From: Calocera cornea HHB12733
Lineage: Eukaryota > Basidiomycota > Dacrymycetes > Dacrymycetales > Dacrymycetaceae
Reading direction: 5' to 3'
Length of the DNA stretch: 64,000 nt
Assembly (NCBI GenBank): GCA_001632435.1
Contig: KV423918.1
Location: 248,001 to 312,000 of the forward strand
Part shown: positions 1 to 64,000 of the stretch, piece after piece
How positions within the stretch are numbered: the stretch's first letter is position 1
Layout of the letters: every line of letters starts with the position of its first letter
Notes under the pieces: model-generated
What the model saw: only the letters and a program-made list of their open reading frames with translations
Told to the model about the DNA's origin: nothing
Database searches by the model: none
Translations under genes and position numbers: made by a program

Positions 1-2486
1 TTGTGTGTCGCAAGCGAGGGCAGAGGTGTGCTTGAGGGCGTACTCTCCTCATCCGATACGACAATTGGCTGGTCATTGCTGGAGCCCCGAAGTGGCTTCA
101 AGTCGAATGCAATGCAGAATTTATTGCACTTGTGCAACAATGGAAACTCTTCAAAGAGCGAACCGATGTTCCCATCTGCAAAGATTTGCCCAAGGTCCGG
201 ATGTGTGAGGATTTGTGGGTCGGACAGCATCGTAAAGGAACCTAGAGACTTGCTGAGCACGACCACTAGCTATCGCGTATGTTGGTCATGCTTACCTTGA
301 TAATCAGACACGATTGCCTGCCCATCTGTTTTGTCCCATTGCGCATGCTGGCAGTATGACAGGAAGTCCGCCACATCTCTTGCTGGCCCATCCTTGACCA
401 GCGGCACTGGCGAAGCATTTGAGATATACTTCACCCAACTCTTCTGCTTGCCCTTCGATGTGACAACCAGTGTTGGGCCAGTAGCCAGTTCTTCAAGGAG
501 AACAACACGACCACGAAGATGTGCAGGACTGGTCTCATCAAACCGAAACAGACCAACATGGACCATTCGCGTTTCCGGAATCTGCAGCTTGCTTGCAACT
601 GAATCCGGATGCTGGTCAAGATATGCACGCATATGATCGTAAGGGAGCTGATGGAGACTTGCTGCATAGAACGCAACATTCGCTTCCCCTTCAAGAAATG
701 CGGACTCGATCTCCTTTGAAGGTGTAAGGCGCGGACCACCACGTTGTTTGCGGATGAAGTGTCGCTTCAGCACAATTGGCGTACGGCGTGAGACCAGTAT
801 CGGGTGCTCCGTTGGATGGTCGTGCAGCTCATCCCACTGCTTGGGGATCTCAAGCAGAGTAATGCTTGCCAATTCTGCAGTCTTGAAAGCACCGGGCTTG
901 TCGAGCAACTGGTGTTTGTCTTCCTGAATCCGGAGGATAGCCTCGCAGCCATTCGTCTCGTAGTCAAGCTCCAAACGACCAGATCCTTTGACAAGCTCCC
1001 TCCATGGCAGTGGGACAACAGGCAAGAAGATACCGCGAGCGCTTATCATTGTCCCTTTCATATCCATTGTCAGTACATGAATGACGACCAATTATTGGTC
1101 ATGGAACGCACCATTGGAGCCCGACACCTTCTTCAACTCTGACCGGCGGAGTGCATCACCAACAGCATCTCTCCCCAAACTCTCCTCATTCATCGGAGTG
1201 ACCCGCTTGCTTGGGCGCGTTGGCCCATCCTCATCAACCAATGGATGCTGGTCGTCAAATCAGTATCAGCCATGAGATTGCACCGTCCAGACATACCTTG
1301 ACATTGAGCAAGGACATACGACCAGCATCAACTGATCCTCCCCACTCCGGGACCGGAGGAATGGGTCCAGTTGCAAAATTTGGCTGTGAAACCATTGCCT
1401 CAGCTTCAATGTGTGCGCGGGCTGTGCGCTGCCCTCGTGGGATCCCATCAAGCTAAAGGGACATCAGACCACGACCAACAAGTGCTATAGCAGAGCATAA
1501 CACACCGCTTCATCAATCCAGCGCCGATAGACCGGGTAAATCTCTGGCTTGATGAGGAGGAATACTTCTCCACGTTGACCGGGATTGAACACCCGATTGG
1601 TCACTCCATGCTTTGTGACCATCTTGAAACATTGGTCGTACAATGGTGGATCTTCAGGATACCGTTCGAGCTGCACATTACCCGGCCCGCAGAGGGTGAA
1701 GTCATCCTTAGAGTATGGGTACTCCTTTGTGTCGCGCCAAATGTGGGTCGCAAGGCCCTTCATAACCCAGTCCTTCAGTGCATCGGGCTTGAGATGGACA
1801 GGGACATTCTTGAGCGTTTCGGACGTCATCTGTAAGGACTGTCAGCTTTGCAAGCTACTGAGCACGACCAATAAGTGCACGTACCCCCAGCTGTTTTGGC
1901 TTACTTTGCCCTTCAAGAAGATATCGGATTGACGTGTTTACAAACACAACCTCTCCACGACCACCAGCTGCAAGCTTTTTCACCATGTCCCGATGTTGGC
2001 CATATGAAGCATGATTAGGGTTATACCCGAGTGGTTGGGTAGACAGTTCTGTCGTTGCAGGGGCAATGTTGGCGTATGGATTCTGAAGCTGAAGACCAAC
2101 AGCCTGAACAGGGGACTTGCCACCTAATGGTCGTGCACGTTAATGACCAACATAAATGACATGCATTGCCAGGACTCACCCTGGTACACAATTCGTGATG
2201 CATCAATGTTCTGCTGACAGATATCATTGATAAGAGGCGGTGTTGGCACAGGCAGTCGGAAACCCACTTGATCGTCAACAGGAATTGTACGGCGAAGTGT
2301 TCCTTGCTTGTTCTCGTAGTGCTTAAAACATGCAAGGCAAACAATACTGATGCCGAGGATATTGCCATTTGCATCTCGTGGTCGTATCGTCTGGTAGGGC
2401 TCGTTGGCCCTGATCTGAATCTGGCAGCTAGGACGGCTGCACTGCATTGCATTGGGAGCTGTTATCAGAGGCATGATTTCGTCCAT
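1..2486 (-). CDS. alpha-kinase domain protein, C-terminus cut by window start
   Basis: Seven exons are assigned by reading frame and GT-AG sites: 2486-2180, 2123-1885, 1829-1506, 1452-1297, 1247-1112, 1054-296 and 241-1. The start ATG at 2486 opens MDEIMPLITAPN. An N-terminal Cys pair region (CSRPSC, then VCLACF) could bind a metal. The last two exons show the atypical alpha-kinase fold (eEF2K/MHCK type): a VLLEEL strand, SWVKYISN, the SDYQGS loop, a GNIG turn and the terminal zinc motif HKCNKFC followed by DLKPL. These kinases phosphorylate Ser/Thr on protein substrates; the substrate here is unknown. The gene runs divergently from the integrase gene, and every intron carries the TGGTCGT/ACGACCA motif. 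The stop codon lies left of the window. The domain call is firm; the function is not known. Confidence 0.82.
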
Positions 2487-2913
2487 CTTGCACACGACCA
2501 ACACTCGAATCAGAGCCAGAGAGGGTGAGCAAAGCAGAGAGGAAAATTCGGCAGGGGAAAAGGCTGGTCGTCAGATCCCTCAATTGAAAACCCAATCAAA
2601 CTGGAGTGCCGCATTCTAATTTTCCATGGGCTGATCGCCCGCATCCCGTCTCGGATCCTGTCCAGTGGGTGATCGTCTTCGGACAGGTTGAAGGTTCCTT
2701 TTTAAGATCACGACCAGCTGTCCGCTCTTGTGACAAGGGCCTAGACAGCCTGATTTGGGCTATGGGCATCAGATTCCCGCGTTATCTGAACCCTGCCTCA
2801 TGTGAAAACCCTGTCAATCTGAATTGGCCTTGGCTAAACACCGCCTCGATCTGCATGACAACAGGCACACTCTGGTTGTGAATCCCACCGGTTGACAATA
2901 ACTGGCCTGTTCA
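2487..2913. promoter_or_regulatory. divergent gap between alpha-kinase and integrase genes
   Basis: This 427 bp stretch separates the two start codons, which point away from each other, so it should hold both promoters. It contains three isolated motif half-sites near 2492, 2565 and 2710. I see no clear TATA box or coding potential. Confidence 0.5.
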
Positions 2914-4758
2914 ATGATGGAACCGACCAACAAGCAACCTGCACGTCGTCAAAACCAGTGGGCAGAGGCAGGTATGTAGGAATGCATGCATATTGGGAGC
3001 CATAGAATGAGATGCTGATTGTTGGTCGTAGTGCCCGATATCATCCTGAAACCTTTGGTTGAGAAATATTATGGGTATGGCTTTGGCGACAAGAAAATCC
3101 TTGCCGCAATCGTCAAGGAGCTCAATCTGCCAGCAACCAATTGGAGCCTCTCGTGAGCTCTTGATGACCAACATTGACTGGTCGTGCTGCTGACCGAGAA
3201 GGGCAGAACCAAGACCATTCAGCGTCGCCGAAAGACATGGGGGCTCTTGTCTGTAAAGCAGCAGGCACATACACTCGACACTATTGAGCCATATGTAGAA
3301 AAGATTCGGATCCACTCTGCAAATCGGCTGGGTGCAAAGTCGATTCGAGATCATCTGCGGGATGAGAGGATTCTGGTTTCCCGGTACGCCAACCAATACT
3401 TGGTCATGATTGCGCATGTCTGACATAGCTCTAGGCAGTTGGTTCAGGCCTACCAAAGGGAGAACGATTCCACTGGGAATCGGCAGCGAAAGTCGGGTCG
3501 ACTGAAGCGATCAGTCCATTATGCTGCTGGTCCCCATGAACGCTGGTCGGCAGACCAGCATGACAAATGGCAACGCTTTGGGCTATTCCTCCATGTCGGC
3601 CTGGACAACTTCTCAAATGCCGTTCTATGGCTGAAAGTGTGGTGGACGAATTCAAACCCACTTCTTATTGCCAGTTTCTATCTTGATGCCGCTGCCCATC
3701 TCAAAGGTATGCAGATTCTCAGCAGTTCCACGACCAACACTTACTGGTCATAGGCATTCCGTTGATAACTCAAAGCGACCCCGGAACAGAGAATTATGGA
3801 ATAGCGAATGCGCAGACTACTCTTCGTCAGCTACTTGATCCCACACTGGTCGGAACACTCCAGCATCAGTGGATGCGTGGGCATACTAATATCAAGCCTG
3901 AGATCTTTTGGTCGAAACTGAGGAGGCAGTGGTCCGAAGGATGGGAGGCATTATTTCAGGAGGGAATTGACGAGGGATGGTATGATGTGAACATACCAAC
4001 AGAGAAGTGAGTACACGACCATTGGCATTTGGTCGTCCTGAGCTAACCAAGTGCCAGATTTCTGTTTCAATTTCTTGCGATTCCCATGATTCAGGCCGAT
4101 CTTGATCGCTTTGTACGAATACACAACAGCAGCTGTCCACGGAGTGATCGCAGAAAAGCGATGCCAGCTGAAATTCCAAATGTTCTTCTGGAGCGCTCAG
4201 ATGAGTATGGGCCATACTACAATTATAAGGTTGGTCGGTAGTGGATTGGACGTGCTTGGTGGTCATGCTGACCAGTATGCAATAGATTCACATCTCGACT
4301 GAGCAACTGCAGACTGTAAGAGCCTTGTACGCACCTCCCGAACATGATGTCTTCCATATGGTACCCGAGCCAATCTACCCTCGCCTCGAGAACCAATATC
4401 ACAGTATGTTGTGACAGCTAATGGTCGTGCATAAATTACTCACAACACACGACCAGATCTTGGTGATCCCGAGGTTAATCGTGTTACCTTCTGGGCTATC
4501 TATTGCGAGATGCGAGACCTGCTATCAGCAGAAGCCACTGAATGTCAGACCCAGGAAGATGCTCGAAAGGTTGCAGAACAAGATGCCATTGCGCATGCAT
4601 GGTTAGATCTGGTGCCAGGGAAGGAACTTCGAGGAGCGGCAATGATTGGTGCACATGCTGGTCGTGCTTCAGCATCTGAAGAATACGAGAGCGATGAGAT
4701 CTCAGAAGCAGGTAGAAGTGAAGATGTTCCAATTTTTTCGATGACAGCAGCGGAGTGA
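2914..4758 (+). CDS. DDE integrase (fungal integrase core domain)
   Basis: Eight exons give an open frame: 2914-2971, 3032-3152, 3207-3383, 3429-3706, 3754-4006, 4058-4229, 4286-4403 and 4457-4758. The N-terminal part (VEKYYGYGFGDKKIL, later NRLGAKSIRDHL) looks like a helix-turn-helix DNA-binding region. The catalytic core reads as an RNase H-like integrase fold: first Asp in WSADQHDKW, second in TQSDPGTENYG, and a probable Glu in NIKPEIFWSKLRRQW. This matches the fungal integrase core family common in agaricomycetes; it is not the retroviral-type integrase of the Ty3 element downstream. The C-terminus is acidic (SEEYESDEISEAG). No stop or frameshift was seen, so it may be functional. All seven introns carry the block's motif. 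It could be a transposase of an undescribed element or a domesticated gene. Confidence 0.78.
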
Positions 4759-5026
4759 AACTTTGTTGGTCGTGCATCTCTGTTGCTTGCTATGTACTCA
4801 GTGAAATGTCAATACTTATTGAGTTTATATGAGAATGTATGAGTACGACCAATACATGTTGGTCGTACAAGCTTTATATCAATGAGGCAAACAGAGGATG
4901 ACGTTGTGCAAATACGACCAACACTTGTTGGTCATATGAATTTCATTCATCAGTTTCACTAAGAACAGGTAAAAGAAAAAACAATTGCATAGTAAGAAGA
5001 CGGGCGACCAGCGTGTATTGGTCGTC
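4759..5026. repeat. convergent 3' gap with three TGGTCGT inverted repeats
   Basis: Between the integrase stop and the stop of the next, convergent gene lie three hairpin-capable pairs. The pair at 4843-4868 has perfect 10 bp arms (GTACGACCAA and its complement) around a 6 bp spacer. The pair at 4913-4936 has 11 bp arms with one mismatch around 2 bp. The pair at 5004-5026 is looser. They could act as terminators for both genes or be recognition sites of the integrase. Nothing else is visible. Confidence 0.7.
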
Positions 5027-6778
5027 TTACGTCCAGGAGGCGTAGAAATTCCAGTTCTGCGAAGCCGGATCCTCTGGCCGATGTTCCGAAAGCACTTCGC
5101 GCAGAAGTTCCTCACCGCTCTGCACGCGAACGGAGTTCACCATCGTGGTCTGGAAGCTCCGTTGCGCTGCGGCCGACACGATTGCCCTGTGTGCATCCTT
5201 CGCGGCACGGTGCATCTTCACCCACGGAATTTCGAACTCGTCGTATGTACGCCAAAGCTCGTGCATGCCGATGAATTCACTCAGAAATGCTGCCTTGTCT
5301 TGAATGTAATGAATCTCGCGAAGCGGCTGATGGTCGGTAGAGCAGAGGAATTCGAGGAAATCGTCCATTCGCATTGTCTTGCCTTCATCATCTGGACGGG
5401 CAGGCGGATATTCGGGCGGCATGCGACCCTGATACTGGTCGTTAGCTAACCCTAACCCAACGACCAACAGATATTACTTACGACATCAGCGAGCGCGCGC
5501 AAACAGCCTTGATGAACTTGAACACCGAGAACGTTAGAGGCCTCGAGGCACTCATGCAGAAAGGGGAGCGCGAACGGGAGGCCTTCGTTGCGCAAGTAGC
5601 TTCGCAGTCTCGTCCAGCGCGTGTCCCAGTCTTCTCGGTCGTAATCGTCTTCCGTGATGGGTTGCTGTCACGACCATCATCAGTTATGATACATGATGGT
5701 CGTGTGAATGCAGACTTACCGAGTGCGCTGCTCTAAACTCTTCCTGAGCCCCCCAATTCTGCACGCGAATGAGGTTGCGACGACCAGCAAGGATCTCCTT
5801 CAGGGTGCGAACATGGATCCGGCCTGGCGCAAGTCCCAGGAGGGCCATCTTGTGCTGGTCGACAGCCACGTCCCGATAGAAGTTGGCAATCTCTTGGTCG
5901 GTCGGTTTCCAGCGCTTCGCTTGCTTCAAGAACGCCTGCTTGACGGCCTCGCGCTTGTGGAAAAGCTTCCAGAATAGGCGATCGCGCTCCTTGGGATCCC
6001 GAGGGAGTTCCTCCTCCTCGTACGGCGGTGACGGATCACGGGGTTGGCCGGCTTGTCCTTCCTCGTCCGAATCGTCGAGATCGTCCCACCCAATGACCAA
6101 CTGACCGAGATCGCGCCGTTGGTCGTACATGCGTTGAAGCTGCGCTTCATCGGGTGCCTCCCATATGCGGACCATGCCAAATTCGAGCTGAGCACGGACT
6201 GGGAGCCACGTTGGCCCTTGGCCGGGAGGAAAGACGATCGGGGATGCAGGGGCGACAAGCGGCTGGTTCTTGGCAATGCGAATTTCGTAGTGCATCTCGA
6301 GCTCTGTGAACTGTATCAGTAGTTGTTGGTCGTGGGTCAAAGATAGGGCGCACCTCTATAGCCGCAGACCTTGTCTGGCCAGGATGTGCTGTAGCAGCAT
6401 ACTAACGACCAATGTCAGCTACTGGTCATAACGCAGTCAGAGCACAGACTCACCTAGCACGTATCGACCCGGATAGTCTGAGTTCGCAGGAGTGAGCATC
6501 CGCTCGCACGGACGGAAGTGCCAACAGAGCCGGCGAAACTTGTCATCGAGAAAGGCGACCAGTATGATGTGATACTGGGGCCAGGAGCGCCGGTCAGCAA
6601 CAGGGAGGGGCAGTTCGACGCCGTTCTCATCCAACTCGGGGAACAGATCCTTGACGCGGTTCACGACCATATCTCGAGAGCGCAGATACTCGCTGGAGTC
6701 GGCAGGCAGCGTGGGCAAGAACAGTGGCGGCGGCGGGCAAGGCAGTATACGCGGTTTGGAGACACGAGGAGGCATCAC
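5027..6778 (-). CDS. unrecognised protein of the integrase block
   Basis: Five exons are assigned: 6778-6454, 6388-6354, 6310-5720, 5664-5482 and 5428-5027, about 511 residues. I do not recognise a family. The protein starts with a Pro-rich segment (PPRVSKPRILPCPPPP). The middle has an acidic stretch (WDDLDDSDEEG) followed by a charged helical region (KERDRLFWKLFHKREAVKQ); the end is globular in composition and rich in Trp and His. No signal peptide or membrane segment is visible. It lies tail to tail with the integrase gene and all four introns carry the shared motif, which ties the three genes together. Codon use looks intact and there are no stops, so I infer a functional gene, possibly an accessory protein of a mobile element. 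Confidence 0.62.
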
Positions 6779-7615
6779 GACCAGTAAGCAGAAGGCGAGA
6801 GGCTAACAGTTGGTCGTAGGAGAGGATCGTCAATAGATGGCCAGCACGGCGTGCTGGCAAGTCATCCTGACCAGCAGGCAGCGGAGTCTGATCTGACTCC
6901 GTCTGCCTCCGTCCGCTTCGATCTAAACGCCGAAGGGGTCGGACCCCTAAACAGCTGTCCGCAGAAGGCTTCCATACAATCCAATAAGGTTCACCTGCCA
7001 TCGCGGGTTCAGGAGCGCGCAGCGCATGGTCGTTGGCCTTCGTGCTGAACAGAAAGGGTCCATGTCGTTCCTGGTGACACCCCGGACACAGGAGGCAGAA
7101 GACGCTCCACAGAGTTGGGCACGAACAAAGGAAGCGAAGCACCATTCTTCCCTTTCGCGCTTCTTCGGCTCCCCCTCCCCTTCTTGTCTCCGCCGAGATA
7201 AATGCACCCCATTGTCAGCATCTCATCATGATGATCATGATGTGTGCCAGGGTCCAGCCCAGTGATGTGCTGCGCCGGGTTTATATTGAACATCTTGCCA
7301 TCCCGAATGGAGGCTCATCTTGTCGGTGATGATGGGAAACGAGAATGTTCGATCTTTCGATTGCGGCGGCCATTCGTTGAGTAAGTCGATCTGAGAGATA
7401 CCGTCATTCCCATTTGTTTCAGTTGCCAAAGCGGAATGAAGCTGTCAGATACTGTGCGGACTTATCCCATTTTACAAGATGTTTGGCCCCTTTGTATGGC
7501 TCCGGGTCTGCATACTCGCCATCCCATTGAATGTATTCTATGACTCGCAATTCATGAACAGTTGGCAACTTACGTACATTTCGCAATAAGTCCGGAAGGG
7601 GTCTCGCAGGGACAC
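6779..7615. other. gap between accessory block and Ty3 element
   Basis: This non-coding stretch holds a motif pair at 6778-6820, a copy of a dispersed repeat (listed separately) and then about 380 bp in which I see nothing. ACAC at 7612-7615 is the left target duplication of the Ty3 element. Confidence 0.6.
6985..7210 (-). repeat. dispersed repeat, copy 1
   Basis: The complement of this stretch aligns by eye with 41141-41375, sharing long blocks such as GGAGACAAGAAGGG, GAGCCGAAGAAGCGCGAAA, CACCAGGAACGACA and GACCCTTTCTG. A short piece of the same family survives at about 19243-19273. It has no coding potential of its own that I trust. The family is unidentified. Confidence 0.75.
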
Positions 7616-8002
7616 TGTGCTGCTAGAAAGGTAGTAGAGGTTAGTCGCGCTAGCAATGTATTTTCTTTCCTTCTTTCGAATCGACGAATCGACGTTTCGA
7701 ATCGTCGATACGATCGGGTTCGGCGCACGCTGGCCCACGCTGTCTTTGATTCGGGCCTTCGGTATGCCGATTGGGCACAGCCCATAGTATAGAGTCCCTT
7801 CCATACGCCTTCGGGCCCTAATGCGATCTCTTTCCCATTCGACCTCGTTGCTTACTTCGTGCACTCACTGGCCATTCGAGGCCTTGATTCGATATCGATA
7901 TCAGCATATATTACTATCTACTACAACAAATCGACGCTACTATCAATCAGTACCCCTCCCAGCGTCTCGCAGCCTACAGCCCGATATTAGGGTATAGGTA
8001 CA
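7616..8002 (+). repeat. 5' LTR of the Ty3 element
   Basis: 387 bp, TGTGCTGCTAG to GGTACA. It is 13 transitions away from the 3' LTR, all at CpG positions (CG in one copy, TG or CA in the other). The changes fall in both copies. The LTR contains several ATTCGA/TCGAAT words, the CpG-rich context in which most changes lie. Confidence 0.95.
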
Positions 8003-8003
8003 T

Positions 8004-8020
8004 TGGAGCCCAACGCGAGG
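8004..8020 (+). other. probable primer-binding site
   Basis: TGGAGCCCAACGCGAGG begins one base after the LTR. The leading TGG would pair with the CCA end of a tRNA, as is usual for LTR elements. I cannot name the tRNA without a search. Confidence 0.6.
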
Positions 8021-8101
8021 GAATTCTGGTTGGGGTTACTACAGCGAGCGAGCGAAAATTTGTCGGGGTGTCCAGCGACCCGAGACCCAGCAGCAACCGT
8101 G

Positions 8102-9541
8102 ATGCTCCGCAGCGGCAGACCCTTTCGGAGCCAGATACCGACATATCAACCGCGTCGGATAGCGCATTGCCAGGCATCGGATCCGCATCCGCCTCCGCTG
8201 GTTTCAGAAAACTTGCCGAACCCATTGACATCGACGCTCACCTCTCCTCCGAGCTCGACGACCTCTGACCACCTCCTTGACCAACCCGTACCCTCCAACG
8301 TTGACGCATCGTTTCGACCAATATCGCCCAACATGCCGGAATCGATGATGCCGTTGAGGTTGAGTCGAAACGCCCCAGTCTTGGAGTCGGCCCGACCGGA
8401 GCATATCGTTCGATTCTTAGTGGACGTACAGCAGCTATGCGAGGGGCATGAGGTGTTGCCAGAGAAGTGGGTCAATTACAGTTTGAAGTACGTGGATATC
8501 GATGTGGCACAAGTCTGGGAGTCGCTACCTGAATCGAAGGCCGTGCCGACCGATTTCGCGGCATTTCAAAAAGCAGTTCTCAGGCTGTATCCGGGGTCGA
8601 CCAACGATACTAGACGGTATACAAAGACTGACCTCGAAAGGATAGTCAGTAAGAGCGCAGCGATTCCCATGGAGAGCCGGGCCCAATTCGGCGAGTACTA
8701 CCAACAATTCCTCATGATATCGACATGGCTCGAAGAGAAGGGCAAGATATTGACCATGGAACAAGCCCAGCAGTACATGTGAGGCTTCCACTTCGATTTC
8801 CAGGAGAAACTACGGAATCAATTGATGATGAAGCAACCTGATGTTCTACCGGGTGACCCTTACGACATTGAGCATGTTACTGAGGCCGCCGAGTTCCTTC
8901 TGACCAACACCCCTGCGAGCGTCGATTTTGTGCCGTTAAGGCTAGGAACATCGATTCCTACGGCGAAAGTTGAGTCCAAAACAGCGTCGACCAAAGTCGA
9001 GCCCTCCACTTTGATAAAGGTCGAAACGGACTGGTCGATACAGGAGCGCATGTTGGCTCTTCTATCCCGTATCGAATTGAAACTCGATCATCCAGCGCCG
9101 CAGTACGAGAACACTCGAGGTCAGTTTCGGGAGCGCAATGTGCAACCTCAGCAAGGATACAATCAAGGAGGCCAACGAGGCGACAGGAAGCGAGGAGGCG
9201 ATAGCGGCACGAATCACTGCCTCTGGTGCGGAGCGGTAGAGCACTGGGCAAAGGACTGTCGGGACCTCGAAGAACATATTCAGAAAGGACTGGTCATTCG
9301 AAACGCACGACATTGAATTGCGCTACCCAACGGCGACGAGCCACCACAGTACCCGGGTCTATGGATGAAGGACAAGGTCCTCTCTTGGCATCAGCACAAC
9401 CCAAACCAAACGACGGCCGACGTGGAGGCTCGAAATCGAAATGGGAATCGAAACCCTACACCTGTCGATATTATACAGGCATTCTCAGTCGACGATCGAT
9501 TTGACAGCAACATCCTACCCTTTCGAGAGGCCGATGTGTGA
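8102..9541 (+). pseudogene. Ty3 gag with three CGA-to-TGA stops
   Basis: The frame opens at ATG 8102 (MLRSGRPF) and encodes a capsid-like region (RFLVDVQQLCEGHEVLPEKW, later FGEYYQQFL). A Gln/Arg/Gly-rich stretch precedes a CCHC knuckle, CLWCGAVEHWAKDC, near 9220-9262. TGA codons interrupt the same frame at 8780, 9314 and 9539. In each case sequence before and after is continuous in one frame, and reading CGA (Arg) instead of TGA would keep it open. The last stop is the gag-pol boundary I chose; gag and pol may have been one polyprotein. Confidence 0.88.
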
Positions 9542-12500
9542 CTCTTAGGCCACACCGAAATGAGCGAAGTAGACGAGCTTCGATCTGTCATATCGGTCCT
9601 CGAAACGAGACTGGCGAAGGCCACAGGCCGTGCGGACAACGACAAGCCTGATCCTCCGATTCAAAAGGGGAAGTTGAAACACGTCGAATTCGAAAGCCTC
9701 GATGAAGAACCGGTATCTTCGAATCACAACGGCAATGATGCTGGACCTAGCAAGACTACTGAGCGTTTCGAATCGAAAGAGGCAGCCCCACGTATGCAGT
9801 ACTGTTCAGCAGCCAAAAGTGAAGCCCTTGTCAACACGGTTCTCTCGAATCTCATGAAGAGTTCCATATTGTTATCTCTCGCAGAGGTTATGGCCATGTC
9901 CCCGCACGTACGCAAATACCTATCACAACAGACCCAGCCTCGAAAGGTTGCTCGTACGACGCCGGTCTGGAACACAACGGTAGCTATTGAGGACGATGAG
10001 GAAACGGCCGCCGAATCGTACATGCGCAGACAAGGGGAAGGCCACGCAGGTATTGCGGTTGGCTCGGTGTTGCATAGTCGAATCAACAGTATCGTTGACG
10101 ACTCGGGCGCCTCCACTGTGGCTCTGGAGATGGTTGGCCTACGCAACGTAGAAGTCACCGTCGGGGACGGAAACGTTCTGATACTCGGATGTATCGATTC
10201 GGGGTGCTCGCTTATTATTATGCACCACTCGCTCTGGAAAAAGACCAACACGTTGCTCAGCCCAGCGGAGAAAATCGGCATGAGAACTGCCAATGGCGGT
10301 GTCAGTAGCACCATGGGATGTGTAAAGAACATGAGAATATCCGTCAGACGGGTCTCAGGATTGTTCCAAGTGCACATCGCCGAAAGGCTGCCTGTCGGGT
10401 TGCTCCTAGGCAGGCCATTCCTTACATTGTTCAGCTGCACGGCGAAGGACTACGTCGATGGCTACCAGGAACTCACCCTGACGTGCCCGAATATCTCGAA
10501 AGAGTACGTCGTGACGACCAAGGAATCGATACCGAAAGGAGCGGATTTTCAATAGTCCATGACCTGAGATCACCTCGGAGAGACGTCTTTCTTCACGAAT
10601 CGCTGAACCCTTCGATACCCCGAATCGACGAATTCGACGTTGACATTGTAAATTCTCACTATCAGTACAATCCGTATACCAACGTCCTGGCCGTCCGTAA
10701 ATACAAGAAAGTCGAAGACCGCGTTAAGCCTGTCGCGGCAGCACACTCTGAAAGCCTCAAAATCGGCCGTCGATTCCCGTCGGATCCACTTGCGCACATG
10801 AAACGTCTACCAACCCGCCCACCTTCGTTTACGCCGGGAAAATGGCTCACTCAAGAACGATTCGATGCACTATACCTCAACAAAGACCAGTTTCTTACAC
10901 TGGAAGAGGTAAAACTAGCGGCTTGGGTAATGAAAGAGCACGAGATGGCATTCTGTCAGGGGACACTCTATTTTCCTTCCTTGTTCGGCTCTTACTTGCT
11001 TCAGAAGCACTTCCCAACAGGGGATCCGGCCTTCAGGGTCCAGGCCTATGGTCTAGAGTGTGGCCCGGACAACTGCGCAGCCATGAGTCTGGCCACTCAT
11101 CACGACTCAGCAGCCACGACTCATACACGCGCAGCCTCGTTCCATGACCGGCTCCATGATGTGCCCCATGATGGGTTCCATGCTCTGACCCATGCAGGTT
11201 GGTAGGGTATATATAGGTGGGCTTTAGGCCCCTCAGCTCCTCAGATCTGGTCTCTGAGGAATCCCCCACCATAGGGACTTAGGCACTCGATCAATCATAC
11301 CCCTATTCCCCTATACTCAAACCCCCTCATACGTCACTACTCCACCTATTCCACTTGACTCTTGTACTTGTCTACCGTCAGGCAGCCTCGTTACTGTGGT
11401 GTGCCCTCACACATTCGCTTGGACGGAGTCCGAGATTGGTCGTTTCGACCCTGCGTATTTCGATCCGGTCATATTTCCAACAGTGCCCCACGTTCCGTGG
11501 CAGGAGAAAAACATACCGATTCCACCAGCGCTGCAAGACCAGGTCATCGATATGCTTCATTCGAAGATCGCCGCTGGCACGTATGAGCCTTCACAGTCGT
11601 CGTATCGATCCCGCGTGTTCGCAGTAACCAAGAAAAGCGGCGAGCTCCGCCTGGTTATCGACGCCCGTCCGCTCAATAGCGTCATGATTCGAAGTAGCAC
11701 TGTACCTCCCCTTACCGAACACATCCTCGAAGACTACGGCGTGCGAGGCTGCTATGGCTTGCTCAATTTCTATCGGGGATTCGAGCAACACCCCCTACAT
11801 CCCAAGTCCCGCGACTATACCTCGTTCCAGTCCCCGATCGGACCGCTTCGTTACACCGTGGCCCCGATGGGTGCCCACAACATGCCCGGAGTTATGCAAG
11901 ACAATGTGAATTTCCTATTCCAACACGAGATTCCACATCTCACGACTCCCTTCATCAATGACATCGGCGTGAAAGGACCCAAGACCCGATACGAAACAGA
12001 CAGTGGTTTCAAAACGATTCCTGAGAACCCAGGCATCCGTCGATTTGTTTTCGAACACCTGGGCAATATGCATCGAATCATTCAGCGCGCTCAGCACGCC
12101 GGGGCTACCTTTTCAGGCCCGAAAGCTCTCTTATGCGTGCCCAACATCATCCTCCTCGGGTATCGATGCGGTTACGACGGCCGTGGGCCAGATCCTTCGA
12201 AAGTCCAGAAAATCGTCGAATGGAAACTGCCCTGTGAGAACCTTACAGAGGTTCGAGCATTCCTCGGTACGGTTGGTATAATGCGCATCTTCATCAAGGA
12301 CTTTGCCCATAAAGCGAGACCTCTCAAAAGGTTGAAGCGAAAGGACGTGCCTTTCGAATTCGGTGACGTCGAAATGCAAGCGGTGCGTCAACTCCAGCAG
12401 TCCGCGCTCGAAGCAGAACGTAACAACATCCTCACACCGATCGATTACAAGAGCGGCCGTCGAATCACCCTAGCGGTCGATTCTTCAAATATCGGTGTCG

Positions 12501-14503
12501 GGTTCATCTTATACCAGAACGACGCCAACGGCAAACGTCACCCCTCTCGATTTGGGTCGATAGGCTGCAATGACGTTGAAAGCCGGTACTCACAGGTCAA
12601 GCTTGAGCTGTACGGCGTGTATCAGGCATTAAAAGTGTTTTGAATCTGGCTCGTGGGAGTTCCAGAGTTCAATATCGAGGTGGATGCCAAGTCCATTCAG
12701 GGAATGCTGAACCACCCGGATATTGCACCCACCGTTGCCCTTAACCGCTGGATCCACTGGATTCACCTCTTCAACGGCATAATTCAACACGTTCCGGCTG
12801 ATAAGCACACAGCACCTGACGGACTCTCGAGGCGGCCCCCGGTTAACCAAGCTGAAATCGATGCTCAATTTCCCAAAGCAGATGACGACGACTCCTTAGG
12901 GTTGTCCCACACATTCTTCTTGGAACAGTCATCAAAGCCGCCCATTCCAATTTTTGCGGCCCCCCCGGAGGAGACGTTGCCGAGGCTCGAATCCACGCGA
13001 CAAGCAGACGAGGCGATATTGGCGATTCGACAATACCTTAGGAACTTTTGACGACCAAAAGGACTAACGGACGCACAATGGAAATCATTCCTCAAAAAGA
13101 GCGCGAAGTACTTCTTACAGGGAGAGGACGACCTTTATCGAAGGGATCCGAATGGAGAGCACCATTTGTATATCGAGTTTGAAAAACGTCTAAACGTGCT
13201 TTGAAACGTTCACGACGGTATCGGGCATCAAGGATACCAAACCGCATACGAGCATCTTCGATTAAGGTTCTTCTGGCCGAACATGGGTGAGGATGCCAAA
13301 TGGTACCTGCGAACATGCGAGGAATGCCAGAAACAGCAGATGCGACATGTAGTCATTCCGCCCACAGTGCAACTGCCGCAGCCACTGTTCTTCAAGGCTT
13401 ACTGCGATACGATGTGTATGCCGTTTTCGAAAGGACGTCATCGAGGCATGCGATTCGTACTACAAGCCAGGTGCTCGTTGACGCACTGGCCTGAGTACAT
13501 GATATGTCAAAAGGAAATGGCGGAAGTCATCGAAGAGTTTCTGTACAAGAATGTACTATGTTGATGGGGCGCTTTAGGAGAAATCATTACCAACAACGGA
13601 ACTCCGTACGTTAGTGCGGTATCGAATCTCCAGAAGAAGTATCACCTGTCGCATATTCGAATCTCCAGCTACAATTCGAGGGCCAACGGTCTGGTAGAGC
13701 AGAGCCATTGAAGCGTCCGCAAATCGATAGTATGAAGTATTCCAGGAGACGTTTCGCATTGGCCTGAAGTCATACCATCGGTTTTCTGGGCTCAGAGGAT
13801 AGCCATTCACAGCGCCACGGGTATGAGTCCGTTCTACATGGTCCACGGTATACACCCATTACTGCCTATGGACATACTTGAAGCAACGTGGCTTGTACCG
13901 CCGCCGAATCAGCTCCTATCAAGAGAGGAATTGATATCGTATTGAGCCAGGCAACTTCTGAAGCGAACCGAAGACCTGAATGATATCAAAGAGCACATTT
14001 CGCAATTGAGGTTTCGAAACGCTGAACGCTTCAGGGAGAAGTTTGAGAACCTGATATTCAATCATCGATTCGACACAGGGGATCTAGTACTCATGAGGAA
14101 CAGTAGACACGACGGGCCCCTGCAAGACAAGACGCAACATCGGTATCTTGGACCATACATAGTGGTCAAGAGACACTTGGGCGGCGCATACACATTGGCC
14201 GATTTAGACGGGTCGGTGTTCAGACATACTATCGCAAAGTTCCGAGTGATCCCATACCTAAGCCGGAAAGACCTTTCGGGAGCGGTCGAAACGGTGCTTC
14301 GAAACCTCGATAATGCCGATTACGCTGACGGACTCGACCAAGGCATGGCAACGGTAGAGGAAGTTGTCGAAAGCGACATCAAAGGTCTTGATAACACTGG
14401 AATCGGAGCGGATATCGCCGAAGACGAAGAAGAGGACATAGATGCAGCGGATCCGGAGGCCGTCGAATCTATCGAAGGACTGGAGCGTCGAATCGAGGCA
14501 TGA
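9542..14503 (+). pseudogene. Ty3 pol (PR-RT-RH-IN), inactivated
   Basis: A protease-like motif CIDSGCSLIIM lies near 10190-10222. Around 10550 the frame shifts by one base. After the nested solo LTR the reverse transcriptase follows (FAVTKKSGELRLVID, then APMGAHNMPGVM), then RNase H (LAVDSSNIGVG, QVKLELYGV, TAPDGLSRRP), an HHCC integrase domain (GHQGYQTAYEHL with CEECQKQQ), the integrase core and a GPY-type end (LGPYIVVKR). TGA stops sit in frame at 12641, 13049, 13202, 13562, 13709, 13733 and 13943. Three catalytic Asp positions read Asn: RT motif A (LLNFYRGF), the RT YxDD box (FINDIG) and the integrase (ITNNGTPYV). Each fits a CG-to-CA change. The gene is dead. Confidence 0.92.
10954..11411 (+). 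mobile_element. solo LTR inserted in Ty3 pol
   Basis: 458 bp, TGTCAGGGGACAC to GTGCCCTCACA, flanked by the 5 bp direct repeat CATTC (10949-10953 and 11412-11416). Removing the insert and one repeat restores the pol frame across the junction (EMAF then AWTESE), which proves the insertion. It has a TATA-like word (GTATATATAGG, near 11208) and no genes. Ends and length match the solo LTR at 20347-20803, so the family is probably the same copia-type group. It is younger than the Ty3 element. Confidence 0.93.
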
Positions 14504-14663
14504 GGATGATCCTCGCCTAGTCTTCCTATACCCATACCCAAAGACAGCACATAGCAAGCCTTTCAAAACGGTTGATTCGATCAGACGCTCCTTGAATTTT
14601 CAACTTGATTTCTTTCCACCGCACTAGCTATCATACATCAAATCGAGCCCCCCATTCTGGCTC

Positions 14664-17577
14664 CTAGAATCTCAAAACGTAACCGCTGCATATATCAGAT
14701 CCCCCCCCTTTTTCCAGCACTAGTCCCTCGCCCTGTTTCCCCTTGCCCTTCGATTTGGCTTTTGACGCCAACACCTCATTGTCGTTGTCATCATCATCGT
14801 TGATTTCGATGACCTCGGATGCGGCCTCGTAAATGGCGCCGGTCACGACCCGATAGTGCCTCTTCGGCTGCAACTCCTTACCACTGACGGGAGTCACAAG
14901 GATGTGAATCTGCTCGGACTTTGGATCGTCGCTGGCGGTAACGGCCTGGCGGATGACCTTCAGGTTGTCTTCCGCAATGGCATTCATGACATGCATGCGA
15001 GCGAACTCCTCACTCAGGCGGTGCAGGACAGTCTCTGGAGTTCGATTAGCCTCGATTCGACGCATCAAACGGATACTCACCCAGATCAGACAAATACGTG
15101 ATGAACAGAGGACTTTCCTCTGTCGCCCAAGCGTGCTCGGGCAGCTCGTAAGTCCGATACGGGACCGTCGTACCCTGATACCCGCTGCCAACACTAGCGG
15201 TGACAACCCTACTGGCTTCGGAGTCCTCCACCAGCTTCTTCGCAGGCGGTTCAGGCTCCTGATCGGTCTCGTCGCGCGCCCTCTTGTCCGCTTTAGGACG
15301 GCCCTTGTTCTTGCTCGCGAAGCTGCATTTGAGGCCACAAACACGGCAGGAGAGGCAGGCAACACCATCGGGCTTTTCGAAACCTTCTGTCGATTTGTTG
15401 GTGCGGTTCCAGCCACCAGTGCAAATGTGCTTCTTGTTAGTGCACATGCCACACTACAACCATGTGAGTTGAAACGTAGAATCGACGCTGAAACGGAAAT
15501 TGATACGTACGGGAGGGTCATTACGATGACCGGGCCTGAACAATGTCTTACCCTGGACGAACGCCTCGTACTTCGCCCGGTGATTCGCAGTGTAGCCTTT
15601 GGTGTACACGTTGGCGTCGACGGGAGCACCCACGAATCAATCGGGGTCGTTCTACAGCAGACGTTAGTTCAGCGATGTCGATTCGAAATGAGGCTCTTAC
15701 AGGTCCAGCGGGCTTCTTGGCCACCGTCGCCTTAGGGGGGGCTTTCGACCCCGATGCCTCGGGAGTGCCTTTCAAGGAGTCTCGCACCCCAGCCGTCGAT
15801 TTCGAAACAGTCGACTTCGAAGGCGGCTCCACAGATGACAAGAGGGCCTTCGGCGCGGTCGAAATGGTATCGACCGTCTTTTTGACGCGGGAAGCAGCCG
15901 AACAATTCGACGTCTTCAAAGCGTCGGACGCCTTCGAATCGGACGGGCCACGCGCACCCGATTTCTTCACCGACAAGGCCTTCAGAGCAGCCTTCCTCGC
16001 CTCGGGTGTATGCTCCTCGCACCACTTCTTCTGGCCCTGTTTGTCGAGTGCTTCAAAGGCCGCACGCTCCCGCTTGATCTGCTTCAAATCGAGCTCGTTG
16101 TCCTGGTCATCATTAGTACGACAAATCGACGTGTGAGGCCATCAACACACGCACCTCCATGTCTTCAGCCGTCCGCAGCGGCTTTCGGTTCCTCGCAGCA
16201 ATGTCCAGCTTCAGCAACGCCCAGCGCGAGTAAGGCATGAGGTCGTCTTCAATGGCATCCTTGGTGCGCTCGTCCGAACCAGGCACCCATTCTTCGAAAG
16301 GGGAATGTAGCGGCGCCCCCAGGGGAAGGTCCAACTCGTTGCGAAGCGGCCCGACGCACTGCAGTCACGTCAGAAAGCAGTACATAGAAAGTCCATATCA
16401 CTCACATTCATTTCTTTCCATTTCTTGCGGAACCAGAAGCCCATGTATCGAGCGACAGACATGGGGACGAAGAGAAAGGCGACGGGATCGCGCCGCACCA
16501 CCTTCACCAGAGCAACCTGCACCCGAGTCAGTACCGTTGCATCGAAACAAAAGGCAATGACTTACGCGGAACGGCTTGATGTTGCCGGGCATGTTCGCCC
16601 ATTTGACGAGCTCGTCCTCCTCTTTGGGCATCGTGGCCAGCAAGCGGTCTAGCGCCTTTGTATCGTAATGCTGCCAACTTGTCAGAATCGACGACGCCAA
16701 GGGATTTGACCACATACCTCCTTCAACTCTTCCATGTCAGTCACCTCCTCTTCGATGATTTGAACGTGTTTCGGCGTCGTCACCAGCGTCGTGCTACTAG
16801 CAGTGGACTGTGCGCGATGTTAGCCGTAGTCGGAGAGGTGCAATTGGCGAGCTTACCACGACCTTCGACGAAGCCTTTGACGGCGCTGTTTTGATGTTTC
16901 CCAGCTCTGGGCTGGGCGCCTGATGAAAATCAGTCAGTGCGCGCACATCACCCATCGGGCGCAACATACCAGAATGGCCATTGCCACGTCAACCGTCGCC
17001 TCAGGCTCCACGACTTGAACGCTGCCGCCAGTCGTGTCGGCGCTGGCACGGCCGTCTTCGACCCCATCGTCTGGGCCATCGTCGCCGTCAACATCGACAT
17101 CGACGTGTTCCTTGCGCTTGGGCGTGTGACCGCCTTTCTTCCTCCATGTCGCGTCGCTCAGCTTCGTCGCCTTCGGCGGCGTGCTTGGCTGCTCGAGCTC
17201 TTCACCATCGGTGTCTTCAACTATGTCTTCGACCACGTCTTCGGCGATACCGCCAGGCTGTGCATCCCGATCAGCGCACACACTTGACATGCACACCGCC
17301 CCTCGACACTTACCGAAGTAGTCTCGTCCGCCGCGTCTTCCCAGTTGGGGTCATGGTCTTCATCGATGGCGTCCTTCTCCGCAGATGCATCGACCTCCTC
17401 CTCACTATCCTTAAGGCCAACAGCCGAGCCCGTCTGCGACGCGGCGTCGCCGTCCGCCGCCTCAGTCACTTCACGGGCAGCCTTCGCCTCCTTCGCCAGA
17501 CGGTCCGCCTTCTTTTCCGACGCGCGACGCGCCGCTCCAGTCAATTGTTTCCCGCCAGTAGCCATATCCGCCAGCAC
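14664..17577 (-). pseudogene. antisense spliced gene inside the Ty3 element, one nonsense codon
   Basis: Eleven exons fit on the minus strand: 17577-17314, 17257-16970, 16919-16857, 16807-16718, 16670-16566, 16516-16406, 16358-16155, 16103-15701, 15651-15511, 15453-15081 and 15034-14664. The product starts MATGGKQLTG and is Lys/Ala/Glu-rich. A conserved-looking middle (KPFR then VALVKVVRRDPVAF, YMGFWFRKKW) precedes a Cys-rich region (CGMC, HICTGGW, CLSCRVCGLKC) that may bind zinc. No family was recognised. Exon 9 has an in-frame TGA at 15639-15637 (GAT TGA TTC) that would be CGA before a CpG transition; otherwise the frame is open. Being antisense, its introns survive reverse transcription of the element RNA. 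It may be a captured host gene or an element-specific ORF. Confidence 0.75.
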
Positions 17578-17682
17578 AGCCAGTCACAGAGTTACACAGC
17601 AAAGCAGTTGAGTCGAGAAACCACCCAGAGCGATGGACGTTCGAGAGAAAGCCACAACGCAGCGGAACGGCGAGCGCCTCCT

Positions 17683-17690
17683 ATTTATAT
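17683..17690 (-). promoter_or_regulatory. TATA box of the antisense gene
   Basis: TATAAATA on the minus strand, about 105 bp upstream of the antisense ATG at 17577. The placement suits a Pol II promoter and suggests the gene is transcribed independently of the LTR. Confidence 0.6.
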
Positions 17691-18305
17691 CGGACGCACC
17701 CTCGAAATGCCCCCGTTAGCCGTTCCGAAGCAATGCGACCCCTATTCCCAAGTCTTCCGTTGCGCGTGGTGCCTAGGGATAGGCACAGTCATAGTCCCCC
17801 GTGGCATAGGGACAACGCGACGCAACGCGTCAAGGGACTCAGCTGACCGAGAATTGTTTTCGTTTCGAAGCCAAATCGAATCGAATTGAGGCACGCAACA
17901 GTTCCCAGACGAGGCCAGCTGGATTCGAGCAACAAATACAGAGTCCCCCGCGGCCGGAGAAGTACCAAGAATCGACGACCAAAGTCAAATTGACGTCGTA
18001 AAAAGCCAGAAGAATGGTACGCGACACTTGGGAATATACGGTACAGAAAGGAATTCGACAATCGTATCGATGAATCGACGGAAAGGCGATTACAAATCGA
18101 TGAGCGTATCGACGATTCGATGAATGGCCGATTACAAATCGATGAAGAATTAGGGACACAAATAGGGGTCCGGGTCATCGAATCATCGGACCCCTATTCA
18201 TCAAAACCCCATAGGGACCTTCAGGCGCAGCCTCGAAAGGGGCATTCCACCTTCACCCTTGACCGTCACCGTCTCGCTCCCTCGCCCGTATACCTCGCTC
18301 GCGAA

Positions 18306-18653
18306 ATGGAGAACTCGTCCACCGATTCGTCGCCCGATGCACTCGCTCTCGCGCGTACGCTTACGCCTACGCCTACGCCCACCGTTACGCCTGCGAACGC
18401 GGCACGCCGTATGCCCCTGCCTCGCGCGCTCCCGCTCGTATGCGCATCCCTCGTCCTCAGCCACCTTGCGCTGAACGACTATCGAATGACCGATCCGACA
18501 AACCTTTGGTCGATGGCCTTCCCGTCCGCTGGTGCTCGCAACGCTCTCGGCGCCGTTTCAATCGGATCCGCCGTTACGCGCAACGGCCAGAAGACCGAGT
18601 CGACGACCGAATCGACCGAGACTGTGACGAACGACCCCTCGATATCGCCCTAG
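18306..18653 (+). CDS. short sense ORF before the 3' LTR
   Basis: An open frame of 115 residues from ATG 18306 (MENSSTDSSPD). It is Ser/Thr/Pro-rich at first (TPTPTPTVTP), followed by one hydrophobic stretch (LPLVCASLVLSHLAL) that could be a membrane segment. There is no similarity I recognise. It may be a third element ORF or a chance frame in CpG-rich DNA. Confidence 0.3.
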   Translation: MENSSTDSSPDALALARTLTPTPTPTVTPANAARRMPLPRALPLVCASLVLSHLALNDYRMTDPTNLWSMAFPSAGARNALGAVSIGSAVTRNGQKTESTTESTETVTNDPSISP

Positions 18654-18690
18654 ATGACTGAGGACAGTCATTCGATGAGTCCCCCACAGA

Positions 18691-19077
18691 TGTGCTGCTA
18701 GAAAGGTAGTAGAGGTTAGTCGTGCTAGCAATGTATTTTCTTTCCTTCTTTCGAATCGACAAATCGATGTTTCAAATCGTCAATACGATTGGGTTCGGCG
18801 CACGCTGGCCCGCGCTGTCTTCGATTCGGGCCTTCGGTATGCCAATCGGGCACAGCCCGTAGTATAGAGTCCCTTCCATACGCCTTCGGGCCCTAATGCG
18901 ATCTCTTTCCCATTCGACCTCGTTGCTTACTTCGTGCACTCACTGGCCATTCAAGGCCTTGATTCGATATCGATATCGGCATATATTACTATCTACTACA
19001 ACAAATCGACGCTACTATCAATCAGTACCCCTCCCAGCGTCTCGCAGCCTACAGCCCGATATTAGGGTATAGGTACA
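18691..19077 (+). repeat. 3' LTR of the Ty3 element
   Basis: 387 bp, same ends as the 5' LTR and 13 CpG transitions apart (about 3.4 %). It is followed at once by ACAC, the right copy of the target duplication. The bases before it (GAGTCCCCCACAGA) are not a convincing polypurine tract. Confidence 0.95.
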
Positions 19078-19273
19078 ACACCTGCCAAATTAAGAAGCTG
19101 AATGAGGGTCTGGACAGACCCTCATTGGGCCGGTGGTCACTGACTTCGGACTCAGGTAGTACCAATGACTGATGGTCAGAAGCTGGGACACTGAAAGCCG
19201 TGTGAACTATATGCACTGAGTGCTATAGTTCACACACTGAAAAGAAGGGGTCCATGTCATTACTGGTGATACC
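19078..19273. other. short flank with two small hairpins
   Basis: Non-coding. TGAGGGTCTG faces its complement across GA near 19105-19126, and GTGTGAACTATA faces TATAGTTCACAC near 19199-19235. The last 30 bases match the dispersed repeat seen at 6985-7210 and 41141-41375. Confidence 0.5.
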
Positions 19274-19870
19274 TGTCAGGGATACCAACTTTGCCCTGAC
19301 TTTGGCTATTATTGGCAGGTTCACAGGTATTCAACTACTTTCGATATATTTGGCTCTCAGACAACATCTTCAATCTACTAAGTACCAACTTCAGATACAT
19401 TGGCACAGGATTAGGTAAGGCTAAACAAGGCTGTGACCCTTTGGCTGTACAGGGCAGTACTTGGCTGTGTTTGGATGAGTAATGCTGTGGTCGGCAGTGC
19501 TTCAGGCAGTGTCGGGTCTCCTTGTGTTTGGGAGAAGCTGAGCTTATGTTCACTCTTTTCATATATAACCTTTGGTAGCTTCGGTAGCTTCTCCTTAGAT
19601 CTCATCTCTGAGGGTACTCCATAGTCTTGTGAGAAAGCCTGGTCATCACATCTGTCCTCCCACTCCAAACTTCCAAACTCTCTCCAAACTCTGCTTACTT
19701 CATCCAAACTACCTTTGACATCCCACGTATCTCCTAGTTGGACTTACGAAGGGTACAATTGGTTGGTTATTGGACACTGTCAGCCACAACCTCCCCCAAA
19801 TCCCTTGTCTTTGGTCTCTTTGACTCAGTTGGGTTTAGTCAGCAGCCTTGCTAGACTGTGTGCCCTCACA
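19274..19870. repeat. LTR-like segment of the copia group
   Basis: It starts TGTCAGGGATACC and ends GTGTGCCCTCACA, the same termini as the solo LTRs at 10954-11411 and 20347-20803. It also has a TATA-like word (CATATATAACC) followed by TTAGATCTCATCTCTGAGG, as in those LTRs. At 597 bp it is about 140 bp longer than its relatives; the excess corresponds to an inverted-repeat arm at 19408-19545. I find no target duplication. Confidence 0.6.
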
Positions 19871-20006
19871 GCCTCACCTTCTCCCAAAACACTGATATAC
19901 TACCTAACACTACCTGAAACACTATTGAACACAGCTGTGCATAGCCCCACATAGCCCCACATAGCTGAAGGGTCACAGCCTTGCAGAGCCTTATCTAATC
20001 CTATGC
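19408..20006. repeat. inverted repeat pair, about 135 bp arms
   Basis: 19408-19545 resembles the complement of 19870-20006. Shared words include GGATTAG.TAAGGCT, AAGGCTGTGACCCTT and TTTGGGAGAAG.TGAG. The left arm lies within the LTR-like segment and the right arm abuts its end. It may be two opposite insertions of a small element or a foldback structure. Confidence 0.55.
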
Positions 20007-20082
20007 TGATATGGCCAAACTCATTGTTTGGTTGTCCAAAGGTATACCACAAGTGCTACACTCCATCAAAAATGACCAAACC

Positions 20083-20851
20083 TTATGAACATTGCCAAAA
20101 GTGGTCAAAGTCTGGGCCAAACAGGGTGTCCCCTAACAACAGCTCAATCTGGTTCTGTGCCCTCACATCTATTGCCTCCCAATCTGCAATCCTCTGCCTC
20201 TCCATTTCCATCAGATTGTCCTTGTCTGTCACCTTTGGCTTAGGTACCGTACCATCCACATACTTGAGGAGACCAGACTCTGTCAGTATGGCTTGCATGA
20301 ACCACTTCCATCCGTACAAATTGTCTGCATTGAGCAGCTCAATGTGTGTCAGGAGTCACCAAAACCAATCCCTCACAATATGAGATCTTGAACCAAGAAG
20401 GCACGAACCCCATCTCAACAGTCTCAAAACCATTTTGACAGAGCATCCCTATTCTGCCAAGGTAAGAGGTGCTTGCCCTAAACTGACTGTACAGTTCCCC
20501 TTTCAAAGATACTTTCAGCCTTCTCATATATAGTATTGACCCATTTGTAGTTTTGTCCTTAGATCTGATCTCTTAGGATCCTCCACAATACTTGTGTAGT
20601 TGAACTAGGCATCACAAGCTCAATCAAAACTTTGAAACCTCAGCAACCTCTCGATACTGTCAGACGAACTGTTGCAATATCTGGTGCTCAGCTTTCCTCC
20701 ATTACCCCCATATCGTCCCTCTTGCTCAACATCTTGTCTCCTCCTTGATAATCTTGGACCACTTTTGCAGACAGCCTTGTGTCTAGTATTGTGTGCCCTG
20801 ACAATGTGTAGCATAGAGGATGGCACATCCTTGATGTCTGATGGTGTAGAT
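20083..20851 (-). pseudogene. Ty1/copia gag fragment, split by a solo LTR
   Basis: On the minus strand the fragment reads SDIKDVPSSMLHI up to 20804, is interrupted by the solo LTR, then resumes ELLNADNLYGWKWFMQAI and ends near 20083 after a copia-type gag core (ADWEAIDVRAQNQIELL). The pattern of short motif, YGWK, then a W..D..A repeat is typical of copia gag. Nothing of pol was recognised to the left, so this is a remnant. Confidence 0.75.
20347..20803. mobile_element. solo LTR nested in copia gag
   Basis: 457 bp, TGTCAGGAGTCACC to GTGTGCCCTGACA, flanked by the perfect 5 bp duplication ATGTG (20342-20346 and 20804-20808). Excision in thought rejoins the gag frame (MLHI to ELLNAD). Its first 140 bp are repeated at 20852-20990. 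Confidence 0.9.
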
Positions 20852-20990
20852 GTCAGGACTTGCCAAAACCAATCCCTCATGATATAGGATCTTGAACCAA
20901 GAATGCATGAACCCCATCTTGACAGTCTCAAAACCAGTTTGGCAGAGTGGCCCTATTCTGCTAAGGTAAGAGATGCCTACCCTAAGCTAA
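20852..20990. repeat. truncated LTR copy
   Basis: It starts TGTCAGGACTTGCC and stays similar to the first 140 bp of the solo LTR at 20347 (shared CCAAAACCAATCCCTCA, ATCTTGAACCAAGAA), then stops where IME4-like sequence begins. It sits exactly at the 5' edge of the gag fragment, so it is probably the surviving end of that element's own LTR. Confidence 0.75.
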
Positions 20991-20994
20991 TTAT

Positions 20995-22465
20995 GAGATG
21001 TGCAACACACCCATGTCACCCAGGGGAAGAGCAGGCCCTTGTCCTGCAGAGCTGACATCGGCATGTTGCGCATCTCATCATCCGTCATAGTCCCGTATGG
21101 TAACTGTATGCAGTACAATGTTGATGTCAGCCCTGCTGCTCACTAGTTTGCAGTGCTGTTGGAGAAGAGAGCAGGCACACTGATATGGATATCCGACGGT
21201 GGAGCAGATCGGCCATGATCACATGAAACTTGCCCGGGAGCCCATAGTCGAATTTGCGCAGATCGCAATTGACCCACTGCGACGGCCGCTGGTACCCTTC
21301 ACCAAGTCAATACATCTCGCCCGATCAATGCGAGCGAGGGACACACCAGTCCGCGCTGCGCGGCCCCAGGAGATCGACCGGCAGCCTGTACGGAAGGCGG
21401 TCCTTCTCCATGCCGTTCGACTGGGGTGCTCCAGGCGCCTCCTCCCGTCATAGCCCACTTCAAAGTGCAGTACCTGCACGGCGCCTTCTCCTTCCCCCGG
21501 CCTCCCGCCCCCAGGCCACTCAGCAAGTACACGCTCCCGCTCGCTCTAGCAGGGGCCGGGCCAATACTCGGCGAGAGGGCGTAGGAGGGCTCGGAGTAAC
21601 ACGTGTTGCGGGCGGAGGATGGGGCGGAAGTGCACGAGGCGAGGCTGCAAGCGGTGAAGTGGCCGGTGAGGGCGTGGGAGGACTTGGCGCAGTCTAGCTT
21701 GGTGATGTGCGGGCAGAGGGGCTCGAACGTTTGGGTCGGAGCGGAGTGGAACTGTGGAGAGAAATGAGGGGGTTGTCAGTTCTGTATCTTCGACGAAGAG
21801 AGGGAGAGCAGGAGGAGGGAGAGAAGAGACGTACGCGCTCGGCGAGCAGCCTGGAGCGGGCCGTACCTCGCTGGAGGACAGCCTGGAGGGTCTCCAGCTT
21901 GGTCAGCCTGCCTTCCTCGCCTTCAGCTTTCTGGGGTAATCTATACCATAGTCAGCACGTATACCTTCTCCGCGAATAGAAGAGACATGCCTTGGTCCAT
22001 ATCACCTCTCCCCTGGTTGGCCCCACACTGATCTCAGTCAGCACCAGCTCGCCGCAGTCCTCCTCCAGCCTCACCCTCCCCTGCTCCCAGCCCTGTCCGA
22101 GAGTTCTGAAGGCGTCATAGCCCAGCGCACGGTCGGAGCTTCAACCCCGCTCGCCGTGCTCGGGAAGGGTTGGCGACTATGAGCCTGTATGCGGGGTGGG
22201 TGTTAGTAAGACACTAGGAGCTTCAATAGCGGGTAGGGACGTACTGTCGCAGGAGATATTTGGACTTTGTGGGCAGGCTAAGAGGGGGTTGGAAGAGGCG
22301 GTACTCCTCGACGAGTGTTGCTGTCTGTTCCAGAGTCGGGGGCACACTTGTATGCGCGCACCCCAAAGGCTGCCCAGGCCGCTCAGGCGGGTGGGGTACA
22401 TAGAAGACGGTCGCTGACGCGCTGGAATGTCGCGATCGGGTGGTGATCGGGCGAGGTGACGCGCT
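20995..22465 (-). pseudogene. inverted truncated copy of the IME4 gene
   Basis: The complement follows 37590 to about 39130, i.e. promoter edge, first exons, zinc-finger exon and the start of the methyltransferase region, including introns. It ends near 20995 at a copia LTR fragment, before most of the catalytic domain. The start codon has become GTG (GTG CCC CCG against ATG CCT CCG in the parent), and several frames differ. Introns are retained, so this is a DNA duplication, not a retrocopy. Confidence 0.88.
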
Positions 22466-22762
22466 CCCGGGGCTCTCCGAGTCTTCGATCTTCCGTCCTA
22501 GTAGCTGTTTCGCAAAGTACGTCCATGTTGGCTTGCGTCTTAGCTTTTGTCTTGTTCTGGAATACCGATGTGCTGTTCTTGTGTGTCTCTCCTTCCGGTT
22601 GTGAGGATCGAGGATGCTGGTGGGGTATAAAGGACCTTGCTCTGGAGGAGGAGGCATCATCAGCAGTCGCAGGCCGTCTGCCCCCTCCCTCACATCACCC
22701 CTCTCCCTCCCTCCCTCACCGTCCAGGCAACCCCCCCTCCCCCCTCCTCCCCTCCCCTGAAG

Positions 22763-23722
22763 ATGCTCTCCCAAGCCCTCGTGCTCTCTGCCCTCCTCCT
22801 CCTCGCCCGAGCAGCGCTCACTCCCACCGGCCCTGGCCCCACCGACACCTTCCGCGCCGGCTCCTCATGCTCCATCAGCTGGACACCCGACCCCACGGGC
22901 GAGTGGACAAACGTCACTATCCGTATGCGCCTCCCCCCATCCTAAACCATCGCACAGGGTGACCACTGACCCCTGCCTGCTTCTGCTTGCTGCTGTTCTT
23001 CTTGGGCGCACGGATCCCAGAGCTCATGTCCGGCCAAAACATGGCCATGCTCCCCGTCCTCACCGTCCTCACCGCGCTGGACGGCACCTCCGCCGCCCCA
23101 ACATCCTACAGCTACCTCTGCCCCGAAGTGGAGCCCTACAGCGCCATCTACTTCTATGAGTTCTCTCAGCCTGGGGCGGATAGCCCGGTGTGGACCAGCA
23201 GGTTTACGGTGCGTCTTTCTTCCTTTCTTGTCTGGGCCCAGCGCTATGGCTCTGCTGCGGGGAGAGGGGCTGATGGCCGTCTTGCGGTAGATCGCTGCGC
23301 CAGACGGGACGACCGTTCCCCCGGAGTACCCCACCCAGCCCTCGGGCGACGCGATCCCGTGGGGCACGGGCCAGCTCGCCTTCTCTACCCCTACCGCCTC
23401 CAATACCACATCTCTAACAAACGGCACCTTAACCCTCCCGGAACTGGACCAGGTGGACGGCAACAGCACCCTCCTTCCCCCGTTCCCTACGACTGCGCCA
23501 ACCGGAAGCGGGATGGTGAGAGTTGTGCAGCCAACGGCCACAACTGTCTTGACGTGGGTCGTCATACCCCTGAGCGCGAACGCGTCGGGAAACGACACGG
23601 ATGGGCCGGTGGGGGGGAAGGTGATGGACCTTGCTAGTGAGACTAGGGAACTGGGTAGGCCTGGGGCTGCTTTAGTGCTGGTAGCTGCGGTTCTGGTGGC
23701 TGCGGGGCACTGGATCGTGTAA
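22763..23722 (+). CDS. KRE9/KNH1-like GPI-type cell-wall protein
   Basis: Three exons: 22763-22922, 23021-23208, 23291-23722, about 259 residues. An N-terminal signal peptide (MLSQALVLSALLLLARAALT) precedes a KRE9/KNH1 N-terminal-like domain: FRAGSSCSISWTPD, WTNVTI, MSGQNMAMLPVLTVL, YLCPEVEPYSAIYFYEFS and SPVWTSRFT. A Ser/Thr/Pro-rich stalk with possible N-glycosylation sites (NTT, NGT, NST, NAS) follows. The C-terminus is hydrophobic (GAALVLVAAVLVAAGHWIV), fitting a GPI-anchor signal. Such proteins are thought to act at the cell wall in beta-glucan assembly; the exact role in agaricomycetes is not settled. It starts about 300 bp from the IME4 pseudogene. Confidence 0.85.
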
Positions 23723-23885
23723 CACTGTGACAAGCCACAACCTAATGGAGATATATGCGAGATGTATCATTACGACAGTGTATCATGAGACTGGCATGCA
23801 CAGATAAGACGATGATTAGGGCCATATGCGCATGTTTAGGTGTTAAGAAAGAAATTACCACATACCCATTACAGCCCCTTGTCCA

Positions 23886-26159
23886 TTAGCGTGCGAGCAG
23901 TTCTTCGAGATACGTCCTCTCCTCCTCCAGTTCCCGCACCTCCCTGATCCTCTCCAACAGTTCATGTGCACTTTCCTCGGGTATCTCTACGGTCCCATCC
24001 GGATCCAGTAGGCTCACCACCCTCTCCCTAACCTCCCTATCCCTCCCAAACTCGCCCAGCACCTCCCGCAGCACCCCCCTCTCGAGCCCCTCCACCGCCT
24101 CCCAGTACATGTCGAACCTCTGCGGCCTCCCGACGTGCACCTCGTCCCACACTGCGTAGTCCGCGCCCAGCTCGGGGTTGTGCAGGGCGGCGCACACGGC
24201 ATGGGAGAGGTGCGAGAGGTCCATGTGCGAGGTCAGGGGGATCCAGATGTCGCGTGTTATTTCCTGCGAGCGGAGGTGCTCGAGGAGGGTGATTTGGGAG
24301 CTGGTCAGGCGCGCCTCCCGCCCCGGGCTGGGAGGTGGGAGCAGGGGGTCCTCCTGCAGAAAGGGAGGGAACTGGGAGAAAGACGAGTTGGGGAGGGTGC
24401 TGCTAAAGTCCCAGTCCCGCACTGCGGTGAGCTTCCACCCTCCGCCACCGGCGCCCTCCACACGGTCGACCCAGAGGTTGTCGAGCCCAAAATTGCCGGG
24501 GAAGAGGGCGAACCCCTTGGAATCGGCCATCGCGTGCCCGTAGTGGTACACGTACGGGAGAAGGGAGCGAAGCAGCCAGCAGCCAACATAGCGGCTTGCG
24601 TTCTGCGCGCTGCCAAAGTGCGAGAGGCGGATCAAGTCGAGGCAAGCGTGCGCATCGTCGTCCAGGTAGTCAAGGCCATATGTGTATGGCCCACCTAGGG
24701 ACTGTCGATCTGGGAAGGAGGATATGTCGAGAGAAGGCGGGAAGAGTATTGGGCCCGGGTCATTTACCTCGCCATTCAGCGCTTCGCAAATGGCCGAACG
24801 AGCACGCATGTAGAGAGAACCGATCTTGGGCAGCCGGCAGTTGTAGCTCAGCTCCAGATAGATGGTGGCGATCTGTTCAAGGACGACAGATCGGTGGTCT
24901 GCTGTCATGTCGTCCCAAAGTCCGGACAGGGGGGCTCCAAGAGGAACGCTCTCGAGCCGGAATGGAAGACCGGCTCCGCCACCATCCTGGGAAGAGGTCC
25001 AATAATGCAGGGCTGGAACGGGGATCTCGGTGTGGGCAGCCACATAACGGAGTGTAGCCACGCCATTTGACACTTGCCTTGACAGCAACGCGAGGTCGTC
25101 CTCGGACACCGGTCGCTCCAGTGATCGCAAGAGCGGGATGCGGGCGACCCAAATGACATCATCCTCGAACAATAGCGCTCGAACGATGCTATGTTCTGCA
25201 TAGCCCACCCTTCCCAGCCTCGGTGAGCGCTCAGAACCATGAAAGAGCGCGGCGGCGAAGCGAACGAAGTCCCAATCTACCGCCGCGATGGTCGCTCTTC
25301 GCAAGGCGGTCACGTGGTCTTCGGTCTCCGCGGGACCATCTTCTGGTACGTCTGGGTCGACTTCAGGAGAGCGGAGGTCGGAGTTGGCGCCTTCTGGTGG
25401 AGACCCAGCGTCGTCTTGCATCATAGCGTCGTCGGGACCGGATCTAACGGCTGGTAATGTAGAGGCGAATAGGCCGACGTCAGATGAAGACGCCGAGGGC
25501 AGTTGCAGGTCCATTTCGCGGAAAGCACTCTCCAAATGTTGAGCGACTTCGCTTAACGCAACAGCATCTTTCTTCCGGCCCAATATCATCATAGCCTCGT
25601 AGGTGTCAGCGAGGCTCTGCGTGAGCATTTCTTGCGGTGCAGAGGCTGGTTCGAGCTCGAAGATGAAGTCGAGAGGCAAGTTCTGGGCGCCTACAGCAGA
25701 CTCCCATCCTGAATCCATGAAACCTTCGGAAGGAGCGCGCGTTTCATCGGTCGACTCCTTTGTATCGATGTCGGCAGCCGCCTCGGTGTCAACCATTTCT
25801 GCCATTGTGGGGTCGGGAGCAGAAAGTGAGTGCACCGGAAAATGTCGGTCCATGTTGTCTATACGACAGTCTGGCCGCACGGCATGCTCCGTCAAGCAGT
25901 TGGTTTCTCCCATAGAGCTCAGTGTCATGCCCATGGTGCCAGCCGGCGTAGAGGCGGGTGCGGCGACGACAGGACCGGGGCCCCCAACCACGTGGAGGTC
26001 GGGGTTTGAAGTGAGCACTTGAAAAGGCAGTTCGACCCCAGAAGTATGGTCTTGCCGCAGCGAAATCGTCGAGGAGCTCTCGGATTCGTTTGTCGACGCC
26101 ATAGCAAGAGCTACCTCTGCAGCTTGGCTGAGGGGTATCTTTGCCGATGCCATCGACAT
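23886..26159 (-). CDS. APH-fold protein, probable pseudokinase
   Basis: A single exon of 757 residues. The first 280 residues are acidic and low in complexity. From about residue 290 the chain resembles fungal aminoglycoside-phosphotransferase-like proteins: VARIPLLRS, a helix with LRYVAAHTEIPVPALHYW, LESVPLGAPLSGLW and WLLRSLLPYVYHYGH. The usual catalytic loop HxDxxxxN reads PGNFGLDN, so the catalytic Asp is Asn, while the metal-binding DWDFS is present. The C-terminus (ELEEERTYLEELLA) is a short coiled coil. The family includes small-molecule and protein kinases; with the Asp lost, this member may bind nucleotide without transferring phosphate. No substrate can be inferred. Confidence 0.7.
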   Translation of the reverse strand: MSMASAKIPLSQAAEVALAMASTNESESSSTISLRQDHTSGVELPFQVLTSNPDLHVVGGPGPVVAAPASTPAGTMGMTLSSMGETNCLTEHAVRPDCRIDNMDRHFPVHSLSAPDPTMAEMVDTEAAADIDTKESTDETRAPSEGFMDSGWESAVGAQNLPLDFIFELEPASAPQEMLTQSLADTYEAMMILGRKKDAVALSEVAQHLESAFREMDLQLPSASSSDVGLFASTLPAVRSGPDDAMMQDDAGSPPEGANSDLRSPEVDPDVPEDGPAETEDHVTALRRATIAAVDWDFVRFAAALFHGSERSPRLGRVGYAEHSIVRALLFEDDVIWVARIPLLRSLERPVSEDDLALLSRQVSNGVATLRYVAAHTEIPVPALHYWTSSQDGGGAGLPFRLESVPLGAPLSGLWDDMTADHRSVVLEQIATIYLELSYNCRLPKIGSLYMRARSAICEALNGEVNDPGPILFPPSLDISSFPDRQSLGGPYTYGLDYLDDDAHACLDLIRLSHFGSAQNASRYVGCWLLRSLLPYVYHYGHAMADSKGFALFPGNFGLDNLWVDRVEGAGGGGWKLTAVRDWDFSSTLPNSSFSQFPPFLQEDPLLPPPSPGREARLTSSQITLLEHLRSQEITRDIWIPLTSHMDLSHLSHAVCAALHNPELGADYAVWDEVHVGRPQRFDMYWEAVEGLERGVLREVLGEFGRDREVRERVVSLLDPDGTVEIPEESAHELLERIREVRELEEERTYLEELLAR

Positions 26160-26574
26160 ATAAGGGGCGGCGGCGACGGATGCCAGGGGAAGACGGCGGA
26201 TTCGAAGATCGGAGTCGATGCGGGTAGATATAACATCCCGTTCGCGATAAGCATCTTGGGAAAAGATCGATCACGAGCAATACCGATGTGCTGTGATGCC
26301 GTGAGCGAGGGCTGCAGGTTTAGGCTCGCGATGACGGCGCTAACGACCAGGCCATTCAATTGGACATGACAACCCGCGTTCTTCGTCGTTTCGGAGAACC
26401 TTCCGGTTCCGCGATGATCAGCACATGGCTTGGCGCCATGCCACAAACGGGGATACGGCGGCATTTGCGGCGCTCTTTGAGGGGTGCCTTCTCTATTCAT
26501 TTGCTGGATGCGCTAATAATACAGTGACCATTGGCCTCCGCTGTGCGGCTAGGCATGTCGTTACGTACGCGCAC

Positions 26575-27667
26575 TTACGCCCAGTCACGCGGCTTCATCA
26601 GGAGGGCCATCAGCCGGCCCTCCTCCGTGCCCTCGCCGCCCATGTCGGACATGTACTCCCAACGTGCCGTCTCCGGCAGGCTCATGAGAATACTCTCTAT
26701 CCTCGCACCGGGCGTCTGCAGGCCGAACTTGGTACCTCGGTCGTACACGAGGTTGAACTCGACGTAGCGCCCGCGGCGGATCAACTGCCAGCGCCGCTGC
26801 TCATCCGTATACAGGGAGTCCTTCCGGCGGGCAACGAGCGGCAGGTAGCTTGGCACAATTGCGTTTCCGCAGGCCTGGATGAAAGCAAAGATTTCATCCG
26901 CCGTGTTCGGCTTCTGCGCGCCTTCCGGTAGCCGCGCGTGGGCACCACTCGATAAGTCGTCGAAGAAGATCCCGCCCAGGCCTCGACTCTCCTTCCGGTG
27001 CGGGATATAGAAGTACTCGTCGCACCACTTCTTGAATGAAGGATAGATCTCCGCCCCAAAGGGGTCGCAGGCAGCCTTGATTGTGCTGTGGAAGTGCACT
27101 GCGTCGTCCTCGTACAGATATGACGGCGTGAGGTCACTCCCGCCGCCGAACCACCACGCCATGGGCCCGTCATCCGCCTTCGCCTCGCCGCCCGCGTCAG
27201 CCGGGTTGTCAATCTCGAAGTACCGGTAGTTGGCGTGCATAGTCGGCGCGTGTGGGTTGCGCGGATGTATGACAATCGAGATGCCAGCGGCGAAGAAAGG
27301 GAGGCTCTTCCCGCTCTTGGGGTCGTACGCGATCTCGCTGTGGTTCGCCTTCATCTGGGCGATGGCCGGGGGCGGTAGCTGTCCATGCACGACCGAGATG
27401 TTCACCCCGGCCTTCTCGAGCACTGCCCCGCCCTGAAGAGTGCACGAGTTTCCCAGACCTCCTTCGGAGCGCACCCAGTGGTCCTCCTTGAACGAGCTTG
27501 ACGAGTCGACCGTGTTGAGCGATGCAGTGATGTCCTTTTGCAGGGAGGTGATGTATGCGGTCATTCGGTCCCGCATTTTGGGCGTTGCCTGGACGGGGAG
27601 ATCAGCTCAGTACATCATCAAACATTATTGCTAGTACAATCAAGGCACGTACGCTAGCGGCAGCCAT
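26575..27667 (-). CDS. HEM13: coproporphyrinogen III oxidase (oxygen-dependent)
   Basis: Two exons: 27667-27653 (MAAAS) and 27588-26575, 342 residues, a normal length. It converts coproporphyrinogen III to protoporphyrinogen IX with O2, the sixth step of heme synthesis. Family signatures are intact: GGSDLTPSYLYEDD, YIPHRKESRGLGGIFFDDL, YVEFNLVYDRGTKFGLQ and GARIESILMSLP. The tiny first exon is supported by the in-frame join S-ATPKMRDRM and by GT-AG ends. It shares a 168 bp divergent promoter with the nicotinamidase-like gene. No mitochondrial targeting peptide is obvious, in line with the cytosolic yeast enzyme. Confidence 0.97.
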
Positions 27668-27835
27668 GGTGGTATACTGGTAGCTCGTTGTCGTCAAGAG
27701 TCAAAGGAGCACGAGGCAACGCACCGCCCATCGATGGTCGAGAAGTCAACTATTTATGGACCCTATCTCATCGGACCCCTGCGTTGCGTGCCTCCTCCGA
27801 CTCCGCCCGCTCCGCTCTCCGCTCTTGCCATCAAC
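27668..27835. promoter_or_regulatory. shared promoter of HEM13 and nicotinamidase-like gene
   Basis: Only 168 bp separate the two start codons. The word CTATTTATGG near 27750 reads as a TATA-like CCATAAATAG on the minus strand, placed about 85 bp before the HEM13 ATG. Confidence 0.55.
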
Positions 27836-28751
27836 ATGCCGCGTTCCACTTCCGCAATGAAGACAAAGACGGCGCTCCTGCTCGTCGACATACAGAACGA
27901 CTTCCTCCCACCGGATGGGTCGCTCGCCGTGCCCGAGGGGAGGGACATCCTGCCACACGTATACCGCCTGCTGGCAGACAGGCAGTGGGACCTGGTCGTG
28001 GCGAGCCAAGTGCGCGGCGTCTGCTCGTGTGACTCCCTTATGTATTCATAGCCGCATCAGGACTGTACATGAGAGTCCGCATAATGGAATGGGTTAGACA
28101 CTGAGGTTGCGCAGACCATCCACACGGACACGTGTCCTTCGCCTCGACACACCATGCCGAGCCGTTCACCAGCATCCCCGTGCCCAAGCTGCACGCGCCG
28201 GGCGAGACGGTGCAGCAGATGCTGTGGCCGGACCACTGTGTGCAGGGAACCCATGTGCGTTCTATGCGCATACTGCCGGGGCAGATGGTTCAGATACGCG
28301 TAGGGTTGCGAGTTTGAAGCGGGCCTGAAAGGGAAGCTGGGGCAGGATGCCGTAGTAATCCAGAAGGCGCGTGTCAAGTCGTTGCGGCTATTCTCCTCGT
28401 TGACATTGTGCAGGGTACAAATGTCGCTGTAGACGCGTACTCTGCCTTTGCTGACGTGCGTATATCCTGCAAGCGTGACTCCATACGCTAACCCGCCTGT
28501 AGAACCAATACACGTTCTTCACGCCCCTTATCAAGACCCTCCATGGTGCAGGGATCGAGACGGTCGTCATTGTTGGGCTTGCCACCGACTACTGCGTGCG
28601 ATTCACCGCGATCGATTCTTGCAAGTTCGGATTCAGGACGCTTGTGGTCAAGGAAGCCGTCAGGGGCGTGGATGCTAGCGCTACTGAGAAGGTGTTGGGA
28701 GAGTTGCAAGATTGGGGTTGTGAGCTGGTGAGCGTTGAGGATGTTGTATAG
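27836..28751 (+). CDS. PNC1: nicotinamidase (isochorismatase family), first junction unclear
   Basis: Recognised exons: 27836-28009, 28115-28254, 28304-28366, 28414-28455, 28503-28751. The enzyme deamidates nicotinamide to nicotinate for NAD salvage. Hallmarks: TALLLVDIQNDFLPPDGSL with the catalytic Asp, HPHGHVSFAS with metal-ligand His, LWPDHCVQGTH, and VIVGLATDYCV with the catalytic Cys. The intron at 28367-28413 is of GC-AG type. The first intron is a problem: the only GT donor (28010) joined to the AG at 28114 is out of frame, and the conserved Trp of the DWH motif is missing. A non-standard splice, an assembly error or a young defect could explain it. Confidence 0.82.
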
Positions 28752-29060
28752 ACCGATGCGGTAGATAGGGTAGCAGAGGGTGGAAGGGTTGATAGGCACA
28801 TGGATTAACGGCATAAATGATCATTTCACGCATATTGTACAGGACATGAACGTGGCTGCTGTGACTACGGCACGGGCACAAGGAGATGATGTGTCGCGCT
28901 GGTGAATGTCCCCGGTGGAGAGAACAAACGTTTCGAGTGCAGGGGTTTCCGAATGATGAAGAGCGGAGGACGTGGCCAATAAGGAAGAGAATCATACGTA
29001 AATCATGAACGGGAATGACGAGCAAACAAGAACCGGGCAGGGCTAGCTTCTCAAGACGGC
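28752..29060. other. intergenic, nothing seen
   Basis: A 309 bp gap between convergent genes. No coding potential or clear signal was recognised. Confidence 0.5.
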
Positions 29061-32000
29061 TTATTTCTTCTTGGCGTAAGGGTTGACGCTGTACACCTTG
29101 ATCACGGGAGGGCTCTTGGTCAGGTCGGCCGTGACGATGACCGGAACGAGCATAGACTCCTTTATCTCTTGGATCTTGTGACCAGCAGTGTCCCTGAGGC
29201 CCTCGAAGGGCGGCATCTCCTTCCTACGAGACATAGCGTGCTGCTTCGATTCGATGTTCTCAGTGGCACCGGTATCTGCAGGCTCGTCATCCTCGGGCTC
29301 CTCGAAGAGAGCACTTTCGTCGGTGGGTTGGCGGGACGTCAACTCCATGTTCGCCTGATTGCGGGCATGCATCTCTGCAGTGCGACGCATCTTCTGCAGA
29401 TGCGGGTCGTCGCTACTAGTTTCTGCGAGCCACGAAATGACGTCCTTGTTGGTCCAATAGATCTGCAAGGAGTGGGCGTGCTCATCGTAGACGTGGTTCT
29501 ATGCCCAACGGATCAGTTGAAGCTCGATATACATCTGCAATCGAAACGCACCTCGATGGGCATCTGATCAACGTGAACACGCTTCTCAATACCAAAGTCG
29601 GGCACAAATACGTCGAACGCAGCATCCAAAATGCCGACGACACGAGCCTGACGAACAACAGGGCCATAGCGTTGGGACAAGTCGGAGAGCAGGAGGCACA
29701 GATACAAGTGCGCAGACTGCTCCTGGGCAAGCTTGGCAGAATCCCGCTTACTGTAAGGCAGTCAGCACAGGACAGACCGTAAGAACAGAGACAGACTGAC
29801 ATATTGCACTGCTGGGCGATCTTAGCCACAGCATCACGGTCCATGTTGAACCTGCTCTCCGCATCTGCAGCTGCAATGAAGTTAGTAAACATATTAAATG
29901 GACCTTCGCTGTACGTACGATTCTGCAACACGCAGTCCAACTGCCTGTGAACGAGCACATCGGCGTAGCGGCGGATAGGAGAGGTGAAGTGAGTGTACAG
30001 CGGTGCATTGAGGGCATAATGCTGGTACTTGGCGATATCCAGCATGCCAGAGCAGAAGTACTTTGCCCGATGCATCGCCTTAGTCGCCAGAATCTCCAGC
30101 TGCCTGCGGAGGGCTGGGTCCACAATAGAATTGAACGACTTCTGCAAAGCACCAGCGCTGGAGATATCCATTTCAACCCCGAGGCGCTTGGCCTGCTCGG
30201 CGAACCTCTCGAGACGACGAGGAATAGGCTCCTCGTGGCGCCTAAGCATCGCCTGCTCGGGCAGCGAAGCGGCGATCATCTTGGCCACGTTCATATTCGT
30301 GAGTAGCATGAACTCCTCGATAAGCGAGTTCGACTCCGTGCGGTCATTAGGTTCGCAGTCGAGAGGCATGTTGTTCTCGTCAAGCTCGAAGCTGAGCTTC
30401 AGAGAGTGGATACGAAGGCCCCCTGCCTCCCAGCGAGCCTCGCGCAGCTTGGTTGCCAAGTCCTATATCAACATCAGCACCTGGTCATCGCGGGGAGCAG
30501 TGTCATCAACTTACGTAGAGCATCTTGATGTCCTCCTCGATCTCGCTGACCGAGTGCTCGGGGGCAATCTGAACATCGCCAAGGGGACGGCCATCGATAA
30601 CATTCTGAGCGTTCGCGTAGGCGAGCTTTGCGGCAGACCTGATGATGGTACGGCCGAACCAACTTCCGATAACCTTGCCCTGCGGCGACATATTGAAGAT
30701 GGCGGTGAAGGCGAGCCGGTCTACGCCAGGCACCAGACTGCACAACTCCTCGCTGAGCGCCGGAGGCAGCATCGGCACAGCACGCTGAACGAGGTAAACA
30801 CTGGTAGCCCTCTTCTTGGCATCCCTATCCAGAGCGGTGTTGGGCTTGACGAAGTACGACACATCTGCAATGTGGACAGAAACGTCGTAGGTGCCATCCT
30901 CGTTCTTCCTGACCGACAGGGCATCATCGAGATCCTTGGCCGTCGACGGGTCGATGGTGAAGACACGATCGCTGCGAAGATCACGGCGGGTCTCGTACTC
31001 GCGATCAGGGATGGTCCAAGGCAGGGGAGGCAAGCACTTCAGGACGTTGTCCGAGAAGTCCTCCGTGGGGAAGTTGCAATCCTTCAGCAGGGCACTCGTC
31101 TCGACCTCCAGCTCGCCAATCGCGCCAAGCTCTTCAACAAGGGTACCGAAAGGGTGCAGGGACGAGATCGGGTGACGCTTGATGCACGCGACGAAGAGGC
31201 GGTTGACATACGCCTCAGAGTTCTCGACAAAATCGGGCGGCGCTTGCTCAGTAGGGATGGCAATAAGCGGCACACGCTTGTCGGTTGGCTTGAACCAGAC
31301 GATCTTGGGCCTCTCGGTGGCGCCGCGCCTCTCCTCGGGCTCCTTGTCACCCTCGCGCTCGCGACGCTCGGCCTCTTGCTTCTCCTTGGTGGCAGCGGAC
31401 GAAGGACGCAGGAGACCGAGAGTGCCGGAGAAGAGCTGACCTGGCATGCGCTCGACAACAGCGACGACATGGCCGGCGAACTGGGGCTTGACTTCATCAG
31501 TGACTCTGACGAATAATATCAACCTCCGAATGATATGTAGAAACAATGCACGTACTCCTCGTCCTCGAATAGCATCAATCCCTGGCCCTCGACCTCAACG
31601 TCGTCCTTCTTCTTATCGTTCTTCTTGCCCGCATTGAGCTTGACGACGTCGTACGCCGCGTTCTCCTCTTTCTTCCTCTTCTTCTCTTCCTTCTCCTTCT
31701 TCGTGCCCCAAACCTCGTCCACATCGAGCAGCTCTACGGCAACAATGTCGCCCTCGAGCGCGCGGTTGCGGTCCTTGGAGCCACAGATGTAGATGTCCGC
31801 GTCGAGCACTTCGGTGGAGACGTACGCGTCGGACCTGTTGCGCTTGTTCACTCGGAGGATACCAACGACGAGCTTGCCCGCAGCCAGGAGGGGTGGGAGC
31901 GACGCCTGAGGAAGGTACGGTGCAAAGAGGGACTTGCGCTGAGGCTGGTTGGACTGCTGCTGCAACTGCATCTGGAACTGCTGCTGCTGCTGCTGGAAAA

Positions 32001-33983
32001 GGTTGAACCCGGGCATGCCGAGGGCGTTAGCGGCCATGAAATTGGGCAGCATGTTCGGGAAGCTGAACGAGGCCATCTTCTGGTGGTGCCCGCCCGAGGC
32101 AGCACGGAACTGCTGCAGGCTCTGGAGCTGGGCCTGGGCTTGCGCGAGGTCTGCAGCGAAGGGACTCTCATTCTGAAGGGCACCGGCGCCGCCGTCTGCA
32201 GAAACATATTTCAAAACAGCTCTTGCATGCACGGATGGTATAAACTTACTGATCCTCCAGCTTGAGTCCTGCCTCGAAGCTTGACGCGAGTGGGCTCCGC
32301 CAGGCGGCGAGAAGCCCTCATCATAGCCTTCATTATAGAAGTTATATCCAGCACTAGGCTGGGGCTGGTGACCCTTGGCCAAAACATTGACGCTGTGCCT
32401 GCGTCCATGGGCGTTACCACGTCCAATCTGCTGAGGCATCTGCTGCTGCATGGGGATCTGCGGCGACAGTTGCGGGTTCATGCCCGGCATCCCGAAGGGC
32501 ATCCCAGGGGGCATGCCCATCGGGCCCATGGGAGGCATACCGGGCTGAGCGAACTCGGCTGGCGCAAAGCCGCCCATCATGCCCAAGCTGCCCATGGGGA
32601 CTTGCTGGCTCTGGATGCGACGGTGGGCGGCGCTGCGAGCAGCGGCGGCGGGGAGCTGCGAGGGGCTGATACCAGGGAAGCCGGGGACGATCGTACCAGC
32701 GACTAGCTGCTGCTGGAGGAGCTGCTGTTGCTGTTGCTGCAGGGCCTCGATCTGGTTTTGCAAGGCGATCTACTTGGGGTCAGTACATGCATATATACTG
32801 GATCAGACCCGAAGCTCACCTGCTCAGCCATCAACCCGGTCATGCCAGGCATCTCGCTCTGTGCACGCCCATGACCCATACCAGTAGGCATCGGCATGGG
32901 CATCTGCATTTCCTCGACGCCATACTGGCCCTGCGGGATCTTGTACTCCGCATCCTCCTCGCCGATCGCGGGGCCGAGGCTCTGCACGCCACCGGCGGCG
33001 GAGGCACCGCGCTTGCGAGCACCAAAGACGAAGGACGGGGCGAGTTGAGGGCGCCCACTGGGGCCAAGAGAGGGCTCGGGAAGTTGAGCCGCCTGCTGCT
33101 GGCGCTGGGCGGCGAGGGCGGCGAAACGAGGCGCGGTGAATGCAGGCTGTTGACCCTGCTGCGCACTGGTGTAGATCGGCTGCTGGGGTTCGGCGATCTC
33201 ACCCTCCTCGAAGGTGACATTGCCGTCCTCGACATCTTCGACCATGGGTCCGAGCTGGGAAGAGAAGCCGGAGCCGGAGTTGCTGGACGGGAAGGAGTAG
33301 CTACTGAACGAAGCGGGTGCAGCGCTCATGCTGGCAGCCTTGCGATGACGGGGCGGGACTTCGGCCTTCTCCTGCTCCTGCTGTTGCTGAGGAGGGGGAG
33401 GAGGGGGAGGATAGATGACACCGGGCTGGAAGACGGGCGCGTCGGGCGCGAGATTGGAATGGAACGGCTGTGCAGGCTGGGCTGCCGGAGGCGGAGAAGC
33501 GGCCGTGCTCGTGGAAGGAGGCTGCATGGCCTTCATATCGCTGATCATCTTCTGCAGGGAGCTGAGCGCCGCCTCGGGTTGCGGAGACGTCCCGGCCGCA
33601 GGCGCAGGAGCGTCCTTACTGACGGATGAGCTGCGTGCCTGACTCTGAGTCGGGCCCTGGCCTTGACGACGTGCCCCGCCGGTCGAACGCTGGCTGTTCT
33701 CGCGCCTGGGACGATTCTCGGCGGCTGCTTTCTTCTCGGCTTCGGGAGCACTACCGTTTCCGTTGCCCGTGCCGGTGCCGTTGCCCTTCTTCTGGCTGCC
33801 GCGCGAAGTGGGGCGGGACGTCGACCTGCCCTCGCGATCGCGCTCGTTGGTCGAGTTGGATCGCACCGGCGCTGCCTTCTTCTGAGCGCGCTGCCCCGCA
33901 CCTCCATTCCCGTTCCCAGGCTTCGCTTCCTTCTTATCACCTGCCGCAGGGGGCGGAGGCGTCTGGGCCGCGACGTCTGTCAT
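29061..33983 (-). CDS. SSD1: SSD1-like RNA-binding protein with RNB domain
   Basis: Exons include 33983-32820, 32769-32250, 32195-31556, 31505-30515, 30462-29919, one from 29870, and further exons to the stop at 29061; all junctions checked join in frame. The N-terminal third is disordered and Gln/Pro/Met-rich. Cold-shock-like domains follow (GILRVNKRNRSDAYV, DIYICGSKDRNRALEGDIV), then the RNB domain (FTIDPSTAKDLDDALS, HIADVSYFV, YLVQRAVPMLP, YTHFTSPIRRYADVLVHRQL) and a C-terminal S1-like end. Yeast Ssd1 binds mRNA 5' regions and represses translation of cell-wall mRNAs. Here the Asp residues of the DIS3L2-type active site (DPSTAKDLDD) are visible, so nuclease activity is not excluded by this motif. 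It ends in a basic NPYAKKK. Confidence 0.9.
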
Positions 33984-34792
33984 GACGCACTGTCGTGAAT
34001 AGGATAGAGGAGTTTCAGGTTTTTTTTTTGGATTGACGAGTTTTGATGTTTTTTTGGATCGAGACGGGAGCCTCGGCTTTGCGTTTTTCTAAGTATCGGT
34101 AGGCTTGGGCAGTCGAGACCTAATGAAAGCTGCGCATATATGCTCTCACCCGGCTGCTCGTATGATCAAAAGGAGCACTTACGTTGCGACGGTTTTGTTA
34201 TCAGGTATGGAACAGCTGTCGAGTACCGAGTGCGAGTCCGTGCTTGTGCCGCGTTGGTCGCGATCGGCGTGGTGAGCTGCTGATCGGTTGCTTGCGCGGG
34301 CTCTGGCTGTCTGCAGCACTGGGCGTGCAGGCAGTGGGAGGGTGCAGAAGAGAGAGTCGGATGCTGCCTGACAAGGCGTGTGGGAATAAGCGATGGTTTT
34401 TGCTGGGTGAGGGGTGGGGGAGGGAGGGTGAGGGGGTAGGGAGGGGGTGCAGGACCGACTGGACGTGGACTTGTGACAAGAGGAAGAGAGAGCGGCGTTG
34501 GTGGTTAGGGTAAAAGCGCAGGGAGCGTGTGACGATTGAATAGGCCCGCTAGCCCAACCCGTTCCTTCCGCGCCCCCTCTCCGCATCTGGATACGCGCCC
34601 CACAGCCACACAGCTACCCCGTGCCGAGTGGCGACGGGTTTCGACGGCCGGCGTTTCCACCGAATCTTCCACCATTCGATTGTTGATAACACACTATCCC
34701 GCAACTAAGGGTCAAGCGACCCGTCTAACAACCACAGATAATACAAGAATACAACTAGTATTTCCCTCTTTTGTGCTTCATATTCCCTGTAA
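33984..34792. other. SSD1 upstream region and HIS4 downstream region
   Basis: The gap contains a T-tract (34021-34029) and GC-rich stretches. I see no gene; open frames here have no support. Confidence 0.5.
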
Positions 34793-37431
34793 CTACTCCT
34801 TGGCCAGCGCGGCCAGCCTGACTTTGACGGCGTTCGCATGCGCGTCGAGCCCCTCGCACTCTGCCAGAGTCACGACCACCGGGCCCAGCTTGCCCAGCCC
34901 AGCCTTGGTCACCTGCTGCGAGGTGATGTGCTTCTGGAACGACTGGGTGTTGACCCCGCTGAACTGGCGCGCAAACCCGTTCGTCGGAAGTGTGTGGTTC
35001 GTCCCGGACGCATAATCTCCACAGCTTGAACAATCCCCGATCAGGATCATTTTCCCGGAAAACACATCCACTTCACGTACCTCTCCGGCGAGTAAGCGCC
35101 GACGAACACGCTCCCTGCGTTCTGCACATACTGCACCGCGCCCGGCGCGTCCTCGAGGTGCAGGATAAGGTGCTCCGGCGCGTATTCGTTCGAGAACTGT
35201 AGCGCCTCCTGCACCGTGTTGACCTTGACGATCAGGCTCTTGCTAACCGAGACCTTCATGATCTCTACTCTCGGAAGCGCGCGCGCCTGCCGATCCACGG
35301 CGAGCTCGATGCTCCGCAAGTGCTCCGGCGTCAGGTCGATCGCAACGAGCACGACCTGGGAGTCCACCCCATGCTCGGCCTGGGAGAGCAGGTCCGCAGC
35401 GACGAACTCTGCATCGGCCGTGCGGTCCGCGATCACCAGCACCTCGCTCGGCCCGGCCGGCATGTCGATCGCGACGAGCGCCTCTGTGTCGTTCTGGACG
35501 AGCATCTTGGCGGCCGTGACCCACTGGTTTCCGGGGCCGAAGATCTTGTCGACCTTCGGCACCGTCTCCGTGCCGTAAGCCATGGCTGCAACAGCCTGCC
35601 CGCCGCCGGCTTTGAGGATGCACGTGGCGCCGACGAGCGAGGCGACATACATCACCTCGGGGACGATGCTCCCGTCCGGGCGGGGCGGCGTGGCGAGGAC
35701 GATCTCCTTGCACCCTGCGACTTGGGCAGGGATGCCGAGCATGAGCGCGGTCGAGGGAAGCACCGCTGTCCCTCCGGGCACGTACAGCCCCACGCGGGCA
35801 ATAGGCCGCGCAAAGCGACTGCACACCACGCCCGGCATCGTCTCGACCTCGAGGATGGTCTTATCCGCCTGCGCGGCGTGGAAGGCGTACACGTTCTTAT
35901 ACGCCTGGTCGATCGCCGCCTTCACGTCTGCAGGGAGGCGCATCGACTCCTGGCTGAACGGCGGGCGGATGACGACCTCGCCCAGATCGGCCTTGTCGAA
36001 CTTGAGCGTGAGCTCACGCAGCGCCGCGTCCCCCCGCAGGCGCACGGCGTCCACGATCGGCCGCACCTTTGCGATCATCTCCTCGCTCTTCAGCGTGGGA
36101 CGCTTCATCATCCCCGCGCGCTGGGATGGGGGGACAGAGGCGAGGTCGTAGGAGCGCATCTGGATGGGCGCGTCGGGTGCCAGCTCGGACGCGGATGCGG
36201 GAGGCTTCGCCGTTGCAGCTGCTACATTTCCGTTCGTCGCAGCAGCAGCCTTCGAGCTCTCCGAAGCGGCGCCATTCTGCATCCACTGCGGCTTCGCGTC
36301 GCCCTTCCGTCGTGTGACCTTGTACGCCTTCCTGTCCAAGCTCCGCTCGATATCTTGCACACTCACGCCTTTGCTCACACACTTCGCTAGGGCGAAGTAG
36401 ATCAGGTCGGCCGCCTCGAACGCGACGTCCTCCTTCGTCTCGGCCGCACACAACTCGTCCGCCTCTTCCATGATCTTGCTCCTGAGCAGCTGAGGATCGC
36501 CAAACAAGCGTGCCGTATAGCTTCCCTCCGGCGCGCTGGCAAAGCGCTGTTTGAGCGTTCCCTCGAGTGCAGCGATGCCGGACATATTCCCAAAGCAGCT
36601 GGGTGTGGCAAGGTGGCAGAACCCGGCACCGTGCTGCACCACCTGGAACTCGAGGCAGTCCGCGTCGCAGTCCGCGACGATGCGCACAATGTCTTGCGTC
36701 GCGCCGCTCGTCTCGCCCTTGCGCCACAGCCCGTGCCGGCGGGAGAAGTACACGCCCTTACCCGAGAGCAGCGCCTCGCGCACACTCTCCCGCGAGGAGT
36801 ACACCATGCCCAGGGTGCGACCGCCCTGCGGGTACGCGCTCACCACCGTCGGAATGAGCCCGTCGTGCCGGTCGGACACGACGGGTGCAAGGAACGCGTC
36901 GGCGATGTTGAGCTTCTCCTTCGTTGTGGGACCCACGGTGAGCTGGCTGAGGGGAACGACGACAGGCACCCCCAGCGGGGCGGCCGCGCGGATCGCCTCT
37001 AGGGTCGGAGTTCCCGACTCGTCCCAGAGGAGCACTTCGCCAGCGTACGCCTGCTGGAACGCCTTGATGGCCTGCTGGGGAAGCGCCTCCGTCGCACGCA
37101 TGAGCACGAGGGCAGCGTAGTCCTTGTGGGTCTCCTGGCCAAGGATGAAGCTCTGCACGAGCCTGCCCGCGGGGAGGGAGGCGTAGGCGTCGTCGAAGGC
37201 CGGGCAGGGAAGGATGATGCGCTCTGCGCCGCTGTCGAGCCATGCGGTGATCTGGTCCAGTGAGGGTGCCGTAGGAGAGGTGTAGAGGATGGTGTATGCG
37301 CACGAGGGCGGGAGGAGGGTGAGGTCGAACGAGGTGGGGACGAGGACGTGGCCTAGGCGTGCGGCGGCTGCGAGGAGGGCGGGCTCGGGGCTGGGGGTGT
37401 CGACGTAGGGTAGGAGGATGGGCGGGGCCAT
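34793..37431 (-). CDS. HIS4: trifunctional histidine biosynthesis protein
   Basis: Two exons, 37431-35081 and 35024-34793; the join gives [18 protein letters not shown] in frame. About 860 residues, the usual length. The order is phosphoribosyl-AMP cyclohydrolase ([31 protein letters not shown] with metal-binding Cys/His), phosphoribosyl-ATP pyrophosphohydrolase ([23 protein letters not shown]) and histidinol dehydrogenase ([46 protein letters not shown]). It carries out steps 2, 3 and the last two oxidations of histidine synthesis. A linker rich in Ala/Ser joins the second and third domains. It is divergent from IME4 across 295 bp. Confidence 0.97.
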
Positions 37432-37726
37432 GCTTGCGGGCCTTTTCGGGGAATAATCAACGTAGCTGCTCGCAGGTTGTGGTTGTGGGTTGTGGGTTGT
37501 GGGTTGTGGGTTGCAAGCGTGGCCGAGTCAGGCAGATAAGTCCCGTACCGCTCCGAACCCCTCAGGGTTCTCACAAGAAACTTGCTTCACCTCCCCCGAT
37601 CAGCCACACAGCCACCCGATCGCGGCATTCCAGCGCGTCACCGAGCGGTCCCTAGTGCGCGACTTTATTACATACCACCCAGCCTGAGCAGCCTGAGCAG
37701 CCTTGTGGGTACGCACGCACGCAAGC
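37432..37726. promoter_or_regulatory. divergent HIS4/IME4 promoter with 7-bp tandem repeat
   Basis: 295 bp between start codons. A GGTTGTG tandem repeat of about five units occupies 37475-37512. The IME4 half is also present, inverted, near 22360-22465. No TATA box is evident. Confidence 0.6.
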
Positions 37727-40009
37727 ATGCCTCCGACTCTGGAACAAACAGCAACCCTCGTGGAGGAGTACCTTCTCTCCCAACCCCCGCTGAGCCTGCC
37801 CACAAAGTCCAAAGATCTCCTGCGACAGTACGTCCCTACCGGCCCTTTACCCTCCTGGTGTCTCACTAACACACCCACCCCGCACACAGGCTCATAGTCG
37901 CCAATCCCTCCAAAGCTCGCCAAGCGGGGTTGAAGCTCTCCGACCGTGCGCTGGTGGATGATGCCCTGAGAACGCTCAAGCAGGGCTGGGAGCAGGGCCG
38001 GGTGCGGCTGGAGGAGGACCGTGGGGAGCTGGTGCTGACTGAGGTCAGTGTGGGTCCGAGCAGGGGAGAGGGTGACATGGACCAAGGCGTGTCTCTTATA
38101 TTCCCTGTGAAGGCATCCGTGCTGACTGCGATATAGATATGTCCCAGAGAGGTGAAGGCGAGGAAGGCAAGCTGACCAAGCTGGAGACGCTCCAGGCTGT
38201 CCTCCAGAGGGGTACGGCCCGCTCCAGGCTGCTCGCCGAGCGCGTACGTCTCCGCTCTGCCCCTCCTCTCCCTCACTCTGCTCAAAATACAGCACTAACG
38301 ACTCACACCTTCCTCTCTCAGTTCCACTCCGCTCCGACCCAAACATTCGAGCCCCTCTGCCCGCACATCACCAAGCTAGACTGCGCCAAGTCCTTACACG
38401 CCCTCACCGGCCACTTCACCGCCTGCAGCCTCGTGCACTTCCGCCCCATCCTCCGCCCACACACGGACCCTTCCCTGGGTCACTGCTCCTACCTCAACAC
38501 GTGCTACTCCGAGCCCTCCTACGCCCTCTCGCCGAGTATCGGCCCGCCGCCTGCTAGGGCAAGCGGGAGCGTGTACTTGCCCAGTGGGCTCGGGGCGGGA
38601 GGCCGGGGGAAGGAAAAGGCGCCGTGCAGGTACTTGCACTTTGAAGTGGACTATGACGGGGAGGACGCGCCTGGAGCACCCCAGTCGAACGACATGGAGA
38701 ACAGCCGGCCTCGGCAGAGACTGCCGGAGGAGCAGCGCTTGCCGATCGGCAGGGGCCCCGCGGGGACGTACAGCAGCGGACTGGTGCGTCTCTTGCATTG
38801 CTCCGGCGAGATGTCCTGATATGATGTGGGACTGGCAGCTGCCGCCGCAGTGGGTGAACTGCGATCTGCGCAAGTTCGACTATGGGATACTGGGCAAGTT
38901 CCACGTGATCATGGCCGATCCGCCATGGGATATTCATATGAGTGTGCGTGCGCTCTTCTCCAACTGCACTGCAAACTGGGGAGCATAGGCTGACATCAAC
39001 ATTGTACTGCATACAGTTACCATACGGGACTATGACGGACGACGAGATGCGCAACATGCCGATGTCAGCTCTGCAGGACGAGGGCCTGCTCTTCCTCTGG
39101 GTGACGGGGCGCGCGATGGAGGTGGGCCGCGAGTGCCTCAGGGTGTGGGGGTACACGCGTGTGGACGAAATAATCTGGGTGAAGACGAACCAGCTTCAGA
39201 GGGTGATCAGGACCGGGCGGACGGGACATTGGCTCAAGTGAGTATTGTCCATTCTCGTTCGCCCCCGGCTGCATCCCGCAGTGTGCTCCATGATGCAGGC
39301 CGCCGCTGACGCACTGGTGCCCAGTCACACGAAGGAGCATCTCCTCGTGGGGCTCAAGGCGCCCACCGATGCCTCCGGGAACCTGATCTGGCCACGGTGG
39401 ATCAACCGCGGCCTCGACACGGACGTGATTGTGAGCGAGGTCCGGGAGACGAGCCGCAAGCCGGACGAGGCGTACTCACTGATCGAGAGACTGTGTCCCG
39501 GGGGAAGAAAGATCGGTACGTGTTCGCTTGCTCGGACAAGCGGATTTCACGAGCGCTTCTGGTGCCACTGAGCTATGCCATTCCGGGCGGGGCCCCTCTT
39601 TCAATTTCACCTGCTCGCAAATTTAGTACTTCTGCATGACGGAGAGGAAGAGGAATAGGTATGTCTCAGATCACTCTCACATCAGGGATGTGGAGCTGAC
39701 AAGGTTGACAGGTATTGCCTGCGTTGCTCGCAATTTCACCACTTCTGTCCAACTGCTTGTTCGGCTCCTGTCCACGCTGATACTGACCAAGCGAAATAGA
39801 GATATTCGGGAGGAAGCACAACGCACGCCCCGGGTGGATCACACTCGGCAACCAATTGGGGGGCGATCAAATACATGAGTCAGATTTGGCGGATAGGATG
39901 CGAAAAAGGTATGTCACACTGGAGCGCTGAATGTGGTTGTGGCACTGATAAAGTTGCCAGGTATCCAGAGCGCTACTCGCAAGGCGGTGCCACGCCGCAT
40001 ATAGCTTAG
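37727..40009 (+). CDS. IME4: mRNA N6-adenosine methyltransferase catalytic subunit
   Basis: The start ATG 37727 opens [16 protein letters not shown]. Firm exons are 37727-37827, 37890-38043 (its donor may lie slightly further right), the zinc-finger exon from about 38322, the exon with the DPPW motif (to 38940), exons across 39015-39515, 39800-39908 and 39961-40009. The METTL3-type double CCCH finger is complete ([32 protein letters not shown]). The catalytic domain has [33 protein letters not shown] and HTKEHLLVG, and ends with [10 protein letters not shown]. It transfers methyl from S-adenosylmethionine to adenosine in mRNA, usually with a METTL14-type partner. DPPW marks it as the catalytic subunit. 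A partial copy lies at 20995-22465, and its last exon region is triplicated. Confidence 0.92.
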
Positions 40010-40145
40010 CTTTGGCTGCCATGATGGAGAAGAAGAGGAATAGGCATGTCTCAGATCACTCTCACTTCAGGGACGTGGGGCTGGCAAGGTTCCCAGGTAT
40101 CGCTGGGTGTTACTCGCAAGGCGGAATGCAGCCAGCAATGGCTTA
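39638..40145 (+). repeat. three degenerate copies of the IME4 terminal exon region
   Basis: A unit of exon end, GTATGTC intron and next exon start occurs at about 39638-39745 (inside the preceding intron), 39885-40009 (used by the gene) and 40021-40145 (downstream). Copies 1 and 3 share GAGGAATAGG.ATGTCTCAG and ATCACTCTCAC; copies 2 and 3 share TTACTCGCAAGGCGG-like sequence (CTACTCGCAAGGCGG in copy 2). Copy 3 has GC in place of the GT donor. Confidence 0.7.
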
Positions 40146-40149
40146 GCCC

Positions 40150-41734
40150 CGCTACAAATCCTATTTCACTGTGCGGAACTGAACGTGAGACAATCAACAA
40201 TCATGTTATCCAGCGCCGGCGCATTGCCAGCATTGAAGCGCCGAGTGCTTTGCATCAGGCCGCTTCCCGCTTCCGACCATCACACATTTGTACTATCTGA
40301 GTTTGCAGCCAGTGATACCATGACTCCTCCTTCCTAGATTGGCAGGTGTCCCTGCATAACCGCTTTCGGACTTGTTGGGAACCGTAGGTAAAGCCAACTG
40401 TGCATAATAATGGACGAGTTGTCATGGAATGCGTTCAATTGGGACAGCAAGTATCCAGACCGCGAACCATGGAAACGGACCCATCAACTCGTAAAATCGG
40501 GGTAAGTCCGGACGTTATCTGAATGCTTCATTGCCCTTGGGCGCCTGACCGCAATGGCCATCGTGAATATCTCTCCGATCCAGTAACTCTACGGATAGCC
40601 CCAATGATGGAACATTCGGGTGTTCCATCAGTAGCGGGTCGTTACACTCGCCGGTAACGACCCCTGTGCCCATTGTACGTACACGGTAAAGCGTTCCAGT
40701 GCCAAGGTAGCGGGTGGCACCAAACAAACTGATTCCACCGTTGCGACGTGGCAGATTTGGCAGATCGGTTGCGGGCATGCTCTGATGAGGACCGCACCTT
40801 TCTGGGACGGTGGGTCCACCCTGCGGACATTATACGCCTCTATCGAGATGAGGCGGCGGTGTTCAATGTAAACCCCGCGCCAGAAGACGCGAAGCACGTC
40901 CCGTGCCGGACGCCGGGCGTCACAGCCTGTGGGAGTTGGATCGACGGGAACGCGCGAAAACGAAACCGAAAAAGCCAGGGTTTGCGATGTATGGGGCTTC
41001 TCACTCATGGGAACGTTATAGCTCGATTGGACAAAAGATATGTTCACGACAATGAATGTCGCATGTTGCTGCCTCGAGGCAGATGATGATGGATGAGGAG
41101 CCTAATAACGCCGAGATCGGATTACCACTGCGCTGGGGAGGATTTGCCTCCGCGGAGACAAGAAGGGAGCGCGCGTGGGGAGCCGAAGAAGCGCGAAAAG
41201 GGATCGTACAATGGCGCTTCCTTTGTTCGGCGCAACCCTTCCCTCAGCGTCTCCTGCCAATTTGGGGGCATCACCAGGAACGACACGGACCCTTTCTGCT
41301 CAACATGAAGGCCAGCGACCATGTGCTGCGCGCCCGTGAATCCGCGAAGGCAGGTGAACCTTGCTGGATCGGACCTTTCCAAACTCACTCGCGTTGGTCC
41401 GCCGCTGCCAACACCAACTCAATCAAACCTCTCCACCGGACATCACTCGTCACCAGCACCCCAATTTCGACCCTCCGTCCCCCGATTCGACGGGGTCAGC
41501 CGACTACAGGACTCCGCTCGTGGGGCGAACCTGCTTCCGTCCAAGGCTTAAAGGTCGCCTCTAACGCCCTCTTCGCCCTCTCCCTCAGTCGCCCCCGAGG
41601 TTACTCTTCTGCTCTCACTCTCACACTCACCAGTGACTTGTCGTCTCTCCGCCTTCTTACCTTCATCTGCCATCTTCTACCTCTCACACCCCAGCTCCCA
41701 CTCTCATCTCCAACCTCTTTCATCCTTCAGCACA
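40150..41734. other. gene-free stretch before paralogue 1
   Basis: About 1.6 kb. Apart from the dispersed repeat at 41141-41375 I see no gene that I can support. A pyrimidine-rich leader with CTCTCAC/CACTCTCACAC words (41580-41730) precedes the next start codon. Confidence 0.5.
41141..41375 (+). repeat. dispersed repeat, copy 2
   Basis: Inverted relative to copy 1 at 6985-7210, with similarity over about 230 bp and many substitutions. It lies upstream of paralogue 1. There is no terminal repeat or gene that would name it. Confidence 0.75.
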
Positions 41735-44700
41735 ATGGCTTTCATCCGTTTCAACGGCTTTGCCCAGATGTTCCAAGCTGCTCTATCCGGCGGCAACCCT
41801 CAGGCGTGAGTTTTATAGCGCCTCTCTCGTAAAGGCCGTTCTGACATCCTTATAGTGCCAATGTGGTTGACGTGGACTACAACGGTTTCAACTTCCAGCT
41901 CGACGACCCGAGCAACGACGACTTTCTCCACTACATGGCTCTTCCCAACAGCCAGGAGTCGCAGGCGTGGAGTTACGACTCGCAGAATACTGCCTACGAG
42001 TTTGAGGACAACAATCTCCTCATCTCTGCGCCTGCGCCTGCGGTTGGTCACCTCCACACACCCACCCAGGTCAACCTGGCCCAAGGAGCCGTGCCCACTC
42101 TGGACAATGAGCACGTCATTGCGTACAATCCCCCTAAATCGCATCCATTCCCCGCTGGAGCCCACGGCGAACCCACTGTCCACACCCACCTTCCGGCCTT
42201 GGTCACCACATCCCATCGTAGCCCTCTGCCCCACGATACAGAGCAAACGGCAGGTCACGGCTATCCAGCAGCGCGCGACGTCTCCTTTCAGGTCCCTACG
42301 GAGCCTGGCTCAACCGCGCGCGACCCGTCCCCCTCCCGAGCTGAGTCTCCCGAGATCGTCGAACTGGCACGTGCAGTGTTCAATGCAACCAGCAACAAGC
42401 CTGCTCGGATCAAGAGGGAGCGGGAGGAGGAGGACCTCCATGAGCTTCCGCCGGCCACCCGACAACGTGTGGACAAGGGTACGTCGCGTCCTCGTCAAGA
42501 GCCAGATGGCCCCCGTTCCAGATCATTTGGCAAAACATCGGAGACGGTCGCGGATACCACGGAGCAACGTTGGGAAGGCCCACCAAACGAGGGGCGGGAG
42601 TGGGGGTCCGCAGACACACTGCAAATGATACCGGTAGGCAACCCCCTCCCTTTTGTGGTTGGTTCTAACAAGCCTTCAGCCAATGGGTGCAATACGTACA
42701 TCCGGCCCACCCACCGATTTTCCGACTTGGGAAGAGGCAATGGCTCGAGCAGAGCGCAGCGGAGACCAAGACAGAATGGCGCTGGTTTGGAGAAATGTGA
42801 GTTGGCTGGTCCCGCAAGATATTCATCATATGCTAACGGACACTGTAGCGCCCTTTCAACGACGAATGGAATGCCGAGCTGCAGCGCCGGATGGTACTGC
42901 GCGGGTTTCCGAAAGGTACCTTGGGGTCGAAATACTGCAGGGCGTCCTGCGAAGAAGAGCAACAGCTGCGCCTCGAGCGCGAGGAGCAGGAACGGGATGA
43001 GCAGTTGCATAGGATTCGTCTCACGGTAGGCCAAACGTCATTCACACAGTACTTCATACTGACCTTTGTAGATGACTCCAGGTGTCCTTGGCCTCGACTT
43101 AGGTGGGGCGCAGAATCCTGTGCCCTCGATGGAGTCGGAGATGCTGGAGGAATCCAGTTCTGTAAGTGCATGCCTTGGGTTAATATTGGCTCACTAACAG
43201 TCGTGACAGCGCGCATCGTCCGAAGAATCGGTGGATCCTCGTCTTCCCATCCTTCAAGATCATTTGGCGGCCGTGGGGGCCGTTCCACCTCCCCCGCCGG
43301 CCCCTCCCCTCCCGTCTCCTCCCGGAACACCGACTTCAGAGCTCTCTGACCTGCCACCACTGCCCGATATGGGCGATCTGCCGCCTCTTGTGGCCAGCAC
43401 GCAGCCTCCCTCTACGCAGCCGAGGGTACCTCGTTCGCATGGGGAATCAGCCAGCGGAGGTCTCTCGCACGAGAATTCCATCGGTGGCCCGTCGTCGTCG
43501 GCATTTGTCCATCCCATCGCTGCGGAGCGCAATTTCGCCTCATTGCCTAAGCGCGCGGGGAAGGGCAAAGGGGTTCCGCAGACTACGCTAACGACGTTCG
43601 ATGGGCGTGGTGCACTCGACATGGTCGACCCTGTTCGCTGCAAGGTCGAGCCGGATGAAGACGCCATTGTTCAACCGCTGAGGGTTGACAAAGGCAAGAA
43701 GCGCGCCGTCGAAAAGAGGTCGGTCGAAGATGATGCGGCCTCGCTGCCCGATGCCTCACGCAAGAGGCCCAAGCTATCCATCCAGTCGCACTCATCTGAA
43801 AGGCGTGCCACTACCCCCAGGCGCGGTCGCAACATTCCCACCCACGCCGAGACTGGGTCCTGGATATCGGTCGAGACCTCCGCGCCATCGCTTGAGCAGT
43901 CGCGGTCGAATACGGCTGGCCTTGCCGCGGGCACCAGTGGCTCGTCGCACAATAACACGGCCACAGTCCAGCAATGGCTGGCCTCGACAGCGGATCTCCC
44001 TCCTCACGTTAACGCCCAAGGCGATGCGCACGGCATGGGGTCTCTGACAACGCGGGCTGTTCACAGGGAAGGTCGTCGGCACAGGCGTGTCGACGCGAAC
44101 TTCATGGTGGAGTCAAGACTGGTGTACGGTCTCGAGGACCACAACATAGCTGAGGCTGACCGCCCAGTGGTCGTAATCCCCGACGGTCGCACATCCGCCA
44201 CGAACGCGACGGCGCTACCATGGCCGGAGGACTCGGTGCAGCCCGTGCCGGAGCAACCGCAGCCCGTGACACAGCAATTCCAGTCCATACCGACACCGAC
44301 ACCCTTGCCCGTCCCAGAGCAACCCCAGTATATGCCGCTGCCCGAGGACGAGTCCGAAGCCAGGCAGAATCCCAAGCCTGAGCCGTTTGACATCGTGGCG
44401 TGGTACGCGGCGGGTAACTTTGACTACTGGACCCTGCCGCCTTACATCCGCAAAGCGATTGCTCCCCACCTGCCCCTCAAGCCGCCGCCGTGCCGTGAAC
44501 GCCTGCTTTTCAGTAAGGGCTCTTCTTCGCGCCGTAGGAACGTTCCCAACCGTGAGAGGGGGGGAATTCCTCATGTCTTTGGCGGGTCCACCTCGACCGC
44601 CGCCTCCAGTAACCTACCTCATCAGTTCCATGGATCCACCTCGACCGCCGCCTCCAATGACGTTCCTGATCTCTTCCGCGCGTCCACCTCAACTGCCGCC

Positions 44701-44856
44701 TCCGGTAACATCCCTCATCTCTCCCGCGGGTCCACCTCGACCGCTGCCTCCAGTAGCGTGCCTTATCCCTTCCACGGGTCCACCTCCACCGCCGCCTCCA
44801 GTAAGGTTGTCGAGGATCCCTACAGCGAGCTTTTCGCATACCGGCCGCGTTACTAG
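41735..44856 (+). CDS. disordered protein, paralogue 1 of an inverted pair
   Basis: Six exons: 41735-41805, 41856-about 42630, about 42680-42798, 42849-43024, 43071-43160 and 43209-44856. No known family. The ordered parts are the start (MAFIRFNGFAQMF, then VDVDYNGFNFQL), a helical module (DFPTWEEAMARAERSGDQDRMALVWRN, in pieces) and a charged coiled coil (EEQQLRLEREEQERDEQLH). The last exon is disordered: Pro-rich PPPPPAPPLPSPPG, a short basic cluster KGKKRAVEKR that could serve as a nuclear signal, then four to five 16-residue repeats and a C-terminal ELFAYRPRY. Paralogue 2 (50048-52519) keeps the same exon plan. I infer a lineage-specific, possibly nuclear protein. Confidence 0.75.
44584..44812 (+). 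repeat. 48-bp coding tandem repeat in paralogue 1
   Basis: Four full units and one partial unit of 16 residues starting GSTSTAAS (one unit ASTSTAAS) and ending in FH, FR or SR. The unit is absent from paralogue 2, so it arose after duplication or was lost there. Confidence 0.85.
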
Positions 44857-45719
44857 CTCGGTCACTGCTGCCCTTGGACTTCACTAACCATCTCCACGCA
44901 CGCGGCCCTCGCGCGTCGCGGTGGAGTGTGCCATTCCCAAGTACATAGGTTGTTAGCCCAGTAGGGACTAACATGTATACATAGAATGTTGATTCAGAGT
45001 CCTGTAAAGTAATGTACAATTTGCGCAGACTGAATGGAGAACTACTTGTTGCCGCTTGTGGGCAGGCAGGGTGTGGTGACAGCGGCTCGTCAAAGGGGGC
45101 TGGTGACCAGTGACACCAGCACCTTCACCAAGGTATACAGTATGGTAGGTGAACGTCCAGTAGGTAGTAATTGATGCTGTCCCTTAATTGTTCACACCCA
45201 CGTGGAAGGTGTTGCTTGGCTCAGAGCAACAAATGCATTAGGATTGTGAATTAAACTAATACTAACGAGTGACGAGACATGTGTGGCGTGCGTGGGTTCG
45301 AGCGACGTAGACCGCCGAAAAGTGCATATGAAGATACATGATGAAATGTGCGATGTGCGAGGCCAGATGTGATGAGCGACGAGCAAGAAGACAAGGGCGA
45401 AGCATGTCAGGCTCGGGGTAAGGTATGATAGCGCGAACTGTCCGTACAAATATTCGTAAACACGAAGCCGGAAGAGACACAAACAAAGGCGAGAGTCGTC
45501 ATCGTTCCGGTCCTGATTGCTGGTTGCTGAGCGGGAAGAGGATGATCCTTTCATGCGAGAAACCGAATACTGAGAGGCATCCCTCCGTCCGCGGAGCCCC
45601 CACACCTTCCGTATCCAGGAGTAGTAGATTCAAAGCTGGCAACTGGCCAGCAAAGGTCGTCCCACCTCCGTCCTTCCAATAGTTTTGCAGATGAATCCAC
45701 CAGGCGCCGTGCAGAGGGG
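44857..45719. other. intergenic, nothing seen
   Basis: 863 bp between two convergent genes, with no supported gene or repeat. Confidence 0.5.
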
Positions 45720-48700
45720 TCACGGCATCGCGCCGAAATCAACCGTCTGCCTCCTGTTCTTCCCTCCCTGCGCGTCCATCCGGCTCCCCCTCATGCCCTG
45801 TGTGCCCCCGCCAGTCATCTGAGCCATCGCAACCGCCTGCGCTTGAGCCTGTGCGTGTATGTGCTGCTGCATTTGCATCTGCTGAAAGTGCAGCTGCGCC
45901 ATCGACTGGCTGGCGGCGTAGTGCGCTTGGGCTTGGTACTGCATCTGCATCTGGAGCTGGGCGAGCGATTGGGAAGCCGCGAGCGCAGGCATATGCATAG
46001 ACACCGAGGGAACTGATGGCAGCCCCGGCATTTGGATTCCCACGGGCGAAATAGGCGAAACAGGCATGGGGGACGCGGCGTACAAGGGCATCCCCGCAAA
46101 GCTCGGAGAGAAGGCCGTCCCCTGCGCGGACGGGAAGGAGGGTAGGGCGAGCATGCTCATGGGCCTGTCCGTCTTCAGGCGCGAGTTGGACGCCGAGTTG
46201 GTGCGCAAGCGCTCCTTTTGCGGTCCGAGGCGGACGCTTCCGCGCGCAAGCTGCGGCTGCGAACCGGAGGTCTTTTGCGGGGAGGAGCCAGAGTGGCTGG
46301 TAGGTGGAGTGTCCTCGTTATCCCTCGTCGAAGGGATGCTAGCCGGAGCTGTGGCCGTCCTCGATCGTCCAGGGCGTGCAGGGTTGGATACAGGCGTCGT
46401 GGTTGGAAGCGTGTTTACGCTGTGCGGCAAGGGTCGAGTCGGGACGGAGCTGGCGACAGTGCTGACAGGCCTCGCAGGCGGGGTGATAACTGTGCTGACA
46501 GGCCGGGCACGACGGTTGTTCACGTCCCACCCTTCTCCCTCCGCAATCGGGGAGTCGTCCTCCCTTCCGCCCCTTCGCCCGCGCTGGCTGCGCTCCCAGG
46601 CCCTGCGCACCTCGGCGCGATGCCGTTCCTTCTCCCTCTCTTCCTCCATCAATTGCTGCTTCTCCGGCTCATCGAGCTCTCGCTGCTGCAGGCGCTCGCG
46701 CTGCGCTCGGTCGAGCTGCTGCTGCTGATGGGACGGCGGCGGCTGGTGACGTTGCTGTTGCTGCTGCCCCGCGCGCCTCTTCTGCTCCTCAAGTGCGAGC
46801 CACTCCTGCTCTTTCCTGTATCCGGGCGGTAGCAAGTGCAGCCTCGCACTATCCGGCACCAAGGGCATCGCGGGGTTGCCAGGGGTACCATACTCCGCGA
46901 TAGGCGAGAAGAACTTGCTCTTCCTGCTGCTGTTCCTTGGCGCAGTTAGCTGCTGTTCCTCATCCGTGGGCGAAGGGTGCAGTGAGTGCGCGTGCGAGGC
47001 GTGCGGATAGGGGTGCTCGAGCTGCAACAGGGGGGCGGAGCGGCGTCTGTCCCTGGAAGTGGCCGTAGAGTAAACGGACATGGCCGAGCTGGGCCTCTGG
47101 CCCACCGCCCCAGCAGCAGCACGCACCCCATGCGCAGGAGCAAGTGAAGAAGCAGGACGTATGACGACGGCTGGCGCGAGGAGGCGTTCGGTGGCTACGC
47201 TCGCACGCCTTGGCTTGGGCGTGGGTGCGAGCATCTCGTTGAAGTCGTCCTCGCTCGAGCTGCTACTCCCCTCCTCGCTGCTCGTTGTCTCGTCCTCCTC
47301 CTCTGTGTCTGGTTCGAGTCCCTTGGCGAGTGCCTTGAGCCCAGGCGAGTATGCCTGGGCGAGCGGCTGCCTTGGCTTTCGCGCGCTGATCGTTTCCCTC
47401 AGCAGGCCGCGCTCGGGATGGTACACCCACAGCGCGCAGCGCGCCTCGAAGCCCTCCCTGGCGAGGAACTTGCGCACTTGCGGGGGGGAGTGGCACGTCT
47501 GGATCCTCTTGGGGGCGATGCTGCCCGGCGAGAGGGGCCGTGCAGCCGGCGGGGGCTGGGGGAGGGCACGCCAGGAGAGGTGCGCGAGCTCGCGCGCTTC
47601 TTGTTGCGTCAAGGGGCGCGGTGACCCGGGCGCCAGGCGGGCGAGGACGGAAAACTTGTGCAGGCGCCTGAGGGTGGGCGAGCTGTGCGGGCGCGGTTGA
47701 GAGGGGTCGTGTGGGCGTGTGGAGCTGGGGAAGAGCGGCGTGCCGTCTGGGTGGACGAGCAACGGGTGAGGGGAGACGTGTGGGGGAAGGGAGAGGCGCG
47801 TGAGGGTCGACAGGAGGACGGGGATGTGCCGCGGGTGCGGGAAGGGCACGCGGGGGCCGTCGACGTCGAGGGAGGGGCGAAGGTCGGGGTCGGGGGAGCG
47901 CGAACGGGAGCGCGAGCCTGGCCGGGAGTGTCGCGGGCGCTCGAACGGCGGTGGCGCGGGCGCGGGCGCCGGAGGTGTCACGAGCGGCCGGCGCCTCCCC
48001 ACGGGCAGCGGCGGGGTGTGCGTGCGCTTGTGGGCCGCCACGGCCTCTGGGAGCGGGGGCACGGGCGGCAAGTCCATACCGGCGAGGTCGGGGTGAGTTA
48101 AGGTGGGCACGCGCCCCGGGGCAGAGGTGGTACGCTTGCTCTGTTTTCTCGAGACTGAGGCGGCGGACGTTGCGGAGGAGGAGGACTTGGCGGAGAGCCA
48201 GGAGCCCATGCGGCGGAGCGTCTTGAGCTTTGATGATGTGGTTGAGGGGGTGCGTGTGCGAACCTCCCTCTCCCGCTCCTTGTCCCTTTCCTTGACATTT
48301 TCCTCCTCACGCTCCCGCCGTAGCTCCCTCCTCCGCTCCACAAGCAGCTGGTCGTCCAGCCCGCTCAGCTCCACGCCCGCGTTGCCCGCCGAACCAGGCA
48401 GAGCCAGAGAAAGCCCCTTGTTGGCGCCCTCCTCAGGCAGCTCATCAGTTGGCGTCTTCAAGCTGCTTGTATCGCTGCTGCAAGCGCTGCTGCCCGCAGA
48501 GAGGGGCGGTGGGGGCTGGAGGAAGCCCTGCACTTGCGTATCGACGTGGGGCTGGTCGGGGCTGCCTTGGGTGCGGGAGTGGAAGTGGAAGTCGGAGGGT
48601 GTGGGTACGGTGGAGAGGGGGAAAGGCTTGCGGAAGAAGGAGCGGAGGGGGTTGTACGATGCTTGTTTCCTGAGCTTGGGCTCGTGCTCGTGCTGCCGCT

Positions 48701-48878
48701 CCCCCGCAGGAGGAAGGGAGAGCGGGGACGGGATGCCCTTTGCGCGGGGCAAGGTGTGGGCATGAGAGCGGTCGGTGGAGGGGGAGGTGGCAGTTGAGGG
48801 TGCGGTCGAGGTCGAGCTGGTTGAGGGCGGGCCGGGGGGGACGGGGGTGGAGGAGCGGGAGAGGGTGGGGAGACGCAT
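45720..48878 (-). CDS. large low-complexity protein of unknown function
   Basis: A single uninterrupted frame of 1052 residues from ATG 48878, so it is very probably real despite its composition. I recognise no family. It begins Ser/Thr/Pro-rich, has a basic patch (FFRKPF) and an Arg/Ser stretch (RPGSRSRSRSPD). Around residues 350-500 lies a more ordered part (PHPRHIPVLLSTLTRLSLP, LAREGFEARCALWVYHP). An acidic Ser tract (TEEEDETTSSEEGSSSSSEDD) is next, then a Gln/Glu/Arg-rich coiled coil near residues 690-770, and a Met/Gln/Ala-rich tail. The ordered centre may be the functional part. It lies between the two paralogues of the disordered protein. Confidence 0.75.
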   Translation of the reverse strand: MRLPTLSRSSTPVPPGPPSTSSTSTAPSTATSPSTDRSHAHTLPRAKGIPSPLSLPPAGERQHEHEPKLRKQASYNPLRSFFRKPFPLSTVPTPSDFHFHSRTQGSPDQPHVDTQVQGFLQPPPPLSAGSSACSSDTSSLKTPTDELPEEGANKGLSLALPGSAGNAGVELSGLDDQLLVERRRELRREREEENVKERDKEREREVRTRTPSTTSSKLKTLRRMGSWLSAKSSSSATSAASVSRKQSKRTTSAPGRVPTLTHPDLAGMDLPPVPPLPEAVAAHKRTHTPPLPVGRRRPLVTPPAPAPAPPPFERPRHSRPGSRSRSRSPDPDLRPSLDVDGPRVPFPHPRHIPVLLSTLTRLSLPPHVSPHPLLVHPDGTPLFPSSTRPHDPSQPRPHSSPTLRRLHKFSVLARLAPGSPRPLTQQEARELAHLSWRALPQPPPAARPLSPGSIAPKRIQTCHSPPQVRKFLAREGFEARCALWVYHPERGLLRETISARKPRQPLAQAYSPGLKALAKGLEPDTEEEDETTSSEEGSSSSSEDDFNEMLAPTPKPRRASVATERLLAPAVVIRPASSLAPAHGVRAAAGAVGQRPSSAMSVYSTATSRDRRRSAPLLQLEHPYPHASHAHSLHPSPTDEEQQLTAPRNSSRKSKFFSPIAEYGTPGNPAMPLVPDSARLHLLPPGYRKEQEWLALEEQKRRAGQQQQQRHQPPPSHQQQQLDRAQRERLQQRELDEPEKQQLMEEEREKERHRAEVRRAWERSQRGRRGGREDDSPIAEGEGWDVNNRRARPVSTVITPPARPVSTVASSVPTRPLPHSVNTLPTTTPVSNPARPGRSRTATAPASIPSTRDNEDTPPTSHSGSSPQKTSGSQPQLARGSVRLGPQKERLRTNSASNSRLKTDRPMSMLALPSFPSAQGTAFSPSFAGMPLYAASPMPVSPISPVGIQMPGLPSVPSVSMHMPALAASQSLAQLQMQMQYQAQAHYAASQSMAQLHFQQMQMQQHIHAQAQAQAVAMAQMTGGGTQGMRGSRMDAQGGKNRRQTVDFGAMP

Positions 48879-50047
48879 CGTCGGCTGCGCCTGTGGGCAG
48901 TTTGGCGGTGGTGAATGCGAGGGGTGTCGGGGTGGTTGTGGTATGGAGAGGGGGGATGGTTGGGTGAGGGAGTGGACGGGGAGAGGGCTCGTCAGGCTAC
49001 AGGGGAGGCGGATGGATGATCAACGAGTGTGAGGCGGCATGTGCCGCAAAGAAGCAATGATGTACACAATCCTTCCTCTGATAACGGCAGGAGGGGGGAG
49101 ACGGGAGGGGAGGGGGGGCAGGGCGCCGACGGCACAGGAGAGGCGCGCGGTGAATGGGGGGACGGGAGGGAAGGAAACGCCGCACCGCAAGGGCTTGGGC
49201 CGGCCACGGGCGCACGGGACGGCGAGCAGGGTGCGTGTCACGCCGCTGTCACGCCCCCGTCCTTCCCTGGGCAGACCGGGCAGGCTGGAGGAAGCCGGCT
49301 GAGCGGGAGGGGGGGTGGGGGGGCAGGCAGGCTCGTGCGTTGCAACGGCAACAATCCACCACCGTCCTTTCCCAGTTTGCGTTGCGGGTCCAGCGGGCGT
49401 TCCTCCAGGCAAGGCCACATCGGGCAATCGGCACGCGCGCCTCTCTCCCGCGCGATCGAGCGATGGGAGCGTGCTACTCGGGTCCGCGCTATCCACCATG
49501 TTGCGTACATATTCAATGGGCAGAACGGAGGTGGCGCGCCCGCTAGAAGCTGCGGCGTCGGCTTCTCGCCAGTGAGCGGACGAGGCTGGCCCACCCAAAT
49601 CCGCGCCATGTCACCGCCCTATGTCTGCGTCATCGGCACCCGCAAAACTCCCCGCGCCCGGCGGGACAACAAATAGAATAATGACACGCCCCCACAGGCC
49701 CACAGCGCCCTTGCTTACGAGGCTGCTTTCACAGAATCGGACAGAACATCCCGTCTTTCTTTCGGTAACCACTACAGCGCTCCCAGGTGCGTCCCCGTCC
49801 CTGTAGAAACCGAACCCGTCGTTGGGACCGTCACCCTTCCGCCCATCCAGCACACAAACGTGCTATACGTGCTACCGCAGGACCCTCTGTGGCGTCGCGA
49901 AAGGCTCGTGGGAACTGGTTCGAGTTGGATGGAATGAGTTACAGTAGAAATCGTTGTACAATTCACAGGCTATTCAGAGGCCATTACACAGATAAAGGCA
50001 AGGTACACATTGTTATGGAAAATGAAGGGAGAGAGAGAGAAAAAAAT
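48879..50047. other. GC-rich gap with G-runs
   Basis: About 1.2 kb upstream of the 1052-residue protein gene. G-tracts occur at 49090-49120 (several GGGG runs) and 49308-49323, which could form G-quadruplexes. Open frames here are by-products of high GC and I do not call them genes. Confidence 0.5.
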
Positions 50048-52519
50048 TCACACATAATTGAAAGTCGCGTCGTGGTCGTTCTTGAAAATCTCATACCAGT
50101 CCGGCGCCGATGAGGACCCAGCCAACAATGGCAAGGCCGTTGACACCTCATCTGGTGAATAAACCTCCTCTTGCGAGTCCCGCTCGGCATGGTCAGACGA
50201 GGTTGGCTCCGACACAGGCCGCACCTCGTCCTCCACCCACGGTACCACGGTGGTGTTCGTGGCGGACGCGCGGCCGTCAGCGCGGCCATCGAGTCCTGAG
50301 CGGTCGGCCTCAACCGCGCTGTCGTCCGCCCTGCCGTGCACCAAGTTTTCCTGCACCATGAAGTTTGCATCGACACGGATGTGCCGATGACGTTCCCTGT
50401 GAACAGGGCGGGTCATCAGATAACCCATGCGTTGGGCATCGGCTTGCGCATTGGAGTGATGAGGATCTCCCTGCGGAACAGCGGGCCTAGTGCTCGACGA
50501 CGGGCCACTGGTGCCTGCGGTAAAGGTAGCCGCATTCGGAGGTGTTGCGGTCGCCGGCGACGACTGCTCCAGCAACCGGGCAGAGGTCTCGCCCGATGCC
50601 CAGGACCCAGTGCCGGAGTGGGTGGAGCTGTTTCGAGCGCGCCTGAGAACGGATTCCGTAGCGGTGTGCCATGCAGGCGAAGGCGACTGACTATCCAGCC
50701 TCTGCCTCTTGGGAGAGGCATCGGGCCGCAAAGGCGAATCGTCTTCGACGGCCCTTTTCTTGCCCTTGTCGATCCTTTGTGGTTGGCTGGGTTCGGGAAT
50801 AGGGTTGACCGGATCGGGTGACCCACGTCGGCCTTCAACAGTCGTTGTCGTAGTCTGCGGAGCCCCTCTACCCTTGGCCGCGCGCTTGGGCAGCGCGGCG
50901 AAGCTGCGCTCCGCAGCGACTGGGTGGACAGAGGCGGCCGACGACGGGGCACCGATGGGATTCTCGTGCGAGAGACCTCCGCTGGCTGATTCCCCATGCG
51001 AACGAGGTACCCTCGGTTGCGTAGAGGGAGGCTGCGTGCTGGCCACAAGAGGCGGCAGATCGCCCATATCGGGCAGTGGTGGCAGGTCAGAGAGCTCTGA
51101 AGTCGGTGTTCCGGGAGGAGACGGAAGGGGAGGGGCCGGCGGGGGAGGTGGAACGGCCCCCACGGCCGCCAGATGATCTTGAAGGATGGGAAGACGAGGA
51201 TCGATCGATTCTTCGGACGATGCGCGCTGTCACGACTGTTAGTGAGCGAATATTAACCCAAGGCATGCACTTACAGAACTGGATTCCTCCAGCATCTCCG
51301 ACTCCCGCGATGGCCCAGGAATCTCTGGCGCATCTAAGTCGAAACCGATAGCTGACCTCATCTACGAAAGGTCAGCATACAGAGTGCCGTGCAAATGATG
51401 TGCAGCTTACCATAGGATAAGCCCTAGAGATGTGCTCGTCTTGCTCCTCCCGCTCGCGCTCTAGGCGTAGGCGTTCCTCTTCTTCGCATCGAATCTGGGT
51501 GTATGTCGACCCTATAGCACCCTTGGGAAACCCATGCAGTGCCATCCGGTGCTCCAGCTTGGCGTTCCATTCATCGTCAAAGGGACGCTAAGAGAGTGTT
51601 AGTATGTAGGAGCTGTCACTCGGAGACTAGCCGGCTCACCCCTCTCCAGACATACCCAACCCTCTCTTGGTTTCCGTCACGCACTGCTCCAGCCATGGCC
51701 TCTTCCCAAGTTGGAAGCAAGGTCAGCGGGCCGGATGTAACTATCCCGTGTGGGGTCTCCCATTGCAGCCCCTCGGGGGACGGGCCAACAACAACGTTTC
51801 GTCGCCGCGTGGTATCAGCCACCGTTCGCATGGTTCTACCAAATGACGTCGAACGGGAGCCAGATGGCTCCCGCCGAGAACGGGTGTTCTCTACACACTG
51901 TCGGGTCGCCGGGGGAAGTTCCTCATTGAGGTCCTCCTCGTCCCGCTGTCTCTTGAGGGGAGTATATCGGGTCGGTTCGTAGAGCTCAGCTCCCAAGGCT
52001 CGTTTAGGTGAGACGGATCGGGTGGGGCTGGCGGTACCGCGGCGATTCGGAGGCAGGTTGATGGGAGGACGAGACTGGGTCAGCGCCATCAAGGGAACAA
52101 CGTGGATCTTTGGAGAACCACGCCCTGCCCATGGCTGCGCGAGGGTTGACATAGCGAACCCAAGGTGTGGATGGACGGGGACGATGCCATGGGGGGCGGG
52201 GACGATGCCATGGGGGGCGGGGACGATGCCATGGGGGGCGGAGACGATGCCATGGGGGGCATGGACGAAGCCTAGACCATGCGCCCCAACAGGCACTTCG
52301 TAAATTCCGTGAAGTGCAGCGTAGTAGATATCATCGCGGTCGGTATAGTAGCTGTAGTGGAAACTGTCGCTGTTATGGTCAACGTTGGCAACATTGCGAC
52401 TATGGAACGAGTATCAGAATTATACTTTCTGACATGTGAGCCGGGACTCACGGGCTTGTGCTAGCCATCTGGCTGCTCTTAAAGCCTTGAAATAGGGTCT
52501 TGAAGAATGAGAAGACCAT
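50048..52519 (-). CDS. disordered protein, paralogue 2 of an inverted pair
   Basis: The start is ATG 52519 (MVFSFFKTLFQGFKSSQM), exon 1 52519-52452, exon 2 from 52399 (RNVANVDHNSDSFHYSYY); further exons follow the plan of paralogue 1. Shared pieces are ELPPATRQ, LPTWEEAMAGAVRDGNQERV, RPFDDEWNAKLEHRM, SEMLEESSS and the last exon start RASSEES.DPRLPILQDHL. The last exon carries the same Pro-rich stretch and basic cluster (KGKKRAVEDD). It lacks the 16-residue repeats and instead has 7-residue repeats (PHGIVPA). It ends ATFNYV at 50048. The function is unknown. The two genes face each other around the 1052-residue protein gene. Confidence 0.75.
52180..52263 (-). repeat. 21-bp coding tandem repeat in paralogue 2
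   Basis: Four consecutive 21 bp units beginning GACGATGCCATGGGGGGC, two of them identical, encode PHGIVPA/S repeats on the minus strand. This near identity suggests recent slippage. Confidence 0.9.
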
Positions 52520-52656
52520 GTCGTGTTTATGTCGTGTTTGGATATTGTGTGGTTGGGGAGAGCCTGAAGCGGGATGATGACGGTGGGAGGGCATTCATCC
52601 GTGAAGACGAATATTTAAGCCACCAGACCTGGACCATGAGCGCTATCCCGTTAGAA

Positions 52657-52701
52657 CGCAAACGATGGGTTGTCAGCGTCACTGACAACCCATCGTTTGC
52701 G
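52657..52701. repeat. perfect 20-bp inverted repeat, 5-base loop
   Basis: CGCAAACGATGGGTTGTCAG (52657-52676) is followed by CGTCA and then by its exact complement (52682-52701). A perfect 20 bp stem by chance is very unlikely in a window of this size. Confidence 0.95.
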
Positions 52702-52868
52702 CCACAGGAAGGTTTGGGATGCTGGATTTCCGGCTTCAATGATCCTTAATTGGGTTTGAATGAAAAGAGTGTGTCTATCGATTGATCCCGCGAATTCTCG
52801 AGAAAGAACGGAGATTATTCGGTCAACTTGCAGATGCCAATTCTAAATCAATTCAAATCGCACCACCT

Positions 52869-52890
52869 CTGGGTCCGATATCGGACCCAG
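52869..52890. repeat. 22-bp perfect palindrome
   Basis: CTGGGTCCGAT followed directly by its complement ATCGGACCCAG. It could be a dimeric protein-binding site or the trace of a repair event. It lies 168 bp right of the 45 bp hairpin. Confidence 0.92.
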
Positions 52891-53181
52891 TGGCACGATT
52901 TCCACATCAATGTGGCATCCACAAAGAACCAGCATGCCGGCACACTTCACAAAAGCAGCTCATGGGCTGCGGGGAGCGCGGGCGCTAGTCCGCCCAGGGG
53001 CGTTGGGGAGGTGAGATTAGCGGGACCAAGGCCACAGCAGGCATCACCTGGGACGGCTAATACCTCACATAAAGACCACCCATGGCACATATACCAGAAA
53101 GATTCGCATTTGATCACAGTCTTAGTAACATCACACGAACTACAGTCGTACTAGACAAGCCGCCGTCACCAAGCTGATAAC

Positions 53182-54008
53182 TCAAAGCTTGACCCTGGGA
53201 GAAAAATGTCAGATCCGATGCAATAGGGGACGAAAAGGGAACGTACTCTCTCACTCCGTCACGCCACACTGTGAAATAAGGCTAGACCAAAAGCATCAGC
53301 ATCCCGTCTAGACGCGCCGCCCAACGATCGGCATACCGTGATCCCGTCCTCCCGGTAGTTCAGGAGCAAGACCATGCCATCGGGGTTCATGGACTCGCCG
53401 GTGTAGAACTCATAGTCCTTGAAATTGCCGATGACCTTCTTGGCGAACGCCTGCGCCCCTTTCTCGAAGGCTTCGACGCGGTCCGGTTGGTTCTTGGCGA
53501 GATACGCTTTGACTTCCTTCATGTATCCCTGCGCGGATGCATCAGCGTCTTCTTACAAGGGCCGAGAGGGCGCGCCGACTCGGCAGGGTCATGCGGCCCA
53601 CCGACCGCAGACGCTGCCCGACACGTCGGGTCCGAGTAAGGCCCAGCGCGTCGAGAGGCGTTAGACTCACCTTGAGATATGTAAGGTACGACTTCTTATC
53701 GAAGGAAGTCGACTGAAGACGGAATGAGTGCACCACATTGTTGACCTGCGTGGCGCCCTCCTCCAGGGACTCTTCACCCTCCTCCGCGGAGGGGTTCGCG
53801 CCAATATCGACATCAACTCCGTTGAGAGTGATCATCTGGCAGTCGACCTCGTAGACGATGTCATCGACGAGCTTCATAGGGAAAGCATCCGAGAAGATCT
53901 CGTCGTCGGTGATGCTAGCGTGTGGGGACCCAGGTGAGCCCCATGAGATAGGCGATGGCGGAGATGGGTGCATGGGCACGGGACGTACACGTCAGAGTAG
54001 AGCAACAT
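53182..54008 (-). CDS. TMA19: translationally controlled tumor protein homologue
   Basis: The first three exons are 54008-53989, 53914-53671 and from 53528 down to the GT donor after ITVCRS's codon ACG; a fourth short exon ([12 protein letters not shown]) and a last one (VKL) follow, ending at 53182. About 168 residues, the normal size. Family features: [16 protein letters not shown] start, [11 protein letters not shown], the acidic loop [40 protein letters not shown] and the [18 protein letters not shown] signature. TCTP is an abundant cytosolic, ribosome-associated protein with roles in growth and stress. The reconstruction is complete and shows no defect. Confidence 0.95.
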
Positions 54009-54669
54009 GACTGCGTGGGAAATCAGCAGGACGCCCCTGCCGTGCTATTCGGGTGGGACGCACTGGTTCTACACGGGGACAGGTATTTGATTGACAGATA
54101 GACAGAAAGGGAGCTGCAGGGAGCGAGAGAAGGAGGTGCAGGTGAAAGCTGGATGCCGGACTGGACGTCGACAGTGTCAGGGGGCCCGCCTGAGGTCGCT
54201 CCAGCACATTTTCCCAGCGGAGGCATTCACCACGTGTTCGCTTCCCGCAAGCCTGCCAGGCGCGGGGCGCGAGTCCCTCTTTCCTCTTTAGAAGCTGGTC
54301 CGACATTACCAAGGCCCCGTAGCCCAATATCTCACCTGCAGGGCCATGCAAACGACCAAGAGCGAGTATGAGGGATATAATGCTTGCTGGTGACAGGGTT
54401 TTACAGCTCAGATGACCTCGAGCTTCGCTTTTCTCGAACAGCAATTGTTAGGTACCGAGCATCTTTACAGGCGGCGGGTGTAACTCAGATCGTGCGCTAC
54501 ACAGTTGCGACAATGAGAATGTGTCCAAGTAGAACATTATTGGATAGCGGCTAGCACCAGTATGGATGCCCGAGCAGCACCGAAGCAGGCATCCGTTATA
54601 CCTGGACTGAGCATCGATCTCGGAAGGTGCGCCGCGCTGTCCCGCATTCATGGATGTCTTAGATGCATG
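54009..54669. other. intergenic, nothing seen
   Basis: 661 bp upstream of TCTP and downstream of the TMA17-like gene. It must contain the TCTP promoter, but no clear element stands out. Confidence 0.5.
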
Positions 54670-55250
54670 TCATAGGTATACTCCCTCCTCCTCGGCATCG
54701 ATCCCCGTCGCCTCTTCGCTCCTTTCCGGCTGGCTCAGAACAGCCCCAGACCCACCAGAAGCACTTTCGAGGGATCCGTGTGACGCCATCATAGCTGTCG
54801 GATGCCCATTCATGTGTGCGGCCCCTCCGTTCCTAGTTCTCGCATCGATGGCATAATGTCCAGAGGCGCTGGCGCCGCCCTTCTGGGCTATCGCATGTTC
54901 AATTAGAGTTATGCGCTCGTTCTGCGCAAGACTGTGAAATCAAGCCACACCGCATCAGGATCGGATGCAGAAGGGGAAGGGCCACAGGGCTCACATCGCC
55001 TGCTCATTATGGAGAACGGCATCCACAAGCTCGGCGTCCGGCACCTCACTTGTGAGGTGCTGTTTCAGAGCTATTTGTGATCTTTGAAGGTGACTAATCG
55101 AGTGCTGCAGGCGGGCAATCTCTGGGGTGAGGTCAGCTGGGCGGAGGGGACTGGAGAAGGAGGCACACCCTGGGTTAGAGTGCCAAAGGGGAGGAGGGTC
55201 GCTTCCTCGAGCGTGAAGGGGTGGGAGTGTTGCAGTACTGGCGCGTCCAT
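54670..55250 (-). CDS. TMA17: TMA17/ADC17-like small coiled-coil protein
   Basis: The likely start is ATG 55250 (MDAPVLQHSHPFTLEEATLL), with a second part to 54995 and a last exon 54931-54670. The core LTPEIARLQHSISHLQRSQIAL, then HNEQAILAQNERITLIEHAI (both given in pieces of the chain), resembles yeast Tma17/Adc17, a stress-induced chaperone of proteasome ATPase assembly. The C-terminus is Ala/Gly/Ser-rich and ends EEEGVYL. Frame continuity between the first part and the core requires removal of about 32 nt (GTGTGCC to CCGCCCAG); that is shorter than usual introns, so the N-terminal join is uncertain. The assignment rests on the coiled-coil pattern alone. Confidence 0.5.
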
Positions 55251-55632
55251 GTTCTTGAGTCAAGGATGGAGTTAGTGTACAAGGGGTAATAGTACTGTGC
55301 GTTTGTATTTCGATATCGAGCTGGCTCGTCATGTACAGTCCAGTCACTCGTGAGCGCATACGCGGTAGCATGCAATAACCCCAACCCTGCCGCGCGTCCT
55401 GAGGCGACACAGCGCACGTGCATGACGTCGCCTCCCCCCCACTCCCGAGGTGCCCGGCCTCCCCCGCCGCCCGAGCAAGCCCACGATGTGACCAAACGCC
55501 CTGCGCTGCCTGGCTGCGCCCCCACACCGTACACCCTCTCTCCCCGCGTGCACCTCAGCCCTGTCGGCCGCCTCTGCTCTCCCCCGACCCCCACCTTTTC
55601 GCACAAGCACCCAGTACCAGAAGTTAGCAGAG

Positions 55633-56477
55633 ATGCCGTACCAGCTTCCTCCCCTGCTCGTCGACCTCCCGCGCAACCCGGTCCTGGCAGTCGGCATCCC
55701 GCTCGCACTCGGCAGCCTCAGCGGATTCTCGACCTATCGAGTCGTCTCCTCCGCCTGGTACGAGGTGCGTGCTTTCCATGACGCGTGCGTGTATGGGAAG
55801 AGGTGCTGATGCCTGAGCAGGGACTCAAGACCCCTCCCGGCCGCCCGCCCAGGCAGGTCTTCCCCATCGTCTGGCCCGTGCTGTACGCAGGTACGTCACC
55901 TTACCCCATTCCTCTCAGCGCTGCTAAATTATGCACATAGCAATGGGCTACGCCTCTCACCTCGCCGTCCACGCGATCGCGACTTCCCTCTCCCCCACCG
56001 CCAAAGCGGACGCAGAGGAGGGTCTGGCACTGTACTGGGGCCAGCTGGCGCTCAACGTTGCGTGGACGCCGATCTTTTTTGGGCTTAAGAATGTTTGTTA
56101 TTCCCTTTGTGTTGTGAGTGCCGGAGCAGCGGCTGACGACGTGCGGTTTGTAGAGGCTCGTGGGACTGGTGGATCTGACCGCCCTGACCGGTGCGGCGTA
56201 CTATATGACTGTGCGTCCCCTCCTTTGACCTTCTTCCCCGCATATGGCTAACGTACGGCTCCTGCGCGCAGTACAAGCTGCATGGCCCCACCAACGGGCA
56301 GACGACCTACTTCCTCGCGCCCTACTGCGCGTGGCTCACATTCGCGCTCTACCTCAACGGAGGGGTGTGGTACCTCAACCGCGTGAGTGCTGCCCTGCGT
56401 TATCCTACCTATGCAGCATGGACTCAATCTGTGGGCAGAACTACGAGCTGAAAGGGAAGGGCAAGGCCGACCTGTAA
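55633..56477 (+). CDS. TspO/MBR family membrane protein
   Basis: Six exons: 55633-55764, 55821-55890, 55941-56092, 56154-56210, 56272-56382 and 56439-56477, about 186 residues. Five hydrophobic segments are visible, starting with NPVLAVGIPLALGSLSGF. Family residues include PGRPPRQVFPIVWPVLYAAMGYASHL (in pieces), LNVAWTPIFFGLKN, LTALTGAAYYMT, and YCAWLTFALYLNGGVWYLNR at the end of the fifth helix. TspO/PBR proteins bind porphyrins and sterols in outer mitochondrial or other membranes; the role in fungi is unclear. The WxPxF-type motif in helix 3 and the C-terminal LN..W are preserved, so it should fold normally. Confidence 0.93.
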
Positions 56478-57031
56478 GCGTGCGATTGAACGTGGATGAG
56501 AGTGCATGGAGGTCAACTACAGTACCCCAAGATGGAATTGTCGCATCTTTGCATTTTCACTGAGTTAGTGCATGATAAAGAATCAATAATTACATTGCCA
56601 TCCCGCGCAGGGTGCTGTTCGTGCTTCTGATCGTTCTACGCGTGAACAACGACCAGCATTATTTTGTAAGTGATGGTACACATATTACCAGGCCGTGGTA
56701 AGTACCCCAAAGCCGTCCATCTCCGAAGCGATGCGGAAGCAATCCTAGTGGCGGTGCCTCTAGGTCCCAGCAACATTTCGTTCTCCTCGACGTCTCCCGT
56801 ACATACGCCTTTCGATACCTGTCCGGCCTCAACCGACATCCAGAACAGTGAGTATCCTATTTGATCACTTTCGACAGCTTTGCTGGGGTCCAGGGACAAC
56901 ACATGCTGGTTGAGATGGTGTATTGAGTTGTAATCGTGGATGAATGGGCTGGATTGCCATGCAGCGCACTGGATGCACCACCATGGCGTGTCCAAAACTA
57001 TCGCACTTCAGGTTACTGACTACCTTATCAG
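56478..57031. other. upstream region of eL6 gene
   Basis: 554 bp. The stretch around 56850 (CAGAACAGTGAGTATCC) could be a 5'UTR exon end with a donor site, as ribosomal protein genes often have leader introns. This is only suggestive. Confidence 0.35.
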
Positions 57032-57681
57032 ATGTCAGAATACAAGGAGGTCAAAGTCGGCGGCGAGAAGAACGGCCAAACGCGCCTCGTGCCAACCAAG
57101 AAAGCACCCCGTTTCTACCCCGCCGAGGACGTTCGTCAGCCCAAGAAAGTCCGCAAGACTGCTAAGCCCACTGCTCTCCGAAGCAAGATCACCCCGGGTA
57201 CCATCCTCATCCTTCTTGCCGGACGGTTCAGAGGCAAGCGCGTCGTCTTCTTGAAGCAGCTCAATTCTGGTCTGCTCTTGGTTACGGGGCCGTACAAGGC
57301 AAATGGCGTCCCTCTGAGGAGAGTCAATCAGGCGTATGTGATTGCCACTTCGACGAAGGTCGATATCTCTGGAGTTCAAGTGCGTTATGCTACGCATAGA
57401 TTATCCTGCAGAAATTGATGTTTGTGCAGCTGTCGGAGAAGTTGACCGATGCTTACTTCGCTAAGGCGAAGGCCTCCAAGTCAGTGTCCGCAGAAGAGGA
57501 GTTCTTCGCTGAGGGCAAGCCGAAGGCCAAGGAGGCCTATCCTGAGGAGAAGGCGAGCGAGCAGAAGGACCTGGATAAGGCTATTCTTGCGGAGATCAAG
57601 AAGACCGCCAATCTGGAGAAGTACCTGAAGGCCTCGTGGGGCCTGCAAAAGGGCCAGTTTCCGCATGAGATGGTCTTCTGA
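57032..57681 (+). CDS. RPL6: 60S ribosomal protein eL6
   Basis: Two exons, 57032-57379 and 57430-57681, 199 residues. It is a structural protein of the large ribosomal subunit. The core [40 protein letters not shown] and [20 protein letters not shown] is characteristic, as is the end [16 protein letters not shown]. The Lys/Glu-rich insert in exon 2 ([17 protein letters not shown]) is typical of fungal eL6. The gene reads in the same direction as SCO1 and MBP1-like downstream. A leader intron in the 5'UTR is possible. Confidence 0.96.
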
Positions 57682-57947
57682 TTGTAATAGGCAGTTACCT
57701 ACTCTCTGAGATATGCACATGATGATAGGCATTACGCATTTTGTTATCTGAAAGCGTGGGTTGGATACCCTCTCCATCGTCGAGATATTATTAAGCGCGT
57801 ATTTTCGACTTGCACTTGTGCAGCCTGCCTAGTGGCTGTCCTAGGACATTAAGGGATCCGAGGGAGGATCACGGTATTACTATTGAGACGTCATCCTCAC
57901 TTCCATCCAACCCACGCAGCAAATCAACTCATTCAATACCTGGCTTC

Positions 57948-58980
57948 ATGTTTCACCGACATATAATACTGCGTAGCATCTACCAAGTCGAACGAACGTT
58001 CTGCAGGAGGAAGAATCCATTCACAGGATGCCCTTGTACCCCGGCTAGCCTACTCCTCTTGTCAAGAAGACGCTATGGCACGGTACCGGAGAGTCCAGAA
58101 GAACATCGAGAAAAGGCTGCTGTGGGTGTACGTGACTCTTGTTTCTACACCTTTCTCCCGCGCCTAATCCAACATGTCCGACAGCCGTTCACGTGGAGAG
58201 CTGCACTCGTGTTTGTTGCCACCGGAGCGGGGCTGTATTGGTATTTCACGAACGAGAAGGCAAAGGTGCAAGAGCAGAAGCGTGAGCATCGTGCCCCGCG
58301 TAGACGCAATATTTGACTGAATGCGCGGCATCAGGCAAAGAACTGGCCGACTATAAAGTGGGCAAGGCTCGAGTAGGAGGGCCATTCACTCTTGTCACAC
58401 ACACAGGAGCTCCTTTCACAGAGCAAGACATCCTCGGCAAATGGTCTCTGGTGTATTTCGGCTTCACGAACTGTCCAGATATTTGTCCAGATGAGTTGGA
58501 CAAAATGACCGATGTGGTGAATACCATGGGTAAGTTCTGGTTACGGAGATTCAATGGTACAACACCGATTCATCATATCCAGACACGGAATTTGGCCCAA
58601 TAGTCCAGCCCATATTCATCTCATGTGATCCAGCAAGGGATTCCGTGGAGCAAATGCACGACTATATTAGCGGTAAGAGGGCCGTTTGACGAATATTGCA
58701 TTGTTTGAACCTCGTATCTCAAGATTTTCATCCACGGATGATTGGCTTGACGGGGACTTACGACGCCGTCAAGGCGACTTGCAAGGCGTATCGCGTCTAC
58801 TTCTCTACGCCTCCAAATACCAAACCAGGAGACGATTATCTTGTCGACCATTCTATTTTCTTCTACCTCATGGATCCAAACGGCGAATTTGTGGATGCAT
58901 TCGGCAAAAGCAACTCCGCAGACGATGTTCGACAAAAGGTCCGGAAGGCAGTACAGGAATGGAAATCTCTGTCCCCTTAG
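57948..58980 (+). CDS. SCO1: SCO1/SenC copper chaperone of cytochrome c oxidase
   Basis: Five exons: 57948-58127, 58185-58281, 58335-58529, 58582-58672 and 58724-58980, about 273 residues. An Arg-rich N-terminus ([21 protein letters not shown]) fits a mitochondrial presequence; one membrane segment follows ([15 protein letters not shown]). The thioredoxin-like domain has the CxxxC copper site in [10 protein letters not shown] and the distal His in [12 protein letters not shown]. The protein inserts copper into the CuA centre of COX2 at the inner membrane. All junctions are GT-AG and in frame. Confidence 0.96.
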
Positions 58981-59549
58981 CATCACGGGCTATTCGCCTT
59001 CTGCTCCGCCAACTTCTTCATGCGTCGCATATAGCTGGTAGTAGTTGTCAAATTTAGCTGCACACCTATGAACATCACTCACTCCTCATATTGGCACCTG
59101 GTGAAACATGATACTCGTATTAGACATGTGAAAGGCTAGTGACATGGGGACGAAGCTCACTTCTCGTACGAGTGCCTGCCCGGACAGGAATATAAGCAAT
59201 GTGTTATGAGTACGGCGAGTGGGTCCTCACCTCTCATTCTCACATTCCCACGGCATGTAGAGTGTTTTCCGCCGACACTTGTTCAGCGGGATGAGTAACC
59301 TGCCGGGCAGTGTGAGACGTCGACGAGACGATTGGAGCACGCAGAGCCCTTACGCAGAGCACTGATCTCGGTACCCAAGAGGCAGATGGGCCCTTTTCAT
59401 TTCCTCTTCCGATGCCAAGGTGGAACCTGCCATGTCGAGTGTTCGTAGGGTAGATGCTTTGGTACGGCTGACGGTGAGGGTGGTGCGCGAGGCAGCGAGC
59501 GCGGAGGCCAATAGATCCCGTGCTTCGCCCGGTAATGGATGCGCTTGGG

Positions 59550-59563
59550 ACGCGTTCACGCGT
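59550..59563. promoter_or_regulatory. two MCB boxes upstream of the MBP1-like gene
   Basis: ACGCGT at 59550-59555 and again at 59558-59563, two bases apart, about 125 bp before the start codon. ACGCGT is the known binding word of MBF (Mbp1/Swi6). A related TCGCGT follows at about 59575. This suggests autoregulation. Confidence 0.65.
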
Positions 59564-59688
59564 ACCTCTCCTTGTCGCGTTCAGTGCGACTCCTTCGTGG
59601 TCGCTCTACTTCTCTCCCAACTCGTGTCGCGATCCTCGTGGTATTTGGTCCGGAATTGCTTGACAGGCAACTGTTATCTGCTATCAAG

Positions 59689-62047
59689 ATGCCGTCAGTA
59701 GACCATGGCCAGATCTTCAAGGTTCAGGCGCTCCCTTCGAATGTGTTCTGCACAAAGCTGACCACCCACAACGCACTTCTAGGCAACTTACAGCGGTATT
59801 CCCGTTTATGAGATGTATGGCTATCGGACCTGGCGGTGTCTGATGGCGGTATCTCACTGTATACAGGATCTGCAAGAACGTCGCGGTTATGCGCAGGAAG
59901 TCGGACAAGTGGCTGAACGCAACCCAAATCTTGAAGGTCGCTGGGTTCGATAAGCCGCAGCGTACACGAGTCCTGGAAAGAGAAGTTCAAAAGGGCCAGC
60001 ACGAGAAAGTCCAGGGGGGGTATGGGAAGTACCAGGGTACGTAAGGTGTTCAGCTATGAGGAATAGACGGGCTGACCAGATATTCCGGGAAGGCACGTGG
60101 GTTCCTATGGACCGAGGACTTGCCCTGGCGCGACAGTACAACGTTGAGCATCTGCTCCGGCCAATCATCGACTTCGTTCCGGCAGAAGCCAGTCCTCCGC
60201 TTGCTCCTAAGCACATCACTGCTGCTCCTTCGAAGCCAAAGCGGCGAGACTTGGGGGAGTCAGCTGGCCTCGGCATTCGCCCCGCGACTGGGCGAGATAC
60301 CTTCGTGCAGGTGTCGGACGATGAATCGGTTCAGTCTGGATCTCCACATCCGAGTGACGAGGAGTCCATCACACCTTCGCCATCGCCACGCTCTCAGAGC
60401 TCTAGAACACCTTCTCCACTGGTGCAATCCGAAGATTCCGAAGCAGATCACGAAATGGATCTTGACGGTGATCTCAGAGGCGATGTCGACATGTCTTCGC
60501 CTCGTGTCACAGCTTCAACTCGCGTGCCTCGCAAGCGCAAGAATGGTCGTACCGACATCCGATCCATACAGCGTCCTAAAGTTGACGACAGTATGAAGGA
60601 CTCCTACGAGGAAACCATTCTGGATTACTTTCTCTCCGAGTCACAGCAAACACCCGAGATACTTATCAACCCCCAGCCTGACTTCGATCCCAACGTTGTC
60701 ATTGATGATGAAGGACATACGGCTTTGCACTGGGCGTGCGCGCTCGGGCGTGTCAAAGTCGTGAAACTGCTGCTCACAGCCGGGGCTGACCCGTTCAAGA
60801 CCAACAAAGACGGTCAACCGCCGCTGATGAGGGGAGTCATGTTTGCGAACAACTACGACATGCGGAAGTTCTCCGAGCTGTTTGAAATGTTGCAACGCTC
60901 AGTTCTACATGTCGACAACTTTGGACGGACGATCTTCCATCATGTCATCGATCTTGCTCTGACCAAGCAGAAGACGCACGCCGCTCGGTACTACTTGGAA
61001 ACCTTGATCACTCGTATGGAATACTTCGCACAGGACTTGTCCGATCTACTCAATCTTCAAGACTTGGAGGGCGACACGCCCCTTACCCTCGCCGCACGAG
61101 CTCGCAGTAAACGTCTGGTCAAAATGCTCATTGACCACGGTGCAAGTCCAAAGATACCGAATAATGATGGCAAGTCTGCTGAAGACTACATTCTGGAAGA
61201 CGAGCGATTCCGGGCTTCTCCCCCGATGAATTACAAGCCCAACGCATCTACATCAACGCCACTTCAGCTGTACTATTCTCGCACAGCTCAGAGAGTCGCC
61301 GGGGATGTGACGCGCGAGATGATCTCGCTTTTGGAAAGTCTGGCCGCAACATACGAAGGGGACATGCAAGAGAAGGAGCGAGATCTTATTCAAGCTACAT
61401 CCCTGCTCCAAAATATTCAAGCGGAAATATTGGAAAGTCAGCGTGCCGTGACTCAACTCAAGGAGAAGGCAGCTGGGCTGGACGACGCACAAAAGCACCT
61501 CGCCGAATTGGAGATCCGGCTTTCCCGCAATATGGGACGCCAATATCGTTTAGGCTTCGAAAAATGGATGAAGGATGAGGAAGATCGAGAGAAGGCATGG
61601 CTGGCGTCACCCGACGGCATGCGTTATCGCCTGGGAATGGGGAACAGTGATGGAAAGGGGAAGGCAAAGGCAGACATGGACGAATTCAGTGATCTACATG
61701 TGCTGCACAGTTTACCAACAGACCCGGACGAGGTACGGCGGGAATGTGATGCGCTACGAGACGAGCTGCAAGGCTTCCGGAACCGCCGGGAGGAGATGAT
61801 GAAGAGATTTGTCCAGCAGCTAGCTGAGGCCGGCACAGGTGGCAGAATGCCTGAGTACAGAAGACTGATAGGCGGCTCGCTTGGTATTCCACCGGATGAA
61901 GTGGACAGCATCGTGGACTCTCTCCTTGAGGTAAGCTTCCATGCAATAGACGGACCTTGCAGGCTGAATGCTTCCACAAAGGACCTGGAGACAGAAGAGC
62001 CCGTGCTACCAATGTTGTCGGAACCAACAGGAGCAATAATCCAGTGA
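59689..62047 (+). CDS. MBP1: APSES-ankyrin cell-cycle transcription factor
   Basis: Four exons, 59689-59721, 59783-59814, 59867-60036 and 60093-62047, about 729 residues. The joins give [20 protein letters not shown]. The N-terminal APSES/KilA-N DNA-binding domain shows [50 protein letters not shown] and [15 protein letters not shown]. Ankyrin repeats follow ([40 protein letters not shown]), then a coiled coil near residues 470-540 and a C-terminal helical region. This is the architecture of Mbp1/Res proteins of the MBF complex, which drives G1/S genes through ACGCGT. An alternative end exists if a 32 nt intron at 61931-61962 is spliced. MCB boxes lie in its own promoter. Confidence 0.9.
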
Positions 62048-62929
62048 TCGGGAGCACCAATCTAATGACCGGTTAGATAGAGGAGGCAGAAGTATGTTAC
62101 CCCAGGAGTACTTCAATCAGTGATCACAGCTCGAGACATTTGATGTAATGATCATGAGACGCACTCATCCACCATCGGTCAAGTTCCGGCTTTCGTGACA
62201 ACGCCTTGGCCAAGCAAGGGTGCACTTAGCGGAAGCAATTGGCCCCTTTTGTTCCCGTTCGGGGGACACTCTCGCTTCCCTTCAGGGAACTTGCTTCCGT
62301 CAATTTCCATCTAAGTTAAATGGAGGTATCGTCTCGGATGCCCCAGCGGTATAAAAAATTGTCCCAGATGCCCCGTCGGTCTTGTACAGCTCTGGAGCTT
62401 CTATGCTCCCGGCTGCTTTCTCTCTGCTTCTGCGGAAACAGAAATTCGGCCTGGGCCCCAAGCGGAAGTAGAAATACCCCGAAGCGGAAGCAGAGATGGT
62501 CTTGCAACCGAAGCAAAGAGAGGCATCTCATTCCTCCGCTGAGCGTGTCATTCTTCTCAGCGGGACTCTGTCGAAACTGCTTGAAGGCGGAAGCGGAGGT
62601 GGAAGAGGGTGCCTTTATGGCGTATGCGCTCCCAGAGCATCGAAATAATTCACGTTCCCACGGGTGCCAACCGTCAAAGGACTCTCAGATAAGTGGCTGT
62701 ACAAGGAGCCCCTGATGTACGCGACGAACAGATGCTTCCGCCAACTCTACAGGTGCCTTCGCCCTCCGCATCAGACAGCCTCAATCCTCACGCGTCGACG
62801 CCCTCTTCCCTCTCCCGTCCCTTTCCCTCAGCCCTCTCCACCCCCGCCTGCTTCTCCGCATCTCCCTTCTGCATCTGTAGTACACGAACATCCTCCTCAA
62901 CTTTAGAACAATTGGGACGCGTCTTCTGT
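62048..62929. promoter_or_regulatory. CDC14 upstream region with two ACGCGT boxes
   Basis: ACGCGT occurs at 62790-62795 and at 62917-62922, the second only eight bases before the CDC14 start. A TATA-like GGTATAAAAAATT lies near 62348. Imperfect GCGGAAGCAGA words recur between 62430 and 62600. No further gene was recognised. Confidence 0.55.
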
Positions 62930-64000
62930 ATGGCGTCAGTATGCGAGCCTCTTTGTCATTTCGGCGATCGGTATGCCCTGGAAACTGTCGCGCCTTGCAC
63001 GTTCTGATCGGTCATGCAGGCTGTATTTTACGACATTTCCTCATCCTCCTCCGCCGTCTAATGCCCTCAATTCTCCTTCTTCCGGAGAGTCCCATCAACC
63101 CCGTTTGAAGACTGCGGCTGGGGCGCCGCCAACCCCCGAAGACGAGGCGTCCTACTTCTTCTTCACGTTCGACAGCGACCTTGTGTATATGTCCTTCTTC
63201 GAAGATTGGGGTCCGTTAAATCTGGCAATGGTGTACAGGTCATGTATCCAAATACATGACTATCTCCAGGTTTGGGTCCTCATGGCGAACTTGGACATGT
63301 GCTGACAGGATCACAGGACGAGCAACTGGAGTCGCATCGGCTGGTCCTCTACACGTCGACAGACCCCCGCCGGAAAGCCAATGCCGCACTGCTCATGGCC
63401 CTCTATGTTGTGAGTGATGAGCCGAACTGGACTGTCCTATTCGATTGACATTATTTATTCATAGATGATTGTGCAACGGAAAGCACCATGGGATGCTTTT
63501 CATCCAATTGCCGAAATGGAGTTTATGCCCTTCCGGGACGCTGGTCGAGGCAAATCCGATTTCAATCTCAGTATTCAGGACTGCCTTTGGGGACTGTGGA
63601 AAGCCTTGCAGAATGGACTTTGTGATCTCAACGATTTCCCTGTGGAGGAATATGAGTACTACGAAAAGGTGGAGAACGGGGACTGGAACTGGATCACACC
63701 AAACTTCATAGCTTTCGCATCGCCAGTGGATCCCGGATTCATACGACGCAATGCTGTGCCCCCTGTCCCAGTGAAATCAGGATCAAATGGGCCTGCTGAA
63801 GTCGCCTTGCAGCGGAAGCTGCCCACACCTTTCTTGAACTGCTTGGACTACTTCAGCAAGCGCAACGTGAAGTTGGTCGTCCGACTCAACAACCCCTTAT
63901 ACGACAGGACGGTATTCGAAGAGCGAGGAATAGAACATTTGGATCTGTATTTCGATGATGGTACCAACCCGACCGACGACATCGTTCGCAAATTCATCCA
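62930..64000 (+). CDS. CDC14: CDC14 dual-specificity phosphatase, N-terminal part
   Basis: Exons 62930-62970, 63020-63269, 63317-63409 and 63465 to the window end. The joined product begins MASVCEPLCHFGDRLYFTTF. The CDC14 N-terminal domain is clear: FFFTFDSDLVYMSFFEDWGP, LNLAMVYRSCIQIHDYL, then HRLVLYTSTDPRRKANAALL, IVQRKAPWDAFHPIAEMEF and DFNLSIQDCLWGLWKALQNG, followed by the start of the phosphatase domain (FSKRNVKLVVRLNNPLYDR). Cdc14 reverses Cdk phosphorylation at mitotic exit and acts in the nucleolus and at the septum. The HCxxGxxR active site lies beyond the window. Confidence 0.93.

Follow-up and report, generated by a model that had tools for sequence, protein, structure and literature searches.

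A dispersed, subfamily-specific motif array in an IS3EU-type DNA transposon of Calocera cornea

Several transposases recognize short repeats near the ends of their elements, and in Ac and En/Spm these transposase-binding repeats form many short sites, in both orientations, confined to the subterminal regions. In the VANDAL transposons of Arabidopsis, the DNA itself bears a private code, which evolves together with its reader, VANC, a protein that the element encodes. In the accessible part of its description, this code consists of a short motif that is dense in intron, intergenic, and terminal DNA, is arrayed in same-orientation tandem, and differs between subfamilies; the transposase evolves more slowly than one of the other element genes (PMC5735166). 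The fungal IS3EU (GingerRoot) elements with an alpha-kinase belong to another superfamily and kingdom. They are characterized, in the available portions of two accounts, by TAYGG..CCRTA termini, a 6-bp target site duplication, and an integrase-type transposase and an alpha-kinase in opposite orientations (PMC12730594, PMC10045372).

Here we describe an element from Calocera cornea, hereafter C5, that resembles the fungal IS3EU elements in termini, duplication, and gene arrangement, and VANDAL in carrying a dense motif across intron and intergenic DNA that differs between subfamilies, together with a gene that diverges faster than the transposase. It departs from the former in having a third gene without an assigned family beyond the transposase, in leaving only 427 bp between the transposase and alpha-kinase models, too little to accommodate the TET/JBP gene that the rust families have, and in its 24-bp terminal inverted repeats (TIRs), compared with more than 30 bp in those families. 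Its dispersed, subfamily-specific motif is not described for IS3EU in the available portions of the same two accounts, nor were such motifs in fungal IS3EU found by a literature search (including the accessible part of PMC10398659) whose scope excluded preprints and most subscription journals. With VANDAL there is no detected homology; C5 sites are dispersed and convergent instead of arrayed in same-orientation tandem, and the binding and anti-silencing activities of VANC have proposed counterparts in C5. Unlike those of Ac and En/Spm, the C5 sites extend across the whole element.

Boundaries, ends, and genes of the element

The window (the whole stretch of 64,000 nucleotides analyzed) opens within a three-gene block that is almost certainly a single DNA transposon of 7,529 bp (C5:247448-254976). 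Positions 1-6976 of the window belong to it, the remaining 553 bp lying upstream. Its 24-bp inverted repeats (TATGG..CCATA; TATGGA...TCCATA) match at 23 of 24 positions, and the 6-bp duplication CAATCC flanks it on both sides (one copy read). A repeat uninterrupted by the element occurs nearby at L009:7693-7927, and its similarity begins at window position 6979, the duplication border. The ends thus carry both the general TA..TA and the fungal TAYGG..CCRTA signature, the duplication has the IS3EU length, and the alpha-kinase is opposed to the transposase in the C5 models, an arrangement also indicated by matches in the paralogues C43, C142, C82, C13, C26, and C275. By its ends, duplication length, and divergent transposase and alpha-kinase, the element is assigned to the IS3EU type. 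Its features are as follows, in window coordinates.

1..6976, no strand: window portion of the IS3EU-type transposon, delimited by its TIRs; element start at C5:247448 (L009:9448)
6953..6976, minus: right TIR, 24 bp, TATGGAAGCCTTCTGCGGACAGCT on the minus strand; 23/24 match to the left TIR at C5:247448-247471
6977..6982, no strand: target site duplication CAATCC, repeated at L009:9442-9447 on the left side of the left TIR
1..2486, minus: alpha-kinase-like gene, 780-aa model; stop outside the window, some 180 bp upstream
2179-2124, 1884-1830, 1505-1453, 1296-1248, 1111-1055, 295-242, minus: its six predicted introns
2914..4758, plus: integrase/transposase gene, 492-aa model; homologues labelled PF24764
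2972-3031, 3153-3206, 3384-3428, 3707-3753, 4007-4057, 4230-4285, 4404-4456, plus: its seven predicted introns
5027..6775, minus: third gene, CALCODRAFT_505756, deposited at 521 aa; first candidate for a motif-binding protein
6453-6402, 6353-6304, 5719-5665, 5481-5435, minus: its four predicted introns

The alpha-kinase gene reaches 42.9 bits with Alpha_kinase (PF02816), whose cut-off is 21.3. The transposase is tentatively placed through its homologues, which carry PF24764; the C5 exon's own match, to rva_4 (E=0.0014), falls below the cut-off. The deposited third protein (P0121) equals our gene model save for seven extra residues at the last of the four introns. It matches no family at E<=0.01 in the Pfam copy scanned, where the alpha-kinase protein gave Alpha_kinase only, and a VANC homologue (DUF1985/DUF287) is absent from the matches of both proteins. 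A profile search against solved structures returned nothing convincing for the third protein (best E 0.16), and the structure predicted for it, with a mean pLDDT of 36, is uninformative. Four relatives of the third gene were found, and a weak match to it adjoins the C26 integrase. In C. viscosa the C5 subfamily has relatives in P0008, an integrase fragment 84% identical, and P0122, a third protein with about 60% identity. The third gene diverges faster than the integrase (31-43% against 56%, C5 versus C13); the alpha-kinase, at 45-48% to C43 and 36-48% to C13, diverges as fast. The automatic gene models of C43 and C155 have terminal exons that are probably spurious and were left out.

Conserved ends are evident among only part of the paralogues. 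A TIR similar to that of C5 lies beside C43 at one end and C142 at both, and none within three mismatches was found beside C155 or C13. Four short copies (C7, C97, C106, and C113) also share the TIR.

Distribution and pairing of the motif

The window contains TGGTCGT 55 times where 7.8 sites would be expected, a count reached in none of 100 shuffles, and 40 of the 55 sites fall within positions 1-6976. The TIRs bound the cluster, whose start precedes the window: the complete element holds 45 strict ACGACCA/TGGTCGT sites, and its flanks one in 9.4 kb to the left and 15 in 57 kb to the right. At either end the sites come to within about 135 bp of the TIR; the TIRs themselves lack the motif. Density reaches 21.3/kb in introns, 10.3/kb in intergenic DNA, and 2.4/kb in exons, compared with 0.167/kb genome-wide (5,373 sites in 32.1 Mb). 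Since 40 of the 45 sites survive a filter that removes those with similar flanks or at distances below 8 bp, they are not copied repeats.

A preliminary description of this DNA had reported the motif from every intron of the block, and the recount bears it out, with A[CT]GACCA or TGGTC[AG]T in 17/17 predicted introns (six, seven, and four per gene) and the strict 7-mer in 15; shuffled introns average 0.8 and reach at most 4/17 in 1000 trials. Its judgment that such sharing across three genes and both strands is abnormal holds as well, as do its remark that the intron sequence apart from the sites looks unrelated and its idea that a protein of a mobile element may read the sites. The claim that both orientations occur in 12 introns had to be lowered to 10/17. 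For the introns of the other genes that it named, the low motif rate in the rest of the window serves as a proxy. The single transposon and the differing motifs of its paralogues form no part of that description. Within the block, the motif is also dense in intergenic DNA and raised in exons; the enrichment is real but not an intron property.

Sites are also paired in a preferred geometry. Among A[CT]GACCA pairs within 40 bp in C5, 12 are convergent, three divergent, and none point in the same direction, so the same-orientation tandem of VANC motifs is not found here. Convergent half-sites favor a gap of 8 bp, which separates 6 of 18 GACCA pairs, a figure that none of 5000 jittered sets attains, the gap having first been noticed in the data used for this test. 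Convergent C5 pairs can form 7-bp stems. The following pairs (no strand) illustrate the arrangement.

3164..3185: ATGACCA-N8-TGGTCGT, integrase intron; ACCA lies at offset 14 and TGG at offset 26, counted from the 5' splice site
3730..3751: ACGACCA-N8-TGGTCAT, integrase intron
4015..4036: ACGACCA-N8-TGGTCGT, integrase intron
4845..4866: ACGACCA-N8-TGGTCGT, between integrase and third gene
4914..4935: ACGACCA-N8-TGGTCAT, between integrase and third gene
5005..5025: CGACCA-N8-TGGTCGT, between integrase and third gene
5670..5703: ACGACCA-N20-TGGTCGT, third-gene intron
6777..6817: ACGACCA-N27-TGGTCGT, immediately upstream of the third gene; the pair nearest the right end

Motifs and introns of the paralogous elements

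Nine of 22 integrase loci were read, eight of them in part, and several are enriched for a motif of their own: C43 for GACCAGTA, C155 and, moderately, C13 for GACCAGGA, and C142 probably for GCCGGC. The C43 7-mer has 24 occurrences in the 4.0 kb of C43 (0.30 expected), and that of C155 has 26 in the 4.1 kb of C155 (0.76 expected), with none in C5 or C43. Cross-counts are lower: C5 holds eight of the C43 7-mer (0.45 expected) and C43 five of the C5 7-mer (0.47), while C155 holds three of the C5 (0.51) and two of the C43 (0.29). Relaxed C5-type sites are found in 2/5 C43 and 3/6 C155 introns, and C43-type sites in 3/6 C5 introns. The C5 and C43 motifs are subfamily-specific with partial overlap; the C155/C13 motif is less specific.

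In the flank-filtered test C13 barely passes at -6.3 and C142 fails at -4.6, against a best control of -6.2 among 30 partly overlapping background loci chosen for holding TGGTCGT. GCCGGC, a word picked after looking, has 11 sites in C142 versus 0.64 expected (0/200 shuffles), and a one-letter-degenerate scan of the same copy gives -10.2 versus -7.0 for 30 shuffles, near-palindromic words being counted twice. No clear motif emerged in C82, C26, C295, and C275 (1.8-1.9 kb each; four of the nine copies read). TCC[AT]GGA in C295 scores -5.9, slightly beyond the best of 30 shuffles (-5.6) with double counting included, and in its close relative C275 -5.1 versus -5.7, not exceeding them; neither TGCT[AG]GT/ACTAGC words in C26 nor the top word in C82 exceeded shuffles. 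An element-wide, subfamily-specific noncoding motif of the VANC kind is present in C5 and C43 and was not seen in four of the nine copies. The 45 PF24764 matches of the genome lie mostly in places with weak or absent similarity to the C5 integrase. Thirty loci taken from among them (3.2-3.6 kb; 22 distinct places, since some loci overlap) yielded nothing beyond -5.2 in the flank-filtered test; they contain tandem repeats or faint signals, among them ACGGTAT (L030) and CGCAAGA (L036). Motifs first seen in L026, L028, L041, and L013 were dropped as tandem arrays.

With ACCA pairs, the 8-bp gap recurs in C43 (3/12, P=0.003) and is marginal in C155 (2/18, P=0.054); the C43 gap loses its significance once any spacing is allowed (P=0.09), and no spacing is preferred in C13. 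Genome-wide, C5-type convergent pairs occupy eight places, five of them in C5, and C43-type pairs three, all in C43. Against a reversed control pattern (8 versus 23 and 3 versus 9, respectively) these counts are not raised, and the telling feature is location only. Only ACCAGGA pairs are raised (14 versus 3); they include three on C13, three in C219, eight elsewhere, and none in C155. The short copies C7, C97, C106, and C113 hold no exact convergent C5-motif pair, a weak test, since even the C5 rate of five pairs in 7.5 kb predicts only about 1.5 for 2.2 kb.

The nine paralogous integrases, whatever their motif, share intron-sized gaps at nearly all homologous positions (52 of 54), the two missing being one each in C142 and C43. 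In two of six homologous integrase introns, sites keep their exact offsets with letters changed; for the pair at 3164..3185, the ACCA and TGG offsets are the same in C43 and C155.

Candidate readers, competing explanations, and significance

We lean toward the view that these are subfamily-specific sites co-evolving with an element-encoded DNA-binding protein, in a VANC-like use. That the C5 sites act at the DNA level as protein-binding sites seems likely, and their putative reader is probably encoded by the element itself. The 7-mers would then be half-sites, with GACCA as core, of an element-wide array for the element's own protein, which probably acts as a dimer because convergent half-sites prefer the 8-bp gap. 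Several subfamilies have their own version of the site, so that a reader would recognize the element that encodes it and mostly pass over related ones. The fast-evolving third gene is the first candidate for this role, a tentative choice, its odds being reduced because the alpha-kinase is equally variable. Foremost among possible uses, the reader may coat the element DNA and sustain expression against host silencing, as VANC does for VANDAL; we rate an anti-silencing effect somewhat below even odds.

Alternatively, the transposase itself might read the sites as subterminal repeats for assembly of the transposition complex, spread unusually far inward. This explanation, which we consider rather unlikely, can draw on the helix-turn-helix-like stretch judged by eye at the transposase N-terminus, on the position of the outermost sites inside both TIRs, and on the failure to find a C5-type TIR beside C155 or C13, where ends and motif might have changed together. 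Yet the sites span the whole element, are densest in introns, and are absent from the TIR, and similar TIRs persist in C43 and C142. The short TIR-sharing copies without a convergent pair weigh weakly in the same direction. C5, C43, and C155 have nearly the same presumed recognition helix, STKT[IL]QRRRK, although their motifs differ; hence the earlier suggestion of sites read by the neighboring integrase is not favored. Host transcription factors, recruited independently by each subfamily, would likewise yield dense sites and subfamily differences. However, the C5, C43, and C155 motifs share an ACCA core, and C5 and C43 a spacing; a common core with differing flanking letters is more easily reconciled with a single evolving reader than with unrelated host factors, which appear quite improbable.

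At the RNA level, pre-mRNA hairpins or protein sites that aid or regulate splicing would accord with the peak density in introns and with the 7-bp stems of convergent pairs. Against such signals, sites are dense between genes, raised in exons, and present on both strands; coding constraint already predicts a lower exon density, and the exons of window 3032-4403 hold no strict site. As the homologous introns of C82, C26, C295, and C275 also lack a clear motif, the splicing hairpins envisaged at the outset are improbable. The other early idea, that the introns arose through introner-type insertion, with the motif as the mark of the inserted unit, has in its favor the motif in every intron. It is refuted by the gaps common to nine paralogues, which show that the introns are not introners, by the lack of a clear motif in four of these copies, and by the motif in exons and intergenic DNA, and the introns look unrelated apart from their sites; we regard it as practically eliminated.

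If an element-encoded reader is indeed at work, fungal IS3EU elements might have independently evolved a VANC-like code, with an undescribed family of dimeric readers, dozens of paired GACCA-core sites per element that change specificity along with them, partly in place, and sibling elements that each other's proteins no longer see, a proposal we judge to fall slightly short of even odds. If true, this second, unrelated case, in a fungus, would suggest a general strategy of DNA transposons, provide a family of sequence-specific readers that could be compared through their simple code, and help explain how sibling elements split into non-interacting families. How dozens of binding sites track a change in the specificity of one protein would become a testable question, because some sites keep their exact position in homologous introns with changed letters.

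Structure of the transposon and its relatives

The block of alpha-kinase, integrase and third gene on contig C5 (KV423918.1; the window spans C5:248001-312000) is a transposon, bounded by terminal inverted repeats (TIRs) with the letters CAATCC adjoining the outer side of each. From window position 6979, its right flank aligns with L009:7693-7927 over 241 columns at 81% identity; that repeat has no element inside (L009 is a stretch of C5, with L009:9448 at C5:247448). On the left, the likeness to that repeat, judged by eye, is confined to the dozen letters beside the duplication, AAAGGTCC[AG]ATCC. The element is like the fungal IS3EU elements described by Kojima (2025; PMC12730594) in its termini, its 6-bp duplication and its divergent transposase and alpha-kinase, and the definition of IS3EU in general by Kojima and Bao (2023; PMC10045372) matches. 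A genome search for the TIR, allowing up to 3 mismatches, returned 55 matches, many of which face each other at distances from 394 bp to 12.3 kb.

Paired TIRs in the C. cornea genome
C5:247448-247471 and window 6953-6976: 24-bp inverted repeat TATGGAAGCCTTC[CT]GCGGACAGCT, enclosing 7,529 bp
C142:62977-75230: TIRs 12.3 kb apart; contains integrase, alpha-kinase and, in diverged form, the third gene
C52:79688-90482: TIRs 10.8 kb apart, from the TIR search
C7:265241-265783: short copy
C97:70609-71150: short copy
C106:2848-3411: short copy
C113:88821-89381: short copy

The four short copies (542-564 bp, with ends that differ from the C5 pattern at 0-3 positions) are probably non-autonomous derivatives; further paired-TIR groups span 0.4-2.8 kb. 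Two other features lie near the C5 element. Gag-like reading frames with a CCHC zinc knuckle (CLWCGAVEHWAKDC) at window 7991-9316 are, by eye, likely a retrotransposon remnant beside it. L009:7979-8023 (C5:245979-246023), near the repeat resembling the insertion site, is a perfect palindrome in which two arms of 22 bp, ATCCTCGCAACGCACTCGCATT and its complement, flank a single base.

At E < 1e-30 the C5 integrase has counterparts in 21 other loci; with C5 itself and weak hits included, the exon matches number 96. Nine of these 22 loci were read, eight of them in part: 4.0 kb of C43, 4.1 kb of C155, and 1.8-2.0 kb around the integrase in the other six. An alpha-kinase is divergent to the integrase in C43, C142, C82, C13, C26 and C275, and in C155, C13 and C43 the third gene and the integrase converge. 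C142 and C26 have diverged third-gene matches at the corresponding place (E=5e-6 and 5e-4). Similar TIRs were found for C43 (one end) and C142 (both ends), and none, at up to 3 mismatches, for C155 and C13. Two integrase loci of another group, L013 and L014 (C34 and C94), have equal scores and lie near two contig ends, with TATCCTAGGATA-type repeats nearby.

Motifs of the C5 block and of its paralogues

The preliminary description had placed the motif ACGACCA/TGGTCGT in every intron of three adjacent genes. The count stands: A[CT]GACCA or its complement occurs in 17 of 17 introns of the predicted gene models (strict form in 15, both orientations in 10), and 1000 shuffles of those introns reached at most 4 of 17. 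The intron as carrier does not stand. Strict sites are dense in intergenic DNA (10.3/kb) and present in exons (2.4/kb) as well as introns (21.3/kb), and the motif-bearing unit is therefore the block. The window holds 55 occurrences of the strict 7-mer on either strand versus 7.8 expected, 40 of them before position 6977, and the genome 5,373 (0.167/kb; 32.1 Mb, 302 contigs); between the TIRs there are 45 in 7,529 bp, with one in the 9.4-kb left flank and 15 in the 57-kb right flank. Copied repeats are ruled out as their source, since 40 of the 45 pass a filter that drops sites with similar flanks. The gene models are predictions with partial support from deposited proteins; at the third-gene intron at window 5481-5435, the deposited protein is 7 residues longer than the model, and the exact splice junction is uncertain.

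The motifs are specific yet related. C43 carries ACCAGTA (24 versus 0.78 expected), C155 ACCAGGA (26 versus 1.6), and C13 the same word at a moderate 9 versus 0.9; the motif of C142 is probably GCCGGC (11 sites versus 0.64). C295 has only a marginal palindromic word (-5.9 versus -5.6 in shuffles), and no word exceeded shuffles in the 1.8-2.0 kb around the integrase of C82, C26 and C275. After flank filtering, log10 P is -41 for C5 as a whole, and its three slices of 1.9 kb score -14, -10.7 and -12.3; C43 reaches -23.8 and C155 -22.5. The best control values are -5.2 (30 other integrase loci), -5.7 (30 background loci) and -6.2 (29 rest-of-window slices), and C13 at -6.3 and C142 at -4.6 are not set apart from these. 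C5 holds 8 of C43's 7-mer and C43 holds 5 of C5's; C155 has three of the C5 word and two of the C43 word, and its own is absent from C5 and C43. ACCA is common to the C5, C43 and C155/C13 motifs. Integrase introns bear their own copy's motif in 6/6 (C5), 5/5 (C43), 6/6 (C155) and 4/6 (C13) cases, all forms except that of C5 being relaxed to six letters; C5's form appears in 2/5 C43 and 3/6 C155 introns, C43's in 3/6 C5 introns, and C155's in 0/6 and 0/5 of the C5 and C43 introns.

Pairing of sites and possible origins of the motif

Half-sites also face each other as convergent pairs. In C5, a gap of 8 bp separates 6 of 18 convergent GACCA pairs within 40 bp, a number reached by none of 5000 jittered sets, the gap having been spotted in the same data ahead of its test. 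For ACCA-to-TGGT, the same gap occurs in 3/12 pairs in C43 (P=0.003, or 0.09 if any spacing may win), weakly in C155 (2/18, P=0.054) and without preference in C13 (1/13, P=0.27). Exact pairs of the C5 type occupy eight places genome-wide, five of them in C5, and those of the C43 type three, all in C43. The 14 ACCAGGA pairs comprise three on C13 (the third gene contains one, and two lie past the alpha-kinase, inside or outside the element), three in C219, which also has alpha-kinase and third-gene matches, eight elsewhere and none in C155. Reversed control patterns number 23 (C5 type), 9 (C43 type) and 3 (ACCAGGA); given the first two, what is unusual is the location of the pairs, not their genome-wide number. 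Site positions are kept while letters change in two of six homologous integrase introns, and no kept positions were seen in the other four. In intron A, C5, C43 and C155 all have ACCA at position 14 and TGG at position 26, and C13 has the ACCA only. In intron F, TGGT and ACCA stand at 18 and 48 in C5 and C43, and at 10 and 27 in C155 and C13.

Three origins had been suggested: introner insertion, hairpins aiding splicing, and sites read by the integrase. Introners are rejected, with intron-sized gaps at 52 of 54 shared positions across nine copies whose motifs differ or are lacking; the deposited C155 integrase (P0001) bears out the introns called in C155 as far as the tail of the protein. A splicing role would leave the intergenic and exonic sites unexplained. 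Less in keeping with the data is a fixed function in transposition, since the transposase's presumed recognition helix is nearly identical in C5, C43 and C155 while the motif moves. On the most likely reading, the element would encode a DNA-binding protein, probably dimeric, that binds the paired sites throughout that element.

Candidate readers and a functional parallel

First among the candidate readers comes the third gene. Its protein is 31-43% identical between C5 and C13 (integrase, 56%) and has four relatives besides itself, all from Calocera, in a search of the protein collection that scored the 7,997 entries with the most words in common. These bear the precomputed label PF28346, and a Pfam scan returned no such family. 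In one deposited protein, P0125, a third-gene relative is linked to an aldo/keto reductase, probably because two genes were merged in the model. The alpha-kinase, as variable as the third gene (36-48% identity), is a further candidate.

A functional model is offered by the VANC proteins of Arabidopsis: each is described as binding short motifs that crowd the introns and the other non-coding sequence of the VANDAL subfamily to which it belongs, and as undoing silencing (PMC5735166). No homology of the element proteins to VANC was detected, and the VANC targets described there form same-orientation tandem arrays, whereas the sites here are dispersed, with convergent pairs. Fungal IS3EU elements elsewhere are reported to encode a TET/JBP dioxygenase (PMC12730594), which makes an anti-silencing role plausible, by analogy, for the IS3EU superfamily.
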